A DNA stretch of 64,000 nucleotides, taken from positions 1 to 64,000 of the forward strand of contig JAUZNZ010000010.1 in NCBI GenBank assembly GCA_030706735.1, in the 5' to 3' direction. This document shows positions 1 to 64,000 of the stretch, in pieces. How positions within the stretch are numbered: the first letter of the stretch is position 1; every line of letters begins with the position of its first letter. The notes beneath the pieces were generated by a model, which made no database searches, had not been told where the DNA came from, and worked only from the letters and a program-made list of their open reading frames with translations. The DNA comes from Bacteroidota bacterium (GTDB taxonomy: Bacteria > Bacteroidota > Bacteroidia > Chitinophagales > Chitinophagaceae). Made by a program: the position numbers and the translations under genes.

Positions 1-2
1 AG

Positions 3-95
3 GAAGTAGGCCGGAAGAAGAAATCACTATTTCCGAAGAGCTCGCTGGACGGGGTCTTTGCACAATTATTTAACAAATGTAAAAAAGCGAATTGA
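3..95 (+). CDS. ABC transporter ATPase, C-terminal end (5' cut by window)
   Basis: An open frame enters from the left edge and ends at a TGA that overlaps the next gene's ATG as TGATG. The last residues read SSLDGVFAQLF followed by a short basic tail. This resembles the C-terminus of ABC-2 type ATPases of the GldA/CcmA group, where an SLEDVF-like motif precedes the end. The following gene is an ABC-2 permease/GldG fusion, so the pair probably forms one exporter. No Walker motif lies inside the window, so the call rests on this short tail and the context. Confidence 0.6.
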   Translation, partial: EVGRKKKSLFPKSSLDGVFAQLFNKCKKAN

Positions 96-2404
96 TGAAA
101 ACTATAAAACGGATCGCAGGGGCCGAGTTCAGGATGCTGTTCTTTTCGCCGATCGCCTGGCTCGTGCTGATCATTTTCATCGTACAGTCCGGACTAACCT
201 TCTCTGATGGTTTGCAACTTTGGATGAGGCGTCAGGAGTCCGCCGGAAACGGGTTGGCGATCATGTTTGGCGGGCTTACCAGTGGAATGTTCGGCACCTA
301 TAGGGGAGGATTCTTTGTCATGGTCCAGCGGAACCTGTATCTCTATGTGCCGCTGCTGACCATGGGGCTTCTGAGCCGGGAATTGGCGAGCGGTTCGATC
401 AAGCTCCTGCTTTCCTCACCCATCAGGATCAGCCAGATCGTGCTGGGGAAGTTCGGCGCGATGATGCTCTATTGCCTGCTCTTCCTTGGAGTAATGGTCA
501 TTTATTGCCTGACAGGAGCCACCATGATAAAAAATTTCGACATGAGCGCGCTGGTTCCGGCGTTCGTGGGCACCTACCTGGTGATCCTTACCTATTCAGC
601 GATCGGTCTGTTCATGTCCTCTCTCACGCAATACCAGGTGGTGGCGGCATTGACCACGCTTGCCGTACTGGCGACGATGAACTATATCGGGAACGTCGGG
701 CAGGACTTCGCGATCATGCGGGCGCTGACCAATTTTCTGGCCGTGGGCGCAAGGGCCGCTGGAAACCTTAACCAGGGCTTGTTTAGCACCGCCGACATCC
801 TGTATTTCCTATTGCTGATCGGTCTTTTCCTTACGATCACGATCATGCGACTGAACGATGGCCGGGAATTGCGGCCCCGTCTGGTCAAGATCGGCCGGTA
901 TGTGGGGCTGGGTGTCGTTTTCCTGATCATAGGTTATATCAGCAACCGGCATTCGATGACGGGTTATCTGGATATGACCAGGACCAAGAGCCAGACCATC
1001 ACGGTCAATGGGCAAAAAGTGCTAGAGAAAATAAAAGGGCCGGTGACCATCACGGCCTGGACTAATCTGACCGGGCGAAAGCTAGATTTCGGGTTGCCGA
1101 AGAACAGGAATGAAGATTACCATTTCTGGGAAAAATACGAGCGTTTCAAGGAACTGAATTTAAAATATAACATATATTATGATACTTCCGAAGATGGCAT
1201 ATTCAGGTCAAAGGAGAATGTCGGTAAAACATTGGCCCAGCTGGGAGCGAAAGTGGCCAAAGCCAACTATCTTTCGATGAGCGATGTAATGACGCCCGAA
1301 CAAGTTCACCGGGTGATCGATCTCGAGCCGGAAGAATACCGGTTTACCCGGCAGTTGGAGGCGGACGGCAAGTCGAGCTTTGTCCGGGTATTCGAGGACA
1401 TCATCGTGGTACCTCTCGAGCATGAAGTAATAGCCTCCATGCGGCGGCTGACGGACACCCCGCCGAAGATCGTCTTTGCGGGGGGCGACTATGAGCGAAG
1501 CACCATCAACCATGACCCGAATGAATACTTTGCGCTATGTGCTATGCCGAGTTTCCGCGGGGCGTTGATCAACCAGGGCTTCGATTTCGATACGGTCTAC
1601 CTCGACCGGCAGGATGTTCCCAGGGATATTGCCGCACTGGTGGTAGCCGACCCCAAGCGGGCGCTGAGCCCAACCGAGATGACCAAGCTCAACCAATTTA
1701 TCGCGGCCGGGGGCAATATGATCATTATCGGGGACGCGACACGGCAAGCCTTGCTCAATCCGCTGCTGGCGTCGCTGGGTGTGCATTTGCAGGATGGCGT
1801 TATGATCTCGCCCAGCAAGTATTATAGCCCGACAACGATCCTGGCCCAATTCTCCAACCAGGTGGGCGACGTTTTCGAAAAGGAAAAGCTCAGGGACTTA
1901 TGGAATCCCGATAGCCTGCAAAAGATCTTCCTCGGCGGGTCGGTAGGATTGGACTATCGGAAAGATGGTCCTTTCAAAGTCACGCCGCTGATCGTGTCCG
2001 ATAGCCGGAATACCTGGAATAAGGTCGGCAATTACGAATTGGACACGATCCCGAGGACCTATGACTCGGCGGCCGGGGACCGGATGGCCGCCATGCCGTT
2101 GGCGCTGGCGTTGAGCCGCCCGGTGGGAGGCAGGGAACAACGGATCATCGTGCTGGGTGATGCCGATATGTTAAGCTTGACTTACGCGTTCAGGGATGGC
2201 AATTACAACTTTTTAGTTGAGATGTTCAAATGGCTCAACTACGGCTTATTCCCGGTAAATACGGACCCGGTTCCGGCAACCGACATCGATCTCAGAGTGA
2301 CACATCATAGCCTTCCGGCAATAAAGATCGCTTTCCTTTGGGTGGCCCCGGGGATCCTACTGCTCGGATGCGCTGTGGTACTAATCAGAAGGAGGAGAAA
2401 ATGA
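95..2404 (+). CDS. ABC-2 permease fused to GldG-like auxiliary domain
   Basis: Predicted inner-membrane component of an ABC exporter, about 769 residues. Roughly residues 1-290 hold several hydrophobic segments of an ABC-2 permease (GldF-like). Residues about 300-720 are a soluble GldG/auxiliary domain, and one membrane segment and a basic RRRRK tail close the protein. In gliding Flavobacteria GldF and GldG are separate proteins; here they are fused, which is common in related genomes. The ATG at 95 overlaps the stop of the ATPase gene, and an in-frame TTG directly before it is less likely. The stop overlaps the start of the first MutS-like gene. A role in gliding is not shown by the sequence. 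Confidence 0.8.
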   Translation: MKTIKRIAGAEFRMLFFSPIAWLVLIIFIVQSGLTFSDGLQLWMRRQESAGNGLAIMFGGLTSGMFGTYRGGFFVMVQRNLYLYVPLLTMGLLSRELASGSIKLLLSSPIRISQIVLGKFGAMMLYCLLFLGVMVIYCLTGATMIKNFDMSALVPAFVGTYLVILTYSAIGLFMSSLTQYQVVAALTTLAVLATMNYIGNVGQDFAIMRALTNFLAVGARAAGNLNQGLFSTADILYFLLLIGLFLTITIMRLNDGRELRPRLVKIGRYVGLGVVFLIIGYISNRHSMTGYLDMTRTKSQTITVNGQKVLEKIKGPVTITAWTNLTGRKLDFGLPKNRNEDYHFWEKYERFKELNLKYNIYYDTSEDGIFRSKENVGKTLAQLGAKVAKANYLSMSDVMTPEQVHRVIDLEPEEYRFTRQLEADGKSSFVRVFEDIIVVPLEHEVIASMRRLTDTPPKIVFAGGDYERSTINHDPNEYFALCAMPSFRGALINQGFDFDTVYLDRQDVPRDIAALVVADPKRALSPTEMTKLNQFIAAGGNMIIIGDATRQALLNPLLASLGVHLQDGVMISPSKYYSPTTILAQFSNQVGDVFEKEKLRDLWNPDSLQKIFLGGSVGLDYRKDGPFKVTPLIVSDSRNTWNKVGNYELDTIPRTYDSAAGDRMAAMPLALALSRPVGGREQRIIVLGDADMLSLTYAFRDGNYNFLVEMFKWLNYGLFPVNTDPVPATDIDLRVTHHSLPAIKIAFLWVAPGILLLGCAVVLIRRRRK

Positions 2405-3747
2405 GCTTTTATACCGATCAACAGACATTGGATGACCTGCAGATCTTCGGGAAACCGGGAGGAGAATCGATCTTTTCGCTGTTCAACCGGACCCGGACAG
2501 CCGGTGGCGCCGCGGTATTGGAAGTATTCTTCCGGTATCCCCTTTCTGACGCATCGGCTATCAACCGGCGTGCCGCACTGATCCAATGGTTCGGATCGGC
2601 GGGGGTGAGATTTCCCTTTCGGGGCGAGCTGTTCGACGTGATCGAACCCTATTTGCAGAATACAGACGAGCGGACCCAACTGGCGCGTGAAGAGCGCTCG
2701 TTCGACCGGAAGCTGCGGCGGTTGATCGCCCCGGATGGGGCCTATGTGGCCGTCACGACCGGCGTGACGGCGGTGATCGAGCTGTTGCAGACAGTAAATG
2801 AATTCCTGAAGACGCTTGACAAGGGTACCGATCATCCCTATGCGGAACAGATGCGGAACCTGGCTGACTTGCTGGCCGATCCGGAGCTGTCGCAGATGTT
2901 GAAAGTGAAACGAACGAGAAGGCCCGGATATGCTATCCTGGCCACTTATGACCGGATGATCCGATGGCGGCACCGGGACAAGCTGCGGAGGTTGCTCGGG
3001 ATGATCTATGAAGTGGATGTATATATAGCCGTGGCCAGTGTAGCGGCCGAGCGGGGTTTCGTTTTTCCGGTCGCCATCGGGAAGGATAGCGGAATGGTGA
3101 AATGGGAGGGAGTTTATCATCCCGCGGTGAAGAATGCGGTAGGGAATTCACTTTGCATGGGGCAGGAGAGCAATATCCTTTTTCTTACCGGAGCAAATAT
3201 GGCGGGTAAGTCCACCTTGATGAAGACGTTGGCGATCGCGCTGTTCCTGGGACACATGGGTTTCCCGGTGTCGGCCAAAAGCCTGGAGTTCCCGGTGCGG
3301 GACGGCATTTATACGACCATCAACCTCTCGGACAATCTGGACCAGGGGGTGAGTCATTTCTACGCCGAGGTTTGCCGGGTCCGGGAGATGGCCCAGGCGT
3401 TGGCCCAGGGGCGGCAGTTGTTCATTGTATTCGATGAGCTATTCCGGGGCACGAATGTAAAAGATGCTTACGACGCGACCATCGCGGTGACTGAAGCGCT
3501 GGCAGGGAGGACGAACTGTCTCTTTATCGTCTCGACGCATATCATGGAGGCGGGAGAGGTGCTTCGTGAACGTTGCCGGACCATACGATTCCGGTATTTA
3601 CCTACCTTGATGCAGGGGGACCGACCGGTTTATCCCTATCTGCTGGAAGAAGGCATATCAGACGACCGGCATGGGATGGTGATCATCCGGAACGAAGGTA
3701 TACTCGATATCCTAAATAATGGAAGACATCAAAAAAAGGCTAAATGA
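2401..3747 (+). CDS. MutS-core ATPase, paralogue A
   Basis: About 448 residues. It has the MutS core/clamp region and the MutS ATPase domain but lacks the N-terminal mismatch-recognition and connector domains. Walker A reads GANMAGKST, Walker B reads FIVFDELFRGTN, and an STHI motif follows. The ATG at 2401 has a GGAGGAGAAA ribosome site and overlaps the previous stop; an upstream in-frame start at 2338 lies inside the permease gene and is rejected. The stop overlaps the next ATG. Such proteins are usually annotated 'MutS-related'. With no mismatch domain, a classical repair role is doubtful; MutS2/MSH4-like DNA handling is an alternative. Confidence 0.85.
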   Translation: MSFYTDQQTLDDLQIFGKPGGESIFSLFNRTRTAGGAAVLEVFFRYPLSDASAINRRAALIQWFGSAGVRFPFRGELFDVIEPYLQNTDERTQLAREERSFDRKLRRLIAPDGAYVAVTTGVTAVIELLQTVNEFLKTLDKGTDHPYAEQMRNLADLLADPELSQMLKVKRTRRPGYAILATYDRMIRWRHRDKLRRLLGMIYEVDVYIAVASVAAERGFVFPVAIGKDSGMVKWEGVYHPAVKNAVGNSLCMGQESNILFLTGANMAGKSTLMKTLAIALFLGHMGFPVSAKSLEFPVRDGIYTTINLSDNLDQGVSHFYAEVCRVREMAQALAQGRQLFIVFDELFRGTNVKDAYDATIAVTEALAGRTNCLFIVSTHIMEAGEVLRERCRTIRFRYLPTLMQGDRPVYPYLLEEGISDDRHGMVIIRNEGILDILNNGRHQKKAK

Positions 3748-5072
3748 AATTCACGGCAGACAAACAAACGAGACAGGACCTGAATGTCCTCTCGAAATAC
3801 GGCAGCGGCTCGGTCTACGGTCTCTTCGACCGGGTCTGTACGCGCGCGGGGGCTCGGCTACTGGATGAGTGGTTCCGGCAACCCCTTACCACTGCCGATG
3901 CCATCAATACACGGTCTCGTATCTTCATGTACTTCCAGGATAAAGCGCTGGCTTTTCCTTTCGATGCGGAAACGATCGGCATGATGGAAGATTATCTGCT
4001 GCAGGGAGCGGGGAATCATGGCAGCGTTGGCGTTGCGGTGATGGCAGCCTTCCGGAAAAAATTGATGGGGAAGCTGTTCAGGAATGAGCAGTTCGATATG
4101 ATGAAGCTTGGCATGGGCGCGACGATCACGGTGCTCAATCAGTTGGATAGATTGCTCGGGCGGATCGGAAAGGAGGAAATAGCCGGACCCTTTGGGATGG
4201 AGTTGGATGGGGTGAGACGGATCATGACCGACCAGCGCCTGCGGCATTTGCTGGAGGATGGGCAGGAATATTGGACCTTGATGGAGACGGCCCGATATGA
4301 CCACCTGTTACGGGTTGGATTGCATGAGGAGATGAAGATAGTGCTGGGCGTGATCGCCCATCTGGACGTTTATATCTCTGTAGGACAGATAGCGGCGGAA
4401 AATGGCTTTTCGTACGCGAGAGCCCTGCCGGAAGATGATAACCGGTTGCAGGCCGTCGGCCTGCGGCATCCCGGTTTACCCAATGCAGTGGCGAACAATG
4501 TTTCCTTCGATGCGCAAAACAATGTACTGTTCCTGACCGGCGCGAACATGGCCGGCAAATCTACCTTCATGAAGACCGTGGGCGTATCGCTGTACCTGGC
4601 GCACATGGGGTTTCCCGTGGCGGCGGAGGAAATGGAATTTTCCGTGCGTGAAGGTTTGTATTCCTCGATTAACGTGCCCGACAACCTTTCGTTGGGGCTT
4701 AGCCATTTTTATGCTGAAGTCATGCGCGTTAAACAGGTGGCCGAAGAAGTGAGTCTGGGAGGGGGTCTGTTGGTCATTTTTGACGAACTGTTCAAAGGCA
4801 CGAATGTGAAAGACGCCTACGATGCGACGCTGGCGGTAACGGAGGCTTTTGCGCGGTATCGCAGCTGTATCTTCATCATTTCGACACATATCGTGGAAGT
4901 GGGCGAGGCGTTGCGCGGCAACCACGATAATCTGCAGTTCCGATTTTTTCCGACGGTTATGGACGGGAACGTGCCGCGTTATCCTTATAAGTTGCAGGGG
5001 GGCATCTCGGGCGACCGCCATGGCATGCTGATCATTGAAAATGAGCGGATCCTGGAGATTATCCGGCAGTAG
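3744..5072 (+). CDS. MutS-core ATPase, paralogue B
   Basis: About 442 residues, alignable along its whole length with the preceding gene: both start with a short TDxQT/ADKQTRQDLxxL segment and both have GANMAGKST, FDELF(R/K)GTNVKDAYDAT and STHI motifs. The two therefore arose by tandem duplication. MutS family ATPases work as dimers, so a heterodimer of A and B is a reasonable inference. The start overlaps the previous stop by 4 nt (ATGA), which suggests translational coupling. A short GGGTG/CACCC hairpin and a later T-run lie just downstream but make a poor terminator. Confidence 0.85.
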   Translation: MKFTADKQTRQDLNVLSKYGSGSVYGLFDRVCTRAGARLLDEWFRQPLTTADAINTRSRIFMYFQDKALAFPFDAETIGMMEDYLLQGAGNHGSVGVAVMAAFRKKLMGKLFRNEQFDMMKLGMGATITVLNQLDRLLGRIGKEEIAGPFGMELDGVRRIMTDQRLRHLLEDGQEYWTLMETARYDHLLRVGLHEEMKIVLGVIAHLDVYISVGQIAAENGFSYARALPEDDNRLQAVGLRHPGLPNAVANNVSFDAQNNVLFLTGANMAGKSTFMKTVGVSLYLAHMGFPVAAEEMEFSVREGLYSSINVPDNLSLGLSHFYAEVMRVKQVAEEVSLGGGLLVIFDELFKGTNVKDAYDATLAVTEAFARYRSCIFIISTHIVEVGEALRGNHDNLQFRFFPTVMDGNVPRYPYKLQGGISGDRHGMLIIENERILEIIRQ

Positions 5073-5155
5073 CGGGTGCTCCACCCAAGGAAGTGGTAAT
5101 TTTTTTTCATTCGGATTAGTACCTGGGCTTTGGATAAGGTACAGTATTCATATAC

Positions 5156-6292
5156 ATGGGGTCTGATATAACCATATTGATCGAAAAATACCTGGAGGGC
5201 GCTGCGACGGACGCGGAGCGCGAGGTGGTGTTGTCATGGTACCGCAGTGTGGATCATAGTGTTATCCGGATCCCGTTGGACGAGGAATATGAAATGGGCG
5301 GGATCCATGACCGGATACGCGCCCTGCTCATGCAACATATTGCCGCCACGCGCGTGCCGTCCCGGCGTATGCCCGTTTATCGCTGGGCGGCCGCCGCGGC
5401 TGTTTTTCTTCTGTTGGCGGCCGGATGGTTGTGGTATGCCCGGCCCTTTGCGCATAGGGAACAACCCGCCGTCGCTGCGCAGCTGCCTGTGGGTGAGCAC
5501 GATGTGTCGCCCGGGCATAACGGCGCCATATTGACGCTGGCGGATGGGAGTAAGCAGGTGCTGGATAGCCTGCAAAACGGCGTGATCGCGACACAGGGCG
5601 CCACGAAGATTTCGTTAAAAGACCATCAGGTCTCTTATGCCGCTGCGGGCGATGCGGCGCCTGTCTATAATACCATGTCCACGCCACGCGGCAGGGAATA
5701 CCAATTGGTACTGCCCGATGGAACCAGGGTGTGGCTCAATGCGGCCAGCAGTCTGACCTATCCGACGGCCTTCAACGGCCTGGAACGGGTAGTAGAGATG
5801 ACTGGGGAGGCTTACTTCGAGGTGAAGCATGGGTATAAACCCTTCCGTGTGAAAGTCAACGGGGAAACGATCACCGATCTGGGAACCCGGTTCAATGTGA
5901 ATGCATATACCGATGAGCCGGCTACGGTTACGACCCTGATCGAGGGTTCGGTCCGGGTAAGTGATCAGGTATTGACGCCTGGCGAACAGGCCGCTTTTAC
6001 TCCACAAAGGAGCATCCGGGTCTCGACTTGTGATACGAGTGTAGCCATGGCCTGGGTCAACGGCCGGTTTTCCTTCCACGAAGTGCGTTTGCGCGAGTTG
6101 GTGCGTACCCTGGCGCGCTGGTATGATGTAGACGTGGAATTCCAGGGCGGCAGCGAAAACAGCGCAAGGTTGTTCAGCGGCGAACTTGGTCGCAGTCTTA
6201 CATTAATGCAGGTGCTAAGGATATTAACAAAAACCCATGTTCATTACCGGCTCGAGAACGGGAACAAGCTCGTTATCCTACCGGGAGAATGA
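5156..6292 (+). CDS. FecR-family anti-sigma factor
   Basis: 378 residues. An N-terminal cytoplasmic part of about 75 residues is followed by one transmembrane helix (residues about 80-97, rich in Ala/Leu/Trp), then the periplasmic FecR domain (GTRVWLNAASSLTYP, FxVKVNGETITDLGTRFNVNAY) and a C-terminal DUF4974-like domain (LVRTLARWYDVDVEF). FecR proteins hold an ECF sigma factor until a TonB receptor with an STN domain signals; the next gene is exactly such a receptor. The usual ECF sigma gene is missing directly upstream, where only 83 bp separate it from the MutS-like gene. A distant sigma factor is inferred. Confidence 0.92.
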   Translation: MGSDITILIEKYLEGAATDAEREVVLSWYRSVDHSVIRIPLDEEYEMGGIHDRIRALLMQHIAATRVPSRRMPVYRWAAAAAVFLLLAAGWLWYARPFAHREQPAVAAQLPVGEHDVSPGHNGAILTLADGSKQVLDSLQNGVIATQGATKISLKDHQVSYAAAGDAAPVYNTMSTPRGREYQLVLPDGTRVWLNAASSLTYPTAFNGLERVVEMTGEAYFEVKHGYKPFRVKVNGETITDLGTRFNVNAYTDEPATVTTLIEGSVRVSDQVLTPGEQAAFTPQRSIRVSTCDTSVAMAWVNGRFSFHEVRLRELVRTLARWYDVDVEFQGGSENSARLFSGELGRSLTLMQVLRILTKTHVHYRLENGNKLVILPGE

Positions 6293-6476
6293 CCCCTTAA
6301 CCGCGCCTGAAGCCTCAACCTTCCTTTTAGACAACCTTTCCGAAAAAAAATCTCTTACGGTTAACTGAAAATAAAAAACCGGGTGCAAGATTGGTGTCTG
6401 TCCCGGCCTTTATTCAGGTTAACCTAAAAAACAGGATATAATAACTGCTTATTCATTAACCTAAACATCGCAATTT

Positions 6477-9400
6477 ATGCATTTTCATGCGAAAAGCCAG
6501 CCGGGCATTTTAGCCCGCGCCCGGTGGCGCCATTGTCTAACCAAAACCCTGTTGGTTATGAAGCTGACATCCATCCTTCTGTTAACGGGCCTTCTGCACG
6601 CCGAAGCCCGAGGGCTCGCCCAGACAGTAACCTACACCGGGAACGACGTGCCCTTGACGCAGGTGTTTTCCATCATCAAAAGACAAACAGGCTACCTTTT
6701 CTTCTACAGTCCTCAGGACTTAGAGGGGTCCAAACCGGTGACTTGCGTTTGGAAAAACTTGCCGCTGCGGGACGCATTGGACAACCTCTTCGCTGCGCAG
6801 CCGCTGAGCTATGCCATCGAAGGCAATACGGTAGTGGTGAGCAAACAGGAGCGGGTCGAGGCGCTGGACATTGCGCGCACGGCTCCGGCGCCGGATGCGG
6901 ACCTGACCGTTATTGTATTCGATGATGAAGGCAAGCCGCTGGTCGGCGCGAGCATACGGATAAAGGAAAGCAACCGGGGCATGGCCACCGATGAGCGGGG
7001 GCGCGCGGTGTTCAAGGGCATACGCCCTGGTGCTACATTGATCGTTTCTTATATGGGGTTTGCGTCTCAGGAGATCAAGCTCAGAGACAAACGGGAGGTG
7101 GAGGTCAGGATGGTAAAGAGTGCCAACCCGTTGGATCAGGCGCAGGTGATTGCCTATGGCACCACCACGCAGCGTCTCTCTGCCGGAGACGTGAGCACCG
7201 TACCCGCAGAGGTTATTGCCAAGCAACCGGTAGGCAACGCGCTGCTGGCACTAAAAGGGGAGGTGCCCGGTTTATTTATCAAACAGAGCACCGGATTCCC
7301 GGGCAGCGGGGTCTCCGTGCAGGTCATCGGACAGACCAGCATTGCCCAGAACAATGACCCGTTGTATGTGATCGATGGGGTCCCTTATTATTTTCCTATT
7401 CCACCTTACTATATCACGGGTGTTCAGCAGACGCCCTCTCTTTTAGCTTTTGTCAACCCGGATGACATCGAGAGCATCAGCGTGCTGAAAGATGCGGATG
7501 CCACGTCGATCTATGGAAGCCGTGCGGCAAACGGGGCGATCTTAATAACGACCAAAAAAGGTAAGGCGGGACCGAGCCGGGTGTCGCTGAATGTGCAAAA
7601 CGGCTGGACCAAAAACATAAGGCGCTCGAATGTGCTCAATACCCCGCAATACCTGCAAATGAGAAGACAGGCCTTTGCCAATGACGGGTTAAAGGTGCCC
7701 TCGATCGTCACCTCGCCGACAGACGTTAATTACGATATCAACGGACTTTGGGATACAACCCGGAATACCGACTGGCAAAAGGTGTTGCTGGGAGGCACGG
7801 CTGGTTACACCGATATGAACGTAAGCATATCAGGAGGCACTGTCAATACGACTTTCGTTGTGGGAGCCACCTACCACCGGGAGGGCACGATTTATCCGAG
7901 TAACCAGTTTAACGATCAAAAAGGAGCGATTCATTATAATTTGACACATAATTCAAGCGATGGCAAATTTACTGTTGTCATGAGCAGCAACTACGAATTT
8001 GATCAGAACCGATTGCCATCCAGTGACTTTACCAACGCGGCCTTATTAACGCCCCCGGATGCGCCTGCTATTTATAACCCGGACGGAAGCCTGAACTGGG
8101 CGCTCGACCCATCCGGTAATTCCACCTGGCAAAACCCGTATGCTTTTTTTTATGAGCCTGATGTCATCAAGACGAATAACCTGATCAGCAACCTGACGGT
8201 CGGCTACCGCATTTTAAAGAACCTGGAGTTTAAGACCGATCTGGCCTATACCCATATGGAAGACAATGACAACATGCAATTCCCTTTTAAAGCGTTCCCT
8301 CCCGAAAGGCGGACCTCCAATAGTAACAGGTTTTCCATTTTTTCCCACGGTGACGTCAGCACCTGGGACATCCAGCCCCAACTGCGATACAACACCCATA
8401 TCTCGGCTGGCAGACTGGAGGCTTTGGCGGGTTTGGAGGGTATGCAAACGAATGAGTCAGGACAAAGAATCATCGGCAGTGGGTTTACCTCCGATCTTCT
8501 GCTTGGTGATATCAGCTCGGCGGCGACGGTCACAACCAATTCCACCGCTCTTACGACCTACAAATATTCGGCGGGTTTTGGGAGGATCAGCTACCTCTGG
8601 ATGGATACCTATGGCCTATACCTGAATGGACGTCGCGACGGCAGCAGCCGTTTTGCGCCCGATAGCAGGTTCCATGATTTCTGGTCCGTGGCCGGGTTCT
8701 GGACATTCTCACATGCGCCCGCTGTAAAACGAATGCTTCCCCAAATGAGCTATGGGAAACTGTCTATGAGTTATGGCACTACCGGTAACGACAAGATCGG
8801 GGATTATTTGTACCTGAATACCTATAGGGCGCCGGTGTCCATTTCCAATCCTTACCAGGGCGCCGGTGGGTTGTTGCCCACAGGTCTCACAAATCCTTAC
8901 CTGCAGTGGGAGGAGTCGCGAAAGTGGAACGGTAAACTGGACCTGGGTTTTTTCGAGGAGCGCATCCGGGCATCCGCCGATTATTTCCGATGGCGTTCAT
9001 CCAATCAGCTGTTGTTCTATACTTTGTCGATGGTGACGGGCTTTGGCAATATACAAGAGAATTGGCCTGCCACCGTCCAGAATACCGGCTGGGAGTTTAC
9101 GCTTAACACGGTCAACGTCAAAACCAGGGACTTCAACTGGAGCACCAACTTTAACATGACCGTACCCCGCAACAAACTGGTTGCCTTTCCCAACTTAGCC
9201 AAATCGAGTTATGCCAGCAGCCTGGTGATCGGACAGCCTGTGAATATTCAGAAAGTATTCCGCTATTTGGGCGTTGACCCGGCGACAGGCGGCTATATGG
9301 TAGCCAATGCGAAGGGAGACCCCACCAAGACCCCTAATTTTTCACTGGACAGAACAGTGATCGAAAACATCAACCCAAGCTTTTACGGCGGCATCGGAAA

Positions 9401-9878
9401 TACGCTCCTCTGGAAAGGACTGCAATTGGATTTTACGTTCTATTTCATCAAACAAATAGTAGCCAATAATTATGGCCTATTGGGAGCGTTCCCCGGAGTA
9501 TTCAGCTCCGGTTCCGGTTCCACCCCATTCGGTAATCAGCCAACCTTTGTCCTTAATAACGTATGGCAACATCCTGGTGACCAGGCGCGATTAGAGCGTT
9601 TATCCACTTCCACGTTTCAATATAATAACGCAACAAACAGTAGCGATCAGTTTTGTGATGGTTCGTATATCCAATTACAGAATGTGAATCTTTCCTATCT
9701 GTTGCCTCAAGTCTGGTCTAAAAAGGCGGGTATGAAAAGCTGCCAGATCTATGGGAGTGGTCAAAACCTGTTTACCATCACGCCGTTCAGGGGGATCGAT
9801 CCATCAACGAGCCGCAATAACGGTTACTTTCTGCCGCCCTTACGTACGTTCACGGTGGGTATCAAGGCAATTCTTTAA
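6477..9878 (+). CDS. SusC/RagA-type TonB-dependent receptor with STN domain
   Basis: 1133 residues. A long leader typical of Bacteroidota SusC proteins (CLTKTLLVMKLTSILLLTGL) is followed by an STN domain (about residues 50-125, VTYTGNDVPLTQVF), a CarboxypepD_reg-like domain (about 140-210), the plug (about 225-350, DPLYVIDGVPY) and a long beta barrel ending in aromatic-rich strands. It imports oligomers across the outer membrane using TonB energy; the STN domain passes a signal to FecR, encoded just before it. The first ATG at 6477 gives the full leader; a second at 6558 is possible. The neighbouring peptidases suggest that peptides are the substrate. Confidence 0.93.
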   Translation: MHFHAKSQPGILARARWRHCLTKTLLVMKLTSILLLTGLLHAEARGLAQTVTYTGNDVPLTQVFSIIKRQTGYLFFYSPQDLEGSKPVTCVWKNLPLRDALDNLFAAQPLSYAIEGNTVVVSKQERVEALDIARTAPAPDADLTVIVFDDEGKPLVGASIRIKESNRGMATDERGRAVFKGIRPGATLIVSYMGFASQEIKLRDKREVEVRMVKSANPLDQAQVIAYGTTTQRLSAGDVSTVPAEVIAKQPVGNALLALKGEVPGLFIKQSTGFPGSGVSVQVIGQTSIAQNNDPLYVIDGVPYYFPIPPYYITGVQQTPSLLAFVNPDDIESISVLKDADATSIYGSRAANGAILITTKKGKAGPSRVSLNVQNGWTKNIRRSNVLNTPQYLQMRRQAFANDGLKVPSIVTSPTDVNYDINGLWDTTRNTDWQKVLLGGTAGYTDMNVSISGGTVNTTFVVGATYHREGTIYPSNQFNDQKGAIHYNLTHNSSDGKFTVVMSSNYEFDQNRLPSSDFTNAALLTPPDAPAIYNPDGSLNWALDPSGNSTWQNPYAFFYEPDVIKTNNLISNLTVGYRILKNLEFKTDLAYTHMEDNDNMQFPFKAFPPERRTSNSNRFSIFSHGDVSTWDIQPQLRYNTHISAGRLEALAGLEGMQTNESGQRIIGSGFTSDLLLGDISSAATVTTNSTALTTYKYSAGFGRISYLWMDTYGLYLNGRRDGSSRFAPDSRFHDFWSVAGFWTFSHAPAVKRMLPQMSYGKLSMSYGTTGNDKIGDYLYLNTYRAPVSISNPYQGAGGLLPTGLTNPYLQWEESRKWNGKLDLGFFEERIRASADYFRWRSSNQLLFYTLSMVTGFGNIQENWPATVQNTGWEFTLNTVNVKTRDFNWSTNFNMTVPRNKLVAFPNLAKSSYASSLVIGQPVNIQKVFRYLGVDPATGGYMVANAKGDPTKTPNFSLDRTVIENINPSFYGGIGNTLLWKGLQLDFTFYFIKQIVANNYGLLGAFPGVFSSGSGSTPFGNQPTFVLNNVWQHPGDQARLERLSTSTFQYNNATNSSDQFCDGSYIQLQNVNLSYLLPQVWSKKAGMKSCQIYGSGQNLFTITPFRGIDPSTSRNNGYFLPPLRTFTVGIKAIL

Positions 9879-9901
9879 TTCATTGACCTTTTGTAAAAGA
9901 T

Positions 9902-11368
9902 ATGAAAATGAACACGCGATATAAAGCTTATATGCAGGCCTTTTCACTTGTCTGCTGTCTGGCGCTGACGGCCTGTAAGAAGTTTGCTGAAGTACCGGCG
10001 CCTGTGCAGTTCCTGGTCGCCGACAATGTTTATGCCAGTGACGGCACTGCCTCTTCTGTCCTTACGGGCATCTATACAAGCATGAGCAGTGCGGACAACG
10101 GTTGGGGTGGGGTCCAGAGTCTCTATTTTTACCCTGCCCTTGCCGCAGACGAGTTAACCTTATACGATTTCAATAACCAATCCTATCAGCCCTGGTATAC
10201 CAATACATTACTTGCCATTAACACTTCCGGGGTAAACTATTGGCAAAGCTATTATATAATGTTGTATTATGCCAATGCGGCCATGGAAGGGGTCAAGGGA
10301 TCCAACTCACTGACCGCGGCAGTTAAACAGCAACTGCTTGGCGAGTGTTATTTTATCCGGGCCTACTGTTATTTTCACCTGGTGAATTTTTATGGCGATG
10401 TGCCATTGGCATTGAGCACGGATTATAAAGTCAACGGATCGCTATCACGGGCTCCCCAGGCACAGGTATGGAACCAGATCATCAGCGATCTGCACACGGC
10501 ACAGGGCCTTTTAAGCTCCAATTTTTTGGATGCCACCGTGCTTAAGACTACGGGAGAACGGACACGCCCCACCAAATGGGCGGCTACGGCCTTACTCGCC
10601 CGTGCCTATCTGTACACCAAGAACTGGGCTGGGGCGGACTCGGCTGCTTCGGCATTGATCAACAATAGCTCGCAATTCGGTCTGGGCACGTTAAATGGCA
10701 GCAGCAGCACGCGGGTCTTCGCCAAAAACAGTACGGAAACCATTTGGGCCCTTCAGCCGGTGGGCACCGGCATCCGGACCAATACCGGAGAAGGACTGGT
10801 CTTCACCCTGCCTGCCGCGGGGCCCAATACCAGCGGCACCTACCCGGTCTATCTGAGCAATGCGGTACTGAACGCCTTTGAGCCGGGGGATCTCCGGTTG
10901 GCTAATTGGGTGAACAGCGTGACGGTGGGAGCTACGACCTACTACTATCCGTTTAAATACCAGGCAGGCATGCTGAATACTACGGTCATCGAATATGCCA
11001 TCCAGTTCCGGCTCGCCGAACAGTATCTGATTCGGGCAGAGGCGGAAGCCAACGAGACAAAGGCCGGCGCGGCAGTTACCGACCTGAATGTGATCCGTTC
11101 GCGTGCCGGACTCAGCGGGTATGCCGGACCGACCGACCTGCCCTCACTACAGTCAGCTATTCTTCACGAACGGCAAGTCGAGCTTTTTACCGAGGGTGCG
11201 CATCGTTGGTTCGATCTGAAGCGGACCGGCATGATCGATGCGGTCATGGGCAGCGGAGGCGCCTGTGCCGCCAAGGGTGGTACCTGGAGCACGAATTGGC
11301 AATGGCTTCCACTGCCAGCGACAGAGCTGACGGCTAATCAGAATCTGACGCAAAATCAGGGTTACTAG
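9902..11368 (+). CDS. SusD/RagB-family outer-membrane lipoprotein
   Basis: 488 residues. The signal peptide ends in a lipobox (LALTAC followed by KK), so the mature protein starts at a lipidated Cys near residue 28. The rest has the SusD pattern: N-terminal helices (SSVLTGIYTSM), a central TPR-like region (YFIRAYCYFHLVNFYGDVPL, a SusD hallmark) and a C-terminal end with ERQVELFTEGAHRWFDLKRTG. SusD forms a lid on the SusC barrel and binds substrate at the cell surface. It lies 23 bp after the SusC gene and is surely co-transcribed. Confidence 0.94.
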   Translation: MKMNTRYKAYMQAFSLVCCLALTACKKFAEVPAPVQFLVADNVYASDGTASSVLTGIYTSMSSADNGWGGVQSLYFYPALAADELTLYDFNNQSYQPWYTNTLLAINTSGVNYWQSYYIMLYYANAAMEGVKGSNSLTAAVKQQLLGECYFIRAYCYFHLVNFYGDVPLALSTDYKVNGSLSRAPQAQVWNQIISDLHTAQGLLSSNFLDATVLKTTGERTRPTKWAATALLARAYLYTKNWAGADSAASALINNSSQFGLGTLNGSSSTRVFAKNSTETIWALQPVGTGIRTNTGEGLVFTLPAAGPNTSGTYPVYLSNAVLNAFEPGDLRLANWVNSVTVGATTYYYPFKYQAGMLNTTVIEYAIQFRLAEQYLIRAEAEANETKAGAAVTDLNVIRSRAGLSGYAGPTDLPSLQSAILHERQVELFTEGAHRWFDLKRTGMIDAVMGSGGACAAKGGTWSTNWQWLPLPATELTANQNLTQNQGY

Positions 11369-11390
11369 CGGGTAAAAAAATAGAAAAATT

Positions 11391-14105
11391 ATGAAAAAGC
11401 TGATGATAACAGGGGTGCAATGCTTCTTATTTGCATTGGCAGCGGTCGCACAAAAGCCCGTTTTAGACACCGGGGTCATCTATCATTGGCCATCGCTGGT
11501 CTGGGATAAGGCTATTTTAACGGCGGATGGAAATTATGTGGGGTATGAAATATCGAACTACCAACATAGAGATCCTGTCTACTTTATGAAATCGAGCTAT
11601 TCTGCCTGGGAGAAACAAATTCCCGGCGTAACTGAGGCGGTGTTCACGGCCGATAGCCGTGAGATGATCTGTCTGCAGGGAGCAACATTACACATTGTCC
11701 GGCTGGGCAGTGACGAAGATGAAACGATCGCAGGGGTTAGCGCCTATCAACTATTTAAAAGAGGAAAAGAAGAATACCTGCTCTGTTATTCAAAGTCTGA
11801 AAAGAAGGTTATCATTCGCGGATCGGATAAGCAGGAGAGAACTTACGGCGACGCCGATGGTTGGTTGCTTTCTGGCGATGGCACAACCTTGCTGATCCGG
11901 TCGGATCGTGACAAGAACAACCAATCGGTCCGCCGGACAAACCTGCAAACAGGCATGGAGCAAGTGATTTGGGATGGGCCGCCGGTTGTGGATTGGGTAA
12001 TGGGTAACGGCAGTCAAGTCGCCTTGCATGTCAAAGACCAGGATGGGCAAAACCAACTTTTATACTGCGCCCAAGGGCAGGACAAGGCGACACCTGTGGC
12101 GAATGATCATTCAGCGGGCATAGATAAAGGACTAACTATCGGAAAGCTCCTCAATTTTTCAAAAGACGGCAGCAGGCTCGTGTTTAAGCTTTGGGAAGGA
12201 CTGCCGAAGCCCGATCCCAACAAGGTATCCGTAGATGTCTGGAGCTATTTCGATCCACAACTGCAATCTCAACAGTTGAGTGAAAGGCCGACCGATATGG
12301 ATTACCTGGCGACTGTCGCACTGGACAACGGCAATTCGATAACGCGCCTTCAGCGGGCAGGTGAAAAAGTTTCGGGAAAAACAGAAGGACCGTATGTGTT
12401 ATTTGTTCGTGAGCAGGGAGCCATCGGGGAGTATTATTGGTCGGCGGCGGCTCAACGCAAATTCGACTTTGTGGATATTCGTACCGGCAAAAGAACCGTG
12501 ATCGATTATCCTGTATATGACCCTTCTCCCGGAATGAAGTATTTTCTGCTGTATAATAAGGGTGATCTATTTGCATATGATCTCTCCGGAGGTGGCCTTG
12601 TCTCCCTTACTTCCCGGCTCCCTATCCCGCATAAGAAGAATAACGACGAACCTTCCTCCAAAGACCAGCGTGGTTTATTATCAGTAATAGGCTGGCTACC
12701 GGAGGACAAGGGCATAATCATCTGCGATTATTACGATGTGTGGGAGTTGGATCCAAAGGGGATACAAGCTCCGATCAACCTTACCCATTTTGAAGGCGTA
12801 AAGTCCAAAATAAGCTTTGCCTCCGCCAAAGGGTATGGCCGGGGACTGATCAAGGATGACAGTTTGATCCTGACCGCTATTGACCGCAACAACATGAACA
12901 ATGGATTTTACCGGATAGCGCTTCATAAGGAGCAGATGCCGGAAAAGCTGTCCATGGGCCCATATGCCTACTATATCCCGTATGATGAAGTTTTTTTGAA
13001 TAATGGTGTTCCTGTGGTCAAAGCTGAAAATGCAAATGTGTATTTGGTCAGGAGGGAGTCGGCGTCAGAGTCCGCTAACTTTTATGTAACCAAAGATTTC
13101 AAGGATTTCAGACAGGTGAGCGATGTACATCCCGAACGGGCTTACAATTGGCTGCGTACGAAACTGATCTCTTTCAAGACTACCGACGGGCGCGACGAAC
13201 AGGGAATACTTTACACGCCGGAAAATTTTGACAACAGCCGGAAATATCCGTTGATATTCACGTATTACCAAAGAAGAACGGCGGAATTAAATCTTTATCC
13301 GCCTGCAGAGGGGCATAATGGAGACTTGAATGTGCCCTGGTTCGTGAGCCATGGTTACCTGGTCTTCATCCCGGACATCCATTTTGCGATCGGAAAGTCG
13401 GGTGAAAGCGTGGTGCAGACGATCCTGGGCGCAGCAAAATTGCTCAAGACCTTTCCCTACGTGGATGGCAACCATATGGGGCTGCAGGGACATAGCTATG
13501 GCGGTTGGGAAACCGATTTTCTGGTCACGCGCACCAATGAATTTGCGGCGGCGCTTGCCTCTTGTGGTCCCTCCGATTGGGTGAGTGACTATGGGGGCCT
13601 ATGGGCTGGGGGCGATAGTCACTCCGAGCATGCTGAAAATCGCCAGGGCCGCATGGGCGCATCGATCTGGGAGCGTCCCGATTATTACATCGAAAATTCA
13701 CCCGTCTACTATGCAGACAAAGTGAATACTCCCTTAATGATGATAGCAAACAAATTCGACCACAACGTCGACTTTACCCAGGACCTGGAGTTTTTTACTG
13801 CTTTGCGGCGGCTTGGGAAAAGAGTCTGGATGCTTCAATACGACAAAGGGGGGCATGGAGTAGATGGCGATGTGAGGATGGATTATTTGATCCGGTCACA
13901 ACAGTTCTTTGACCATTACCTCAAGGGCGCGCCCGCGCCTAAATGGATGGTCGAGGGGGTGCCTGCGGCGATGAAGCAGGTCGACAATGGCCTGGAACTG
14001 GAGCCTCCCGGAGTCAAACCGGGGCCGGGGTTATTAACTCCCGAGGCTAGAAGAGCTGTAGATGCTCTGGAAAAAAGAAAACCCATTACTGTAACATTTA
14101 ACTAA
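11391..14105 (+). CDS. S9 prolyl-oligopeptidase-family peptidase, paralogue 1
   Basis: 904 residues with a signal peptide ending at about residue 20 (AAVAQ), so it is exported. The first 550 or so residues form a beta-propeller-like region; the C-terminal 300 are the alpha/beta-hydrolase domain. The catalytic triad is intact: Ser702 in GHSYGG, Asp790 in ANKFDHN, His822 in KGGHG. S9 peptidases cleave short peptides, often after Pro. It is the first of three close paralogues in this locus (also 16197-18941 and 27876-30623), all ending in a similar GPGLLTPEAxxAVxAL tail. It follows SusD by 22 bp. Confidence 0.9.
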   Translation: MKKLMITGVQCFLFALAAVAQKPVLDTGVIYHWPSLVWDKAILTADGNYVGYEISNYQHRDPVYFMKSSYSAWEKQIPGVTEAVFTADSREMICLQGATLHIVRLGSDEDETIAGVSAYQLFKRGKEEYLLCYSKSEKKVIIRGSDKQERTYGDADGWLLSGDGTTLLIRSDRDKNNQSVRRTNLQTGMEQVIWDGPPVVDWVMGNGSQVALHVKDQDGQNQLLYCAQGQDKATPVANDHSAGIDKGLTIGKLLNFSKDGSRLVFKLWEGLPKPDPNKVSVDVWSYFDPQLQSQQLSERPTDMDYLATVALDNGNSITRLQRAGEKVSGKTEGPYVLFVREQGAIGEYYWSAAAQRKFDFVDIRTGKRTVIDYPVYDPSPGMKYFLLYNKGDLFAYDLSGGGLVSLTSRLPIPHKKNNDEPSSKDQRGLLSVIGWLPEDKGIIICDYYDVWELDPKGIQAPINLTHFEGVKSKISFASAKGYGRGLIKDDSLILTAIDRNNMNNGFYRIALHKEQMPEKLSMGPYAYYIPYDEVFLNNGVPVVKAENANVYLVRRESASESANFYVTKDFKDFRQVSDVHPERAYNWLRTKLISFKTTDGRDEQGILYTPENFDNSRKYPLIFTYYQRRTAELNLYPPAEGHNGDLNVPWFVSHGYLVFIPDIHFAIGKSGESVVQTILGAAKLLKTFPYVDGNHMGLQGHSYGGWETDFLVTRTNEFAAALASCGPSDWVSDYGGLWAGGDSHSEHAENRQGRMGASIWERPDYYIENSPVYYADKVNTPLMMIANKFDHNVDFTQDLEFFTALRRLGKRVWMLQYDKGGHGVDGDVRMDYLIRSQQFFDHYLKGAPAPKWMVEGVPAAMKQVDNGLELEPPGVKPGPGLLTPEARRAVDALEKRKPITVTFN

Positions 14106-14111
14106 TAGCAA

Positions 14112-14777
14112 ATGAAACTTCAATTCTTTCCCGTTATGGCGCTGGCCCTGTTGCCGGTGCTGCACTCCTGTACGAAGTCGGGTTTTGCCCCCGCGCCGCT
14201 GGCTGCCGTGAATGTAACCAATGTGGTAGTAGGTGGCGTCGCGCTGACTTATAATACTACGACTCTGACCGTGAACAACAATAACTACAGCCAGCTTACG
14301 ATGAATGCGGGCAGCAGTCAGCTCAATCTTTACCCAGCCGCATCGCCCAAGACCCCTTATTACAATCAGACGATCCAGACCTCGCCCGGGGACAATTACT
14401 CGCTGTTCTTGTCCGGCGCTTCGCCTACGGGGACGATCGACGCGGTGCTTATCAAGGAATCGTATACTAATTATGCCGATAGTGTTTGCGGGGTGCGGTT
14501 CATCAATTTGTCACCTAACAGTAGTCCGGTCTGTGTCAATGTAACGGGACAGGCCAATGGTTCTACAGTTAGCAGCCTGGCCTATAAGGAATATAGCAGC
14601 TTTATTAAATTTCCAGCGGTTTCCGCCAATCCCAGCTATGCTTTTCAGATACGGGACGTCGCTACGGGCAATGTGTTGGCGAGCTATACACTAACTACAC
14701 CCTATTTTAATAATGTGACAATCGTATTCCGCGGGCTCGTTTCCTCGCCGGGGATCACTATGGTGAAAAACTATTAA
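14112..14777 (+). CDS. DUF4397-like lipoprotein
   Basis: 221 residues. A signal peptide ends in a lipobox-like LHSC near residue 20. The remainder is rich in Thr, Asn, Tyr and Ser, with the beta-repeat look of DUF4397 surface proteins (NxxPxxxxVxVxVNG style, FINLSPNSSPVCVNVTGQ). It lies 6 bp after the first S9 peptidase and before a thioredoxin-fold protein. Its role is unknown; it is probably a small periplasmic or surface accessory of the SusCD system. The second peptidase-thioredoxin module has no counterpart. Confidence 0.65.
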   Translation: MKLQFFPVMALALLPVLHSCTKSGFAPAPLAAVNVTNVVVGGVALTYNTTTLTVNNNNYSQLTMNAGSSQLNLYPAASPKTPYYNQTIQTSPGDNYSLFLSGASPTGTIDAVLIKESYTNYADSVCGVRFINLSPNSSPVCVNVTGQANGSTVSSLAYKEYSSFIKFPAVSANPSYAFQIRDVATGNVLASYTLTTPYFNNVTIVFRGLVSSPGITMVKNY

Positions 14778-14832
14778 ACTGTCTGGAACAAATAGTTCGC
14801 GTCCCATTAGTTGGCGTAATGAAAATTTAAAT

Positions 14833-16173
14833 ATGAAAAAATTCCCCATCTTATTTGTATTGTGTTTTCCGCTGCTGAGTCTGGCTCAGGGAGTGGAGTT
14901 TGCCAGTGGCCTCGGGTTTGATCAGGCCTGCGAAAAGGCAAAGGCTGAAGGAAAGAGCATTTTTGTAGACGTCTATGCGAGCTGGTGCGGTCCCTGCAAA
15001 ATGATGGATCGGGATGTCTATACCAGCGGGCAAGTGGCTGCGGAAATGAAGGATAAGTTCATCGCATTGAAGATCCAGGCGGATTCGAGCAGTCAAGACG
15101 ATGCCGAAACGCGAAACGGATATGCCAATGCGCGCCGGTTCGTCGGAAAATACAAGGTAACGGCCTATCCTACGTTGTTGTTTTTTAATCCCGATGGGCA
15201 GTTGATCGAACAGGAGCTAGGCTACCGGTCGCCAGACGATTTTATTAAATTGATTCACCATAGCCTGGAGCCGGCAACGGCGAAATTGTACGGCAACCTG
15301 GATGCCTACCGTCAGGGAAAGGCGGATTATCCGTCCATGGGCAAGCTGGCGCTCTTCGTGAAAAAGGTTCTTCACAATAAGCCATTGGCCGATAGTATTG
15401 CGCACGATTACAAGATCAACTTTTTGGATAAGTCATCCGGGGAGGAACTCTGCAGCAAAGACAATATCGAATTCATCGCGGAATTTTCGGGTTTAGTACG
15501 ATCGGACGATGGCTTTTTCAAGCTGTGCTACGATCATCCCGGGAAGGTGGATTCCCTGATCGGACGCAGGGGATGGGCCATGTCGGAGGTTGGGTCTACC
15601 ATTATGCGTGAAAGGCTTACCACGCCCTTTGTTCAAAATGGACATCCGGTCGTAAAAAATCCGGGGTGGGAGAGCGTCGAGCGCGGCATTGTCAAGGATT
15701 ATCCCAAGGTAAAGGCAAGGGCATTGATGTTACAGTTTCAGCTCTACTACTACCGTGCCATAGACCTGGACTGGAAAGTTTGGGCAAAGTACATCGATGA
15801 GCAGCTGCGACTGGATCCGCCGATAAAGAAAGGCAATATGTTTGCGACCGCTTTTGGCCGGTTGAACCTGCCAGCCTGGGACGTTTTTCAACATTGCAAT
15901 GATCGGGAGGTATTGAAAACAGCTCTGCGCTGGAGTGATGCATCCATTAAAATGGATCAAGGTACGGATGACGTGATTCAAAGCCTGGATACGCGGGCCA
16001 ACCTGCTTCATAAATTGGGCAGAACAGAGGAGGCTCTTGCGCAAGAGAAAGCAGCTGTGGCCTTATCTGCGTCTATTGCAAAAAGAACAGGGCAGCCCGA
16101 GGCCAAGGGGCCGTTCATGAGTGATTTTTTGGCGAATCTGGATAAGATGCAACAGGGCAAACCCACCTGGTAA
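14833..16173 (+). CDS. Exported thioredoxin-fold protein, paralogue 1
   Basis: 446 residues with a signal peptide (residues 1-19, ending SLAQ). A thioredoxin domain at about residues 25-150 has the active site YASWCGPCKMMD and the cis-Pro motif TAYPTLLFF. A C-terminal region of about 290 residues is helical and contains a TPR-like part (LGRTEEALAQEKAAVAL). A periplasmic disulfide reductase or isomerase is expected. The CGPC motif is complete. Its partner is the preceding S9 peptidase module; a related protein with a CGWC site lies at 18949. Confidence 0.85.
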   Translation: MKKFPILFVLCFPLLSLAQGVEFASGLGFDQACEKAKAEGKSIFVDVYASWCGPCKMMDRDVYTSGQVAAEMKDKFIALKIQADSSSQDDAETRNGYANARRFVGKYKVTAYPTLLFFNPDGQLIEQELGYRSPDDFIKLIHHSLEPATAKLYGNLDAYRQGKADYPSMGKLALFVKKVLHNKPLADSIAHDYKINFLDKSSGEELCSKDNIEFIAEFSGLVRSDDGFFKLCYDHPGKVDSLIGRRGWAMSEVGSTIMRERLTTPFVQNGHPVVKNPGWESVERGIVKDYPKVKARALMLQFQLYYYRAIDLDWKVWAKYIDEQLRLDPPIKKGNMFATAFGRLNLPAWDVFQHCNDREVLKTALRWSDASIKMDQGTDDVIQSLDTRANLLHKLGRTEEALAQEKAAVALSASIAKRTGQPEAKGPFMSDFLANLDKMQQGKPTW

Positions 16174-16196
16174 ACGATAACTTTTAAGGTAAGACC

Positions 16197-18941
16197 ATGA
16201 AATTTCAAAGGATTCTTTTGAACGGGATTGTATTGCTCGGTTGTTCGAGCGCGCGGGCGCAGAAGCCGGCATTGGACACGAGCATGATCTATCGATGGCC
16301 GTCTGTAGAAGAGAGGCCGATCCTGAGTTCGGACGGCAACTATGCGGGTTACGTAGTAGCCGACAGAAACTACCCAAACCGAAAGGTCGACTATTTTTTG
16401 AAAGGCACGTATTCGTCCTGGGAGAAGCAATTGCCCGGGGTAGAAAAGGTTGAATTTACGGCTGACGGGCGCAGGGCGATATATCAGAAGGGCGAAGCGC
16501 TGCATATGGTCACTTTGGGCGGGGACGGGGATGAGGCCGTGTCTGGTGTCAGTTCATACCAATTATTTAAAATTGGCAGTGAGGAATACCTATTGTATTA
16601 CTCAAAAACGGCCAGACGGTTGACCATTCGAGGCGACGGGAAACCGGATAACTATGACGAGGTCGACGCCTGGCTGCTTTCGGCGGATGGGAGAACGTTG
16701 GCCAAGAAGGTCATTCACGATAAAGATCATCAGACCCTTAGTTTGATAAACGTCCAAAGCAAAGAAGAGCATATTATTTGGGAAGGCGGGCCGACCGCTG
16801 AATGGATCTTGGATGATAGCTGGGGACAGATGGCCTTTACCACAAAGGACCAAAATGGGAAGAATCATATTTGGTATTATAAGACAGGGCAGGACAAGGC
16901 GGTGGAAATTGCGAACAACCAATCCAAAGGTATTGACGCTGGACTTTCCATTGGAAAATTGCTGAACTTCTCCAAAGACGGCAGTATGCTGTTCTTTAAC
17001 CTTGCAAAAGGACTTCCAAAGCCTGACCCGAATAGGGTCGCAGTGGATATCTGGAGCTACCGTGATGCGAAATGGCAATCTCTCCAGGTAAAAGAAGCAG
17101 TGGAGCAACGGGAACGGGAATATTTGACGGTAATCTACCCAGGTCATGATTTATCGGTGATGAAGCTACAGCAGGACGGGGAAAGACTATCCGGCAAGGC
17201 CGAAGGGCGGTACGTATTGTTCAATAAAACCCACGCAGATGATTTGATGACTGAGGTCAACTGGTCGACTGCATCTCAATTGCAATCTGAATTGGTGGAT
17301 ACGCGTACGGGTAAGAGATCGGAGATCGACGGATACTATATCTCCGGACCGTCGCCGGCCGGACGATACATGGAGCTTGCCGATCGTAAAACTGGGTTTC
17401 TTTATACGTATGAGTTGTCTACGGGTGTTATTCGTCCGCTAACCGTCAAGGTCCCTATTTCCAGAACAATGATGAATGACGATGGCAACACGGTAAACAA
17501 ACCATTCGAGTTTTTCCTCGGATGGTTCCCGAATGATCGGGCCGTATTAGTACAGGATTATTACGATCTATGGGAACTGGACCCGCTTGGTGCAAGAACG
17601 CCGATCAATCTTACCCATTTCGTGGGGGCAAAGACAAAGACAACCTTTTTTCCGGGTACCGGATATCCCCCCGGCCGGCTGGTAGTGGGGGACACGATGC
17701 TCTTATGCGCTTTCAATCACCAGACTAAGGAAAACGGATTCTATCGGTTAGTACTGCACAGCAAACAGGAACCTGAAAAACTGGTCATGGGGCCATATCT
17801 CTACTATGCGCAATTATCGCTGGGCGGCCGACCTGCCGTAAAGGCCACGCGGTCGCCTGTATTCCTGGTCAGCCGGGAAAGCATCTCGGAGTCGCCGAAC
17901 TATTTTGTGACAAGGGATTTTAAGAATTTTAATCCGGTGAGCGACGTATACCCGGAGAAGAATTACAATTGGACACGCTCGAAACGCTTCAATTTCAAAA
18001 CCACGGACGGGCGTGATGATCAGGGTGTATTGTACCTCCCGGAGGACTTTGACCCCCATAAGAAGTACCCGCTGATCTTCCATTATTACGAGCGAAAGTC
18101 CGATCTCCTGAATTTCTATCATAATGCTGCAAACGCCGGTTCGGGCGGAGGAATGAGCGATTTGAACATCGCATGGTTTACGAGCCATGGCTACCTGGTC
18201 TTTACGCCGGATTTTCATTATGCATTGGGCAGGACCGGCGAGAGCATTCTGCAAACGGTAGAAGGAGCCATAAAGCTGCTAAAGACCCTCGCATATGTGG
18301 ACACCAAGCATATGGGGATGCAGGGCCATAGCTTTGGAGGATATGAGACGTACTACCTGGTCACCCACACGCATGCGTTTGCTGCCGCCTTAGGTTCGGC
18401 GGGCCCTTCGGATCTGGTCAGTGTTATGTGCTCGATGGATTATGACCCTTGTAATAACCCGGACTTCGTGGAATATGACCAGGAACGTATGGGAACTACG
18501 CTTTGGGAGCGGCCTGACAATTATATACGCAATTCCCCGGTCTTTTTTGCCGACAAGGTGACGACTCCTCTGGTGATTGTCGCTAACAAGGGGGACGGCA
18601 GAGTGCCTTTTACGCAGGGCCTGGAGCTTTTTACTGCGTTGCGGAGGTTGGGTAAAACTTGCTGGATGTTGCAATACGACAAGGGTCGCCATGGCGAAAG
18701 CGGCCTTGAGGCCATAGACTGTCTCCTGCGATCCACCCAGTTCTTCGATCATTACCTGAAGGGGGCCCCTGCGCCGAAATGGATGGTCGAAGGGATTCCG
18801 GCGAGCAGGAAGCAGATCGATGATGGCCTGGAATTAGACCCGGCGGGTGTGGAACCGGGGCCGGGACTATTGACGCCCGAGGCCAGGAAGGCGGTGGATG
18901 CTTTGAAGAGTAAAAAACCGATTACAATAACCTTCAACTGA
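16197..18941 (+). CDS. S9 prolyl-oligopeptidase-family peptidase, paralogue 2
   Basis: 914 residues, exported (signal peptide ends near SARAQ). It has the same architecture as paralogue 1: propeller followed by hydrolase domain. Triad: Ser712 in GHSFGG, Asp800 in ANKGDGR, His832 in KGRHG. The active-site loop differs from its relatives (YDPCNNPDF insertion-like segment around residues 745-755, with two Cys), which could change specificity. It stands 23 bp after the first thioredoxin-fold gene and 7 bp before the second, so peptidase plus thioredoxin repeats as a module. Confidence 0.9.
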   Translation: MKFQRILLNGIVLLGCSSARAQKPALDTSMIYRWPSVEERPILSSDGNYAGYVVADRNYPNRKVDYFLKGTYSSWEKQLPGVEKVEFTADGRRAIYQKGEALHMVTLGGDGDEAVSGVSSYQLFKIGSEEYLLYYSKTARRLTIRGDGKPDNYDEVDAWLLSADGRTLAKKVIHDKDHQTLSLINVQSKEEHIIWEGGPTAEWILDDSWGQMAFTTKDQNGKNHIWYYKTGQDKAVEIANNQSKGIDAGLSIGKLLNFSKDGSMLFFNLAKGLPKPDPNRVAVDIWSYRDAKWQSLQVKEAVEQREREYLTVIYPGHDLSVMKLQQDGERLSGKAEGRYVLFNKTHADDLMTEVNWSTASQLQSELVDTRTGKRSEIDGYYISGPSPAGRYMELADRKTGFLYTYELSTGVIRPLTVKVPISRTMMNDDGNTVNKPFEFFLGWFPNDRAVLVQDYYDLWELDPLGARTPINLTHFVGAKTKTTFFPGTGYPPGRLVVGDTMLLCAFNHQTKENGFYRLVLHSKQEPEKLVMGPYLYYAQLSLGGRPAVKATRSPVFLVSRESISESPNYFVTRDFKNFNPVSDVYPEKNYNWTRSKRFNFKTTDGRDDQGVLYLPEDFDPHKKYPLIFHYYERKSDLLNFYHNAANAGSGGGMSDLNIAWFTSHGYLVFTPDFHYALGRTGESILQTVEGAIKLLKTLAYVDTKHMGMQGHSFGGYETYYLVTHTHAFAAALGSAGPSDLVSVMCSMDYDPCNNPDFVEYDQERMGTTLWERPDNYIRNSPVFFADKVTTPLVIVANKGDGRVPFTQGLELFTALRRLGKTCWMLQYDKGRHGESGLEAIDCLLRSTQFFDHYLKGAPAPKWMVEGIPASRKQIDDGLELDPAGVEPGPGLLTPEARKAVDALKSKKPITITFN

Positions 18942-18948
18942 TAGTAAA

Positions 18949-20526
18949 ATGCGTAAGAATATAGCATACAGCCTGCTGTTCTTCCTTTTTCCACTCATAA
19001 GCAGGGCGCAGGGCGTTCGATTCGAGGATGGATTAAGCTGGCAGGAAGTTGTGGCGAAAGCCAGGAGCGAGCAGAAATACATCTTTGTAGACTGTTATAC
19101 CACCTGGTGCGGGTGGTGTAAGAAAATGGATAAGGAAGTTTACCCGAACGATACATTGGGGAACTACATGAACAGCAATTTCATTTCGGTGAAACTCCAG
19201 ATGGACAAGAGCGACACAGATAATGTGCAAGTAAAGAATTGGTATGAGACGGCAAGCGAATTTGCCAAGAACTATGATGTACATGCCTTCCCGAGCTTTT
19301 TATTCTTTTCGCCGGACGGTCAGCCGGTTCATCAGGTCGCAGGATATCGGTCGGCATCGGATTTCATCCAGCTGGGCAAAGACGCGCACGATCCGAAAAA
19401 GCAAATCTATGCCAGTATCAGGAACTACAGGCCCGGTACATTGGACACAGCAGAGCTGTTGAAGCTTGCCCATTCATTGGTATACGTCGACAGGCGGCTG
19501 ATGGCCACAGTTGCCCTGGAATACCTGGGCAAAATTCCGCCGGAACAGGTGTTGGCGAGAGAAAATGCCGATCTGATCCGGGACCTAAGCAGGGATGACC
19601 GGATGAAGGATTGGGCGGTCCATTATATAGAGCAGATGAAACCCGGTGAATTGCTTTCCGAACAAGGACAATCGTTGGCCTATTGGTTTAGCCGGGAGGC
19701 GAAGGTGCAGGAAAAAGTAAGGAATTATATGGTGACACTTTCCGGCAAGCGCATCGAAGAGAAGGCCAATCTCCTGCTGGTCGCCAGTTTTCCAAAATTG
19801 ATACACGTGAGGGACCGTTTTTTCAATGTTTTCTATAAGAAGGGAGTACGGAGCGATGCTACGCTTGAGCGCAAAGGGCTATCCGAGTATGTAGTAGACA
19901 ATGTCATTTACAATGATCTCATAGCTCCGGATATAAAGGTCGCAGACGAAAGCGGCATGGACATGGACTGGGGCAGCCTCTATGAGAAGATTCGAAGCAA
20001 AACAGATGCCGCATGCGCAAAGCGAAACATCATAAGCAGCAAAGTAGATTTTTACAGAGACAGGACCAAAAACGCAGAAAAGCAGAACAGCGAAGACAAA
20101 TGGAAATGGGGGAAACTATTTGCAGATGCGTATGCCAGCCAGAAAGAGACCTATGGATTTAAGATGGAAAATTATTTCTATATCGTCGGCAATGGCAAAG
20201 ACCTGGAGTCGTCGATCTACCGGTATTGCAATGATGCCAGGATCATCAATGAAGCTTTGGATTGGATGGAGAAAGTGATGCGCGTCGACCCGGGAACGGA
20301 ATTCAGTTATGTTTATGCGGGGTTGTTATACAAAGCAGGCAAGACGAGAGAAGCGGTGGCATGGCAAAGGATGACCCTGCAACTACTGGAAGGTCGTTGT
20401 TCCAAAGCGAAAAAAGATCCATTGACGGACAAATCATATCTGGAGCAACAGGCAATATTGGATAAAATGCAGAAAAAGGAAAAATTTGAAAACCTGATTC
20501 GCTGGGATGCGGACAGTCCACGTTAA
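18949..20526 (+). CDS. Exported thioredoxin-fold protein, paralogue 2
   Basis: 525 residues. Signal peptide residues 1-22 (SRAQ), thioredoxin domain with active site TTWCGWCKKMD at about residue 52, and cis-Pro region HAFPSFLFF. The long C-terminal half is helical and ends with FENLIRWD plus a short tail. That ending is repeated after the next gene (23737-23778), showing that a third copy once stood there. The CGWC site differs from the CGPC of paralogue 1, so the redox potential may differ. Confidence 0.85.
   Translation: MRKNIAYSLLFFLFPLISRAQGVRFEDGLSWQEVVAKARSEQKYIFVDCYTTWCGWCKKMDKEVYPNDTLGNYMNSNFISVKLQMDKSDTDNVQVKNWYETASEFAKNYDVHAFPSFLFFSPDGQPVHQVAGYRSASDFIQLGKDAHDPKKQIYASIRNYRPGTLDTAELLKLAHSLVYVDRRLMATVALEYLGKIPPEQVLARENADLIRDLSRDDRMKDWAVHYIEQMKPGELLSEQGQSLAYWFSREAKVQEKVRNYMVTLSGKRIEEKANLLLVASFPKLIHVRDRFFNVFYKKGVRSDATLERKGLSEYVVDNVIYNDLIAPDIKVADESGMDMDWGSLYEKIRSKTDAACAKRNIISSKVDFYRDRTKNAEKQNSEDKWKWGKLFADAYASQKETYGFKMENYFYIVGNGKDLESSIYRYCNDARIINEALDWMEKVMRVDPGTEFSYVYAGLLYKAGKTREAVAWQRMTLQLLEGRCSKAKKDPLTDKSYLEQQAILDKMQKKEKFENLIRWDADSPR
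20488..20508 (+). repeat. 21-bp direct repeat, copy 1 (inside thioredoxin gene end)
   Basis: This 21-bp stretch encodes ENLIRWD at the end of the thioredoxin-fold gene. It recurs exactly at 23740-23760, after the amidohydrolase gene, in the same orientation. The two copies therefore bracket the amidohydrolase. Confidence 0.9.
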
Positions 20527-20559
20527 GCGGTTGAAATTAATATTCGAATAGTTTTTGGA

Positions 20560-23500
20560 ATGAAAAGGCAACTCTTTACATATTTGTCCTCGATTTTTGT
20601 TTTCGTTATTTGGGCGAATGACGCCTTATCTCAAGGTTTGCCGATAAAGCCTGCCCGGACCATTTCCTTCACAACGGACGAGGGTAGTTACATGAGTGTC
20701 GATGTTTCTCCTGATGGGAAGACCCTTGTCTTTGGGATGCTGAGTGATCTGTTTACAGTGCCATCGGATGGTGGCAATGCCACTCAACTGACCAGAGGGT
20801 TGGGATTGCATGTATATCCTTCCTGGTCCCCCGACGGCAGAAAAATTGCCTATTTCAGTGACGATCTGGGCTCCTGGCACCTGCATGTATTATATGTCGG
20901 CCGGAAGCCAATGATAACATCAGAAGGATTAACCGAATTCCTCCACTATGGCTATCAAGCTGTCTGGTCGGCAGAAAGCAACTTTATCGTTCCGAGTAAT
21001 ACGGCGTCCGTGTTCGGCTCAAGCCAGACCCTCTATGGATTGACAGGTGGTCAGTTGACGGTGAACTTCAATACCGCGCATGTGCTCCGGTTTGATCGCG
21101 ACGGGAGGATGGTGTATATCCTGGATACAGCCGACAGGCAGACGACGAGAATTTACAAATTAGATCAGGCAACGGGTCTTCGATCTCCCATTTCACCTAA
21201 ATTGGATAAATTTATTCAGGGAGTTCTTTCCCCGGCCGCGCGGTATTGGTGCTATGTAGCCGATAGCACCGGTAAAACTTGTCTGATCCTGCAGGATCTG
21301 GTAAATGGGAAGAGAAAAGTATTGGTCGACAGGCTCCTCGTAAACGATCCCAGGTATGATGCATGGAGATTTGCAAGTCCTCGTTTTTGTTTTTCACCCG
21401 ATTCCAGAAATGTTTATATCGGATATGGCGGGAAGATTCACAGGCTGGGCGTTATGGACGGAACTGACAAGGTTGTTCCATTTAAGGCCGCCATACGAAC
21501 CGACCTGGGACCATACGATTACAATACATACCGCCTAGACAATGCGCCCTTTACCGCGAAATATGTCCGGTCTGCGAATGCCAGTCCAGATGGGAAACAT
21601 CTCGTTTTTACGGCCTTGAGCAAGATCTATGTAATGGATCTGCCGAGCGGGCAGTCGCATATCCTGGTTGATCAGCCAGTGAGTCAGTTCCAGCCCGTGT
21701 ATTCTCCCGACGGCAAGTGGATCGCTTATGTATCCTGGTGCGATACGGTGGGAGGGCAGTTATGGAGGGTGGCTTCGGGCGGCGGCAAACCTGAGCAGTT
21801 GACCGACACAGCGGCGCAGTATCAACGACCGGCCTGGTCTCCCGATGGCACGCATCTGGCTGTGATTAAAGCGGCGCCGGAGTTGCTGAGGCACTTATCG
21901 AGCTATATGCAAATTGGAAAGCTAGAGATGGTTTCAACTGAAGGCGGGCCGGTAAGAATGATCGCCGATTCAGTGCCGGTGTGGAATAATCCGGTCTTTT
22001 CACCAAACGGGAAAGAGGTCATCTATATGGTCGATCAGAGGAAGGGGGACCGGAAAGCAAAATTAAAACAACTATTGGTATGTCGGGATCTTTCCAATGA
22101 CTCTGCAAGGGTCATTGCTATTGGAAGGGAAAAGCTTTGGAATCCTGTACAGATTGTCTTGTCTCCGGATGGACGATTCATCGTCTATTCCAATGACGAA
22201 GATCTGTTCCTTGTACCTCTAAGCAGTCTTCAACAGCCTGCGGTATTGTGGGACGAGGAACAGCGCCTTCCCGTCATTCGATTTGCGGCAGGGCTAGACC
22301 CGTACTGGGAGCAAGGCGGCAAGGTCCTCGCATGGACTTATGAGAATCATTTTTATAGAATATCCCCTGATAAGGTGATCGCAAAGGCAGAGAGGTCAAC
22401 CGACCAGGGCGAGAACTTGTATCCCGGCCGGGACTTTATCAGGGCCAATGTGGCGCCCGACCAGGCTGTCGGGCTTACGGTTACAGCTCCGGCTTTTTTC
22501 GGGAAAGGTACGATCGTGCTGAAGAACGCCCGGTTACTCACCATGAAAGGCGACAACGTCATCGAACGAGGTACAATTGTAGTCCGTGATGCCCGTATTG
22601 TTTCAATTGGCGCAACCGGCGAAATAAAAGTGCCCGCGGAGGCGAAGGTGCTGGATTTGACCGGGAAAACGATCATGCCGGGTCTTATTGATCTGCATTT
22701 GCATCTTAAAAACCCCTCGAATATCCTTCCGGCTCAACAATGGGAAGCGTTGGCAAGCCTTGCTTATGGCGTAACGACAGCGCGCGATCCATCAGCTAAC
22801 ACGGAATCATTTGGTCTGGCTGAATTGATCCGGGCGGGCAAGGCGATTGGGCCTAGATTGTACACGGTCGGTTGGGCGGCTTATACGGATATCGGCTATA
22901 GGAGAATGGATGACATGGAAGATGTCAATGAGCTCGTCCAAAAACGAAAGGCGTATGGTGCGACGACTATCAAACAATATACCTTGTGGCTACGACGCAG
23001 GAAGCAGTGGTTGCTCATAGCGTCCCAAAAGGCTGGTCTCAATATGACGAATGAGGGTGAAGGCACCGAACTGACCGATATAGAAATGATCAAAGACGGC
23101 AGTACAGGCATCGAACACAATCCAAACTGGGGCGGCGATGTCTATAAAGATGTCATTACCTTATTTGCCCGTTCGCGGACCTTTCTCACACCCACCCTGC
23201 AAGTGGCTAAGCTCGATGTTGCACAAACGGCTCCGGAATATTTCAAGTTAAAGTACTGGCATCGCAGCGATATCAAGCTGAGAAATTTCATGCCGGATGA
23301 CCTTTTTCAAAAGAAAATACTTGGGTCCCCTGCTACCGATACCGTCGATCCCGTGTTTGCAATGGCGGCTAAAATCGATGCACGCATTCGCCATGCGGGC
23401 GGCAGAGTGACGCTGGGTAGCCATGGCGACGACCCTGGTATCGGGACTCATGGCGAATTGTGGGCATTGCAGATGGGAGGGCTGACGAATATGGAGACGT

Positions 23501-23736
23501 TGCAGGCTGCGACGATCATGGGCGCCGAAGCGTTGGGTATTCAACAGGACGTCGGTTCCATCGAGGCCGGAAAGATTGCCGATCTGATCATTCTAAATAA
23601 GAATCCCCTGGAGGATATTCATAACAGCCGCGAAATAGAATATGTCATGAAGGCGGGTGTTTTATACAACGGCGATACGTTGGATGAGATATGGCCGGTA
23701 TCGGCCAAATGCCCGAAGTGGAGAAGAAATGAATAA
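20560..23736 (+). CDS. Propeller-amidohydrolase fusion (TolB-like + amidohydrolase)
   Basis: 1058 residues with a signal peptide (ends near ALSQ). Residues about 30-620 are a TolB/WD40-type propeller with repeated FSPDG / YSPDGKWIAYVS motifs. Residues about 640-1040 are an amidohydrolase: MPGLIDLHLHL (metal HxH), TNEGEG, GIEHN and a C-terminal ADLIILNKNPLEDI. Such proteins resemble imidazolonepropionase- or prolidase-like hydrolases and probably cleave a dipeptide or cyclic amide in the periplasm. It sits between the second thioredoxin gene and a remnant of a third, so it was probably inserted or left by deletion. Confidence 0.88.
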   Translation: MKRQLFTYLSSIFVFVIWANDALSQGLPIKPARTISFTTDEGSYMSVDVSPDGKTLVFGMLSDLFTVPSDGGNATQLTRGLGLHVYPSWSPDGRKIAYFSDDLGSWHLHVLYVGRKPMITSEGLTEFLHYGYQAVWSAESNFIVPSNTASVFGSSQTLYGLTGGQLTVNFNTAHVLRFDRDGRMVYILDTADRQTTRIYKLDQATGLRSPISPKLDKFIQGVLSPAARYWCYVADSTGKTCLILQDLVNGKRKVLVDRLLVNDPRYDAWRFASPRFCFSPDSRNVYIGYGGKIHRLGVMDGTDKVVPFKAAIRTDLGPYDYNTYRLDNAPFTAKYVRSANASPDGKHLVFTALSKIYVMDLPSGQSHILVDQPVSQFQPVYSPDGKWIAYVSWCDTVGGQLWRVASGGGKPEQLTDTAAQYQRPAWSPDGTHLAVIKAAPELLRHLSSYMQIGKLEMVSTEGGPVRMIADSVPVWNNPVFSPNGKEVIYMVDQRKGDRKAKLKQLLVCRDLSNDSARVIAIGREKLWNPVQIVLSPDGRFIVYSNDEDLFLVPLSSLQQPAVLWDEEQRLPVIRFAAGLDPYWEQGGKVLAWTYENHFYRISPDKVIAKAERSTDQGENLYPGRDFIRANVAPDQAVGLTVTAPAFFGKGTIVLKNARLLTMKGDNVIERGTIVVRDARIVSIGATGEIKVPAEAKVLDLTGKTIMPGLIDLHLHLKNPSNILPAQQWEALASLAYGVTTARDPSANTESFGLAELIRAGKAIGPRLYTVGWAAYTDIGYRRMDDMEDVNELVQKRKAYGATTIKQYTLWLRRRKQWLLIASQKAGLNMTNEGEGTELTDIEMIKDGSTGIEHNPNWGGDVYKDVITLFARSRTFLTPTLQVAKLDVAQTAPEYFKLKYWHRSDIKLRNFMPDDLFQKKILGSPATDTVDPVFAMAAKIDARIRHAGGRVTLGSHGDDPGIGTHGELWALQMGGLTNMETLQAATIMGAEALGIQQDVGSIEAGKIADLIILNKNPLEDIHNSREIEYVMKAGVLYNGDTLDEIWPVSAKCPKWRRNE

Positions 23737-23778
23737 TTCGAAAACCTGATTCGCTGGGATAGCGACAAAGCCTTTTGA
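23737..23778 (+). pseudogene. C-terminal remnant of a third thioredoxin-fold gene
   Basis: Directly after the amidohydrolase TAA, and in the same frame, the codons read FENLIRWDSDKAF and then stop. The intact thioredoxin-fold gene upstream ends FENLIRWDADSPR. The first 21 shared bases are identical. This is best read as the leftover 3' end of a deleted or replaced paralogue. It has no start codon of its own and is not expected to be expressed, unless the TAA is read through. Confidence 0.7.
23740..23760 (+). repeat. 21-bp direct repeat, copy 2
   Basis: Exact second copy of the 21-bp stretch at 20488-20508, here lying in the remnant after the amidohydrolase. Spacing between copies is about 3.25 kb. 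Confidence 0.9.
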
Positions 23779-23779
23779 T

Positions 23780-26323
23780 ATGAAGTTTAAGACATCTGTA
23801 ATCGCTTTTAGACAAATGCGCCGTGTAAAGACCTTTTCAATTTCTGTGCTGACATTGCTTTGCTCTTTTCGGGGAATCTGCCAGGCTCCCGTGGCAAAGG
23901 CGAATTACAAGCTTGCCGCACTCTGGAAAACGATTCCGTATAGCCTTGAAGCTGGAGGATCGGTCTTTGTCACCTGGTTTAAAAACACCAATCGCTGTTG
24001 GTATGAATGGCCGACGGAAAAGGGGAATAAGTGGTATGTCGTCGACGCGGTAAAAAAAACAAAATCCGAATTGTTCGATACTGAGAAAATGGCTGCTGAT
24101 ATCAGCCGTATTGTAAAGGACCCTATAGATGCCCAGCACCTTAATTTAATGATCAAAAATGGTAAGACAGAAAATACGATCTCCTTTGAATATAAGAGCA
24201 CGGCTTTGGAAGATGCCAAACCCGATCCTAAGGACAGTAGTGCCAAGTCCAAACCTGCGGCCAAACAGAATAAGACATTTTATTTCGAATATAATTATGT
24301 AACCCGCCAGTTAAAGGAAATTAAGCAGCCGGATAAACCTAAAGCGGCTCCTTCCTGGGCATGTATTTCCCCTGACAGTTCTGTAGTTGTTTTTGCCCGC
24401 TCTTATAACCTCTTTTATATGAGCAAAGCGGATTTTTACAAGGCACTGAAGGATGAAAAGGATAGTACAATAAGAGAGAATCTGCTTACCCGCGACGGCG
24501 AACGCTATTTCAGTTATTCCAAGGAACCCCGTGTCAGAACCAATATTGAAAAGGAAAGCAATGACAGGCAGGAGGTCAGTGACGATTTTGTATGGTCGCC
24601 GGATTCCAGGCATTTTGCACTGACCCGTTCCGACAAGCGAAAAGTAAATGATCTATGGGTCGTGAATAATTTGGCAAATCCGCGTCCGGTACTGGACACG
24701 TACAAATATGCCATGGCGGGTGAAAAGAACGTAGAGCAGCAGTCTCTCGTATTAGGTGATATTGCGACCGGCGCCGTGAAAACGTTAAACACGGGCCGTT
24801 TCAAAGATCAGCGTTTGGAATTGTGGCAGGGTGTCAGGGTCCGTGAGCCAGACAAACTTTTCCAGAAGATTTGGCTTGGTACTTCCGGGCAGTTTTATAT
24901 TGCGCGCAGCAGCAGGGATCGTAAAAGCGTGGATGTCTGTCTCGTTAGTGTTGAAACGGGTAATTTGCAAACGCTGGTAGAGGAAAGATCGAATACGTAT
25001 ATAGAACAGGACAAGCCTGTCATGCTGGTCAATGAGGGTAAAGAATTTATTCTTTGGTCGGAGCGTGATGGTTGGGCGCATTTATATCTTTACGACGGAT
25101 CGGGGAAATTGGAGAACCAGATCACATCCGGATCGTATCACTGCGAACTGATGCGGGTGGATGAAAAAAGACGTATGATTTATTTCTATGCGTACGGTAA
25201 AGAGCCTAATGAAGATCCTTATAATAAACATTTATATCGGGTTAATTTCGATGGCTCTGATCTGCGTCTGCTGACGCCCGGAAGCGGGGATCATAGTCCC
25301 AGCATACAGTATGGGTATGTCCGTGATACTGCTACCGAAAATGGTAACAATAAATATTTTGTGGATAACTGCTCTTCTGTTACAAGCCCGCAGGAGTATG
25401 TATTGAGGGATATAGATGGAAACCTGGTTATGCCTTTGGAGAAAAGGGATATTTCGAGACTATTGGCGGCGGGGTACAAGATCCCTGAAGCATTTAAAGT
25501 GAAAGCGGCGGATAATTTAACCGATCTGTACGGCATCATGTATAAACCGTTCGATTTCGATTCTACCAAAAAATATCCGATCATTGAATTTGTATATCCC
25601 GGCCCACAGACAGAGAACATCGGCGAATCATTTAAAGGTGACGGTAGTTCCTTTTGTATCGGGCTCGCTCAATTTGGATTTATTGTTATTCAGGTTGGTA
25701 ATCGTGGCGGTAATCCCTACAGTTCGAAATATATTCATAATTATGGTTATGGAAACATGCGTGATTATGGTCTTGCAGATAAAAAGGCAGCCATCGAACA
25801 GCTGGCCATGCGTCATTCCTATATCGACATCGAAAGAGTGGGAATAACCGGCTGTTCGGGTGGTGGATTCATGTCGGCAACGGCTATGCTGGTCTATCCG
25901 GACTTTTTTAAAGTTGGCGTTTGTGTAGCGGGCAATTACGATAATAGCATTTACAACAATTATTTTCCTGAAAAATATGATGGGATCCAGGAGGAAATAT
26001 CTGCAACCGGCGACACGACCTTTCATTTTTCCATTGACAAAACAGCCGAACTAGCCAAAAACCTGAAGGGCCGGATGCTGCTCGCCTGCGGGGACGTCGA
26101 TCGAAATGTTCATCCTGCCAATACTTTCCGCCTGGCGGATGCTTTGATCAAAGCCAATAAGCGTTTCGACATGTTTATCAAGCCAGGCGATGATCATGGA
26201 TACTTAGGGGATTATTTTTATTGGATCATGGCGGATTATTTCTGTAAATATTTGCTGGGCGATTTTTCGCAACCTATTGACATGGACGAGATGAGCCTGG
26301 GTCGTCCTCAGACTAAAAAATAG
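23780..26323 (+). CDS. DPP-IV-like S9 peptidase
   Basis: 847 residues. Signal peptide follows a second Met (MRRVKTFSISVLTLL, ending GICQ). The N-terminal propeller (WSPDSRHFALTRSDKRKV) precedes an S9B hydrolase domain: Ser693 in GCSGGG, Asp in CGDVDRNVHP, His in DDHGY. It should remove N-terminal dipeptides. Base composition is visibly more AT-rich than the S9 paralogues on either side, as is the next gene, suggesting that the two share a separate origin. The S10 gene follows after 3 bp. Confidence 0.9.
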   Translation: MKFKTSVIAFRQMRRVKTFSISVLTLLCSFRGICQAPVAKANYKLAALWKTIPYSLEAGGSVFVTWFKNTNRCWYEWPTEKGNKWYVVDAVKKTKSELFDTEKMAADISRIVKDPIDAQHLNLMIKNGKTENTISFEYKSTALEDAKPDPKDSSAKSKPAAKQNKTFYFEYNYVTRQLKEIKQPDKPKAAPSWACISPDSSVVVFARSYNLFYMSKADFYKALKDEKDSTIRENLLTRDGERYFSYSKEPRVRTNIEKESNDRQEVSDDFVWSPDSRHFALTRSDKRKVNDLWVVNNLANPRPVLDTYKYAMAGEKNVEQQSLVLGDIATGAVKTLNTGRFKDQRLELWQGVRVREPDKLFQKIWLGTSGQFYIARSSRDRKSVDVCLVSVETGNLQTLVEERSNTYIEQDKPVMLVNEGKEFILWSERDGWAHLYLYDGSGKLENQITSGSYHCELMRVDEKRRMIYFYAYGKEPNEDPYNKHLYRVNFDGSDLRLLTPGSGDHSPSIQYGYVRDTATENGNNKYFVDNCSSVTSPQEYVLRDIDGNLVMPLEKRDISRLLAAGYKIPEAFKVKAADNLTDLYGIMYKPFDFDSTKKYPIIEFVYPGPQTENIGESFKGDGSSFCIGLAQFGFIVIQVGNRGGNPYSSKYIHNYGYGNMRDYGLADKKAAIEQLAMRHSYIDIERVGITGCSGGGFMSATAMLVYPDFFKVGVCVAGNYDNSIYNNYFPEKYDGIQEEISATGDTTFHFSIDKTAELAKNLKGRMLLACGDVDRNVHPANTFRLADALIKANKRFDMFIKPGDDHGYLGDYFYWIMADYFCKYLLGDFSQPIDMDEMSLGRPQTKK

Positions 26324-26326
26324 ATA

Positions 26327-27868
26327 ATGAGGAAAATCATATTGTTGTTTGTTTTTCAGGGCATTCTTCTTATAGCGAAGGCGCAGGGTATAAATGACGC
26401 AAAAAGTAAAGATTCTGCTTCGGCAATAGTCAAAGAAGGGAAAAGTGGTTCGCTGGATATTGTATTTAAACCTGAAGAAAAAGTGATCACTACGCATAGC
26501 GTAACCATAAGAGGAAAGCAAATTCCTTACACCGCCACAGCCGGCACGCTGCCGGTATGGAACAATGAGGGAAAATGTATTGCCGGCTTATTCTATGCTT
26601 ATTATGAGCGATCCGATGTGGCTAATCGCTCTGCCCGTCCTCTGGTTTTCTTTTTTAATGGAGGACCTGGGTCTTCCTCGGCATGGATGCATATTGGATA
26701 TGCCGGTCCGAAAATATTGAATATCGATGCGGATGGATATCCGGTTTATCCTGCAGGAGTAAAAGAGAACCCTTATTCTGTTCTTGATGTAGCGGATATC
26801 GTTTTTGTCGATCCTGTTAATACGGGTTATTCGCGTTCTGTGATTAATGATGCCGGGGGGAATGAATTTTTTAATGTGCAAAGCGATATCAGATATTTGT
26901 CGTCATGGATAGGGCATTTCCTTACACGAAACAGCAGGTGGGCTTCGCCGGTTTTTTTGGTGGGAGAGAGTTATGGTACTACGCGTGTATCCGGTATTGC
27001 AGCTGAATTGCAGAAAAGCGAATGGATATATGTGAGCGGCGTTGTATTAGTGTCTCCGACAGAGTTGGGGATCGAACGGAAAGGTCCCGTGCAGGAAGCA
27101 TTAAAAATGCCTTACTTCACGGCAGCCGCCTGGTATCATAGCAAACTGTCTCCGGCACTGCAACATAAAGATCTGGAGGAGGTGCTTGCCGAGTCGGAGA
27201 AGTTTACTACGGATGAATTGCTTCCGGCTATTGTGCGGGGAGCCTCTCTTACAGGCGAAAATCGTAAGAGGATCGCTGAAAAAATGTCGCGTTATTCGGG
27301 TATGGCATCGACAGTGATCCTTCAAAATAATCTTGATATATCGTCGGAGTTTTTCTGGAAAGAATTACTGCGCGATAGGGGATATACGATTGGCCGGCTG
27401 GATTCCAGGTATCTGGGTATTGATAAAAAGGATGCGGGTGAGAGCGTAGACTATAATGCCGAACTGTCCACCTGGTATCATGCGTTTACGCCTCCCATTA
27501 ATATGTATCTGCGCGATGAGTTGCAGTATAAAACAGATCTGCAATATGTTGTACTGAAAGGAATAAGCTTCCAGGGGTCAAGTGCGGGTATTGCAGATAA
27601 CCTCCGGCTTGCGATGGCGCAGGATCCTTCTTTAAAAGTTATGATACAATCGGGTTACTATGACGGAGCGTGTGATTATTTCAACGCGAAATACTCGATG
27701 TGGCAGATCGATCCCGGAGGGAAGTTTAAGGACAGGTTTAGTTTTAAGGGATACAGAAGCGGGCACATGGTGTATTTGCGTAAAGAGGATCTAATTGCTG
27801 CAAGCGAAGATCTGCGTTCCTTCATTCTGTCGTCGGTGCCAAAGGCAGGAGTGTCGATCAAGTATTGA
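26327..27868 (+). CDS. S10-family serine carboxypeptidase-like protein
   Basis: 513 residues with a signal peptide (ends IAKAQ). Motifs of S10 peptidases are present: NGGPGSSS (oxyanion hole, about residue 115), Ser215 in VGESYGTTR, an Asp in SGYYDGACD and a His in YRSGHMVYL. It removes C-terminal residues and complements the aminodipeptidase encoded 3 bp upstream. Like that gene it is more AT-rich than the rest of the locus. The stop lies 7 bp before the third S9 paralogue. Confidence 0.9.
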   Translation: MRKIILLFVFQGILLIAKAQGINDAKSKDSASAIVKEGKSGSLDIVFKPEEKVITTHSVTIRGKQIPYTATAGTLPVWNNEGKCIAGLFYAYYERSDVANRSARPLVFFFNGGPGSSSAWMHIGYAGPKILNIDADGYPVYPAGVKENPYSVLDVADIVFVDPVNTGYSRSVINDAGGNEFFNVQSDIRYLSSWIGHFLTRNSRWASPVFLVGESYGTTRVSGIAAELQKSEWIYVSGVVLVSPTELGIERKGPVQEALKMPYFTAAAWYHSKLSPALQHKDLEEVLAESEKFTTDELLPAIVRGASLTGENRKRIAEKMSRYSGMASTVILQNNLDISSEFFWKELLRDRGYTIGRLDSRYLGIDKKDAGESVDYNAELSTWYHAFTPPINMYLRDELQYKTDLQYVVLKGISFQGSSAGIADNLRLAMAQDPSLKVMIQSGYYDGACDYFNAKYSMWQIDPGGKFKDRFSFKGYRSGHMVYLRKEDLIAASEDLRSFILSSVPKAGVSIKY

Positions 27869-27875
27869 AAGAATT

Positions 27876-30623
27876 ATGAGAAGAAAATGGTTGATTTTAC
27901 TGGGGTGCGTTTCCGGGGCGCTGCAAGCCTTCGCTCAAAAGTCAGTCTTGGACACGAGTGTCTTGTACCAATGGCCCTCAGTGGAGGAGAAGGGGATTTT
28001 AAGCCCGGATGGTAAATATGCAGGGTATGTGGTTTATGACAATTTCACCCGGCAGAGGCGTCCAACTTACTTTATAAAAGCCACTTCTTCCTCCTGGGAG
28101 AAGCAGTTGCCTGACGTGGAAAAGGTGGACTTTACGGCTGATAGCCGCAAAGCTGTTTACCTCGACAGCGCGATGTTGCATATCTTAAGCCTGGGGACGG
28201 CCGAAGTAGAGCGCATCCCGCATATCAGCACCTATCAGCTTATTAAAATGAATGGCGAAGGATACTTGCTGTATTATTCAGAAACGGAAAGGCGGCTATC
28301 TGTCAGGGGGAAGAGTATGCTGGAAAGCTATAGTGATGTTGACCGTTGGTTACTGTCGACAGACGGCCGGGTCTTGTTGAAGATAACAAAGCAACGGGAA
28401 GACAGGCAACTTGTTACCCGTATTGAACTGGAGACCAAAGATGAAAAGATTATTTGGGATGGTCGCCCTGTCAAGGATTGTATGATGGATGATGGCGGCC
28501 GGCAGGCGGTTTTCACCGTGACGGATCAGAGTGGGCAAGACTATATCTGCTACTATAAGGCAGGGGAAGAGAAAGCCAGACCGATTGTCGATGCGGGGAA
28601 CAGCCTTATCGATAAGACGATCTCGGTCGGCAAGCTGCTGAAATTCTCAAAAGACGGGGACCGGCTGTTTTTCAACCTGAAGGAACCCAGGAGCCTCAGG
28701 CGCGAGTCAAAGCTCGTATCGGTAGATGTCTGGAGCTACCGGGATCCAAAACTCCAATCGCAGCAACTCCAAGAGGATGCTCCGCAAAAAGAACGGAACT
28801 ACCTGGCCGTTGTTGATCTGAACGGCAAGTTCACTGTTTTACGATTACAGCTCGAAGCTGAGGGTCCTGGCAAATTCAGCCCTGACGGGAACTATGTGGT
28901 GTTCGATGAGGCAAGGGGAGAGCGGAGTGAACAAGGTTGGTCCGCCGCCGCACAGTATAAGTATGACCTGGTGGATAGCCGTAGCGGTAAAAGAAAAGAG
29001 ATTGGTCGGTTCCATCTAATTGATTTTTCCCCTGCCGGACGATTTTTGGATCTTATACACCCGGAAACGCATGAAACCTATACCTACGAGATAGCGACCG
29101 GAGTAATTCGTCCGCTGACCTCGACGGCCCCTTTAACGCATAAGGCCCCAAATGGTGAAGGCAGGAACCTGACGACCTTTCATGGTTTAATGTCGGTCAC
29201 CGGATGGCTGCCCGGCGATCATACAGTCCTGGTTCAGGATTATTACGATCTGTGGGAACTTGATCCGCTGGGCAAGCGCGCACCCCTCTGTCTTACTCAT
29301 CGCCAGGGCGTAAAGACAAAAACCACTTTTGCGATTGCGATGGACGAGCGTCGTGGAGTGATAATGGACGATACATTGCTTCTAAGCGCCTTTGACCATA
29401 ACACCAAGGATAACGGCTTTTATCGTATCGTGCTGCACAAGGAGCAGGTTCCTGGCAAATTGACCATGGGGCCCTATTTTTACAGCATGCGTTTTTCCAG
29501 CCTGCCATGGCAACAGCCGGTCAAGGCAGAAAATGCGGAGATATACCTGCTGCGCCGTCAAAGTATTAGCGAATCTCCGAATTATTTTGTGACAGGGGAC
29601 TTCAGGACATTTAACCCAGTGAGCGCTCTATACCCGGAGAAAAAGTACAACTGGACGCGCTCCCGGCTCATTGCCTTCAAAACAACCGATGGGCGGGATG
29701 AACAAGGCGTGTTATATATGCCGGAAGATTTCGATCCCGGCAAAAAGTACCCGTTGATATTTCATTATTATGAGGTATTGTCTGATTTTTTGAACTTCTA
29801 TCAGAATACGGTAAATCGCGGAGCCGGAGGAGGCATGTCTGATCTGAACATTGCCTGGTTCACCAGTCACGGGTACCTGGTATTTACTCCGGATTTTCAT
29901 TATAAGATGGGCAAGGCGGGCGAATACGTAGTGCAAACGGCGAAAGGCGCAGTACAACTATTAAAGACTTTACCTTATGTGGACGGTAAACATCTGGGCC
30001 TGCAGGGTCATAGTTTTGGAGGCTGGGAAACCAATTACCTGGTGACGCATACCAACGAATTTGCCGCTGCTGTGTCTTCCGCAGGTCCGACCGATTGGGT
30101 CTCTTCTTATGGCGATACCATGCCGGACGGGAGTTCCAGGCAGAATTTTATTGAGAACACACAAGGGATGTGGCCGAGCCTGTGGGAGCATCCCGACTAT
30201 TTCATCCCAAATTCTCCCCTTTTTTATGCAGATAAAGTGACGACCCCTCTTATGATGGTCGCAAATAAAAGGGATCATAATGTGCAATTTACGCAAGGTC
30301 TTGAATTTTTTACCGCCTTGCGCAGATTGGGCAAGAAAGCCTGGATGTTGCAATATGATCGCGAAGGCCACGGGGAAGGTGATCAACCAGAGTGCCTGGA
30401 CTACCTGCTGCGGTCGACACAATTTTTCGATCATTACCTGAAAGGCGCCCCGGCGGCAAAATGGATGGTGGAAGGAATACCCGCCGCCATGAAGCAGATC
30501 GATGACGGACTGGAGCTGGAGCCGGCAGACGTGGAACCGGGCCCGGGATTATTGACGCCGGAGGCCCAAAAGGCGGTGGAGGCGTTAAAAAGCAAAAAGC
30601 CGATCACGGTATCATTAAACTGA
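27876..30623 (+). CDS. S9 prolyl-oligopeptidase-family peptidase, paralogue 3
   Basis: 915 residues using the ATG at 27876, which gives a clean signal peptide (MRRKWLILLGCVSG...FAQ); a longer frame running into the S10 gene is rejected. Same layout as the other two paralogues. Triad: Ser713 in GHSFGG, Asp800 in ANKRDHN, His832 in REGHGE. It ends with the shared GPGLLTPEAQKAVEAL segment. It closes the peptidase array; no thioredoxin gene follows it. Confidence 0.9.
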   Translation: MRRKWLILLGCVSGALQAFAQKSVLDTSVLYQWPSVEEKGILSPDGKYAGYVVYDNFTRQRRPTYFIKATSSSWEKQLPDVEKVDFTADSRKAVYLDSAMLHILSLGTAEVERIPHISTYQLIKMNGEGYLLYYSETERRLSVRGKSMLESYSDVDRWLLSTDGRVLLKITKQREDRQLVTRIELETKDEKIIWDGRPVKDCMMDDGGRQAVFTVTDQSGQDYICYYKAGEEKARPIVDAGNSLIDKTISVGKLLKFSKDGDRLFFNLKEPRSLRRESKLVSVDVWSYRDPKLQSQQLQEDAPQKERNYLAVVDLNGKFTVLRLQLEAEGPGKFSPDGNYVVFDEARGERSEQGWSAAAQYKYDLVDSRSGKRKEIGRFHLIDFSPAGRFLDLIHPETHETYTYEIATGVIRPLTSTAPLTHKAPNGEGRNLTTFHGLMSVTGWLPGDHTVLVQDYYDLWELDPLGKRAPLCLTHRQGVKTKTTFAIAMDERRGVIMDDTLLLSAFDHNTKDNGFYRIVLHKEQVPGKLTMGPYFYSMRFSSLPWQQPVKAENAEIYLLRRQSISESPNYFVTGDFRTFNPVSALYPEKKYNWTRSRLIAFKTTDGRDEQGVLYMPEDFDPGKKYPLIFHYYEVLSDFLNFYQNTVNRGAGGGMSDLNIAWFTSHGYLVFTPDFHYKMGKAGEYVVQTAKGAVQLLKTLPYVDGKHLGLQGHSFGGWETNYLVTHTNEFAAAVSSAGPTDWVSSYGDTMPDGSSRQNFIENTQGMWPSLWEHPDYFIPNSPLFYADKVTTPLMMVANKRDHNVQFTQGLEFFTALRRLGKKAWMLQYDREGHGEGDQPECLDYLLRSTQFFDHYLKGAPAAKWMVEGIPAAMKQIDDGLELEPADVEPGPGLLTPEAQKAVEALKSKKPITVSLN

Positions 30624-30641
30624 AACCTAAGTAGAGTCGTC

Positions 30642-30803
30642 GTGAAACAAATATTTTTTGATCTATTAGTTGTTTTTGCCTTCTCGTTTGTCTTTACAGG
30701 TCAAATAAGTCGAATGAAACCTCCATTCGTATCGGGATTGTTTTGCCGGTCGCGGCGCCTCTTGCCACTATTGAGCCCCAGGACGAGACGGAATTGTAAA
30801 TAA
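30642..30803 (+). CDS. Possible small membrane or leader peptide ORF
   Basis: A GTG-started frame of 53 codons lies between the third S9 gene and the next hypothetical gene. Its first 20 residues are strongly hydrophobic (FFDLLVVFAFSFVFTG), like a signal peptide, but the rest is basic and lacks family features. It could be a truncated secreted protein or chance. Low confidence. Confidence 0.2.
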   Translation: MKQIFFDLLVVFAFSFVFTGQISRMKPPFVSGLFCRSRRLLPLLSPRTRRNCK

Positions 30804-30818
30804 AGAAAATAACAGGTA

Positions 30819-31319
30819 ATGAAACGTTTAATGATCCGGATGACTTCTTTTGCAGTAGTATTTTTTGTTAGCGCGGCCGTGCGGGCACAGGGGCCCGGCA
30901 GCGAATTGGTAGGCAAATGGGTACGCAATGATGCGGCATCCAATGCAGGAGAGCATATTTCCATTAATTCCATCCCGCTGAATGTCGAGGTTGCCCGGCA
31001 AAATGAATCTTTGTTGCTCACGTATACGTTCAGGAATGGAAAAGGCGAAGTCTCTGCAGTTACGGACACGCTGAAGCAAAACGGGCAGGCCAGCCAAAAG
31101 ACGACGAAGTCTGGACTGCAGAAGACATCGTCGGTGCAGGGAAATGCGGATAGAAAGGGATTTACCATCTCCACGGAATATAAGAATGATCAAGGCAATG
31201 TAGTGCGGACGTCAAAGGAAATGTGGACGAAGAATGGCAATGGGCAGTTGCAGGTCGTTTTGGATATGACTTATAACGGCAACGATCTTCACTTTATCGA
31301 AGTGTTCGACCATCAATAA
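30819..31319 (+). CDS. Small exported protein of unknown function
   Basis: 166 residues with a signal peptide (residues 1-24, ending VRAQG). The mature part begins with a GxELVGKWVRND segment and continues as a beta-rich domain with NGKGEVSAV, STEYKN and LQVVLDMTYNG strands, reminiscent of small lipocalin-like 'degradation/stress' proteins of Bacteroidota. No catalytic motif is seen. It lies between the peptidase array and the glycosidase operon, 8 bp before the GH2 gene, so it may be the first gene of the sugar operon. Confidence 0.6.
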   Translation: MKRLMIRMTSFAVVFFVSAAVRAQGPGSELVGKWVRNDAASNAGEHISINSIPLNVEVARQNESLLLTYTFRNGKGEVSAVTDTLKQNGQASQKTTKSGLQKTSSVQGNADRKGFTISTEYKNDQGNVVRTSKEMWTKNGNGQLQVVLDMTYNGNDLHFIEVFDHQ

Positions 31320-31327
31320 ATAGACAA

Positions 31328-33091
31328 ATGAAAAAATTGAAGCTAAGTACGATACTATTGGTATTGATCGCCGGGCAGCTGCGTGCACAGTCCTGGCAAC
31401 AAGCGCCTCTGCAACTGGCCACGAGATGGAGCAAAGAGGTCACACCGGACCATGCACTTAAAGAATATCCCAGACCGCAGATGGTCAGGAGTAATTGGGT
31501 CAACCTGAACGGTCTTTGGAGTTACACCATTACGGACTCCACGACCTACCGGCCCGACAAATTCGATGGGAGTATATTGGTGCCTTACCCGGTTGAGTCG
31601 GCGCTTTCAGGCGTGAAGAAACAACTGCAGCCTGGTGAAAAATTGTGGTACCAGCGGAAAGTCGAAATAGCATCCAAACGGACCGATCGGAAATACTTGC
31701 TGCATTTTGGAGCTGTGGATTATCGGTGCACGGTGTTCATAAATGGCAAGGAAGTAGGAGAGCATACCGGAGGGTATCAGGAATTTACGATCGATATATC
31801 AGATGCTTTGCAACAGGGCAGCAATGAGCTAATGATCACGGTCATCGATCCAACGGATAAGGGAGATAACCCGAAAGGAAAACAGGTGCTCAAACCCGGT
31901 GGGATCATGTATACGGCCTCCAGCGGCATCTGGCAAACGGTATGGATGGAAGAAGTGCCAAAAGCTTATATCGAGGGTTTGAAAATTACCCCTGACGTAG
32001 ATAACGGTGAAGTGATCGTAACGGTAAATAGCAATATCAATGCTGAAATAAGGCTTTCTACGGATAATAGTATGGTAGTGGCGAAGGGCAATACTGCCGT
32101 TCATCTAAAGCTTGCTAACCCTCACCTTTGGTCGCCGGATGATCCCTATTTGTATAGCCTGAAGGTTCAACTAATCAACAAAGGAAAGCCTGAAGACGAA
32201 GTAGAAAGCTATTTCGGTATGCGAAAGATCGAGATCAAAAAGGACTCTCTCGGACAGGAGAGGATCTTCTTAAATAATAAATACACCTTTAACCTTGGCG
32301 TCCTGGATCAGGGCTTTTGGCCGGATGGTATTTATACCGCCCCAACCGATGAAGCATTAAAATGGGATATACAGGCCATAAAGGAGATGGGGTTCAATAC
32401 AATCAGAAAGCATATCAAGATAGAGCCGGCGAGATGGTATTACTGGGCAGATAAACTCGGAATGTTGGTTTGGCAGGATATGGTTTACCCTGCCAATCTC
32501 TCGGCGGCCGGCAAAGCGGAATTTGAGAAGGAGAATGAGATGAACGTCGCACAATTATATGATCATCCCTCCATCGTTTGCTGGGTACTGTTCAATGAAG
32601 GCTGGAACAGTTACGACCAGGAAAGACTGACGGCTAAAATGAAACAAATGGACCCGACAAGACTGATCGACGGGCACACGGGAGAGAATTATGACCGTAA
32701 CAGGAGCCGGGACCCTGGCAGATGGTGGATTAATAGTGATATGACGGATATACATGATTATCCGGGACCAGGTATCGCCCCGGCCATGAATGGCAAGGCG
32801 AGGGTGCTGGGAGAGTGGGGAGGAGTGCGTGTGGTCACACCGGGACATGAATGGGACTCCAGCAAGGGATGGGGATATATTGAAAGCGGCGCCAGCGATT
32901 TTGCAAAAAAGTATTCGTTCATGGTCCGTCACCTGAAGCTGTTTGAAGAGGAGGGGCTGTCCGCATCGATCTATACCCAGCCTTTTGATGTCGAGATCGA
33001 GGAAAATGGATTGATCACCTATGACCGGGAGCTGTTCAAGATCCCTGCCGAAGAGATGAAAAGGATCAATGCGATCATGTATGAAAAGTGA
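31328..33091 (+). CDS. Glycoside hydrolase family 2 protein
   Basis: 587 residues with a signal peptide (ends LRAQ). Domain order fits GH2: jelly-roll sugar-binding domain (about 55-200, RKVEI...LLHFGAVDY), Ig-like domain (about 200-300), TIM barrel (from about 310). Likely acid/base Glu424 in LFNEGW and nucleophile Glu496 in LGEWGG. GH2 enzymes hydrolyse beta-galactosides, beta-glucuronides or beta-mannosides; the exact substrate cannot be read. It is periplasmic and encoded with GH116 and fucose-pathway genes. The stop overlaps the likely start of the GH116 gene. Confidence 0.88.
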   Translation: MKKLKLSTILLVLIAGQLRAQSWQQAPLQLATRWSKEVTPDHALKEYPRPQMVRSNWVNLNGLWSYTITDSTTYRPDKFDGSILVPYPVESALSGVKKQLQPGEKLWYQRKVEIASKRTDRKYLLHFGAVDYRCTVFINGKEVGEHTGGYQEFTIDISDALQQGSNELMITVIDPTDKGDNPKGKQVLKPGGIMYTASSGIWQTVWMEEVPKAYIEGLKITPDVDNGEVIVTVNSNINAEIRLSTDNSMVVAKGNTAVHLKLANPHLWSPDDPYLYSLKVQLINKGKPEDEVESYFGMRKIEIKKDSLGQERIFLNNKYTFNLGVLDQGFWPDGIYTAPTDEALKWDIQAIKEMGFNTIRKHIKIEPARWYYWADKLGMLVWQDMVYPANLSAAGKAEFEKENEMNVAQLYDHPSIVCWVLFNEGWNSYDQERLTAKMKQMDPTRLIDGHTGENYDRNRSRDPGRWWINSDMTDIHDYPGPGIAPAMNGKARVLGEWGGVRVVTPGHEWDSSKGWGYIESGASDFAKKYSFMVRHLKLFEEEGLSASIYTQPFDVEIEENGLITYDRELFKIPAEEMKRINAIMYEK

Positions 33092-35693
33092 CAGAGGCAT
33101 GACCTGTGTATTTTTCGCGCTCATTGCCTTACTGATGACCGGGAAGGTCGTGGCGCAGCATGTCGTCCGGACGCATTCCTTTAACCGTGTCTATGGCGGC
33201 GCAAGCAATGAGCGGGTGGCGTTCCCGATCGGGGGCATCGGCGCAGGGATGTTTTGTCTGGAAGGAACAGGGACGATCTCACATTTTTCCGTTCGTAACC
33301 GTCCAGACTTATTCAACGAGCCGGGGATGTTTGCGGCAATCGCCATTCGTGAACTACCGGGGTCGGCACGGGTGCTCGAGGGGCCCGTTCCGGCATGGAA
33401 AAAATTTGGCTTGCCAGGTTCGGCGATGGGTTCGGTGGGCGCCACGTATGGATTGGCACGGTTTGCCAAAGCGACCTTTGTAGCACGCTTCCCCTTCGGC
33501 GAGGTTTCTTTGGATGAAGGTGCGTTGCCGTTACGTGTTTCTATTACCGGCTGGAGTCCATTCCTCCCCACCGATGCGGACAATTCGAGCTTACCCGTGG
33601 GCGCGCTGGAATATCATTTTACGAATACGGGCGCGAAACGGATACATTATGTCTTCTCCTTCAACAGCCGGAACTGTATGACGGTGGCGCCGGCCGGGCG
33701 GGTGCCGCCGATGGTGGGGCCCAACCGTATCCGCCCGATGACGGGCGGGTTCGTCCTGAGCCAGGAGGGGACCGAGGCGCATCCGGAGGACCAAGGCGAC
33801 TTTGCTGTATTTACCGATGAGCCTGGGGTGGTGGTAGATCACTGCTGGTTTCGCGGCGGCTGGTGGGATCCATTGTCGATGGCCTGGGACCATATCGCTG
33901 CCTGTTCCGTGGATGCGATAGCGCCGGTGGATCGCGATGCCCCGGGAGCGAGTCTCTTTGTGCCGTTTGTGTTGCGACCCGGCGAATCGAAAGTGGTGCG
34001 TGTTTATTTTGCCTGGTATGTACCGCATACACGGCTGCGTTATGGGCGGGCGGCGCGGGTGGCAGCGGACAGCGCGAATATGGACTTCTCGCGGGATGAG
34101 TCGGATTCCTTTTATAGCCCGTGGTATAGCAGCCGGTTTTCGGGTATTTCAGAGGTGGCAACATATTGGCGTGCGCACTATACCGATCTGCGCGCGAAAA
34201 GTATGCTTTTTCAAAAATGCTTTTACCGTAGCACGTTGCCGCCCGAAGTGATCGAGGCGATCGCAGCGAATTTGACGATATTGAAATCTCCAACCGTCCT
34301 GCGGCAGTCCGATGGCCGTTTCTGGGGCTGGGAGGGCTGCAATGACTATGATGGCAGCTGCGCGGGTAATTGCACGCACGTTTATAATTATGCGCAGGCG
34401 CTTTGCCACCTTTTTCCCGATCTGGAGCGATCGATCCGGGAGACCGAGTTACATGAAACGATGGATGGATACGGCCATCAGAACTACCGGACCTCGCTAC
34501 CGATCAAACCCGCAGCGCATAATCTGTTCCTGCCCGCGGCGGACGGTCAGCTGGGCGAGATCATGCGTCTTTACCGTGACTGGCGGATCTCGGGGAATAC
34601 GGCCTGGATGAAGGGGCTTTATCGGAACTGCAAAGTGAGCATGGAATATTGTATTCGTACCTGGGACCCGGATCATACGGGCTCGCTGGTCGAGCCGCAT
34701 CATACCACCTATGACATTGAGTTTTGGGGACCGGACGGCATGTGTACGGGTATTTATCTTGGCGCGTTGGAAGCGATGATCAGGATGGGAGAGGCGGCGG
34801 GTGATGATGTTTCACTTTACCGGGCGCTTTTGGAGAAGGGTCGAAAAGTGATGGAGACGCAATTGTTCAACGGCCATTATTTTATACAACGCACGAGGTG
34901 GGACGGATTGCGGAACGATCCAATGGTCTACCGTAATACCGCTGAATTGTATGAACCGCCCTCATCCGAGGCGCTTCAACTGTTTCAAAGGGAGGGGCCG
35001 CGTTATCAATATGGATCTGGTTGTTTATCTGACGGAGTCTTCGGCGCCTGGCTCACTCGGGTTTGTGGCTTGCCTGATCCGGTCGATACCTCTATGATCT
35101 CACGGCATTTGTTGTCCGTATACCACTATAATGAAAAGCACGATCTCTCGGGGTTCAGCAATCCGCAGCGGCCGGGGTATGCGTTGGGGAAGGAGGGCGG
35201 TCTGTTGCTTTGCAGCTGGCCGCAAGGTGGTGCGCCGTCGCTGCCTTTTGTCTACAGCAACGAAGTCTGGACCGGGATCGAATATGAAGTGGCTTCGCAC
35301 CTGATCATGACGGGGCATGTGCAGCAAGGCCTGGATATTGTGCGCACCTGTCGCCGGCGTTATGATGGTTCGGTTCGTAATCCTTTTGACGAATACGAAT
35401 GCGGCCATTGGTATGCGCGGGCATTGAGCAGCTATGCATTGTTGCAAGCACTGACTGGCCTGCGGTATGATGCGGTGGATTCTACCCTGTATATCGATTC
35501 GAAGGTTGGGGACTTTACCTGTTTTCTTTGTACGGCCACCGGATTCGGGTATGTCGTTTATCATCGCGGCAAGGTTACCGTAAACGTCGCGTACGGGAAG
35601 ATAGAGGTTACGAGGATCGTCGTTATGGAAAGCAATAACCGGAGACGTGCACCGGGCCTCGCGACCTGGCCCCAACCCGAGGTCGACAAATAA
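33081..35693 (+). CDS. GH116-family glycosidase (glucosylceramidase-like)
   Basis: About 870 residues. The N-terminal part carries FPIGGIGAGMFCLEGTGTISHF, the hallmark of the GH116/GBA2 N-terminal domain; the C-terminal alpha/alpha barrel has TTYDIEFWGPDG and GSLVEPHH motifs. The family contains beta-glucosidases, beta-xylosidases and glucosylceramidases. Start choice: ATG 33081 overlaps the GH2 stop, while ATG 33099 gives the cleaner signal peptide (TCVFFALIALLMTG); either is possible. The coding region is GC-rich. It is exported and probably acts together with GH2 on one glycan. Confidence 0.82.
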   Translation: MKSDRGMTCVFFALIALLMTGKVVAQHVVRTHSFNRVYGGASNERVAFPIGGIGAGMFCLEGTGTISHFSVRNRPDLFNEPGMFAAIAIRELPGSARVLEGPVPAWKKFGLPGSAMGSVGATYGLARFAKATFVARFPFGEVSLDEGALPLRVSITGWSPFLPTDADNSSLPVGALEYHFTNTGAKRIHYVFSFNSRNCMTVAPAGRVPPMVGPNRIRPMTGGFVLSQEGTEAHPEDQGDFAVFTDEPGVVVDHCWFRGGWWDPLSMAWDHIAACSVDAIAPVDRDAPGASLFVPFVLRPGESKVVRVYFAWYVPHTRLRYGRAARVAADSANMDFSRDESDSFYSPWYSSRFSGISEVATYWRAHYTDLRAKSMLFQKCFYRSTLPPEVIEAIAANLTILKSPTVLRQSDGRFWGWEGCNDYDGSCAGNCTHVYNYAQALCHLFPDLERSIRETELHETMDGYGHQNYRTSLPIKPAAHNLFLPAADGQLGEIMRLYRDWRISGNTAWMKGLYRNCKVSMEYCIRTWDPDHTGSLVEPHHTTYDIEFWGPDGMCTGIYLGALEAMIRMGEAAGDDVSLYRALLEKGRKVMETQLFNGHYFIQRTRWDGLRNDPMVYRNTAELYEPPSSEALQLFQREGPRYQYGSGCLSDGVFGAWLTRVCGLPDPVDTSMISRHLLSVYHYNEKHDLSGFSNPQRPGYALGKEGGLLLCSWPQGGAPSLPFVYSNEVWTGIEYEVASHLIMTGHVQQGLDIVRTCRRRYDGSVRNPFDEYECGHWYARALSSYALLQALTGLRYDAVDSTLYIDSKVGDFTCFLCTATGFGYVVYHRGKVTVNVAYGKIEVTRIVVMESNNRRRAPGLATWPQPEVDK

Positions 35694-35697
35694 TCGC

Positions 35698-36945
35698 ATG
35701 AAAAAAATATTTAACATCTTCCTGATGGCACTAACCGCAACTTCCTGCGCCAACTCCGGCAGCGAGCCGAGACCTAACACCGCGCAGGCCAACCAGGACA
35801 CAGTCAAGACCGTCGGAGCCACCCTCGGTAGCTTCGCATATGACCTCAACTTCCTGAAAACACATGACTCCGCCTTAGTCCATCTCCGCCGCGGCGATGC
35901 CCAGCTCCTTGCCTCCGCCCAATACCAGGGCAAGGTCTTTACCAGCACTGCCGATGGTCTGAACGGTCATAGCTTCGGGTGGGTCAACTACAGAGCCTTC
36001 GAAGGGGCCCCCGGCCTTCATATGAACGCCTATGGTGGTGAAAACCGCCTCTGGCTTGGCCCGGAAGGCGGGAAATTCTCCCTTTTCTTCCATCCCGGCG
36101 CGAAGATGGAGTTCTCCAATTGGAAAACCCCACCCGGTTTCGATAGCGAACCCTGGGAGCTTGCCTCCCAAAATGATACCGTCGTCTCATTCCGTAAAAA
36201 CCTCCTACTCATCAACTATGCCGGCACGACCTTGTCGATCCGGATCGATCGCGCTGTGACGCTGCTCGACAATCGTGCCATCGACAGCCTTCTCAACATC
36301 CACCTGTCCGGCGCCGTCCGCGCCGTCGGCTACCGTACGGAGAACGGCATCACCAATACCGGCTCCAGGGCATGGGACGAAACCACCGGGATGCCCTGCA
36401 TCTGGATGCTCGATATGTTTCCCCCAACGGATTCAACGACCATCGTCGCGCCATTCAAGCCTGGTACGCTGCCTGCCGCCACGACCGACTATTTTGGAAA
36501 GATCCCCCTTGACCGGCTCAGGTATCGCGACGGCGCTCTTTTTTTCAAAGCCGATGGCAAAAAAAGAGGCAAACTCGGAGTCCATCCAAACCGTGCCCTC
36601 CCGATGGCCGGATCCTATGATGCCGTTCGCCATATTCTTACGATTATCCTCTATGATCAGGACCCCCTGGGCAGGTACCTCAACCAGGAATGGAACACCG
36701 CAAAGCCCCCTTTTAGCGGCGACGCGATGAATGCCTATAACGATGGCCCTCTTGCGGACGGCACACAAATGGGCCCGTTCTATGAACTCGAAAGCGTGGG
36801 CGCCGCTGCATTTCTTCCTCCGGGCCACAAAGCGACCCACTGGCATAGTGTTTTTCATTTCACCGGTCCCGACCCCGCGCTTGACGCGATCGCGAGGTCA
36901 TGTCTCAGTACGTCACTTCAGACCATTACCACCATTTTCCACTGA
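35698..36945 (+). CDS. Lipoprotein of a sugar-locus family (DUF6786-like)
   Basis: About 415 residues. The ATG at 35698 gives a signal peptide with lipobox (ALTATSC), 4 bp after the GH116 stop. The mature protein is beta-rich ([42 protein letters not shown]), which resembles aldose-epimerase-like folds. I recall such proteins next to fucose isomerase genes in Bacteroidota under the name DUF6786, but cannot verify this here. A mutarotase-like or sugar-binding role is a guess. Its TGA overlaps the next ATG (TGATG). Confidence 0.65.
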
Positions 36946-38708
36946 TGAAAAAGTCCTCCTTGCCCAAAAACACTTACCCGCGCATAGGCATCCGTCCCAT
37001 CATCGACGGGCGCCTTGGCGGTGTCCGCGAAAGTCTTGAAGCGACCACTATGCAAATGGCGAAAAATGTCGCCCGCTTCTTTGCGGATAAGCTTCGCTAT
37101 CCTGACGGAAGTCCCGTCCAATCCATCATTGCCGACACTTGCATCGGCGGAGTAGTGGAAGCTGCGGCCTGTGCGGAGAAATTCGAACGCAATGGGGTAG
37201 GGGTTTCCCTGTCTGTCACCCCCTGTTGGTGCTATGGCTCAGAAACGATGGATATGCACCCGACCATGCCCAAGGCCATCTGGGGTTTTAATGGTACGGA
37301 GCGTCCCGGTGCTGTCTACCTTGCTGCTACGCTTGCCGCTCATTCCCAGCTTGGCATCCCCGCATTCGGCATTTATGGGCGCGACGTACAGGAACTTGGC
37401 GACGAAGTTATCCCCGATGACGTTCAGGAAAAACTGCTCCGGTTTGCAAAGGCAGGCCTGGCCATGGCCATCATGCGCGGCAAGTCCTACCTGGCGATCG
37501 GCACGGTGTCCATGGGCATCGCCGGCTCTATTGTCTGGCCCGACTTTTTTAAAGACTATCTCGGCATGCGCAATGAATACATTGACTCCTCCGAGATCAT
37601 CAGGCGTATCGAAAAAAAGATATACAACCAAAATGAATTCAAGAAAGCCCTGGCCTGGACCCGCAACCATTGTCGGGAAGGGAAAGACTATAATCCACAT
37701 CCAGCGCAACACAAGCAAAAACAGCGGGATTGGGATACCGTGATCAAAATGACACTGATCATCCGCGACCTTATGGAAGGCAATCCACGCATGGCAAACC
37801 TCGGCTTCGGTGAAGAAGCCAAGGGGCATAACGCCATCGTGGCCGGCTTCCAGGGCCAGCGTCAGTGGACCGACTTCATGCCGAACGGCGACTTCTCCGA
37901 GGCGATCCTGAACTCCAGCTTTGACTGGAACGGTATCCGGGCGCCATACATGGTGGCCACAGAAAACGACGCCCTCAATGGCATTTCGATGCTTTTCGGC
38001 AACCTGCTCACACACACTGCCCAGATCTTTGCCGACGTCCGCACCTATTGGAGCCTTGGCGCAGTGCAACGCGTCACTGGCTGGAAACCCGATGGGATGG
38101 CTTGCGACGGCTTTATGCACCTGATCAACTCCGGCTCCGCCACCCTGGATGGAACCGGACGCCAAACGCGCAACGGACAACCCGTCATGAAGCCATTCTG
38201 GGAGATAACAGAGACTGAAGCAAAAGACTGCCTCGCGGCGACGACCTGGTATCCTGCCAATAAAGGCTATTTCCGTGGCGGCGGGTTTTCTTCCCAATTC
38301 CTCACGCGCGGCGGCATGCCGGTGACCATGTGCCGTCTCAATCTCGTCAAGGGACTCGGCCCGGTACTCCAGATCGCGGAAGGCTGGACCCTCGACCTCC
38401 CCGACAACGTGCACATCATTTTGAATGAGCGTACGGACAAAACCTGGCCGACAACCTGGTTCGTTCCCCGCCTAACCGGCAATGGTCCTTTCCGCGACGT
38501 CTATTCCGTGATGTCCCTTTGGGGGGCCAACCACGGCGCGATCAGCTATGGACATATCGGAGCGGACCTGATCAGCCTGGCCTCGATGCTTCGGATCCCC
38601 GTGCACATGCACAATATCGACGAAGAAAGCCTTCTCCGACCGGCCTCATGGATACAATTCGCGAATGACCATCACGCATGCGCGACTTATGGTCCGCTAT
38701 ACGCCTAA
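36945..38708 (+). CDS. fucI: L-fucose isomerase
   Basis: 587 residues, close to the 591 of E. coli FucI, and recognisable along the full length: [23 protein letters not shown]-like [67 protein letters not shown] and GPLYA at the end. It converts L-fucose to L-fuculose (and D-arabinose to D-ribulose) in the cytoplasm with Mn2+. The ATG at 36945 overlaps the lipoprotein stop; a longer frame would overlap that gene and is rejected. Fuculokinase and fuculose-phosphate aldolase genes are not in the window. Confidence 0.96.
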
Positions 38709-38720
38709 ATTGAAACAACC

Positions 38721-40076
38721 ATGACTGCCCGAAAATCGCTATTCAGAGCCCCCGGCCGCCGCAGCTACCTTGGCCCTTTTATCCTGGTCTCCAGTCTCTT
38801 TCTGCTCTGGGGGTTCGCGCACGGCCTGCTTGATGTCCTCGACAAACACTTCCAGAATACCCTGCACATCAGCAAGGCAGAATCCGGGTTTGTCCAGTTC
38901 TCGCTCTATATTGGCTACCTGGCTATGGCCTATCCGGCCGGCCTGTTTATGAAGAAGCACGGCTACAAGAAAGGCATCATACTCGGTCTCTCACTCTTTG
39001 CATCCGGCGCCTTCATGTTCTATCCTGTCGCCAAACTCGTAGCCTTCATCCCCTTCCTGATCGCGCTATTCATCATCGCATGCGGCCTCTCCTGTCTCGA
39101 AACCGCCGCCAACCCATACACAACTGTCCTGGGCCCCCCGAATGGGGCCGCTCGTCGCATCAACATTGCCCAATCCTTTAACGGCCTGGGCTGGATCCTC
39201 GGCCCCCTGATCGGCGGTCTCCTCATTTTCGGTGCGGAAAAGCATACGGGCACGGCAACCTTCGACTCCCTGATCCCGCCCTATATGATCATTGGCGCAA
39301 TCGTACTTGGCGTTGCCGGTCTCTTTGCCATAACAAAACTGCCGGTCATCATTGAAGAAAATAACGAGAACATTGCGGCTGATGCTCCAACCCGTGAACT
39401 CTTCCGTCACCGAACCTTCGTTCTCGCCGTATTCGCGCAATTTCTCTATGTCGCCGCCCAGACCGGCGTCAACTCCTTCTTTATAAACTATACAACTGAA
39501 ACCCTGACGGGCCTAACCGCCACCATCGGGAACATCATGACGCACCTTGGCTACTTCGGCGAAGTCTTTATGCCGCACAACCCCGAGCAAGCCGCCTCGC
39601 TTATTCTTGCCCTTGGCGGCATGGGAGCCTTTTGGATCGGCCGCATCTCGGGCGCCTGGTTAATGAAATTCGTCGCTCCACAACGCCTGTTAGCTGTCTA
39701 TGCGTCTATCAACACCATCCTGATGCTCCTCGTCGTCCTGCGTCTCGGCTGGCCCAGTGTCATCGCGCTCTTCTCCACCTACTTCTTTATGTCCCTCATG
39801 TTCCCAACCATCTTCGCCCTCGGCATCAAAGGCCTCGGGCCCCTTACCAAAAAAGCAGCCTCCTTCCTCGTCATGGCCGTCGCCGGCGGAGCCTTCTGTC
39901 CTCCACTCATGGGCCTCCTTGCTGATCATATGGGTATGGCCGCGGCATTTATCGTCCCGCTTTGCTGCTTCGCTTTCATAGCTTGGTATGCGTTTACAAC
40001 CCGCACCAAACCCCAAGCCGGCGTCCTCCATGCAATCCTTACCTTAACCCTCGTAATATTAAATATTCATCAGTAA
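38721..40076 (+). CDS. fucP: L-fucose:H+ symporter-type MFS transporter
   Basis: 451 residues with about 12 hydrophobic helices. FucP-type motifs are clear: LLWGFAHGLLDVLDKHFQ in TM1, the loop KKHGYKKGIILGL, CLETAANPYTTVLGP and SFNGLGWILGPLIGG. In E. coli FucP, Asp46 and Glu135 carry the transport; the equivalent acidic positions (LDVLD and CLETAAN) are present. It lies 12 bp after fucI and finishes the operon. The last 15 residues are a hydrophobic extension not typical of the family. L-fucose is the likely substrate; related sugars are possible. Confidence 0.88.
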   Translation: MTARKSLFRAPGRRSYLGPFILVSSLFLLWGFAHGLLDVLDKHFQNTLHISKAESGFVQFSLYIGYLAMAYPAGLFMKKHGYKKGIILGLSLFASGAFMFYPVAKLVAFIPFLIALFIIACGLSCLETAANPYTTVLGPPNGAARRINIAQSFNGLGWILGPLIGGLLIFGAEKHTGTATFDSLIPPYMIIGAIVLGVAGLFAITKLPVIIEENNENIAADAPTRELFRHRTFVLAVFAQFLYVAAQTGVNSFFINYTTETLTGLTATIGNIMTHLGYFGEVFMPHNPEQAASLILALGGMGAFWIGRISGAWLMKFVAPQRLLAVYASINTILMLLVVLRLGWPSVIALFSTYFFMSLMFPTIFALGIKGLGPLTKKAASFLVMAVAGGAFCPPLMGLLADHMGMAAAFIVPLCCFAFIAWYAFTTRTKPQAGVLHAILTLTLVILNIHQ

Positions 40077-40559
40077 AAATGCATCACCATGAAATGATTA
40101 TGTTCGTTTTCCATCGCTTCCATCCGCTTCCTCACCCGCACCGTCACACTGCGCGCCGTTTCCGGCGCTGCGATCCGAACGCTTTCGCTGCGAGGGCCAT
40201 TTCATAACCAGGCAGGCCAGTACCATTATATCGCCGATTTTGATCATGGCTTTTCAGATTGAAGTTCCTTGCTATAAAAAACCGGCAATTGTTTCCGCCA
40301 GCTTATCGGTATCGACACCTTCTGTGAAAGGAAAGAGCTATTCGATACTTTGCAAAGGCTTCATGTTAAGAAGGTGTCTTCCCAAGGAGATGACCGTCCC
40401 AATAGTCAAATGCTTCAAAAGTTGCGGCAGATGCATCTCGCGTATCTCATTCTTAATCTGCAGCTTAAATAATCTTATTGGCAACCGGTAACCCCGCATA
40501 TTTTCCGTAGTTTTCTTCCTTGTTTGACGCTTGCCACATAGGTGGACCCTCCGCGAACC
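40077..40559. other. Gene-poor junction between fucose operon and RteC genes
   Basis: No convincing complete gene. On the minus strand a 76-codon frame with one internal stop is visible (listed separately at 40272-40499). The rest shows no recognisable site. Confidence 0.5.
40272..40499 (-). pseudogene. Possible small gene interrupted by a stop
   Basis: Starting with ATG at 40499, 60 bp after the RteC1 stop, a frame runs 53 codons to a TAG at 40340-40338. It continues in the same frame for 21 more codons (LFPFTEGVDTDKLAETIAGF) to a second TAG. The composition looks coding-like (IKNEIREMHLPQLLKH), but no family is recognised. It may be a decayed third gene of the RteC operon or chance. Confidence 0.25.
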
Positions 40560-41120
40560 TCATTTCTCCCTCCCTTCCCCCATTTTGTCCCTCAAGAAAT
40601 CCTCATACCACCTGTACGCATTCACCTGTGCCAGCAGCCCATCCATTTTCGAAGACAGCGAATGGTCATGGTCATAGATCCTGTTCAACACGAAGTCCTG
40701 CTCACCTTGCCTGCAGCGCAGGAAATATTCCCCGTCTCTGAATACGTCCCCACGCCGCAGATACTGTAAGAAATCCGCATGGTGATCCCGGAACCGCCAT
40801 ATCTTCGAAATTTCCTGATCCATATACTCGGCCGCCCGGGCAGGGTCATCCACCGGACAAAATAAATGAAACTGCATCAGCAGTGCATAATACTCCAGCT
40901 TTCCGAGGAACATGGGCTTCACCGACCTGAAGAAATCGATCTCCTCCCGCGCGTTGGCGAATGGCTGCATGGCTACCTGCTCTTTCAGCTTTTTCCAGTA
41001 GTCCAGACAGGAACGATGGCACCACTCCAGTTTTTTGTCGCAGGGGATATTCTGTTCCATATGCTGGCGCGTGTCCAGAAGCAAATCATCGAATAAGGCC
41101 TCGAATTTCCTATTGATCAT
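40560..41120 (-). CDS. Short RteC-like protein 1
   Basis: 186 residues. It matches the RteC family pattern: CxxYWxxLK near residue 40, EEIDFFRSVKPMFLGKLEYY near residues 62-82, then a predicted helix with IWRFRDHHADFLQYL and a DGEYFLRC motif. RteC was first known from CTnDOT, where it controls excision genes; similar proteins are scattered in Bacteroidota chromosomes. It is shorter than typical RteC (about 220-280 residues) and lacks the C-terminal winged-helix part. It overlaps RteC2 by 11 nt and shares its N-terminus (MIN(R/E)xFxxLxxxLLxDxxQ), so it is a tandem duplicate. Confidence 0.7.
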   Translation of the reverse strand: MINRKFEALFDDLLLDTRQHMEQNIPCDKKLEWCHRSCLDYWKKLKEQVAMQPFANAREEIDFFRSVKPMFLGKLEYYALLMQFHLFCPVDDPARAAEYMDQEISKIWRFRDHHADFLQYLRRGDVFRDGEYFLRCRQGEQDFVLNRIYDHDHSLSSKMDGLLAQVNAYRWYEDFLRDKMGEGREK

Positions 41121-41679
41121 ATGCTGATTGTGTTTGATCCTTTCTCTTATTCAGATATTCTTCATATAACTCATAGGCAATTATCATCGCCAGAGGACCG
41201 TCCATCGGGGCCGAGACCACTCCTTGTGGATCGTAAATCCTGTTCAATGCAGGTTCAAGTTCGCCTTGCCCGCTCCGCAGCAGATATTCGTCATCCCAGT
41301 GGGTCGCCCCGCTTTGCATGTATAAGACAATGCTGTCCTGCTCTTTCCTGAATCGGTCAATCTTCTCGTACTCCTTCTCCCAGAACTCTTCTGCGTCCGG
41401 CAAGCCACTGGCAGGGCAAAACAAGCTCGCCTCGAATACCAGGGTATAAAATTCAACTCTTCCAATGAAACGAGGTTTTACCTCCCTGAACAAATGAATT
41501 TCTTCCAACTTATTGTCGAATGGATGCGCCGCCACAAAGTCCTTAAGCCGCTCCCAATAACGCATACTGCACCGGATGCAGGCTTCCGCTCTGAACTCTT
41601 CTCCCCGAGGCTGTTCCCATAATTGCTGTACGTCGTGCAAGAGACCCGAATATAGTTCCTTGAATTGCTCATTGATCAT
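41110..41679 (-). CDS. Short RteC-like protein 2
   Basis: 189 residues, paralogue of RteC1, with CSMRYWERLKDFV, EEIHLFREVKPRFIGRVEFY, KIDRFRKEQDSIVLYM and WDDEYLLR. First gene of the RteC2-RteC1 operon. Its ATG overlaps the stop of a 10-codon upstream frame (ATGA) and stands just after an attenuator-like hairpin, so translation and transcription into it look regulated. The promoter is the C1 leader about 400 bp upstream. Function unproven; a regulator is inferred from the family. Confidence 0.7.
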   Translation of the reverse strand: MINEQFKELYSGLLHDVQQLWEQPRGEEFRAEACIRCSMRYWERLKDFVAAHPFDNKLEEIHLFREVKPRFIGRVEFYTLVFEASLFCPASGLPDAEEFWEKEYEKIDRFRKEQDSIVLYMQSGATHWDDEYLLRSGQGELEPALNRIYDPQGVVSAPMDGPLAMIIAYELYEEYLNKRKDQTQSAYDQ

Positions 41680-41708
41680 CTCAAAAGATCATTAAAAGGG
41701 GAGGGCAT
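41676..41708 (-). CDS. 10-codon upstream ORF coupled to RteC2
   Basis: ATG at 41708, preceded by a GGGAGGGAGA ribosome site, codes for MPSPFNDLLR and ends in a TGA that overlaps the RteC2 ATG. The start codon lies in the loop of a strong hairpin and the ribosome site in its 5' arm. This geometry suggests a leader peptide that controls RteC2 by attenuation or coupling. Confidence 0.45.
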   Translation of the reverse strand: MPSPFNDLLR

Positions 41709-41722
41709 ACTTCTCCCTCCCC
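41694..41722 (-). terminator. Attenuator-like hairpin before RteC2
   Basis: Read on the minus strand, GGGGAGGG and CCCTCCCC form a perfect 8-bp stem with a 9-nt loop, followed by TTTT, 15 nt before the RteC2 start. This is the form of a rho-independent terminator but located inside the leader. Confidence 0.6.
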
Positions 41723-41751
41723 ACGCTGCCGTAACTAAAAACAAACAGTGT

Positions 41752-41859
41752 CTACCATTTACAAATAAATGCGGGGAAAGTGGACACAATCCCCGGATAG
41801 GTTAATGTACTGATTCCTGCCGGCTCCAACCGGCAAGCTTCTTTGATCACAATACGCAT
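41752..41859 (-). CDS. Possible 35-residue peptide ORF in the RteC leader
   Basis: ATG at 41859 opens 35 codons ending in PGIVSTFPAFICKW. No clear ribosome site. The stretch PGIVSTFPAF is repeated in frame upstream of the TonB receptor (51691-51714) with only third-position differences, although there it lacks a start codon. The same bases also form a hairpin, so the conservation may be structural rather than coding. Confidence 0.25.
   Translation of the reverse strand: MRIVIKEACRLEPAGISTLTYPGIVSTFPAFICKW
41772..41795 (-). repeat. Covarying hairpin element, copy P1
   Basis: A 24-nt hairpin with a 6-bp stem (CGGGGA/TCCCCG on the minus strand) and loop TTGTGTCCACTT. Copy P2 at 51691-51714 has the stem CAGGGA/TCCCTG and nearly the same loop; the G-C to A-U change is compensatory. 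Confidence 0.7.
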
Positions 41860-41996
41860 TCTTAAAAAGGGAGCATGTTGAAACAAATCCCCGTCGTGAA
41901 TACCACAGTCACAAATGAAAATACTATATCAACTGGCCTTGCCAGAACGACCCAAACTTACCGTTACGGAAATATGCTCAGATAGCCATAATGAAG

Positions 41997-42064
41997 TAAC
42001 GGGTGTAGATATAAGCTTCATCGCGATCCGCCAGGTTGCGCTCAAGACCAGGGCCCGTTTTCCC
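41997..42064 (-). promoter_or_regulatory. Leader repeat C1 (AACGGG...CCCGTTA)
   Basis: On the minus strand GGGAAAACGGGCC is followed by 48 nt and then CCCGTTA. The two arms pair, and a small CGC/GCG hairpin lies inside. The same design occurs at 46780-46846 and 53041-53107. It starts about 30 nt after the -7 box of the promoter at 42093-42125 and is the 5' leader of the RteC2-RteC1 transcript. Confidence 0.65.
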
Positions 42065-42092
42065 TATCTTGAATACAAACGACAAAGCAGTG

Positions 42093-42125
42093 CAAATATA
42101 AAATCATTTCGCCAACAAAAACAAA
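42093..42125 (-). promoter_or_regulatory. Bacteroidetes-type promoter of the RteC2-RteC1 leader
   Basis: TATATTTG (-7, TAnnTTTG) at 42093-42100 and TTTG (-33) at 42122-42125 with a 21-nt spacer. The C2 promoter has the same boxes and the same spacing. Confidence 0.65.
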
Positions 42126-42142
42126 CATGACCAAAAAATTAC

Positions 42143-42487
42143 CTATAACTTGTTTCCTTCTTTAGGGAAAATAATCCAGGGCTTGAACCTTTTTGCCTCC
42201 TCGAATTCCATGCTTGCATAACTGATAATGATGATAATGTCTCCAGTGGCACCCTTTCGCGCGGCCGGACCATTCAGGCAGCAAATGCCAGACCCACGTT
42301 CCCCGGTTATCAGGTAGGTCTCCAGTCTCTCGCCGTTGTTGACATTCACGACAGTGATCTTTTCATGCTCGACCAGGTTAGCCGCATCCATCAGGTCTTC
42401 GTCCAGCGTGAGGCTACCCACATAATTTAAGTTGGCCTCGGTGACTACGGCACGGTGCACCTTGGATTTCAATCTTTCAATATTCAT
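42143..42487 (-). CDS. panD: Aspartate 1-decarboxylase
   Basis: 114 residues, close in length to the usual 115-130. It makes beta-alanine from L-aspartate for pantothenate and CoA synthesis. The self-processing site is intact: Gly24-Ser25 in [12 protein letters not shown], which becomes the pyruvoyl group. Other conserved parts are [17 protein letters not shown], [14 protein letters not shown] and [12 protein letters not shown]. It stands alone here, flanked by RteC genes on both sides; panB and panC are not in the window. Confidence 0.95.
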
Positions 42488-42520
42488 TCGTTCGTATTTG
42501 TTGATTTATGGTATAAATCG

Positions 42521-42528
42521 CAAAGATA
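42521..42528 (-). promoter_or_regulatory. Probable -7 box of panD
   Basis: TATCTTTG on the minus strand, 34 nt upstream of the panD ATG, fits the TAnnTTTG box. No well-spaced -33 TTG is evident. Confidence 0.4.
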
Positions 42529-42655
42529 ATATCAAGATCGTCTCTTAGCTCTTGACAAACATTGCAATCGGTTTGATTTTCGAATAGAAAATATTTTTCC
42601 GGCGGGATTAGTCGTTTTAATCGTCTCGAAGGTCTTATATGCGGGAGGAATAATC

Positions 42656-42683
42656 CCGTGCGTTGCCGTTTCAGCGCACGGGC
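42656..42683. other. GC-rich hairpin in the panD-RteC3 intergenic region
   Basis: Perfect 8-bp stem CCCGTGCG/CGCACGGG around a 12-nt loop. The 465-bp interval 42488-42953 holds this and a smaller CCGGAT/ATCCGG hairpin near 42790-42806, and no gene I can support. No T-run follows, so a terminator is unlikely; a structured RNA or operator is possible. Confidence 0.4.
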
Positions 42684-42953
42684 CTCCCATTGTTGCCTTG
42701 GGTCGATGGTTTAGCCTTGACAAGCCGTCGATACTGACTATCTTTTCTCAATTACCTTTTCCTATTAATTAGTCGCGCGAATGTCTTCCGGATCATCTAT
42801 CCGGGTCGCTTGATTTTCCGTGCCCTTTAGCAAAAGGTATAACCAAGAAAAACCAACCCTGATTAAGTTATTCTCATGTGACAGGTTGTTATAGTCGCAT
42901 CAAGGGTTTGTTTCTACTTACCCTTCCATTTTTTGAAACCACTACCTTATAAT

Positions 42954-43523
42954 ATGAAGCCCGGCTATCTCGCCGCCTATAAGCACCTCCTGAACAGGAT
43001 CCGTGAGATCCTTTCCGAACACCGTCCTGAGAAGGATAACCTCGAAGCCTGCTTCCGGACGGCGTTGTATTGTTGGGAAGAGCTCAAGAGTAGGATCAGA
43101 GAATGCGAATTCGACTCTGACGAAGAGGAAATCCGGTTCTTCAAATCCATCAAACCGCGATTCACGGGCTTGGTAGAGTATTATGCCCAACGTTACCAGG
43201 CGGCGTTATTCGCTCCGCATTCCAGCCCAGCCGCATCCCTATATTTTTGGAAAATGGAATTGAAGCGGATTGACCGGTTCTTTGCCTTTAATCAGGATTT
43301 TGTGCGTTATATGGAAAGTGGCGACACCGACCTCGACGAGATCTATTTCTTGCGTATTTATAGCGACCTGAGCAACGTGGAAAAGGCACGTGTCTATGAC
43401 CTTGACCCGGATGTGGCAAGTTCCCATGACTGGATCGTCAGTAAAATGATCGCTTTGGGCAAATACCGCTTCGATGTAGAGGCCGAGATCGTAAAGCTCG
43501 AACCGCTTAAAAAAAACAAATAA
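42954..43523 (+). CDS. Short RteC-like protein 3
   Basis: 189 residues from the ATG at 42954 (a TTG 21 nt upstream is less likely). Same RteC pattern: YCWEELKSRIRE, EEIRFFKSIKPRFTGLVEYY, KRIDRFFAFNQDFVRYMESG and LDEIYFLR. It is on the opposite strand to its paralogues and separated from them by panD. Only 14 bp separate it from the aminotransferase-like gene, so the two are probably one operon. A regulatory role is suggested by the family name only. Confidence 0.7.
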   Translation: MKPGYLAAYKHLLNRIREILSEHRPEKDNLEACFRTALYCWEELKSRIRECEFDSDEEEIRFFKSIKPRFTGLVEYYAQRYQAALFAPHSSPAASLYFWKMELKRIDRFFAFNQDFVRYMESGDTDLDEIYFLRIYSDLSNVEKARVYDLDPDVASSHDWIVSKMIALGKYRFDVEAEIVKLEPLKKNK

Positions 43524-43537
43524 CCCAATCGACAACC

Positions 43538-44626
43538 ATGCACCGTCTAGTCAAGACATCTTCCAGACCAACTGGAGGCGCTCTCAATTTTGCCGACACT
43601 CTCCCTTTCGACCTCGCCAGCAATAATAACCCTTTTGGCGCATCCCCTAACGCCCTGAGGGCTGCTCGGGCGCAACTCCACCATGTAAATGAATACCGTT
43701 TTCAAAATGACGATATCCTCCGTACCTGCCTGATCAAAAACTTCCAAAACTGCCTACAGCCTGACCAGATCATTACCGGCAATGGAAGCACCGAAATACT
43801 GGACTTGATCTGTCGTGCGTTTCTCAGTCCGGGGGATGAATGCATCACTTGCACGCCTGCATGGAGGCGTTACCGGGACAGCGCCAACCTGGCGGGCGCC
43901 GCCGCTCTGGAAGTGCCCCTCGACCCCATGGAATTCGCACCTGACACCGACGGCATTTTGCGGGCAGTCACGGAAAGAACACGCCTTATCTTCCTGGCGA
44001 GCCCGAACAACCCTACCGGAGCGGTCATATCCAAGCTCAGGATGGACCGACTGATTGCTGCCTTGCCTCCCCAGGTCATCGTCGTATTTGACGAAGTCTT
44101 CCATCATTACAATGTACGCCTTGATTCCGCACGCGCCCTGGACTATATTCTTCTTGGATTTCCGGTCATTGCCCTCCATACCTTTTCTGCCGCGTACGGA
44201 CTAGCCGGCTTGAGGTTAGGTTATGCCTTTTCGACACCGGGCCTGACGCGCAATCTGCAAAAATTGCGTCGCCCCTTTATGATTAATAGCATCAGCCATG
44301 CTGCCGCCATAGCGGCTCTCGATGATATGGACCACTTGAAGCGCGGCATTCGAGCCGTGATCCGTGAAAGAAACTGGCTCTGTAATAGCCTTGCCGATCT
44401 CGGCCTTCGGTTTGTTAACAGCCAGGCCAATTTTATTCTCATCCATTCGCCACAGCCCACCGCGATACTGGCGGACCAACTCCTGAAGAAAGGGATCATC
44501 GTAAGGCTAGGGGAGCCCTTTGGCGCCAATGGCTATATTCGGGTCTCGGTGGGTAAGCGGATGGCAAATAAGGCCTTCATCGCTGCCATGAACGGGATCC
44601 TTCGACCGCCGCCTGCTCGATTATGA
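43538..44626 (+). CDS. HisC-like aminotransferase homologue without the PLP lysine
   Basis: 362 residues of fold-type I, nearest in look to histidinol-phosphate aminotransferase: NNNPFGASP, GNGSTEILDLICRAF, SPNNPTG, VFDEVFHHY and a C-terminal GYIRVSVG with the substrate-binding Arg. The lysine that forms the Schiff base with PLP normally sits in TFSKAYGLAGLRLGY. Here the codon at residue 218 is GCC (Ala): TFSAAYGLAGLRLGY. All other signatures are kept. Transamination should therefore be lost; a binding, regulatory or non-PLP role is possible, or the allele is dead. Encoded with RteC3; histidine genes are absent from the window. Confidence 0.8.
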   Translation: MHRLVKTSSRPTGGALNFADTLPFDLASNNNPFGASPNALRAARAQLHHVNEYRFQNDDILRTCLIKNFQNCLQPDQIITGNGSTEILDLICRAFLSPGDECITCTPAWRRYRDSANLAGAAALEVPLDPMEFAPDTDGILRAVTERTRLIFLASPNNPTGAVISKLRMDRLIAALPPQVIVVFDEVFHHYNVRLDSARALDYILLGFPVIALHTFSAAYGLAGLRLGYAFSTPGLTRNLQKLRRPFMINSISHAAAIAALDDMDHLKRGIRAVIRERNWLCNSLADLGLRFVNSQANFILIHSPQPTAILADQLLKKGIIVRLGEPFGANGYIRVSVGKRMANKAFIAAMNGILRPPPARL

Positions 44627-44789
44627 ACTCAATTAAAGTTTTTTTTTCTGCGGGGCGGAACACATACATTAGAATGAAGATAAAATATCTTAAATAAGTG
44701 GTAATGGCAGGTTTATTTTCTGCTATTTGTCAATTTTCTGGATAATGTTTCCTTAATCCTCACATTTGCCCGGAAAATCCTAGCAAACA

Positions 44790-45788
44790 ATGAAAAGTGA
44801 CAACATCCTGGTAGTCGGCGCCGCCGGACAGATCGGCACCGAGCTGGTGCCCGCTCTCAGGCGTATCCACGGTGACCTTCACGTCGTCGCCGCAGACCTG
44901 CGCCCGCTCGCCAAGGAGAAAAAATCCGCCGGGCCATACGTCCAGCTCGATGTCCTGAATTACGGCGCGCTGGCGACCCTCATCACACGCTACGACATCA
45001 ACCAGGTCTACCTCCTGGCCGCCACCCTTTCGGCCATCGGAGAAAAGGATCCGCATCGTGCCTGGGACCTGAACATGCAGAGCTTGTTGAATATCCTCGA
45101 TCTGGCCCGGGAGAAGAGACTCGCAAAAGTATTCTGGCCTAGCAGCATTGCCGTCTTCGGTCCCGATGCCCCCCGGACTGCCTGCCCGCAGGATGCTGTA
45201 AAATCTCCATCCACCGTATACGGTATCAGCAAGGCCGCTGGCGAACAATGGTGCCAATACTATTGGAATAAATATCGCGTCGATATCAGGAGCCTACGCT
45301 ATCCGGGACTAATTAGCCATAGCGCGCCGCCTGGCGGAGGTACGACAGACTTTGCCGTAGATATCTTCCACCAGGCCGTCCGGCATCAAAAATATACCAG
45401 TTTTCTTCCGGCAGACACCTGCCTGCCCATGATGTATATGTCGGACGCGGTCCGAGCGACGATGGAGCTCATGGAGGCTCCTGCAAATCGGCTTCTCGTG
45501 AAAACCTCCTACAACCTCTCCGCGATCAGTTTTACCCCGGCGCAAGTAGCGAAATCTATCGCCCGTTACATCCCTGCCTTCACGATCGACTATGCTCCCG
45601 ATAATCGCCAATCCATCGCCGACTCCTGGCCAAGCAGCCTCGACGACTCAGCCGCCCGAAATGACTGGCACTGGGATCATGAATATGAGCTGGCAGGGAT
45701 CACCCGGGACATGCTGCTTCACCTGGTCACCGGGACGGAGCTGTCCCTTAGCGGTATCACCGACCTTTTGTCACCCATATCTCTCTAA
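44790..45788 (+). CDS. NAD-dependent L-threonine 3-dehydrogenase-like SDR/epimerase
   Basis: 332 residues, extended short-chain dehydrogenase. NAD-binding VGAAGQIGTELV at residues 8-19, LAATLSAIGEK, catalytic Tyr-Lys in STVYGISKAAGE, and RYPGLISHSAPPGGGTTDFAVDIF, LPMMYMSDAVRATMELM. This pattern is that of bacterial UDP-glucose-epimerase-like threonine dehydrogenases, which oxidise L-threonine to 2-amino-3-ketobutyrate. The partner KBL ligase is not next to it. The last 20 residues are an extension beyond the usual end. It is separated from the aminotransferase-like gene by 163 bp of AT-rich DNA, so it may have its own promoter; a strong terminator follows. Confidence 0.85.
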   Translation: MKSDNILVVGAAGQIGTELVPALRRIHGDLHVVAADLRPLAKEKKSAGPYVQLDVLNYGALATLITRYDINQVYLLAATLSAIGEKDPHRAWDLNMQSLLNILDLAREKRLAKVFWPSSIAVFGPDAPRTACPQDAVKSPSTVYGISKAAGEQWCQYYWNKYRVDIRSLRYPGLISHSAPPGGGTTDFAVDIFHQAVRHQKYTSFLPADTCLPMMYMSDAVRATMELMEAPANRLLVKTSYNLSAISFTPAQVAKSIARYIPAFTIDYAPDNRQSIADSWPSSLDDSAARNDWHWDHEYELAGITRDMLLHLVTGTELSLSGITDLLSPISL

Positions 45789-45992
45789 GAAATGGAACAA
45801 CTATTGGGCCTCGGTCGCTACTGAACCCATTTTAGTTGTTAGCTCTTAGAGCGGTTACGTGCGCCCCTCCCTCGGTTACTAACAGAGGGATCGAATGATC
45901 AGCAACAATTGATCCGACCCCATCGGGCAATGGTTGCCTTATATCATGCCTTTTTTAGCAAGTTTTTTTGCGGATATATCATAGGTACTATT

Positions 45993-46016
45993 CGGCCCCT
46001 TTGGGGCCGATTTTTT
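45993..46016 (+). terminator. Rho-independent terminator after the SDR gene
   Basis: CGGCCCC-TTT-GGGGCCG hairpin followed by ATTTTTT on the plus strand, about 205 bp after the stop. Confidence 0.85.
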
Positions 46017-46032
46017 CGTTTCAATAGCTTCT

Positions 46033-46365
46033 TTACCTTCTTCCCCGGATCTTTCTTAACGTAAATTCATTGATACCCAAATGAGCTGCCATGCATTTTG
46101 ATGAAACCCGCAGCACGATCTCCGGCTGTGTCTCCAGCATAAATCGGTACCGCTCCTCTGCACTCAACCCCCGCAATCCTTCTGCCTGACGCACGAATAA
46201 CTTCAGATACTTGATCGTCAGCACCCGGCCAATGTAATTGAACCAAGGGAAACTGTGATACAACTCTTCCAGCTCGTCGTAACTGATATAATAAAGCAGG
46301 CAATCCTCCAGTGCCTGAATATTTTCATGACTCTTTACCTGGTCATAACATGCTGCGTCGAAAGT
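46033..46365 (-). pseudogene. 5'-truncated Crp/Fnr-family regulator
   Basis: The minus-strand frame reads KSHENIQALEDCLLYYIS, FPWFNYIGR and, at the end, AEERYRFMLETQPEIVLRV and MAAHLGINEFTLRKIRGRR. These are the last part of the cyclic-nucleotide-like domain and the C-terminal helix-turn-helix of Bacteroidota Crp/Fnr regulators. The first 80-100 residues are absent: a TAA at 46366-46368 precedes the fragment and no ATG starts it. A TTG at 46263 could give a 76-residue DNA-binding piece. It lies downstream of leader repeat C2, so the leader may once have served the full gene. Confidence 0.75.
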
Positions 46366-46413
46366 TTAATCACTCATTTCTCGCTCCTCGCATCCTCACC
46401 AATCACATAAAAA

Positions 46414-46436
46414 GGGCGCCTATAGACATAGGCCCC
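46414..46436 (-). repeat. CTAT-loop palindrome H1
   Basis: Hairpin with arms GGGGGCCTAT and ATAGGCGCCC on the minus strand (one mismatch), followed by CTTTTTAT. It is one of four similar palindromes with conserved centre CTAT-AGAM-ATAG in plus sense (also 46569, 48805, 51788). The T-run makes it terminator-like on the minus strand. Confidence 0.65.
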
Positions 46437-46565
46437 CTACGTTGGTCTCGAAGCTTACGAGATCCCTTAGACACAACCCTTTCTTAGCCTGTGCATCCTG
46501 CCACCTGAAGTGTGGCATTCGGCGCGTACAATTGAGTCATCAGGACCTGCTTCGATAAAAGCCAA

Positions 46566-46631
46566 TCAAAGGAGCCTATAGAAATAGGCTCCTTGCACAT
46601 GATACTGTTTTGAGGGAATCTCTTCCCTCAT
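46566..46631 (-). CDS. Possible 21-residue peptide ORF in leader C2
   Basis: ATG at 46631 with a good TAAGGAG site 5 nt away codes for a 21-residue peptide ending VQGAYFYRLL; palindrome H2 encodes its end. An overlapping 38-codon frame (46484-46600, starting MCKEPISIGSFDW) uses the same palindrome in another frame. Only one of these, or neither, may be translated. Confidence 0.35.
   Translation of the reverse strand: MREEIPSKQYHVQGAYFYRLL
46569..46594. repeat. CTAT-loop palindrome H2
   Basis: Perfect palindrome, 11-bp stem (AAGGAGCCTAT arm) and a 4-nt loop. The 26 bases are identical to H3 at 48805-48830. Confidence 0.8.
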
Positions 46632-46779
46632 TTTTGCTCCTTACTCGAAAACTAAAAACGTGAAAGCCGATCTGGCCTAGGGTAGGGGTCTTTCAAATAA
46701 ATTCCCGTGACGACTTTCGTCATTAACATTTATCCGTACCGTTACCATGCACTTGAAACTCAACCAACGAAGCTTTAAG

Positions 46780-46846
46780 TAACGGGCATTCTCATCGCAT
46801 TACTGACATACGCCTGGCGACGTGTGAGACAAAGGCCCGTTTTCCC
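46780..46846 (-). promoter_or_regulatory. Leader repeat C2 (AACGGG...CCCGTTA)
   Basis: Same outer stem as C1: GGGAAAACGGGCC, 47 nt, CCCGTTACTT. The similarity to C1 extends upstream to the promoter and, more weakly, downstream (shared CGGG-ATTT-TTTGAA and GTTTTTAGTT stretches before a hairpin). It leads toward the truncated Crp/Fnr gene, 415 bp away. Confidence 0.65.
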
Positions 46847-46874
46847 CCATCTCATCTTGTCAAGACATGCTACG

Positions 46875-46907
46875 CAAATATAAAATCAATTCTCTGACAA
46901 TAACAAA
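46875..46907 (-). promoter_or_regulatory. Promoter of leader C2
   Basis: TATATTTG at 46875-46882 and TTTG at 46904-46907 with a 21-nt spacer, the same as for C1. Confidence 0.65.
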
Positions 46908-47002
46908 CGCTTGTTAGTATTTTTTATTGGAATTATTTAGGTGATTTTTTATGCAATCGGTTTCTCTTTAATGCAAAGCAATCCAGTTTGAAGCTTGAGT
47001 AT

Positions 47003-48031
47003 TTATAAAGTTCCACCTTGATCATTCAATCTCTCCACTCTCCTGAATCCTGCCGTTTTTGAGAAATCAATATTGTGTTTGAAGTTCCTTAGACATTCAG
47101 CCGGGTCCAGCCGATTAAAGTCCATCCCTGCCAGCGTTTCTGGATACGCGGCAATCGAAAGGATCACCTGAACTTCCATCCGTCCCGTTGCCATATTTAA
47201 TAGCTCAGTACGTGCATTGACGATCACATAGGCCAGCGGCAATAGGGCAAGCACTTCTCTGGCCACCCGAAGAATGCTGCTGCTAATGTGCTCTTGGTAA
47301 AGGCCATTCCGCTTCGAGGGCGGCATATCTCTCTTAGATAATTTGCCCGTCGAAGTTAGCGTCAATATTTGCTTAGGAATAGTATCCTCTCCATATACCT
47401 CAAGATCTACATTGATATGGTCAGGGAAGAAGTCAAACTGCAATTGCTTTCCAAGTGCCCCGATTTGCGAGAACGGATTAAACTGTTCAATTACTTCCAT
47501 AAAACCTTCAGGCTCCATGTTTAGCACTCCCCTGGCGACCAGTTGCGTTTTATCGCATTCTTCCTTATGCTTTTTATACTCCTCGTTTGCCTTTTCAAAT
47601 CCATCTTGATCTTTTTTCGCCGCGACCTTTATTTTGTTCTCCAATCCTAACTTCCTCCTCCGCTCCATCCCTAACAGCTTCACAAAAAACGACGGTTTGT
47701 AGTTTGCAAGAGTATTGGCCGCATTTTGTTCATGCTGACTTGAAAAGACCGGTTGATCCGGCGGCTCCTCAGCCATTATCTCATTCCAATTCACCATTTC
47801 AATCGGTTCTCTGTGGACGGAGACGAGCATAGTGATCAGTTCCTGGTAGTGTTCTACAAGGCTCGCGGCATCGGCCAGCATTTCCTGTTTGCGACGAATC
47901 CTTTTCACCTTTTCCGCTTCCTTTTCCCTAGGTTGATGCGCTCGCTCCATGCGATTTAAGGTCGCATTCGTGCTTCGCATAAAGCCACTCAATGTGCCCA
48001 TATTCTGTTGTTGGATTTTAATTAAATCCAC
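47003..48031 (-). CDS. Conserved-looking protein of unknown function, 342 residues
   Basis: Starts with GTG at 48031 (or ATG at 48001). Residues about 25-180 are charged and helical with coiled-coil character (REKEAEKVKRIRRKQEM, KEECDKTQL). The C-terminal half is compact: INVDLEVYGEDTIPKQILTLTSTGKLS, SSILRVAREVLALLPLAYVIVNARTELL and a MEVQVILSIAAYPETLAGMDFNRLDP stretch. No signal peptide, so probably cytoplasmic. I do not recognise the family. It starts 2 nt after a small interrupted frame and is divergent from a LytTR gene, which may regulate it. Confidence 0.75.
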   Translation of the reverse strand: MDLIKIQQQNMGTLSGFMRSTNATLNRMERAHQPREKEAEKVKRIRRKQEMLADAASLVEHYQELITMLVSVHREPIEMVNWNEIMAEEPPDQPVFSSQHEQNAANTLANYKPSFFVKLLGMERRRKLGLENKIKVAAKKDQDGFEKANEEYKKHKEECDKTQLVARGVLNMEPEGFMEVIEQFNPFSQIGALGKQLQFDFFPDHINVDLEVYGEDTIPKQILTLTSTGKLSKRDMPPSKRNGLYQEHISSSILRVAREVLALLPLAYVIVNARTELLNMATGRMEVQVILSIAAYPETLAGMDFNRLDPAECLRNFKHNIDFSKTAGFRRVERLNDQGGTL

Positions 48032-48033
48032 AA

Positions 48034-48240
48034 TTATAAGCTCTTTCTGATTCCCGCGAACAGGTGTTTTAACGGTTTTTTCTCATCGGGCAGGGCCATA
48101 TTTAGAAGACATCCCAAAAGCTCCGCGGCTATTTCAGACCCTCCTTCTTCTTTCCCCTGTTTAAATCACGGCCGCCTCTCTATTTCCTGATATTTTCTCA
48201 TCCATTTCTCTTGCGCCCCGAAAAAAGAAAAAAAGTTCAT
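48034..48240 (-). pseudogene. Small ORF with one in-frame TGA
   Basis: ATG at 48240 runs 24 codons (MNFFSFFGAQEKWMRKYQEI and four more) to TGA at 48168-48166. The same frame then continues for 43 codons (FKQGKEEGGSEIAAELLGCL..., ending HLFAGIRKSL) and stops 2 nt before the next gene. Both halves look coding. It is either a recent nonsense mutation, two tiny genes, or stop-codon readthrough; no selenocysteine element was identified. Confidence 0.45.
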
Positions 48241-48307
48241 TTCCGAGTAGTTGTTTTGCCTATTTCAATTGTCTTATTTGGGGGGCGATAGCTCTCAAAG
48301 GAAACCT

Positions 48308-48646
48308 ATGTCTTTTATATTCGTCCGCGTACAAAATCGCTATCATCGCATCGATTTGAATGACGTTGTCTATATCGAGTCAGCCAGAAATTATTGCAAG
48401 ATCGTGTGCCGGGCGGGTGGGACTACAATGGCGCTAACGACCATGACGCGCTTGGTGGAATTGTTGCCGGGAGGGCAATTCCTGCGCATCCAGCGGTCGT
48501 ACATCGTTGCATTGGACAAGATCGTTTCTTTTGACAAACGCACTGTGGCCGTCGGCGACAAGCAACTGCCCATTGGAGAAAGCTACCTGCATACGCTGAT
48601 GCAACACCTCCTAATCGTCGATATTTCCCAGCCAAAGGCAAGATAG
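48308..48646 (+). CDS. Stand-alone LytTR DNA-binding protein
   Basis: 112 residues from the ATG at 48308, which has an AAAGGA site 5 nt upstream. The whole protein is a LytTR domain: IFVRVQNRYHRIDLNDVVYIESARNYCKIV, LVELLPGGQFLRIQRSYIVALDKI and LPIGESYLHTL. No receiver domain is attached, unlike typical LytR/AgrA response regulators. LytTR proteins bind direct repeats upstream of target promoters; the divergent neighbour is an obvious target. A terminator follows at 48745-48768. Confidence 0.9.
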   Translation: MSFIFVRVQNRYHRIDLNDVVYIESARNYCKIVCRAGGTTMALTTMTRLVELLPGGQFLRIQRSYIVALDKIVSFDKRTVAVGDKQLPIGESYLHTLMQHLLIVDISQPKAR

Positions 48647-48744
48647 CTCCCTGGTGTTTGCTAATTAGGGTTCGCTAAAGAAGAACTATACTTATTTCTA
48701 TCGCTCTCTGCCATATCAGGGGTTCCAGGCGGCCTCACGAGCTT

Positions 48745-48768
48745 GAAGAAATACAGTTCTTCTTTTTT
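48745..48768 (+). terminator. Terminator after the LytTR gene
   Basis: GAAGAA-ATACAG-TTCTTC hairpin followed directly by TTTTTT on the plus strand. Confidence 0.7.
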
Positions 48769-48776
48769 CGGAATTG

Positions 48777-48887
48777 TCACAGGGGCAATTTCAGGAGTCT
48801 TAGTAAGGAGCCTATAGAAATAGGCTCCTTCTTATAAACCTTGCTGACATCCCGACTTTGCCGGGAAAATTTTTCGTCGTAGCTCAT
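48777..48887 (-). CDS. Possible 36-residue peptide ORF after the TonB receptor
   Basis: ATG at 48887 opens 36 codons containing KKEPISIGSLLRLLK; no clear ribosome site. The KEPISIGS part is encoded by palindrome H3, and the same words appear in a frame over H2. It may be translated or only reflect the palindrome. Confidence 0.25.
   Translation of the reverse strand: MSYDEKFSRQSRDVSKVYKKEPISIGSLLRLLKLPL
48805..48830. repeat. CTAT-loop palindrome H3
   Basis: Identical over 26 bases to H2 at 46569-46594. It lies about 150 bp after the TonB receptor stop on the minus strand and after the LytTR terminator on the plus strand. The weak T-run in both directions makes terminator function uncertain. 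Confidence 0.8.
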
Positions 48888-48983
48888 CCACGTGAATCAG
48901 CATTGCCCGGCACATATGGTAAATCAGACGTGTTTATTTTCCTAAAAATTGGAACTCTATCGGCTCATTTTTATTTTATCCAG

Positions 48984-51665
48984 TCAACTTGAAAACTTTT
49001 TAAAATGCCACATCAAGCTCAATAAATACAGCCTCCCTGGCAAATTCGACCTCCGGGTCTCCAGATAATTGACCCCCACCGACTGGCTATAGTTACTAGC
49101 TGCGCCCAGGATATCAAAAACAGACAAGCGCAACTGCAATGAACGACTTCGTAAAAACACATGATATATCGCTGCATTCCAAATCGTGGTCGTCTGGGGC
49201 GGCAGCCCACTCTGGCCGCTGATCACCTGCAAGTCAACGTTGCTGCTCACCGTGACCGCCAGCGGCAAGTCATAGGATACGTCTACTGCATAATGCTGCA
49301 ACCAGCTTCGTGAGCTTTGCAAAGCACCTGCCGAGTACTTCGCCCCTGTGTAATCCGCAGAGGCACGCATCTCTGCAAACAGCTTCGCCACAGGATGGTA
49401 ATTAAGTTTCAGCGTCCCGCCTGCCAAAGTTGTCGCACCAATCTCTTTCTTTTCATTTACGATGTTGATATTACGGGAATACCCGCCGCGTACACCGATA
49501 TTGCCATTGCCTTTGCCATGGCCCAGGGGGAAGCCATAGGTCAGCCTTGACCCGAGTGTATAGCTACCCTCTACATTCACGTACTCCACCTGCTGGATCC
49601 CGCCGGGCAGCAGGGTGGTGGCAGAAACGATCTTATTCTGTGCAAATTCCCCTTCGCCGCTCCACTGCCAGTTGCGCAAATTTTTTAAAGTGAAACTAGA
49701 GAACGTCGCGCTCAGATGATGATCGAACTCCTGCTGCAACGCCGGGTTCCCGATTCGCACCAGGAAAGGATTGCTCAGATCCGGTAACGGCTGCAATTGG
49801 TCGATCGTAGGGGAGACACTTTTCCCCAGATATTGGACGCTAAAATTGCTGCCCCGGCTGATATTATAAATCATACTTGCCCGGGGAAAAAAGTTCGAAA
49901 AATGTTCATCGAGCCTGTGACCGAGTGTAGAATTGTCGTTCCGCAAGTCTGTAAATTGCCAACCGATCCCCAACTGATACTTAACTCGTCCCTCAAGACC
50001 ATTTATCGCCGCATTCACCATTTGCGTCGTATTCTTCGTCAAAAAGCGGTTGGTAACAGCACTATCAACCCGGTCGAATCTCCTCGTAGCACTATCGTAA
50101 TCGTAGCCCGTCTTGTTGCTGCTATTTACCCCCACATTGGCGCGATATCCAATATCCAGCACATGCCGCGCCCCCATCGGCTCGGTATACGACAAGGAGG
50201 CTCCATACCCATGCCCGGGCGAGCTTTGCACGGATTGTTGGTTGATCGCGGTATCCCTGATCGAGGCACCCACAGAATCAAAGCTGCGCACGGACGTATA
50301 CAGGCTGGTATGATTATCCTGTGCCTGTGCCGATTGCGTGATCCCAAGAACTAGCGATCGCCGTCTCTTTCGGAACCTCCGCTGCAACAAAACCGTATTT
50401 CCCAGATTATATCCGGATAAATCTGATCGGTTTTCGGTAAGGCCTTCACTGGATAGCCATTTGGCTGCAGCCTTCTCCGTGGTCACGTTGACGCTGTCTT
50501 GACTATCGCTGCTCCCCTTCTGCGTACTCCATTTGCCGGTATAGCGCAACGTATAAAAGGAATCGATTTTCCAGTCGAGCTGTGCATCGGCATGATAGCT
50601 CGTGTTGGAATTGATCGACCCGCTCGTTCTATGCTCAAGTAGCGAAGAGTCCGTGAAAAAGCTATTCAAAATCGTGCCTTGTGTCAACTCCGTCCTGCTC
50701 CCATCTTCTCCTAGATTGAGCGAGCCATGCGTCGCATTTCCCCAATCCTGCCGGATATTCAAATCGGCATGTGTAAACGATTGCATCCCGGACCCCGGCC
50801 CAGTCGCGTTTTCCTTCCCGGAGAATTGATTGTTGATATTGTTGGCTTGCGCGTTGCCGAACAGCCAGCGCGAGGCACCTAGACGGGTCGCGTTCCCCCC
50901 GGATGCCCACCCCCCTTCGGTCCCCACCCCCGCATACGCATTCCCAAAATAACCCTGCTTGCGATCTTTCTTGAGCTTGATATTCAATGTTTTATTCCCA
51001 GTTGCATCCCGAACCCCCGTCATCCGCCCTTGGTCGGTCTGACTGTCGAAAGCTTCGATCTGCGCTACGATATCAGCCGGTAGATTGCGCGAAGCCGTCC
51101 GTGGATCGTTGAGAAAGAATTCCTTGCCGTCCAGGTAGATCTTATCCACCTTTTGCCCCTGCATCGTTACATTGCCGTCCTTATCGATCTCGATCCCAGG
51201 TAATTTTTTCAACATGTCTTCGACCGTCGCATTAGCCCGTGTGGGATATGCGCCCGCATTGAACGCAATCGTATCGTTCTTCACAATAACGGGCGGGATG
51301 GTTCGCCGCACGACCACTTCCATCAGAGGTTTGGTAGACCGGATGAGGCGCACGCGAACAAACGGTGCAGTGCTATCCCCCGCTGGCACTCTAATCACTA
51401 TGGTATCGCTAACATAACCCAGGTAACTGGCGATCACTGCGTACTCACCCGGCGCCGGCCGCCGGAAACTAAATCCCGTTCTTGAACTGCGACCGTTAGC
51501 CAATACGGCGTGACCCGCCCATTTGACCAGCGATAAACTGGCGTCCTCCAGCGGCAACCTACTCACACTATCGATCACGATACCACGCAAGAATGAAGGC
51601 GTCTGCGCACGCGCCCCCGCAAAGACTGTCAAGAACAACAATATGGTAATTGGTTCTCTTTTCAT
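48984..51665 (-). CDS. TonB-dependent receptor, OMP_b-brl_3 type
   Basis: 893 residues from the ATG at 51665, which gives the signal peptide (MKREPITILLFLTVF, ending GARAQ). Then a CarboxypepD_reg-like domain (about 25-105, LRGIVIDSVSRLPLEDASLSL), a plug (ANATVEDMLKKLPGIEIDKDG, DKIYLDGKEFFLNDPRTA) and a beta barrel to the end (LMWHFKKF). No STN domain and no SusD partner follow, so it is not a SusC. Ligand unknown. The hairpin element P2 stands 26 nt before its start codon. It lies downstream of the cysteine desulfurase gene on the same strand. Confidence 0.88.
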   Translation of the reverse strand: MKREPITILLFLTVFAGARAQTPSFLRGIVIDSVSRLPLEDASLSLVKWAGHAVLANGRSSRTGFSFRRPAPGEYAVIASYLGYVSDTIVIRVPAGDSTAPFVRVRLIRSTKPLMEVVVRRTIPPVIVKNDTIAFNAGAYPTRANATVEDMLKKLPGIEIDKDGNVTMQGQKVDKIYLDGKEFFLNDPRTASRNLPADIVAQIEAFDSQTDQGRMTGVRDATGNKTLNIKLKKDRKQGYFGNAYAGVGTEGGWASGGNATRLGASRWLFGNAQANNINNQFSGKENATGPGSGMQSFTHADLNIRQDWGNATHGSLNLGEDGSRTELTQGTILNSFFTDSSLLEHRTSGSINSNTSYHADAQLDWKIDSFYTLRYTGKWSTQKGSSDSQDSVNVTTEKAAAKWLSSEGLTENRSDLSGYNLGNTVLLQRRFRKRRRSLVLGITQSAQAQDNHTSLYTSVRSFDSVGASIRDTAINQQSVQSSPGHGYGASLSYTEPMGARHVLDIGYRANVGVNSSNKTGYDYDSATRRFDRVDSAVTNRFLTKNTTQMVNAAINGLEGRVKYQLGIGWQFTDLRNDNSTLGHRLDEHFSNFFPRASMIYNISRGSNFSVQYLGKSVSPTIDQLQPLPDLSNPFLVRIGNPALQQEFDHHLSATFSSFTLKNLRNWQWSGEGEFAQNKIVSATTLLPGGIQQVEYVNVEGSYTLGSRLTYGFPLGHGKGNGNIGVRGGYSRNINIVNEKKEIGATTLAGGTLKLNYHPVAKLFAEMRASADYTGAKYSAGALQSSRSWLQHYAVDVSYDLPLAVTVSSNVDLQVISGQSGLPPQTTTIWNAAIYHVFLRSRSLQLRLSVFDILGAASNYSQSVGVNYLETRRSNLPGRLYLLSLMWHFKKFSS

Positions 51666-51690
51666 ACCTTCAGTCACCCTCAATAAAAAG

Positions 51691-51714
51691 CAGGGAAAGT
51701 AGACACAATCCCTG
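51691..51714 (-). repeat. Covarying hairpin element, copy P2
   Basis: Hairpin with stem CAGGGA/TCCCTG and loop TTGTGTCTACTT, in the 5' leader of the TonB receptor gene. Homologue of P1 (41772-41795), which stands in the leader of RteC2. Confidence 0.7.
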
Positions 51715-51787
51715 GTACTTTGCTTTTGCCTAAAAACTACTGATCTGAGTGACCAGTATGTCTAACGATTGCTATATGAAAAAATGT

Positions 51788-51809
51788 GGGGTCCATAGAC
51801 ATAGACCCC
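51788..51809 (-). terminator. CTAT-loop palindrome H4, terminator of the desulfurase gene
   Basis: Begins directly after the desulfurase stop codon. Minus-strand stem GGGGTC/GACCCC plus AT pairs, then ACATTTTTTC. Related in sequence to H1-H3 but with a clear T-run. Confidence 0.7.
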
Positions 51810-52973
51810 TTAGTCACATGAGAAAACCTGCCCGGTCACCCTTTCACTGATCACGCTCACTGCACGGACAATTTCGTTGATTGTGTTATACTTGCTTAAT
51901 GAGAATCGGATATTCACACTGCCGGACATCCCAATCGCCTCCATCACGTGCGAGCCCCCGCCACTACAGGCCGACCCCCCCGAGACGGAGATTCCGGCCT
52001 GGTCCAGCTCCGACAAAAGCCACTCAGTAGCCTCCGTCTTTTGCAGTGATATGCTAACAATCGTGTACAAGCCATTGATCGGGTCACCGTTAAAGTGGAT
52101 ATCCGGAAAAGCCCGTTGCAGACCCTGCACTAATCGAAGTTTCAAGGCCCGGATTTGCGGACTGTCTCTTTCATAGTCACGCATAAAGACCTCCAGGGCC
52201 CTGGCCATGCCCACGATCCCAGCTACGTTTTCGGTACCTGCGCGCCGGTTCCGTTCCTGCCCGCCGCCGTGCAATAGCGGACTTAGTGACAGACCTTCCC
52301 GTGCATATAAAAGTCCCACACCCTTCGGCCCATGAAACTTATGCGCTGCAGCGCTCGCCAAATCCACTGGCAAAGCCGAGAGGTTTACCGGTAAATGCCC
52401 GATCGAAGCCACCATATCGGAAAACAGCAAGCCATCATATTTCCGGCAGATCGCTCCCGCCGCTACCAGGTCCGTGATCATCCCGGTCTCGTTGTTCGCA
52501 TGCATCAGGCAAACCAGGCACTTCCGCCCTTCCGCTCGCTGCTCGCCCAACTGCCGTTCCAGATTACTTAGATCAATCTCCCCCTCTTGCCCCAGATTTA
52601 CCACACTACTCCCTTGTCTCCCTGCGCCGCCCACCCCGCCTGAATATGCCTCGATAGCATGCAATACAGCATGATGTTCGATCGGCGAGTAAAGCACGTG
52701 AGAGCACCCCAAATCCCTCAAAGCTGCCCGGATTGCCATATTATTGCTCTCCGTTCCGCCACTCGTAAAAACGAGTGTTCCCGTCTTTATCCCCAATATT
52801 TCTGCGATGCTTTTTCGTGCCATCTCGACCGATGCCTTCGCCTCCATTCCATAGCCATGCAGCGAAGAAGGGTTGCCAAACCGTTCCTGCAGGATAGGCA
52901 TCATCGCAGCCAGGACTTCTTCGTCCAGTCTTGTCGTTGCCGCATTGTCCAGGTATATACGTTCGTTATTCAT
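51810..52973 (-). CDS. Cysteine desulfurase (NifS/IscS-like) with altered PLP site
   Basis: 387 residues from the ATG at 52973 (MNNERIYLDNAATT); an upstream frame to 53060 is leader. PLP-binding Lys212 in AAHKFHGPKG, Asp186 and persulfide Cys336 in GGSACSGGG are present. The Gln that contacts PLP O3' (DxxQ in IscS-like proteins) is Ala189 here (DMVASIGHLP). The enzyme takes sulfur from cysteine for Fe-S clusters or thiolation; the change may lower activity. No iscU or tRNA-thiolation gene is adjacent. Transcribed from leader repeat C3; ends in palindrome H4. Confidence 0.88.
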   Translation of the reverse strand: MNNERIYLDNAATTRLDEEVLAAMMPILQERFGNPSSLHGYGMEAKASVEMARKSIAEILGIKTGTLVFTSGGTESNNMAIRAALRDLGCSHVLYSPIEHHAVLHAIEAYSGGVGGAGRQGSSVVNLGQEGEIDLSNLERQLGEQRAEGRKCLVCLMHANNETGMITDLVAAGAICRKYDGLLFSDMVASIGHLPVNLSALPVDLASAAAHKFHGPKGVGLLYAREGLSLSPLLHGGGQERNRRAGTENVAGIVGMARALEVFMRDYERDSPQIRALKLRLVQGLQRAFPDIHFNGDPINGLYTIVSISLQKTEATEWLLSELDQAGISVSGGSACSGGGSHVMEAIGMSGSVNIRFSLSKYNTINEIVRAVSVISERVTGQVFSCD

Positions 52974-53040
52974 CTGCAAGAGATGTCGTCCTGAATACTG
53001 TCCTGTTACCGGAAAAAAAGTGGATGATACCACGTGTAGA

Positions 53041-53107
53041 TAACGGGATAGCAGAAACATTCACGAAATTCCGGCTGATGCCGAAGTGCGAACATGGCCC
53101 GTTTTCC
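53041..53107 (-). promoter_or_regulatory. Leader repeat C3 (AACGGG...CCCGTTA)
   Basis: Minus strand GGAAAACGGGCC, 48 nt with an internal CGGC-ATCA-GCCG hairpin, then CCCGTTATCT. Third copy of the design seen at C1 and C2. It lies 68 nt before the cysteine desulfurase ATG. Confidence 0.65.
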
Positions 53108-53140
53108 ATGAACCCACCAATAAACATCGCAAATGCGCGG

Positions 53141-53171
53141 CAAAGATGCGCCAATCCTCCCAAACTAACAA
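53141..53171 (-). promoter_or_regulatory. Possible promoter of leader C3
   Basis: CATCTTTG at 53141-53148, one change from TAnnTTTG, with a TTG 20 nt upstream (53169-53171). Weaker than the C1 and C2 promoters. Confidence 0.4.
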
Positions 53172-53507
53172 CTGTTCGTTAAAATTATTTTTTTTGAATT
53201 CGACTAGTACTTTTTCCTTTCTCGGGCGTCTTATACATAGAGGAGCAAATATCCGGCACTTGCTCCCGTTTCAAGACAACTGGCATCGCATCGCATTGCG
53301 TTGAGCACAAAATTCGGGTAAAATCTCGTCGGAACTATTCATTGTCCTACTTGTCCATGCCCCCGCCATTCGGTGAACTGAGAAGGGGTGATATGGTGTC
53401 GGGGAACCAGGTAGTCATCTCGACAGTTAACCCCATTGCATTAATGAAGGAGAAGGTCGTATGCTTGGAAGAATTCCTGAAAGCCGTTTTGAAAAAGTTT
53501 ACCGCCA
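53172..53507. other. Intergenic stretch, no supported gene
   Basis: A 61-codon plus-strand frame at 53342-53527 has no homologous look. I see no promoter, hairpin or repeat that I can support. Confidence 0.4.
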
Positions 53508-53726
53508 TCACTCGTTATTTATTTTAGCCAGCAATTTCTCAAATGCACCCGGCACAGGGCTTCCTGGATTTTTAGAAGCACAACCCCAATAATTCGAGAG
53601 GACTTTAAACTGATTGCCGGCCTCGGGATTGCCCTGCAGCAGAATGCTCAGCTCTGCCAAATCTTTTTCAGAAGCCTCACCTGTGAGCTTCCTTGCGATC
53701 AAAACCCATAGTCGTTCTTCCTTCAT
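53508..53726 (-). pseudogene. N-terminal fragment of a FecR-family anti-sigma factor
   Basis: 72 residues from the ATG at 53726. The sequence KEERLWVLIARKLTGEASEKDLAEL and NPEAGNQFKVLSNYW is typical of the cytoplasmic N-terminus of Bacteroidota FecR proteins. It stops at FEKLLAKINN before the transmembrane helix, so the FecR domain is missing. It is either a gene relic or a stand-alone sigma-binding piece. No sigma factor gene is adjacent. Confidence 0.6.
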
Positions 53727-54252
53727 TTTCCTTTTTCCGGTATATTGTGAGAGGACGATTTCCGGCCAATCAGAAGCCAATTCCATGCCAGAAGAATATC
53801 ATGCTGATTCACAGATTTATAACGACAATTAACATACGAACATGTCTGATTTTGATACAAGCTGTGAACGATTTCACTAGTTGTGCATCAACCTAACTTC
53901 CAGTATCTCGAAAACGGTTTTCCGTCCCCTACTTATGGAGTTTCGTCATTGGTTTTCTGGAATTCGTGCCTAAAACCGGAACCCCGCATACCTTCATTGA
54001 GCCCAACCTTTTGCGAATTTGTAAACTCATTCACATCTGCCGAAAAGGGGGCGGCAAAAGAAAACAGCAGGTCATCCTAGGAGCAGCTATAGCAAGAAGT
54101 GGAGGCTTTAGTCATGCGGGAAAGAATTATTAGGGCAGAAAACTGGTATTCGAAGAAGAGGTCAGAAATAATTTATCTATAGGCTTCGCGACGGCCGATG
54201 TGATAGACGCGCTTCTCACCAGGGTTTGATCTAAGTATATGTAGGGAATCCC

Positions 54253-54288
54253 GGCCAGCTTTAGGTTCGTTAGCTGGCCCAATTTTTT
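54253..54288 (+). terminator. Terminator of a decayed plus-strand gene
   Basis: Perfect 8-bp stem GGCCAGCT/AGCTGGCC with an 11-nt loop, then CAATTTTTT. No intact gene ends just before it. Confidence 0.7.
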
Positions 54289-54571
54289 AGACTATTTGCT
54301 GCCATGCACAGTCGAACGCAGCCGGTTACCACGCGCCTTCCTTAGACGTTGTACCCGCCTGTTGGGCGAAGATTTCTTGCCGTCAGCAAGATCCCGTCAG
54401 CAATGCGCTTATCTGAATGCGTATACAGCGCCTTTAATAGTTGCGTTCAACATTGTAGGTATTTTTAAAGGTAGGGTGGGGTGAAAAACTCCTCCGGTTA
54501 GAGTTCGCGTGACAAGCTATTTCAGGACGAGACACTCTGAAATATAACCTCTTGACTGTACAAATTCGTAC

Positions 54572-54604
54572 AAAAAAGAAAAGGATCACTTTTAACAGTG
54601 ATCC
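54572..54604 (-). terminator. Displaced original terminator of tRNA-Asp
   Basis: Minus strand GGATCACT-GTTAAA-AGTGATCC followed by TTTTCTTTTTT. It stands just beyond the left attachment copy of the tRNA 3' end. Before the island inserted it would have been directly downstream of tRNA-Asp. Confidence 0.7.
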
Positions 54605-54610
54605 TCATCC

Positions 54611-54632
54611 GCGGACTGGACGGGACTCGAAC
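54611..54632. repeat. Left attachment site (tRNA-Asp 3' end copy)
   Basis: 22 bases identical to 59761-59782, which cover the T-arm/acceptor 3' end of tRNA-Asp. Same orientation; the flanks differ on both sides. Marks the left boundary of the integrated island. Confidence 0.9.
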
Positions 54633-54680
54633 AGCCGCTATAAATACCTTATTTCCAATATTTTACAGGAGCAATTTTCG

Positions 54681-54707
54681 CTGCTAACCGAATTGTTACC
54701 GAATTCT
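54681..54707. repeat. Putative integrase arm-type site, left end
   Basis: 27 bases matching 24 of 27 positions at 59639-59665 in the same orientation (core TAACCGAATTGT). One copy lies near each end, inside the island. Confidence 0.6.
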
Positions 54708-54752
54708 AAAGAGCTGAGCCAAAGTTACATCAAAGGAGTAGTTGAGGAGCAT

Positions 54753-55181
54753 TTATTTCACAATGCAATACAAAGAAATGTCATTGTATTTCAATCCATT
54801 GTCAAAATGCAATTCATTGTTCGCGTATCCTAGCGAGTGCAAAAGGCCTGTAACTACAAAAAGATTGGTTTCAGAGATCATCCATTTTAAAATACCAATG
54901 GGTTCTCTAATGACAATTCCTGTCGAAGGCTGTACGCTTTCATCTTGAAAAATACAAAATTTGAATGAAGAGGAAACGAATGGAAAATCAGATATGTTAA
55001 TTTCTTGAAATAGGTATACGTTGTACACATTGATCATATTTGCTAGAGATAAGAATCCCTCCCGATTCCCTTGAATTACAACTGAGCTCTTAGTAGAATT
55101 CAGCTTACCATCTTCCTCCCAAAAGATCTCTAAATGAGAATCAATATGAATTAATGATTTTGGGAAATATGGTTCTTCCAT
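54753..55181 (-). CDS. Small protein, possible Imm32-like immunity protein
   Basis: 142 residues, acidic, no signal peptide. The segment VVIQGNREGFLSLANMINVY resembles the I-x-G-N-x-E-G-L-x-x-L-A pattern of Imm32-type immunity proteins, which guard against polymorphic toxins. The rest is not recognised. It is the last gene before the left attachment site and on the same strand as the other cargo. The DNA is AT-rich. No matching toxin gene lies next to it. Confidence 0.4.
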   Translation of the reverse strand: MEEPYFPKSLIHIDSHLEIFWEEDGKLNSTKSSVVIQGNREGFLSLANMINVYNVYLFQEINISDFPFVSSSFKFCIFQDESVQPSTGIVIREPIGILKWMISETNLFVVTGLLHSLGYANNELHFDNGLKYNDISLYCIVK

Positions 55182-55257
55182 CGATTAATTTTATATGCAT
55201 TTATTTTGAGTCTGGTACCTCGTTTAAATGACGAGGCCTACCATGTGGGTGGGGCTC

Positions 55258-55806
55258 TTAATTCTCGCCAAAATAATATAAATCCCCGTATTGTCCTTTA
55301 CATCTTCTAAAGAACATTTTGGGGATCCCACGGTAAAAGGACACAACCGTTACCAGGATCGGATCGCAGTTCGAACCTTTCGCGTTACGAAAGATGAGGT
55401 TATCTCCTCTGATCTCGCCGGGAAGTTCATCGGTGGAGAAGTTGTCATACTGCCCAACATATTGATTCTTCGAGTTAAAGATAAGCACTCTATTGGTGGC
55501 CCGATGAAGCTCAAGTCCCCATAGATAGATCGAAGTCATCACCTTGTATTTTCGCCCTTTTTTTGTGTATAAGTCTCCCAAGTAATGCAAGTAAACTAAA
55601 GTCGAGTCTTTTGGATATAAGAACTTGAATGTAGCATGGCGATTGTTCTTTTTTAATACGATCTGCACCATCTTTGGATCTGGAACCTGGCAGTTACTGG
55701 CTAATGACACGGCGATCAGAAGAAATATTATAACGGGCCTCGCTGCCAGCTGAATTGTATTGTTAGGTAATAGGGCTATTAAAATACCGGTTCTCGTACT
55801 TAACAT
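55258..55806 (-). CDS. Exported protein of unknown function, 182 residues
   Basis: A hydrophobic segment at about residues 24-40 (PVIIFLLIAVSLASN) acts as signal peptide or membrane anchor; a Cys follows but the lipobox is poor. The mature part is beta-rich with many basic residues (KFLYPKDSTLVYLHYLGDLY, YKVMTSIYLWGLELHRATN). No family recognised. It lies between an antitoxin-like gene and the possible immunity gene; the position where a toxin of a two-gene module would be expected is occupied by this unrelated gene. Confidence 0.55.
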   Translation of the reverse strand: MLSTRTGILIALLPNNTIQLAARPVIIFLLIAVSLASNCQVPDPKMVQIVLKKNNRHATFKFLYPKDSTLVYLHYLGDLYTKKGRKYKVMTSIYLWGLELHRATNRVLIFNSKNQYVGQYDNFSTDELPGEIRGDNLIFRNAKGSNCDPILVTVVSFYRGIPKMFFRRCKGQYGDLYYFGEN

Positions 55807-55825
55807 GATTTACATGATTTTGACA

Positions 55826-56089
55826 TTAACCGTTCCCATATCGCATTCTTCTTCGCTTGCTCACCGATGCCTCGAGTTGATCAACGGTATATCCAGGATC
55901 AGCTCCTGTCTCAGTAGCTTTAAATCGATGATCCAGGTCAGTCAAAAAAGGATTTACCTGCCACCATTCTAGCGTGATTTCTATATTAGAACTCAATAGA
56001 ATATACAAGGCACGTATTTTCTCATCATTGGCCACACGAATATAGTCATACAGTTTATGCCGAATTGAAGCAATCTGATTTGGACTCAT
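55826..56089 (-). CDS. Addiction-module antitoxin-like protein without a toxin
   Basis: About 87 residues from the ATG at 56089; a longer frame to 56182 would overlap the zeta gene by 61 bp. The pattern HKLYDYIRVANDEKIRALYILL, EWWQVNPFLTDLDHRFKATE and GYTVDQLEA matches small antitoxins that precede RelE/ParE toxins in Bacteroidota. No RelE/ParE gene follows. It may be an orphan, or a helper of the zeta system encoded 33 bp upstream. Confidence 0.65.
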   Translation of the reverse strand: MSPNQIASIRHKLYDYIRVANDEKIRALYILLSSNIEITLEWWQVNPFLTDLDHRFKATETGADPGYTVDQLEASVSKRRRMRYGNG

Positions 56090-56121
56090 GATATTTAATT
56101 TGCTCTTAAAGACATCTGCAG

Positions 56122-56766
56122 CTAAGAAGGTTCTATTTCTTTGATCTTTTGGGTAATGGATGGTAAATACGATTGGAACCAAGCGGGCAATTTATCAGGG
56201 GAAACGGCATGTGTGGGTAGGCCGTTTTCCAGGATGACCAATACCCGATGTTCGGCTTCGGAGGTGTCGGCTATTTGTACCGTGTGAAACATGTTGAAGT
56301 ACTTATCCAACTTCTCCAGGTTGCCAAAATAATTATTTGCTACGGTAATTGGATCGACGTAATGCCCGCCTTCCTGAGCTCTATCGACAACGCGAAGCTC
56401 CGACAAAGAGGTGTCTCGAAGGCCGAAGAAGATGAGATGAATAAGATACCCTGCCTCCCGGAATCTTCGCGGTATATCCCAGGTGGCTTCATTCGTGAAA
56501 TGACCTTCATAAGCAATGTCTGTGTTGTCGGCCAATGCCTTTTCAATTAGCGCATCGAAAGCTTGCTCGACAAATTCCCAGGCCATTTTTTTGCATTCTT
56601 TATGAGACTTTATCCCCGATCGCCAATATTCGCTCCTCTTTTGCATGAACAGCTTATCCCCGTCGAATATGGTCGTTGTTTGTCGGATTTTGGGAGGTAA
56701 ATATTCGGGGCCAATAGAGGATTTACCTGCTCCATTGGAACCTGTTATTATATATAGCTCCGGCAT
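56122..56766 (-). CDS. Zeta-toxin family kinase
   Basis: 214 residues. P-loop ITGSNGAGKSS with Lys15, IFDGDKLF (catalytic Asp region), and AYEGHFTN, matching zeta/PezT-like kinases, which phosphorylate UDP-N-acetylglucosamine and block wall synthesis. It is smaller than Gram-positive zeta (about 270-290) but typical for the Gram-negative branch. The start is 2 bp after the stop of a 104-residue gene, the likely antitoxin. In the island it would act as a maintenance or phage-defence module. Confidence 0.85.
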   Translation of the reverse strand: MPELYIITGSNGAGKSSIGPEYLPPKIRQTTTIFDGDKLFMQKRSEYWRSGIKSHKECKKMAWEFVEQAFDALIEKALADNTDIAYEGHFTNEATWDIPRRFREAGYLIHLIFFGLRDTSLSELRVVDRAQEGGHYVDPITVANNYFGNLEKLDKYFNMFHTVQIADTSEAEHRVLVILENGLPTHAVSPDKLPAWFQSYLPSITQKIKEIEPS

Positions 56767-56768
56767 TT

Positions 56769-57083
56769 CTAGAGGGTAGAAAAATGATATCTTTTGCGTA
56801 GTGCTTGAGCCTCAGCTAAAGACAGTTGCTGAATGATAACAAACTCTTTACCTTCCTTTTTTAGGGTTACCAACTTAATATCACCGTTTGGATATTCGAG
56901 GTAGCATTGATTTTCTGGCAAATCTCGGGAGTTGATCATAAAAGGATGACCGCTAGCGAGCTTTTTCAGACGAAGCTTTCTTACTGCATCATTGCCTTTT
57001 TCTTCTATGGTTTGGAGAGCTGTCATGCTATCAAAGTTACTAAAAATAGGTCGTTGTTTTACGTCAATAATCGCTTCATTCAT
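56769..57083 (-). CDS. Putative antitoxin partner of the zeta toxin
   Basis: 104 residues, no signal peptide. Contains FMINSRDLPENQCYLEYPNG and LVTLKKEGKEFVIIQQLS, ending LRKRYHFSTL. It directly precedes the zeta gene with a 2-bp gap and is not similar to classical epsilon antitoxins. The order (small gene first, toxin second) and spacing are those of a toxin-antitoxin operon. I recall similar small proteins before zeta genes in other Bacteroidota but cannot check this. Confidence 0.6.
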   Translation of the reverse strand: MNEAIIDVKQRPIFSNFDSMTALQTIEEKGNDAVRKLRLKKLASGHPFMINSRDLPENQCYLEYPNGDIKLVTLKKEGKEFVIIQQLSLAEAQALRKRYHFSTL

Positions 57084-57639
57084 TAAACGAGTAGAAGCGG
57101 TAAATTCTTATAAAAAATTAATTTTTTCGATATATATCTGGTTATTTCTAAGGGGTACTTTTGTCGGCATCCAAGACACTTCTAAGCCGGGCGAGCACTG
57201 CCAGGCGGGCAAGCCACTTCTACGCAGGGAAGCCACTGCGAGTCCATAGGTCTCCCTTCGGCAGAGGTCGGCAAACTGAGCGCCAGGTAGTGGTCACCCA
57301 GGCCCCGCAAAACCCCGATCTACCTGTCACTCATTTTGCAATTCCCCCGCCTTCGGTCGGGCGGCTCCTGTGTCTGCAGCTGCGCTGCATCCACCCGCCG
57401 CCCATTTTGTCCGCCACCCGCAAGCGCCCGGCAGCTTGGCTGATGATCTTGCCTCCGCTTCGCTCCGGCATAACTCTAAGGCCGAACCGGCGGGTTGCTG
57501 CGCGTCGGCCTCCTTTGTCGGCCTTTTTCGCGCAGCACTGCCGGGGCGCATGGCGGAGGTGGCGGCTTAGGAATATGCGGCCGCGGCGATCGACAGTGGA
57601 ATGCTACCTAGCTCTCCCTCGCCTTGCCCTACGCTTGCC

Positions 57640-57701
57640 CGAGTATAAAAGCACGGGAACTATAGTCCATCCTTAAGCATTGGAATGTGCTTTTATACTC
57701 G
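57640..57701. repeat. 15-bp perfect inverted repeat
   Basis: CGAGTATAAAAGCAC at 57640-57654 and its complement at 57687-57701, with a 32-bp spacer. It lies between the GC-rich block and the excisionase-like gene. Confidence 0.8.
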
Positions 57702-57819
57702 TGCCAGCATATCGATGTCTTCAGCTCCCCAAAAATGCCAAGAAGTAGAAATGATGGGCAAATTGCAGGGCATAGTTAATTCTTTTAACAAAATTGGCGA
57801 TACCATGAATCCCGAAAAG

Positions 57820-57848
57820 AATCAGGGGCGCCAACGACGCCCCTGATT
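57820..57848 (-). terminator. Terminator of the excisionase-like gene
   Basis: Minus strand AATCAGGGGCG/CGCCCCTGATT stem with a 7-nt loop followed by CTTTTC, 13 bp after the stop codon. Confidence 0.75.
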
Positions 57849-57860
57849 AGTCAGAATCAC

Positions 57861-58178
57861 TCAAGCACCTTTTGCCAGGATTTGAACGATCTTGTCGTAG
57901 TCGAAGTAATGGACTCCGCCGATCCTGGTGTAAGGGATGATCCCTTTTGCCTTCAAATTCTGCAAGGTTCCAGGCGAAATTTTCAACAGCTTTCGAACCT
58001 CGTGTGTCTTTAGCCACTTCTTGGGCACCATGTTCAAATGCTCCTTAAGCGTCTGTCCGATTTCGACTAGGAGCCGTTGCCGAAACTGCTCCAAATCCTG
58101 GCCAGTCACTAATTGATGAGGATACAAACAAGGGGAAGTCTGTTCAATTGTCTGATCCGTACGTGTCGCTTTTATCAT
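57861..58178 (-). CDS. Helix-turn-helix excisionase-like protein
   Basis: 105 residues. The C-terminal half is a MerR/AlpA-type HTH_17 domain: WLKTHEVRKLLKISPGTLQNLKAKGIIPYTRIGGVHYF. Such proteins, next to an integrase in Bacteroidota elements, act as excisionase or regulator of excision. It lies 110 bp downstream of the integrase stop on the same strand and ends in its own terminator. Confidence 0.8.
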   Translation of the reverse strand: MIKATRTDQTIEQTSPCLYPHQLVTGQDLEQFRQRLLVEIGQTLKEHLNMVPKKWLKTHEVRKLLKISPGTLQNLKAKGIIPYTRIGGVHYFDYDKIVQILAKGA

Positions 58179-58288
58179 TTTATCCCTCCTTTTTCATTCG
58201 CACAAATACTGATAATAAGCATTCAGGATATCAAAAGTACTCAATAGAATTGACGTTTGGTTCGGCATAATTTGCCGAACGAGCCAGG

Positions 58289-59512
58289 CTAACTGCCGAA
58301 CAACTTATTTCTCAAGACTTCCATGTTCTTGCTTATTTTTTTCCGGGTGACCCGGGCATAGCGCTGTGTGGTCTTGATGGATCTGTGACCCAACATTCGG
58401 CTTACCGTTTCCAACGGGACATCATTTTCAAGCGTAACTGTCGTCGCAAAAGTATGCCTGGCCGTATGCGTGGTCAGTTCCTTATTGATGCCGCAAATGG
58501 CAGCTAATTCCTTTAGATACCCATTAAACCGTTGATTGCTTCTAACGGGCAGTAATTTTTCATAGGATTGGCAATACGGATCGTTCTGATATCGGCTGAT
58601 AATATCCATCGCAATCGGCAATAGCGGAACGCATTCCGATTGGTCGTTTTTTTGGCGGTCCTTCGTAATCCATTTATGGCCATCGATCCCGATAAAAATG
58701 TTCTCCTTACCAAGTCCAAAGGTGTCTTCATAGGCAAAGCCGGTATAGCACATGAAGACATAACAATCCCTGGCCTCTGCCAATCGGGTTACTGGAATTT
58801 CCTTCGACACGAGTGCAATCAACTCCTCCATTTCCAGACGCACCGGATCTTTTTCATGGAAGGCAAGGCGATATCCGGCCGTCGGATCGGCTGCCAGCCA
58901 GCCCATCTCAACCGTCATTTTGAGGACAGTTTTCACCTGTCGGATATACTTCATGACGGTATTATTTTCCAATTTTTCAACGGTGGTCAGATAATATTCC
59001 AAATCATGTGCGAAGGACCGCTGGATGTCTTCCAGAAAGAGGTCGGAAAGTTTGTAGAAATGCTTCAAAAAAGCCTTGACCTTGCCGTAAGTATAGCTAT
59101 ACTTATCCAGGGTTGCCGGGGCCTTATTGCCGGCTTCGACTCTGTCCTGGTATTTCTTCAGGTGAACCTCGAAAGCCTGGCAAAGTGTCTTCCGGTTTGG
59201 CCTGACTCCATGGAACTCGTTTTTGATCATCTCGGCCGTGACCGTTTTGCCAATAGCAATGAGCCGGCTCTCGTGCATTCGAAGGGATCCTTTCATCGTT
59301 TCCAGGTGGGCATTGATCGCTTTAGCTTCATCGGTAGTTCCTTTAACCCGTTGACTTTTTGAATCCCATAAGGCTGCAGTTACTTCCCGGTGAGTAGCAA
59401 TTTCTGCGCGTTCACCATTGACAGTAATTCTGATAAAAAGGGGGAGCTTGCCATTCCTGATCCTGGCCTTAATGGCCCATACTAAAATGGAAAAACTTTG
59501 CTTCGAACTCAT
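58289..59512 (-). CDS. Site-specific tyrosine recombinase (integrase)
   Basis: 407 residues from the ATG at 59512 (MSSKQSFSIL). N-terminal arm-binding domain, core-binding SAM-like domain (about 100-190) and catalytic domain. Visible catalytic parts: HTARHTF (H-x-x-R), LGHRSIKTTQRYARV (His and Tyr nucleophile). The first catalytic Arg is absent in CYTGFAYEDTFGL, as known for CTnDOT-type integrases. It lies 249 bp from tRNA-Asp, whose 3' end is the attachment site. Confidence 0.93.
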   Translation of the reverse strand: MSSKQSFSILVWAIKARIRNGKLPLFIRITVNGERAEIATHREVTAALWDSKSQRVKGTTDEAKAINAHLETMKGSLRMHESRLIAIGKTVTAEMIKNEFHGVRPNRKTLCQAFEVHLKKYQDRVEAGNKAPATLDKYSYTYGKVKAFLKHFYKLSDLFLEDIQRSFAHDLEYYLTTVEKLENNTVMKYIRQVKTVLKMTVEMGWLAADPTAGYRLAFHEKDPVRLEMEELIALVSKEIPVTRLAEARDCYVFMCYTGFAYEDTFGLGKENIFIGIDGHKWITKDRQKNDQSECVPLLPIAMDIISRYQNDPYCQSYEKLLPVRSNQRFNGYLKELAAICGINKELTTHTARHTFATTVTLENDVPLETVSRMLGHRSIKTTQRYARVTRKKISKNMEVLRNKLFGS

Positions 59513-59609
59513 ACATTTCGTTTTAAGTGACTGAATGATGTGTTTTGAAGCTCTTTGACACGGTAGGTCATTCGGCTGAAAGCCTTTACAGACGAAGGTT
59601 TTCAAATCA

Positions 59610-59665
59610 TTCGGTTAACAAAAATACCGGCCACGAACTGTTAACCGAATTGTACCCGAATTCTT
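59610..59665. repeat. Putative integrase arm-type sites, right end
   Basis: GTTAACCGAAT occurs at 59641-59651 and inverted at 59610-59620; the longer 27-base copy 59639-59665 matches the left-end site at 54681-54707. Confidence 0.55.
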
Positions 59666-59703
59666 TGATATTGTTTCTTGCAATTTGGTGAGAGGGGAAG
59701 TTA

Positions 59704-59737
59704 AAACCCGCTCCTGTATTGAGTTTGGAGCGGGTTT
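59704..59737 (-). terminator. Island-supplied terminator for tRNA-Asp
   Basis: 11-bp perfect stem AAACCCGCTCC/GGAGCGGGTTT with a 12-nt loop, located 24 nt downstream of the tRNA 3' end. The T-run on the minus strand is short (TTTTAACTT). Confidence 0.6.
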
Positions 59738-59760
59738 GACGAGATGTGGAATATCTCTTA

Positions 59761-59782
59761 GCGGACTGGACGGGACTCGAAC
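59761..59782. repeat. Right attachment site within tRNA-Asp
   Basis: 22 bases identical to 54611-54632. It covers the 3' acceptor strand and part of the T-arm, so the tRNA stays intact on this side. Confidence 0.9.
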
Positions 59783-59835
59783 CCGCGACCTCCGCCGTGA
59801 CAGGGCGGCATTCTAACCAACTGAACTACCAATCC
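59762..59835 (-). tRNA. tRNA-Asp(GTC)
   Basis: Folds as a cloverleaf: acceptor GGATTGG/CCAGTCC, anticodon stem CCGCC/GGCGG with loop CTGTCAC giving anticodon GTC, T-arm with GGTTCGAGTCC. CCA is not encoded. Its 3' end is the insertion site of the island. Confidence 0.95.
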
Positions 59836-59912
59836 AACTTACTTTTAATAGGCCAAAAACCGGAAAGGCCGAACCAAAACCGACGGCCATGATCTCCGAA
59901 TTTTCAGGATGG

Positions 59913-59942
59913 CAAAGATAGGGTAATTTTGCGTTTTGCCAA
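59913..59942 (-). promoter_or_regulatory. Promoter of tRNA-Asp
   Basis: TTG (59940-59942), 19-nt spacer, TATCTTTG (59913-59920) on the minus strand: a good match to the Bacteroidetes consensus TTG-N19-TAnnTTTG, 78 bp before the tRNA. Confidence 0.75.
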
Positions 59943-60098
59943 CAAAACTTTGTGGCTGCCGGGGGGTAAATCCCGGGGGAAAAGGCGCATCCGTTAATTT
60001 TACCACTTTATACTATATTGTGCCGCATTATCTTGTTAAAAGGGCAGCCCCATCCTATCGAAACCCTTGCTATTATTTTAAGATCACTATCAACAACT

Positions 60099-61076
60099 AT
60101 GGCCCAATTAAAGAATCGACAGTTCCTGGACTTCGAACGACCCATCAAGGATCTCTTCGACGAGATCGAGAAGCTCAAGCAGACTGCCGAGAAGACCAAG
60201 GTTGACCTCAGCGACTCCATCCGCAAGCTCGAAGACCAGGTGCTGGAGAAACGCAAAGAGATCACCCAACACCTCACCCCCTGGCAAAAAGTACAGCTGA
60301 GCCGCCACCCGGACCGACCATACACCACGAAATATATCGATAAGATGTGCAAGAACTTCGTGGAGCTATTCGGCGACCGGAACGTGCGCGACGACAAGGC
60401 GATGGTGGGCGGCTTCGCCCAATTGGACGGTGAAACCGTCATGATGATCGGCCAGCAAAAAGGCACCAATACCAAAACGCGCCAGATGCGCAACTTCGGC
60501 ATGGCCAATCCGGAGGGGTATCGAAAAGCGCTCCGGCTCATGAAGCTGGCAGAAAAATTCGATAAGCCCATCATCACCCTGATCGATACGCCGGGAGCCT
60601 ACCCGGGCATGGAAGCCGAAGAACGCGGACAGGGAGAGGCCATCGCCCGTAACATTTATGAAATGATGCGCCTCCGGGTGCCTGTTATTTGCGTCATTAT
60701 CGGGGAAGGCGCGTCGGGCGGCGCGCTGGGTATCGGCGTAGGCGACCGGGTCTATATGCTGGAGAATTCCTGGTATACGGTCATTTCGCCGGAGAATTGC
60801 AGCTCCATCCTTTGGCGTAGTTGGGACCAAAAGGAAAAAGCGGCCGAGGAACTGAAACTCACCCCGGACAATATGTATAGTTTCGGACTGATCGATAGTA
60901 TCATCCCGGAACCGCTGGGAGGCGCCCATTGGGATTACGATGAGGCGGCCGCCCTGCTGAAACCCCGGCTGATCGAGACGATCCGGGAACTAAAGCAATA
61001 TGCGCCCGAGTATCGCATTGAGAAGCGGATCGAAAAGTTCGGCAAGATGGGCTTTTGGAACGAATTGCCGGCATGA
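60099..61076 (+). CDS. accA: Acetyl-CoA carboxylase carboxyltransferase subunit alpha
   Basis: 325 residues from the ATG at 60099 ([16 protein letters not shown]); an upstream frame start at 60018 is rejected. Typical AccA features: an N-terminal helical region, [52 protein letters not shown] and [14 protein letters not shown]. With AccD it transfers carboxyl from biotin to acetyl-CoA, the first step of fatty acid synthesis. dapA follows after 21 bp. Confidence 0.96.
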
Positions 61077-61097
61077 ACACTAAAAAACCTTAACTGA

Positions 61098-61979
61098 ATG
61101 TCTCTCAGGGAAAAGCTCCGCGGAACGGGAGTGGCGTTGATAACCGCCTTCAAAGCCGACGGTGCGGTGGACTACGACGCGATGGAACGGGTTATCGATC
61201 ATGTCCTTAAGGGCGGGGTGGACTATCTCGTTACCCTCGGCACCACAGGAGAAACGCCAACCCTCAGCAAGGAGGAAAAGATCGCACTGATCCATTTCAC
61301 CTATGAGAAAGCGGCCGGAAAAGTGCCGGTGATCGTTGGGATCGGAGGCAACAATACCCGGGAATTGGTCCATGACCTGGGACACTATCCGCTGGATAAA
61401 GCGACTGCCGTGCTGAGCGCCAGCCCGAACTACAACAAACCCAGCCAGGAAGGGCTTTTTCAACACTATAAGGCCCTCGCGGCTGCCAGCCCCAGGCCCC
61501 TCATCCTCTACAATGTCCCCGGTCGCACGGGACGGAACCTGAACGCCGCCACGACGATCCGCCTCGCCCGGGAGGTGAAAAATATAGAAGGGATCAAGGA
61601 GGCCAGCGGCGACATGGCCTTGTGCATGGAACTCCTGCGTGACCGGCCCGCCGATTTCCTCGTCGTCAGCGGCGATGACGCCCTGGCGCTGCCCCAGATC
61701 GCCTGTGGCATGGAGGGGGTGATCAGCGTCATCGCAAACAGTCATCCACGGCCCTTTACGGATATGGTGCGGGCCTGCCTGGCCGGAGACTTCAAAAAGG
61801 CAAAGGGCTTGAATGACCGCCTGATCGAAGCCTATGAACTGCTCTTCGGGGAGAATAACCCCGCCGGCGTCAAAGCCGCCATGAGCGAAATGAAATTGAT
61901 CGGGAACTATCTGCGTCTGCCGCTGGTGCCCCTGAGCGAAGGGGTGCACAACCGCCTGAAGGCCTACCTGGCCAAATGA
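61098..61979 (+). CDS. dapA: 4-hydroxy-tetrahydrodipicolinate synthase
   Basis: 293 residues, TIM-barrel DHDPS family. GTTGETPTLSKEEK (pyruvate/substrate loop), the catalytic Tyr in LYNVPGRTGRN and Schiff-base Lys in GIKEASGD are present. It condenses pyruvate and aspartate semialdehyde toward lysine and diaminopimelate. Probably co-transcribed with accA. Confidence 0.95.
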   Translation: MSLREKLRGTGVALITAFKADGAVDYDAMERVIDHVLKGGVDYLVTLGTTGETPTLSKEEKIALIHFTYEKAAGKVPVIVGIGGNNTRELVHDLGHYPLDKATAVLSASPNYNKPSQEGLFQHYKALAAASPRPLILYNVPGRTGRNLNAATTIRLAREVKNIEGIKEASGDMALCMELLRDRPADFLVVSGDDALALPQIACGMEGVISVIANSHPRPFTDMVRACLAGDFKKAKGLNDRLIEAYELLFGENNPAGVKAAMSEMKLIGNYLRLPLVPLSEGVHNRLKAYLAK

Positions 61980-61985
61980 ATTCTT

Positions 61986-62888
61986 CTATATTCTGTACGT
62001 GACGCCCTCCAGGGCGAGATCGGTATTGGGGAAGACTTCCCGGGCCTCCTGCTCAAAAAGGTCCAGCTTTTCATATTTGGAGCTGAAATGGCCGATCAGC
62101 AGGCGTTTAGCCCCGGCCCGGCGGGCTACCGTAGCAGCTTGTACGGTGGTGCTGTGGAACCTTTTGCCTGCCCGTTCCTCGAGTTCCTTCAAATAGGTCG
62201 TTTCATGGTATAAGAGATCGACGCCCCGAACTTTTTCGATGATGCGTTCATCGAAAAGCGTATCGGATGAATAGGCATAGGACCGGGCATGCGGGGCCGG
62301 ATCGGTGACCGAGACATTGGGGACGACCTGGCCGCTCTGCGATTGATAATCTTCTCCTTTCTTGAGCCGGTCGAAGAAAGAAGAAGGGACATCGTATTGC
62401 CTCGCCTTTTCCGGATTAACCCGGCGCAAGGGCCTGATCTCGCGGAATCGGAAGCCCCAGCATTCGATCCGGTGGTAAACATGAAAGGCGCTGACCTCGA
62501 ATTTCGGCTCGCTGACAATGACGCCTTCGCCTAAAAGAGGGTGGAAATGCAAGGGATAAGGCAATTCGATATTGGCGACCTTCAACTGGAGTTCGACGAT
62601 GGCCTGAAGAACAGAGGGTGCATAGATATGCAGATCCTGGGTTCGGCCCAGCAGGCCCATACTGGTCAGCAATCCGATGAGCCCGAAATAATGGTCGCCA
62701 TGCAAATGGGAGATAAAGACATGATTGATCTTGGAGCGGCGGATCTTGTACTTGGCCATCTGCATCTGGGTACCTTCGCCGCAATCGATCAGGAATATAT
62801 GTTCCTCCATCGTAACCACCTGGGAAGTGGGGTGACGATCGAAAGCAGGAAGCGCAGAATTATTGCCCAAAATAGTGACGGCCAGCAT
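61986..62888 (-). CDS. rnz: Ribonuclease Z
   Basis: 300 residues, metallo-beta-lactamase fold. N-terminal LGNNSALPA, metal site SHLHGDHYFGL (HxHxDH), LYHETTYL and the C-terminal HFSSKYEKLD motif identify RNase Z, which trims tRNA 3' ends; the tRNA-Asp here lacks an encoded CCA and would need it. Convergent with dapA (6 bp between stops). Confidence 0.93.
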   Translation of the reverse strand: MLAVTILGNNSALPAFDRHPTSQVVTMEEHIFLIDCGEGTQMQMAKYKIRRSKINHVFISHLHGDHYFGLIGLLTSMGLLGRTQDLHIYAPSVLQAIVELQLKVANIELPYPLHFHPLLGEGVIVSEPKFEVSAFHVYHRIECWGFRFREIRPLRRVNPEKARQYDVPSSFFDRLKKGEDYQSQSGQVVPNVSVTDPAPHARSYAYSSDTLFDERIIEKVRGVDLLYHETTYLKELEERAGKRFHSTTVQAATVARRAGAKRLLIGHFSSKYEKLDLFEQEAREVFPNTDLALEGVTYRI

Positions 62889-63178
62889 TACGCGATTTTA
62901 AAGATTACGATCCGTGTATAGACGACAGGCAACACTGATCTGCTGCATTTTACCCCAAAATAAGCAACTTAATCCAGTAACGCGGGAGGGGATGCCGGAA
63001 TTGTACCTCATGGGCTTTCAGCGTTGGGGCAATTGCCGGCGGCGGGTATTTATTCCCCGTGACCGGCCCCGGATGGCTGTCTTTCTGTCCGCCAACAACC
63101 TAAAAGCGCGATCGGATGGCAGCAAACGGGTGGGGAAACAGGCCCGGGAAGTCCGGAAGACACTTTGGAAAAAAGAAG

Positions 63179-63559
63179 TCAGAGGTCGTCCCCATTCAGG
63201 AGTTCCCTTTCGACCTCCTCCATCTGGACGATGTCTCCGGCCTCGCTGGCGGTCGGGACGACGTTCAAAAGCTCGAGCAGGCCTGTGTTTTCAAGCGTTT
63301 TCTCCACCTCGGGGCTCAGTTCACAGATGACGAAAGACGCCCCGCTGTCGTAAAAAGCATCCTGGATGCCGACAAGCCGCCTGGCCGCAGCATCCTCTAC
63401 GATTTGGATGTCTTTAAGTATGAGTACCACGTTTTTCACGTCATTTTGGAGGATCGGCAGCAAATTATCATCCAGGGCCGCTGTCATATTAGCAGCAAGA
63501 TGCTCCTCCAGGATCGTAATGGCATGGAATTTTTCCTTGGTATCAATTTTGACTTGCAT
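63179..63559 (-). CDS. STAS-domain protein (anti-sigma antagonist-like)
   Basis: 126 residues from the ATG at 63559. STAS fold: FHAITILEEHLAANMTAALDDNLLPIL, a strand VVLILKDIQIVEDAA (here the usual Ser of D-S-S is replaced: IVEDAA) and FVICELSPEVEKTLENTGLL. Without the phosphorylatable Ser it would not be switched by a kinase in the SpoIIAA manner. Usually such a gene precedes rnz in related genomes; the 290-bp gap to rnz here holds no gene I can support. Confidence 0.8.
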   Translation of the reverse strand: MQVKIDTKEKFHAITILEEHLAANMTAALDDNLLPILQNDVKNVVLILKDIQIVEDAAARRLVGIQDAFYDSGASFVICELSPEVEKTLENTGLLELLNVVPTASEAGDIVQMEEVERELLNGDDL

Positions 63560-63653
63560 ATACACTTAAAGCATTATAATGGCCGTTAATAACTTAGCCG
63601 AAACATAAGTCAAAAATATTCGTTATTATTGTATAAAGCTCAATTACTTAAAA

Positions 63654-64000
63654 ATGGATAATAATTTTTCAGCCCAGGTAAAGGAGATCATATCATTCAG
63701 CAGGGAGGAGGCTTTGCGACTGGGGAACGATTTTATCGGTACGGAGCACTTGTTGCTGGGCCTGATCCGTGAGGGAGATAATACAGCGGTTCGCATCCTG
63801 AAGAGTTTCAATGTGGACCTGTATGAATTGCGCAAGGAGGTGGAGATGGCAGTAAAAGACAAGACCGGTAAGAACATCGCCAATATAAACAGCCTACCCC
63901 TGACCAAACAGGCGGAGAAAGTGATACGTGTCACCGTACTGGAGGCAAAGGCTCTGAAGAGCCCGACAGTCGAGACTGAGCACCTGATGCTCTCGATCCT
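63654..64000 (+). CDS. clpC: ClpC-type ATPase, N-terminal part (cut by window end)
   Basis: The 115 visible residues are the Clp N-domain: FSAQVKEIISFSREEALRLGNDFIGTEHLLLGLI, followed by the second repeat ETEHLMLSIL at the window edge. ClpC works with ClpP to unfold and degrade proteins. The ATG at 63654 fits the family start. ClpB is less likely given the SREEALRLG form. Confidence 0.9.
   Translation, partial: MDNNFSAQVKEIISFSREEALRLGNDFIGTEHLLLGLIREGDNTAVRILKSFNVDLYELRKEVEMAVKDKTGKNIANINSLPLTKQAEKVIRVTVLEAKALKSPTVETEHLMLSI

Follow-up and report, generated by a model that had tools for sequence, protein, structure and literature searches.

Transcription attenuators with anti-antiterminators are well known from the trp, S-box and T-box leaders, and a P2 kink-turn and a GGUGCCAA core are among the motifs of the SAM-I riboswitch (RF00162). 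Within the Bacteroidota, a leader hairpin and a short frame precede tetQ of CTnDOT, where the attenuator is described as controlling tetQ translation (PMC5418344); rteC of CTnDOT is described as being activated by RteB (PMC1976400). A literature search returned no paper joining RteC with a SAM riboswitch, nor Chitinophaga with RteC.

Three short RteC-like genes are encoded in the window (the whole 64-kb stretch of DNA analysed here). For one of them, rteC2, an earlier note on this DNA had proposed translation-dependent attenuation of the tet type, through a hairpin whose loop holds the start of a 10-codon frame. We find that the rteC2 leader shares with the trp, S-box and T-box leaders a layout of promoter, alternative pairing, terminator and gene, as proposed from its sequence and predicted folds, and we put at just under one half (about 0.48) the probability that rteC2, and probably rteC1 with it, is under transcription attenuation that works through RNA structure and not through a leader peptide.

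Results

The protein encoded by rteC2 (41110..41679, minus strand; 189 aa) matches PF09357 with 62.4 bits over profile positions 2–124 of 219, above the curated cut-off of 25.3 bits. A second short RteC-like gene, rteC1 (40560..41120, minus strand; 186 aa; 81.6 bits), encodes a protein 40–42% identical to RteC2, and its start overlaps the end of rteC2, so that both are likely to be carried on the same transcript. The third, rteC3 (42954-43523, plus strand), also matches PF09357. All three proteins resemble RteC of CTnDOT in matching this Pfam family, but differ from it in that the match is limited to the N-terminal part of the profile (positions 2 to 121–124 of 219), RteC2 leaving its C-terminal half uncovered, and in their neighbours: panD (42487-42143) lies upstream of rteC2, and fucose genes (by Pfam) also lie nearby. 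The start codon of rteC2 is supported by N-terminal alignment with rteC1 (MINEQF... / MINRKF...).

An AlphaFold2 model of RteC2, built from three sequences, is all helical with a mean pLDDT of 74, residues 123–155 falling below 50 and being unreliable. The modelled fold matched nothing in the PDB at E ≤ 0.001, and the RteC2 sequence matched no PDB entry below E 0.014, the match at that value being taken as chance. No close RteC2 orthologue was found by a protein scan of genome contigs, and the 503-nt rteC2 leader matched its own genome only, among 33 genus genomes.

A putative promoter of the form TTTG-N21-TATATTTG (42093..42125, minus strand), which we take to be the Bacteroidota consensus and which is matched exactly, lies ~410 nt upstream of rteC2 and is the sole exact match in the panD–rteC2 gap. 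With three such matches in the window against 1.08 expected, the match alone is weak; its weight comes from conservation, as the promoter-like stretch is kept in all three copies of the adjoining element A described below (copy B with TATATTTA). Promoter type and gene content both suggest the Bacteroidota. Minus-strand ORFs within this gap do not exceed 44 aa, and the gap also contains H0 (41861..41893, minus strand), a hairpin followed by TTTTT that weakly resembles the hairpin H1 described below (−6.4 kcal/mol; 11.2 bits, E 1.4, with the H1 model R3). Separately, a hairpin upstream of panD (42682-42655, minus strand) has nine pairs, one 2x2 mismatch and a loop of AAACGG.

Just before rteC2 stands a terminator-type hairpin, H2 (41694..41722, minus strand), in which a 5′ arm (GGGGAGGG, 41722-41715) and a 3′ arm (CCCTCCCC, 41705-41698) enclose a 9-nt loop (41714-41706). 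The stem is followed by TTTT (41697-41694) and then by 14 nt, where the earlier note had counted 15, to the rteC2 ATG at 41679; the 8-bp stem and TTTT that it had described are otherwise as it gave them. H2 has the sequence features of an intrinsic (rho-independent) terminator, with 7 G/C in 8 bp and TTTT directly after the stem, its U run being short at four U. Hairpins of this class, defined as a perfect 8-bp stem with at least 6 G/C, a loop of 3–12 and TTTT directly after, number three in the window, H2 counted, whereas 40 dinucleotide shuffles gave 0.075 on average, and H2 therefore exceeds chance. H2 alone is predicted to fold at −15.9 kcal/mol; the 121 nt around it, folded as the plus strand, give a z of −2.15; and the 18 nt from H2 to the ATG, TTTT included, are A/U-rich and predicted to be unpaired. 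H2 has the look of a genuine stop for transcription, and from these features we infer termination there. As a promoter fits nowhere between H2 and the ATG, rteC2 transcripts must cross H2.

Upstream of H2 lies a second hairpin, H1 (GGGGAUUGUGUCCACUUUCCCC with a U-rich tail; 41762..41796, minus strand; −12.2 kcal/mol), which scores 52.9 bits with model R3 and is itself one of the six sequences from which that model was built. The H1 consensus, GGG-N-UU-GU-NUYU-AC-UU-N-CCC and a U-rich tail, is found with several short rteC genes in our surveys of 56 genes and 14 leaders. Among the matches listed, this genome has three strong copies and one weak one (24.6 bits); besides that before rteC2, H1 stands in the rteC3 leader (42901..42935, plus strand; 53.0 bits) and before an outer-membrane beta-barrel gene (H1 51681..51715, 56.3 bits; gene 51665-48984, PF14905; both minus strand). 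The stretch from an aminotransferase gene to this beta-barrel gene (51809-51681, minus strand) holds two terminator-type hairpins, GGGGUCUAU-GUCU-AUGGACCCC and H1.

Across the family, H1 was found in at least 107 of 394 genomes at E ≤ 0.05, ~20 of which are expected by chance from the E-values per genome, and in at least 59 of 394 at E ≤ 0.001 (counted by hand); 17 candidates per genome were scored, and these counts are lower bounds. One 10-Mb family genome (G389) has at least 14 H1-like matches, several of them close together on a single contig (C43). In an alignment of 24 copies, 99.5% of cells pair, six of the eight pairs change on both sides and none of 500 shuffles was as good, counts that lean towards the structure because a model of it was used to find the copies. 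Four of the 11 rteC relatives introduced below are in the alignment (L119, L126, L129 and L131), the other seven being near-identical, and L140 was left out. At none of the 30 best loci is H1 spanned by a called ORF of 90 aa or more (in L142 one overlaps it by 3 nt), and in the loci scanned no Rfam family scored above its cut-off at H1. An RsaE match over H1 in L139 (32.7 bits against a cut-off of 79; E 0.14) was taken as chance.

Eleven of the best 30 H1 loci lie 34–119 nt before a short RteC gene in other genomes, one is that before the beta-barrel gene of this genome, and 18 have other neighbours; eight of these 18 lie between convergent genes, so that H1 may be a general type of terminator. 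A TTCTCAT box occurs within 80 nt upstream of H1 in all 11 rteC loci, in 10 of the 19 others and in 28 of 5520 control windows. RteC genes do not in general carry H1: among the 63 RteC-locus sources, high scores are confined to this genome and to L010, L012 and L014. In L076, H1-like hairpins lie behind rteC and not before it.

At each of the 11 loci of other genomes, among the best 30, at which H1 stands before a short rteC gene, a SAM-I riboswitch (Rfam) lies upstream in the same orientation (L119–L127, L129 and L131; two genera, with six and five genomes). The arrangement is constant in all 11, in that TATATTTG starts 25–30 nt before SAM-I and H1 follows 154–348 nt after it, and a U run lies 60–82 nt after SAM-I. 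A twelfth H1/rteC locus, from a third genus (G080, L151), lacks SAM-I, and its H1 (36.8 bits) is followed after 56 nt by an rteC fragment that lies at a contig end; SAM-I was likewise not found with the weaker H1 of L070 (20.8 bits) and L075 (19.3 bits). The gene after short rteC reads as sigma-70-like at all five SAM-I loci inspected, and Pfam confirms this for L119 and L126. In the genome studied here there is one SAM-I above cut-off, before a gene for a Cys/Met-metabolism enzyme (Pfam, L149).

By its position, it is element A (41957..42092, minus strand), a 136-nt candidate structured RNA, that occupies the place of SAM-I in the rteC2 leader: it stands, after the same TATATTTG, where SAM-I stands in the 11 short-rteC leaders. 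Element A comprises a stem P1 (GCUUUGUCG/CGAUGAAGC), a hairpin with the loop AAAACGGG, and CCCGUUAC, which is pairable with that loop or with GUAACGG; because the AACGGG of the loop and the downstream GUAACGG could both pair with CCCGUUAC, the two pairings are mutually exclusive. Two further copies exist in the genome. Copy B (L007:1535-1760) is 75% identical, and a ROK-family gene (L007:1760-2932) comes directly after it, its ATG 225 nt from the start of the copy. Copy C is more distant (promoter and element 46735..46907, the element itself 46874-46735, minus strand). Behind copy C, in 46735-46033 (minus strand) of the window, are tandem terminator-like hairpins that have NUCU tetraloops (GGAGCCUAUUUCUAUAGGCUCC and GGGGGCCUAUGUCUAUAGGCGCCC); a 76-aa frame after it (46263-46033, minus strand), considered as a Crp/Fnr-like C-terminus, matches no Pfam family. 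All three copies keep GGGAAAACGGGCC, CCCGUU(A/G)CUU and GUAACGG. Three pairs of P1 change on both sides, and six of the ten pairs of P2, in the alignment used, break in one or two copies, counts that with three sequences are statistically weak.

The sequence of the SAM-I P2 hairpin, GGGAAA(A)CGGGCC, stands behind the promoter in copies A, B and C; GGGAAAACGGGCC is the SAM-I P2 sequence in five of the 11 relatives, all of one genus, the other genus (six) having one A fewer. For all three copies, local alignment of the transcribed part of element A with the riboswitch of L119 scored better than each of 500 simple shuffles; against three other SAM-I riboswitches a fraction of 0 to 0.2 of the shuffles was as good and several pairs were not significant. 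As we read it, element A differs from SAM-I in lacking the P2 kink-turn and the GGUGCCAA core and in having a loop pairable with CCCGUU. In copy A Rfam gave no SAM-I at E-values up to 10, and in copy B nothing at all; nor did it give any known RNA in the rteC2 leader, where a single snoRNA match (E 1.6, opposite strand) is meaningless. Since Rfam does not call element A SAM-I, descent from SAM-I is something that we infer. With model R2 (E ≤ 0.001, among a limited number of first-stage candidates per genome), element A was found in its own three copies only, across 33 genus, 195 family and 396 order genomes; weaker R2 matches (E 0.01–0.8) are without the P2 loop and are probably chance matches. 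The exact pattern likewise occurred in its own genome only, one of 394 family genomes, and in no viral contig, two unrelated contigs that have it with different spacing being taken as chance.

H1 and H2 could be linked by an alternative pairing. The 3′ arm of H1 (41771..41780, minus strand), as the upstream half of a possible antiterminator, pairs with the 5′ arm of H2 and two further bases (41715..41724, minus strand) in a predicted 10-bp duplex of −17.9 kcal/mol; in controls, a duplex as good arose with 1.7% of 5000 shuffled arms and with 0.34% of 583 G-rich 14-mers. In predicted folds, a leader ending before the 3′ arm of H2 uses this pairing (−23.6), while the complete leader folds into H1 and H2 (−37.2). 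With the 5′ arm of H1 blocked, H2 is still predicted (−27.7) and a forced antiterminator is weaker (−22.5), so that any switch would have to be kinetic, during transcription. The pairing is not kept in the 11 relatives, which represent two genera only: their H1 3′ arms reach at best −12.8 kcal/mol downstream. Nor is an H2-like hairpin present between H1 and the ATG in any of these 11 H1-bearing rteC leaders from other genomes.

Across 56 RteC-family genes (63 loci, less five without a usable frame and two duplicates), a hairpin and a T run lie within ~130 nt of the start in four: rteC2 itself (L009), L010, which has H1, L013 and L069. In L013, a short rteC leader, an H1-like hairpin is followed by GGGGAAG-CUUCCCC-TTTTTT, with the stem ending 31 nt before the ATG. 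This second hairpin is the nearest parallel to H2 that we found, and an Rfam scan detected no SAM-I riboswitch in the L013 leader.

The 10-codon frame (41676..41708, minus strand) does begin in the hairpin loop, its ATG (41708) being the last three loop bases of H2, and its TGA does overlap the rteC2 ATG, as ATGA. Such an overlap is unremarkable: of the 37 ATG ORFs in the window that reach 120 aa, four have an upstream ATG frame that stops on the start codon of the gene. Overlapping upstream frames were found at 3 of the 56 RteC-family genes, rteC2 among them, and between H1 and the ATG in none of the 11 H1-bearing rteC leaders from other genomes. The last ~9–12 nt of nascent RNA lie within the stretch covered by RNA polymerase. 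When the polymerase pauses at 41697-41694, the ATG of the frame is ~9–12 nt from the RNA 3′ end and thus under the polymerase, so that a ribosome could hardly steer H2 through it. What had been described as a strong ribosome site is the 5′ arm of H2 itself; a 5-mer Shine-Dalgarno sequence precedes 1 of the 37 window genes, against 4.4% of random positions, and such sequences are reported not to be recognised by Bacteroidia ribosomes (PMC9976891). In all, the frame is probably incidental.

Discussion

We propose that transcription would start at the promoter ~410 nt upstream of rteC2 and run through a long leader with terminator-type hairpins, of which H2 would be the last. H1 would act as an anti-antiterminator: with H1 folded, H2 would form and polymerase would stop, whereas with H1 opened or bound, its 3′ arm would pair with the 5′ arm of H2 and polymerase would read on. 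The sensor for a putative ligand would most likely be element A, or else an H1-binding protein or RNA.

That H2 attenuates rteC2 was a fair reading in the earlier note, given that the transcripts must cross it; dependence on translation did not hold up. Control of the hairpin by translation of the 10-codon frame, or coupling of the frame to rteC2 translation, could draw on the exact ATGA overlap and the start codon in the loop, and we give it almost no credence, in view of how common the overlap is in the window and the RteC family and its absence from the 11 relatives, of a putative Shine-Dalgarno sequence that is the stem itself, and of a start inside the terminator, where polymerase is too near for a ribosome. 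We also rejected attenuation of the tet type. In an attenuator of the ermC/tetQ type, the leader-peptide frame would be expected to lie upstream of the controlled hairpin, to be able to steer it and to be conserved; the rteC2 frame starts in the loop, at 41708, and is kept in 0 of 11 relatives, none of them close orthologues. The conservation of frame and hairpin that was to be looked for in relatives is absent from these 11, the best-scoring outside RteC2 match being 30% identical. Nor is the proposed likeness to the tet operon leaders supported, the described tetQ attenuator governing translation and the described control of CTnDOT rteC being activation by RteB. H2 might instead act on the finished mRNA, as a 5′ hairpin protecting the message or setting rteC2 translation, the start region then being the A/U-rich 18 nt that follow it. 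The unpaired state predicted for these 18 nt would suit such a role, which we consider very unlikely: a stem running straight into a U run is what terminators typically show, and none of the 11 relatives has a conserved counterpart.

Two further explanations accept termination and leave out the switch. H2 could be an ordinary terminator that ends an upstream transcript without regulation, rteC2 being expressed by leaky read-through; that transcript would come from panD, behind which, on its strand, no terminator-like site is among the sites listed, or would be a free RNA of ~395 nt (42090 to 41694), as the match to the promoter consensus, the lack of minus-strand ORFs above 44 aa in the gap and the copies of element A elsewhere, which precede a ROK gene in one case and further hairpins in the other, would allow. 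We think this somewhat unlikely, as a permanent stop would silence an intact two-gene unit for which no promoter fits after H2, and as the recurrence of H1 34–119 nt before short rteC in two other genera argues for a link with the gene. Possible, if doubtful, is that H1 with its TTCTCATG box forms an independent small RNA or a general terminator family and that no leader is controlled through it. This would agree with the TTCTCAT box at 10 of 19 non-rteC loci, with the eight of 18 other loci that lie between convergent genes and with the third-genus rteC locus that has H1 and no SAM-I; it fits poorly with the 11 of 11 rteC loci in two genera in which box, SAM-I and H1 follow in one order. Attenuation through RNA structure is the reading that we prefer.

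More interesting than H2 itself are the conserved H1, the SAM-I riboswitches before short rteC genes and the three-copy element A. It is conceivable, though decidedly unlikely, that element A and its two copies form a new class of regulatory RNA derived from SAM-I, which joins H1 and H2 in a new attenuator of regulator genes, in a family where short rteC genes of two genera have SAM-I leaders; on this account the promoter and P2 hairpin would have been kept, and the SAM core replaced by the exclusive pairing of CCCGUUAC.

If attenuation through RNA structure is correct, short RteC-like proteins would belong to leaders controlled by RNA structure, which in two genera would be controlled by SAM, and methionine/SAM status would be an input for an uncharacterised family of regulators. 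The remnant of a riboswitch that has become another element would offer a rare view of how a riboswitch class originates.
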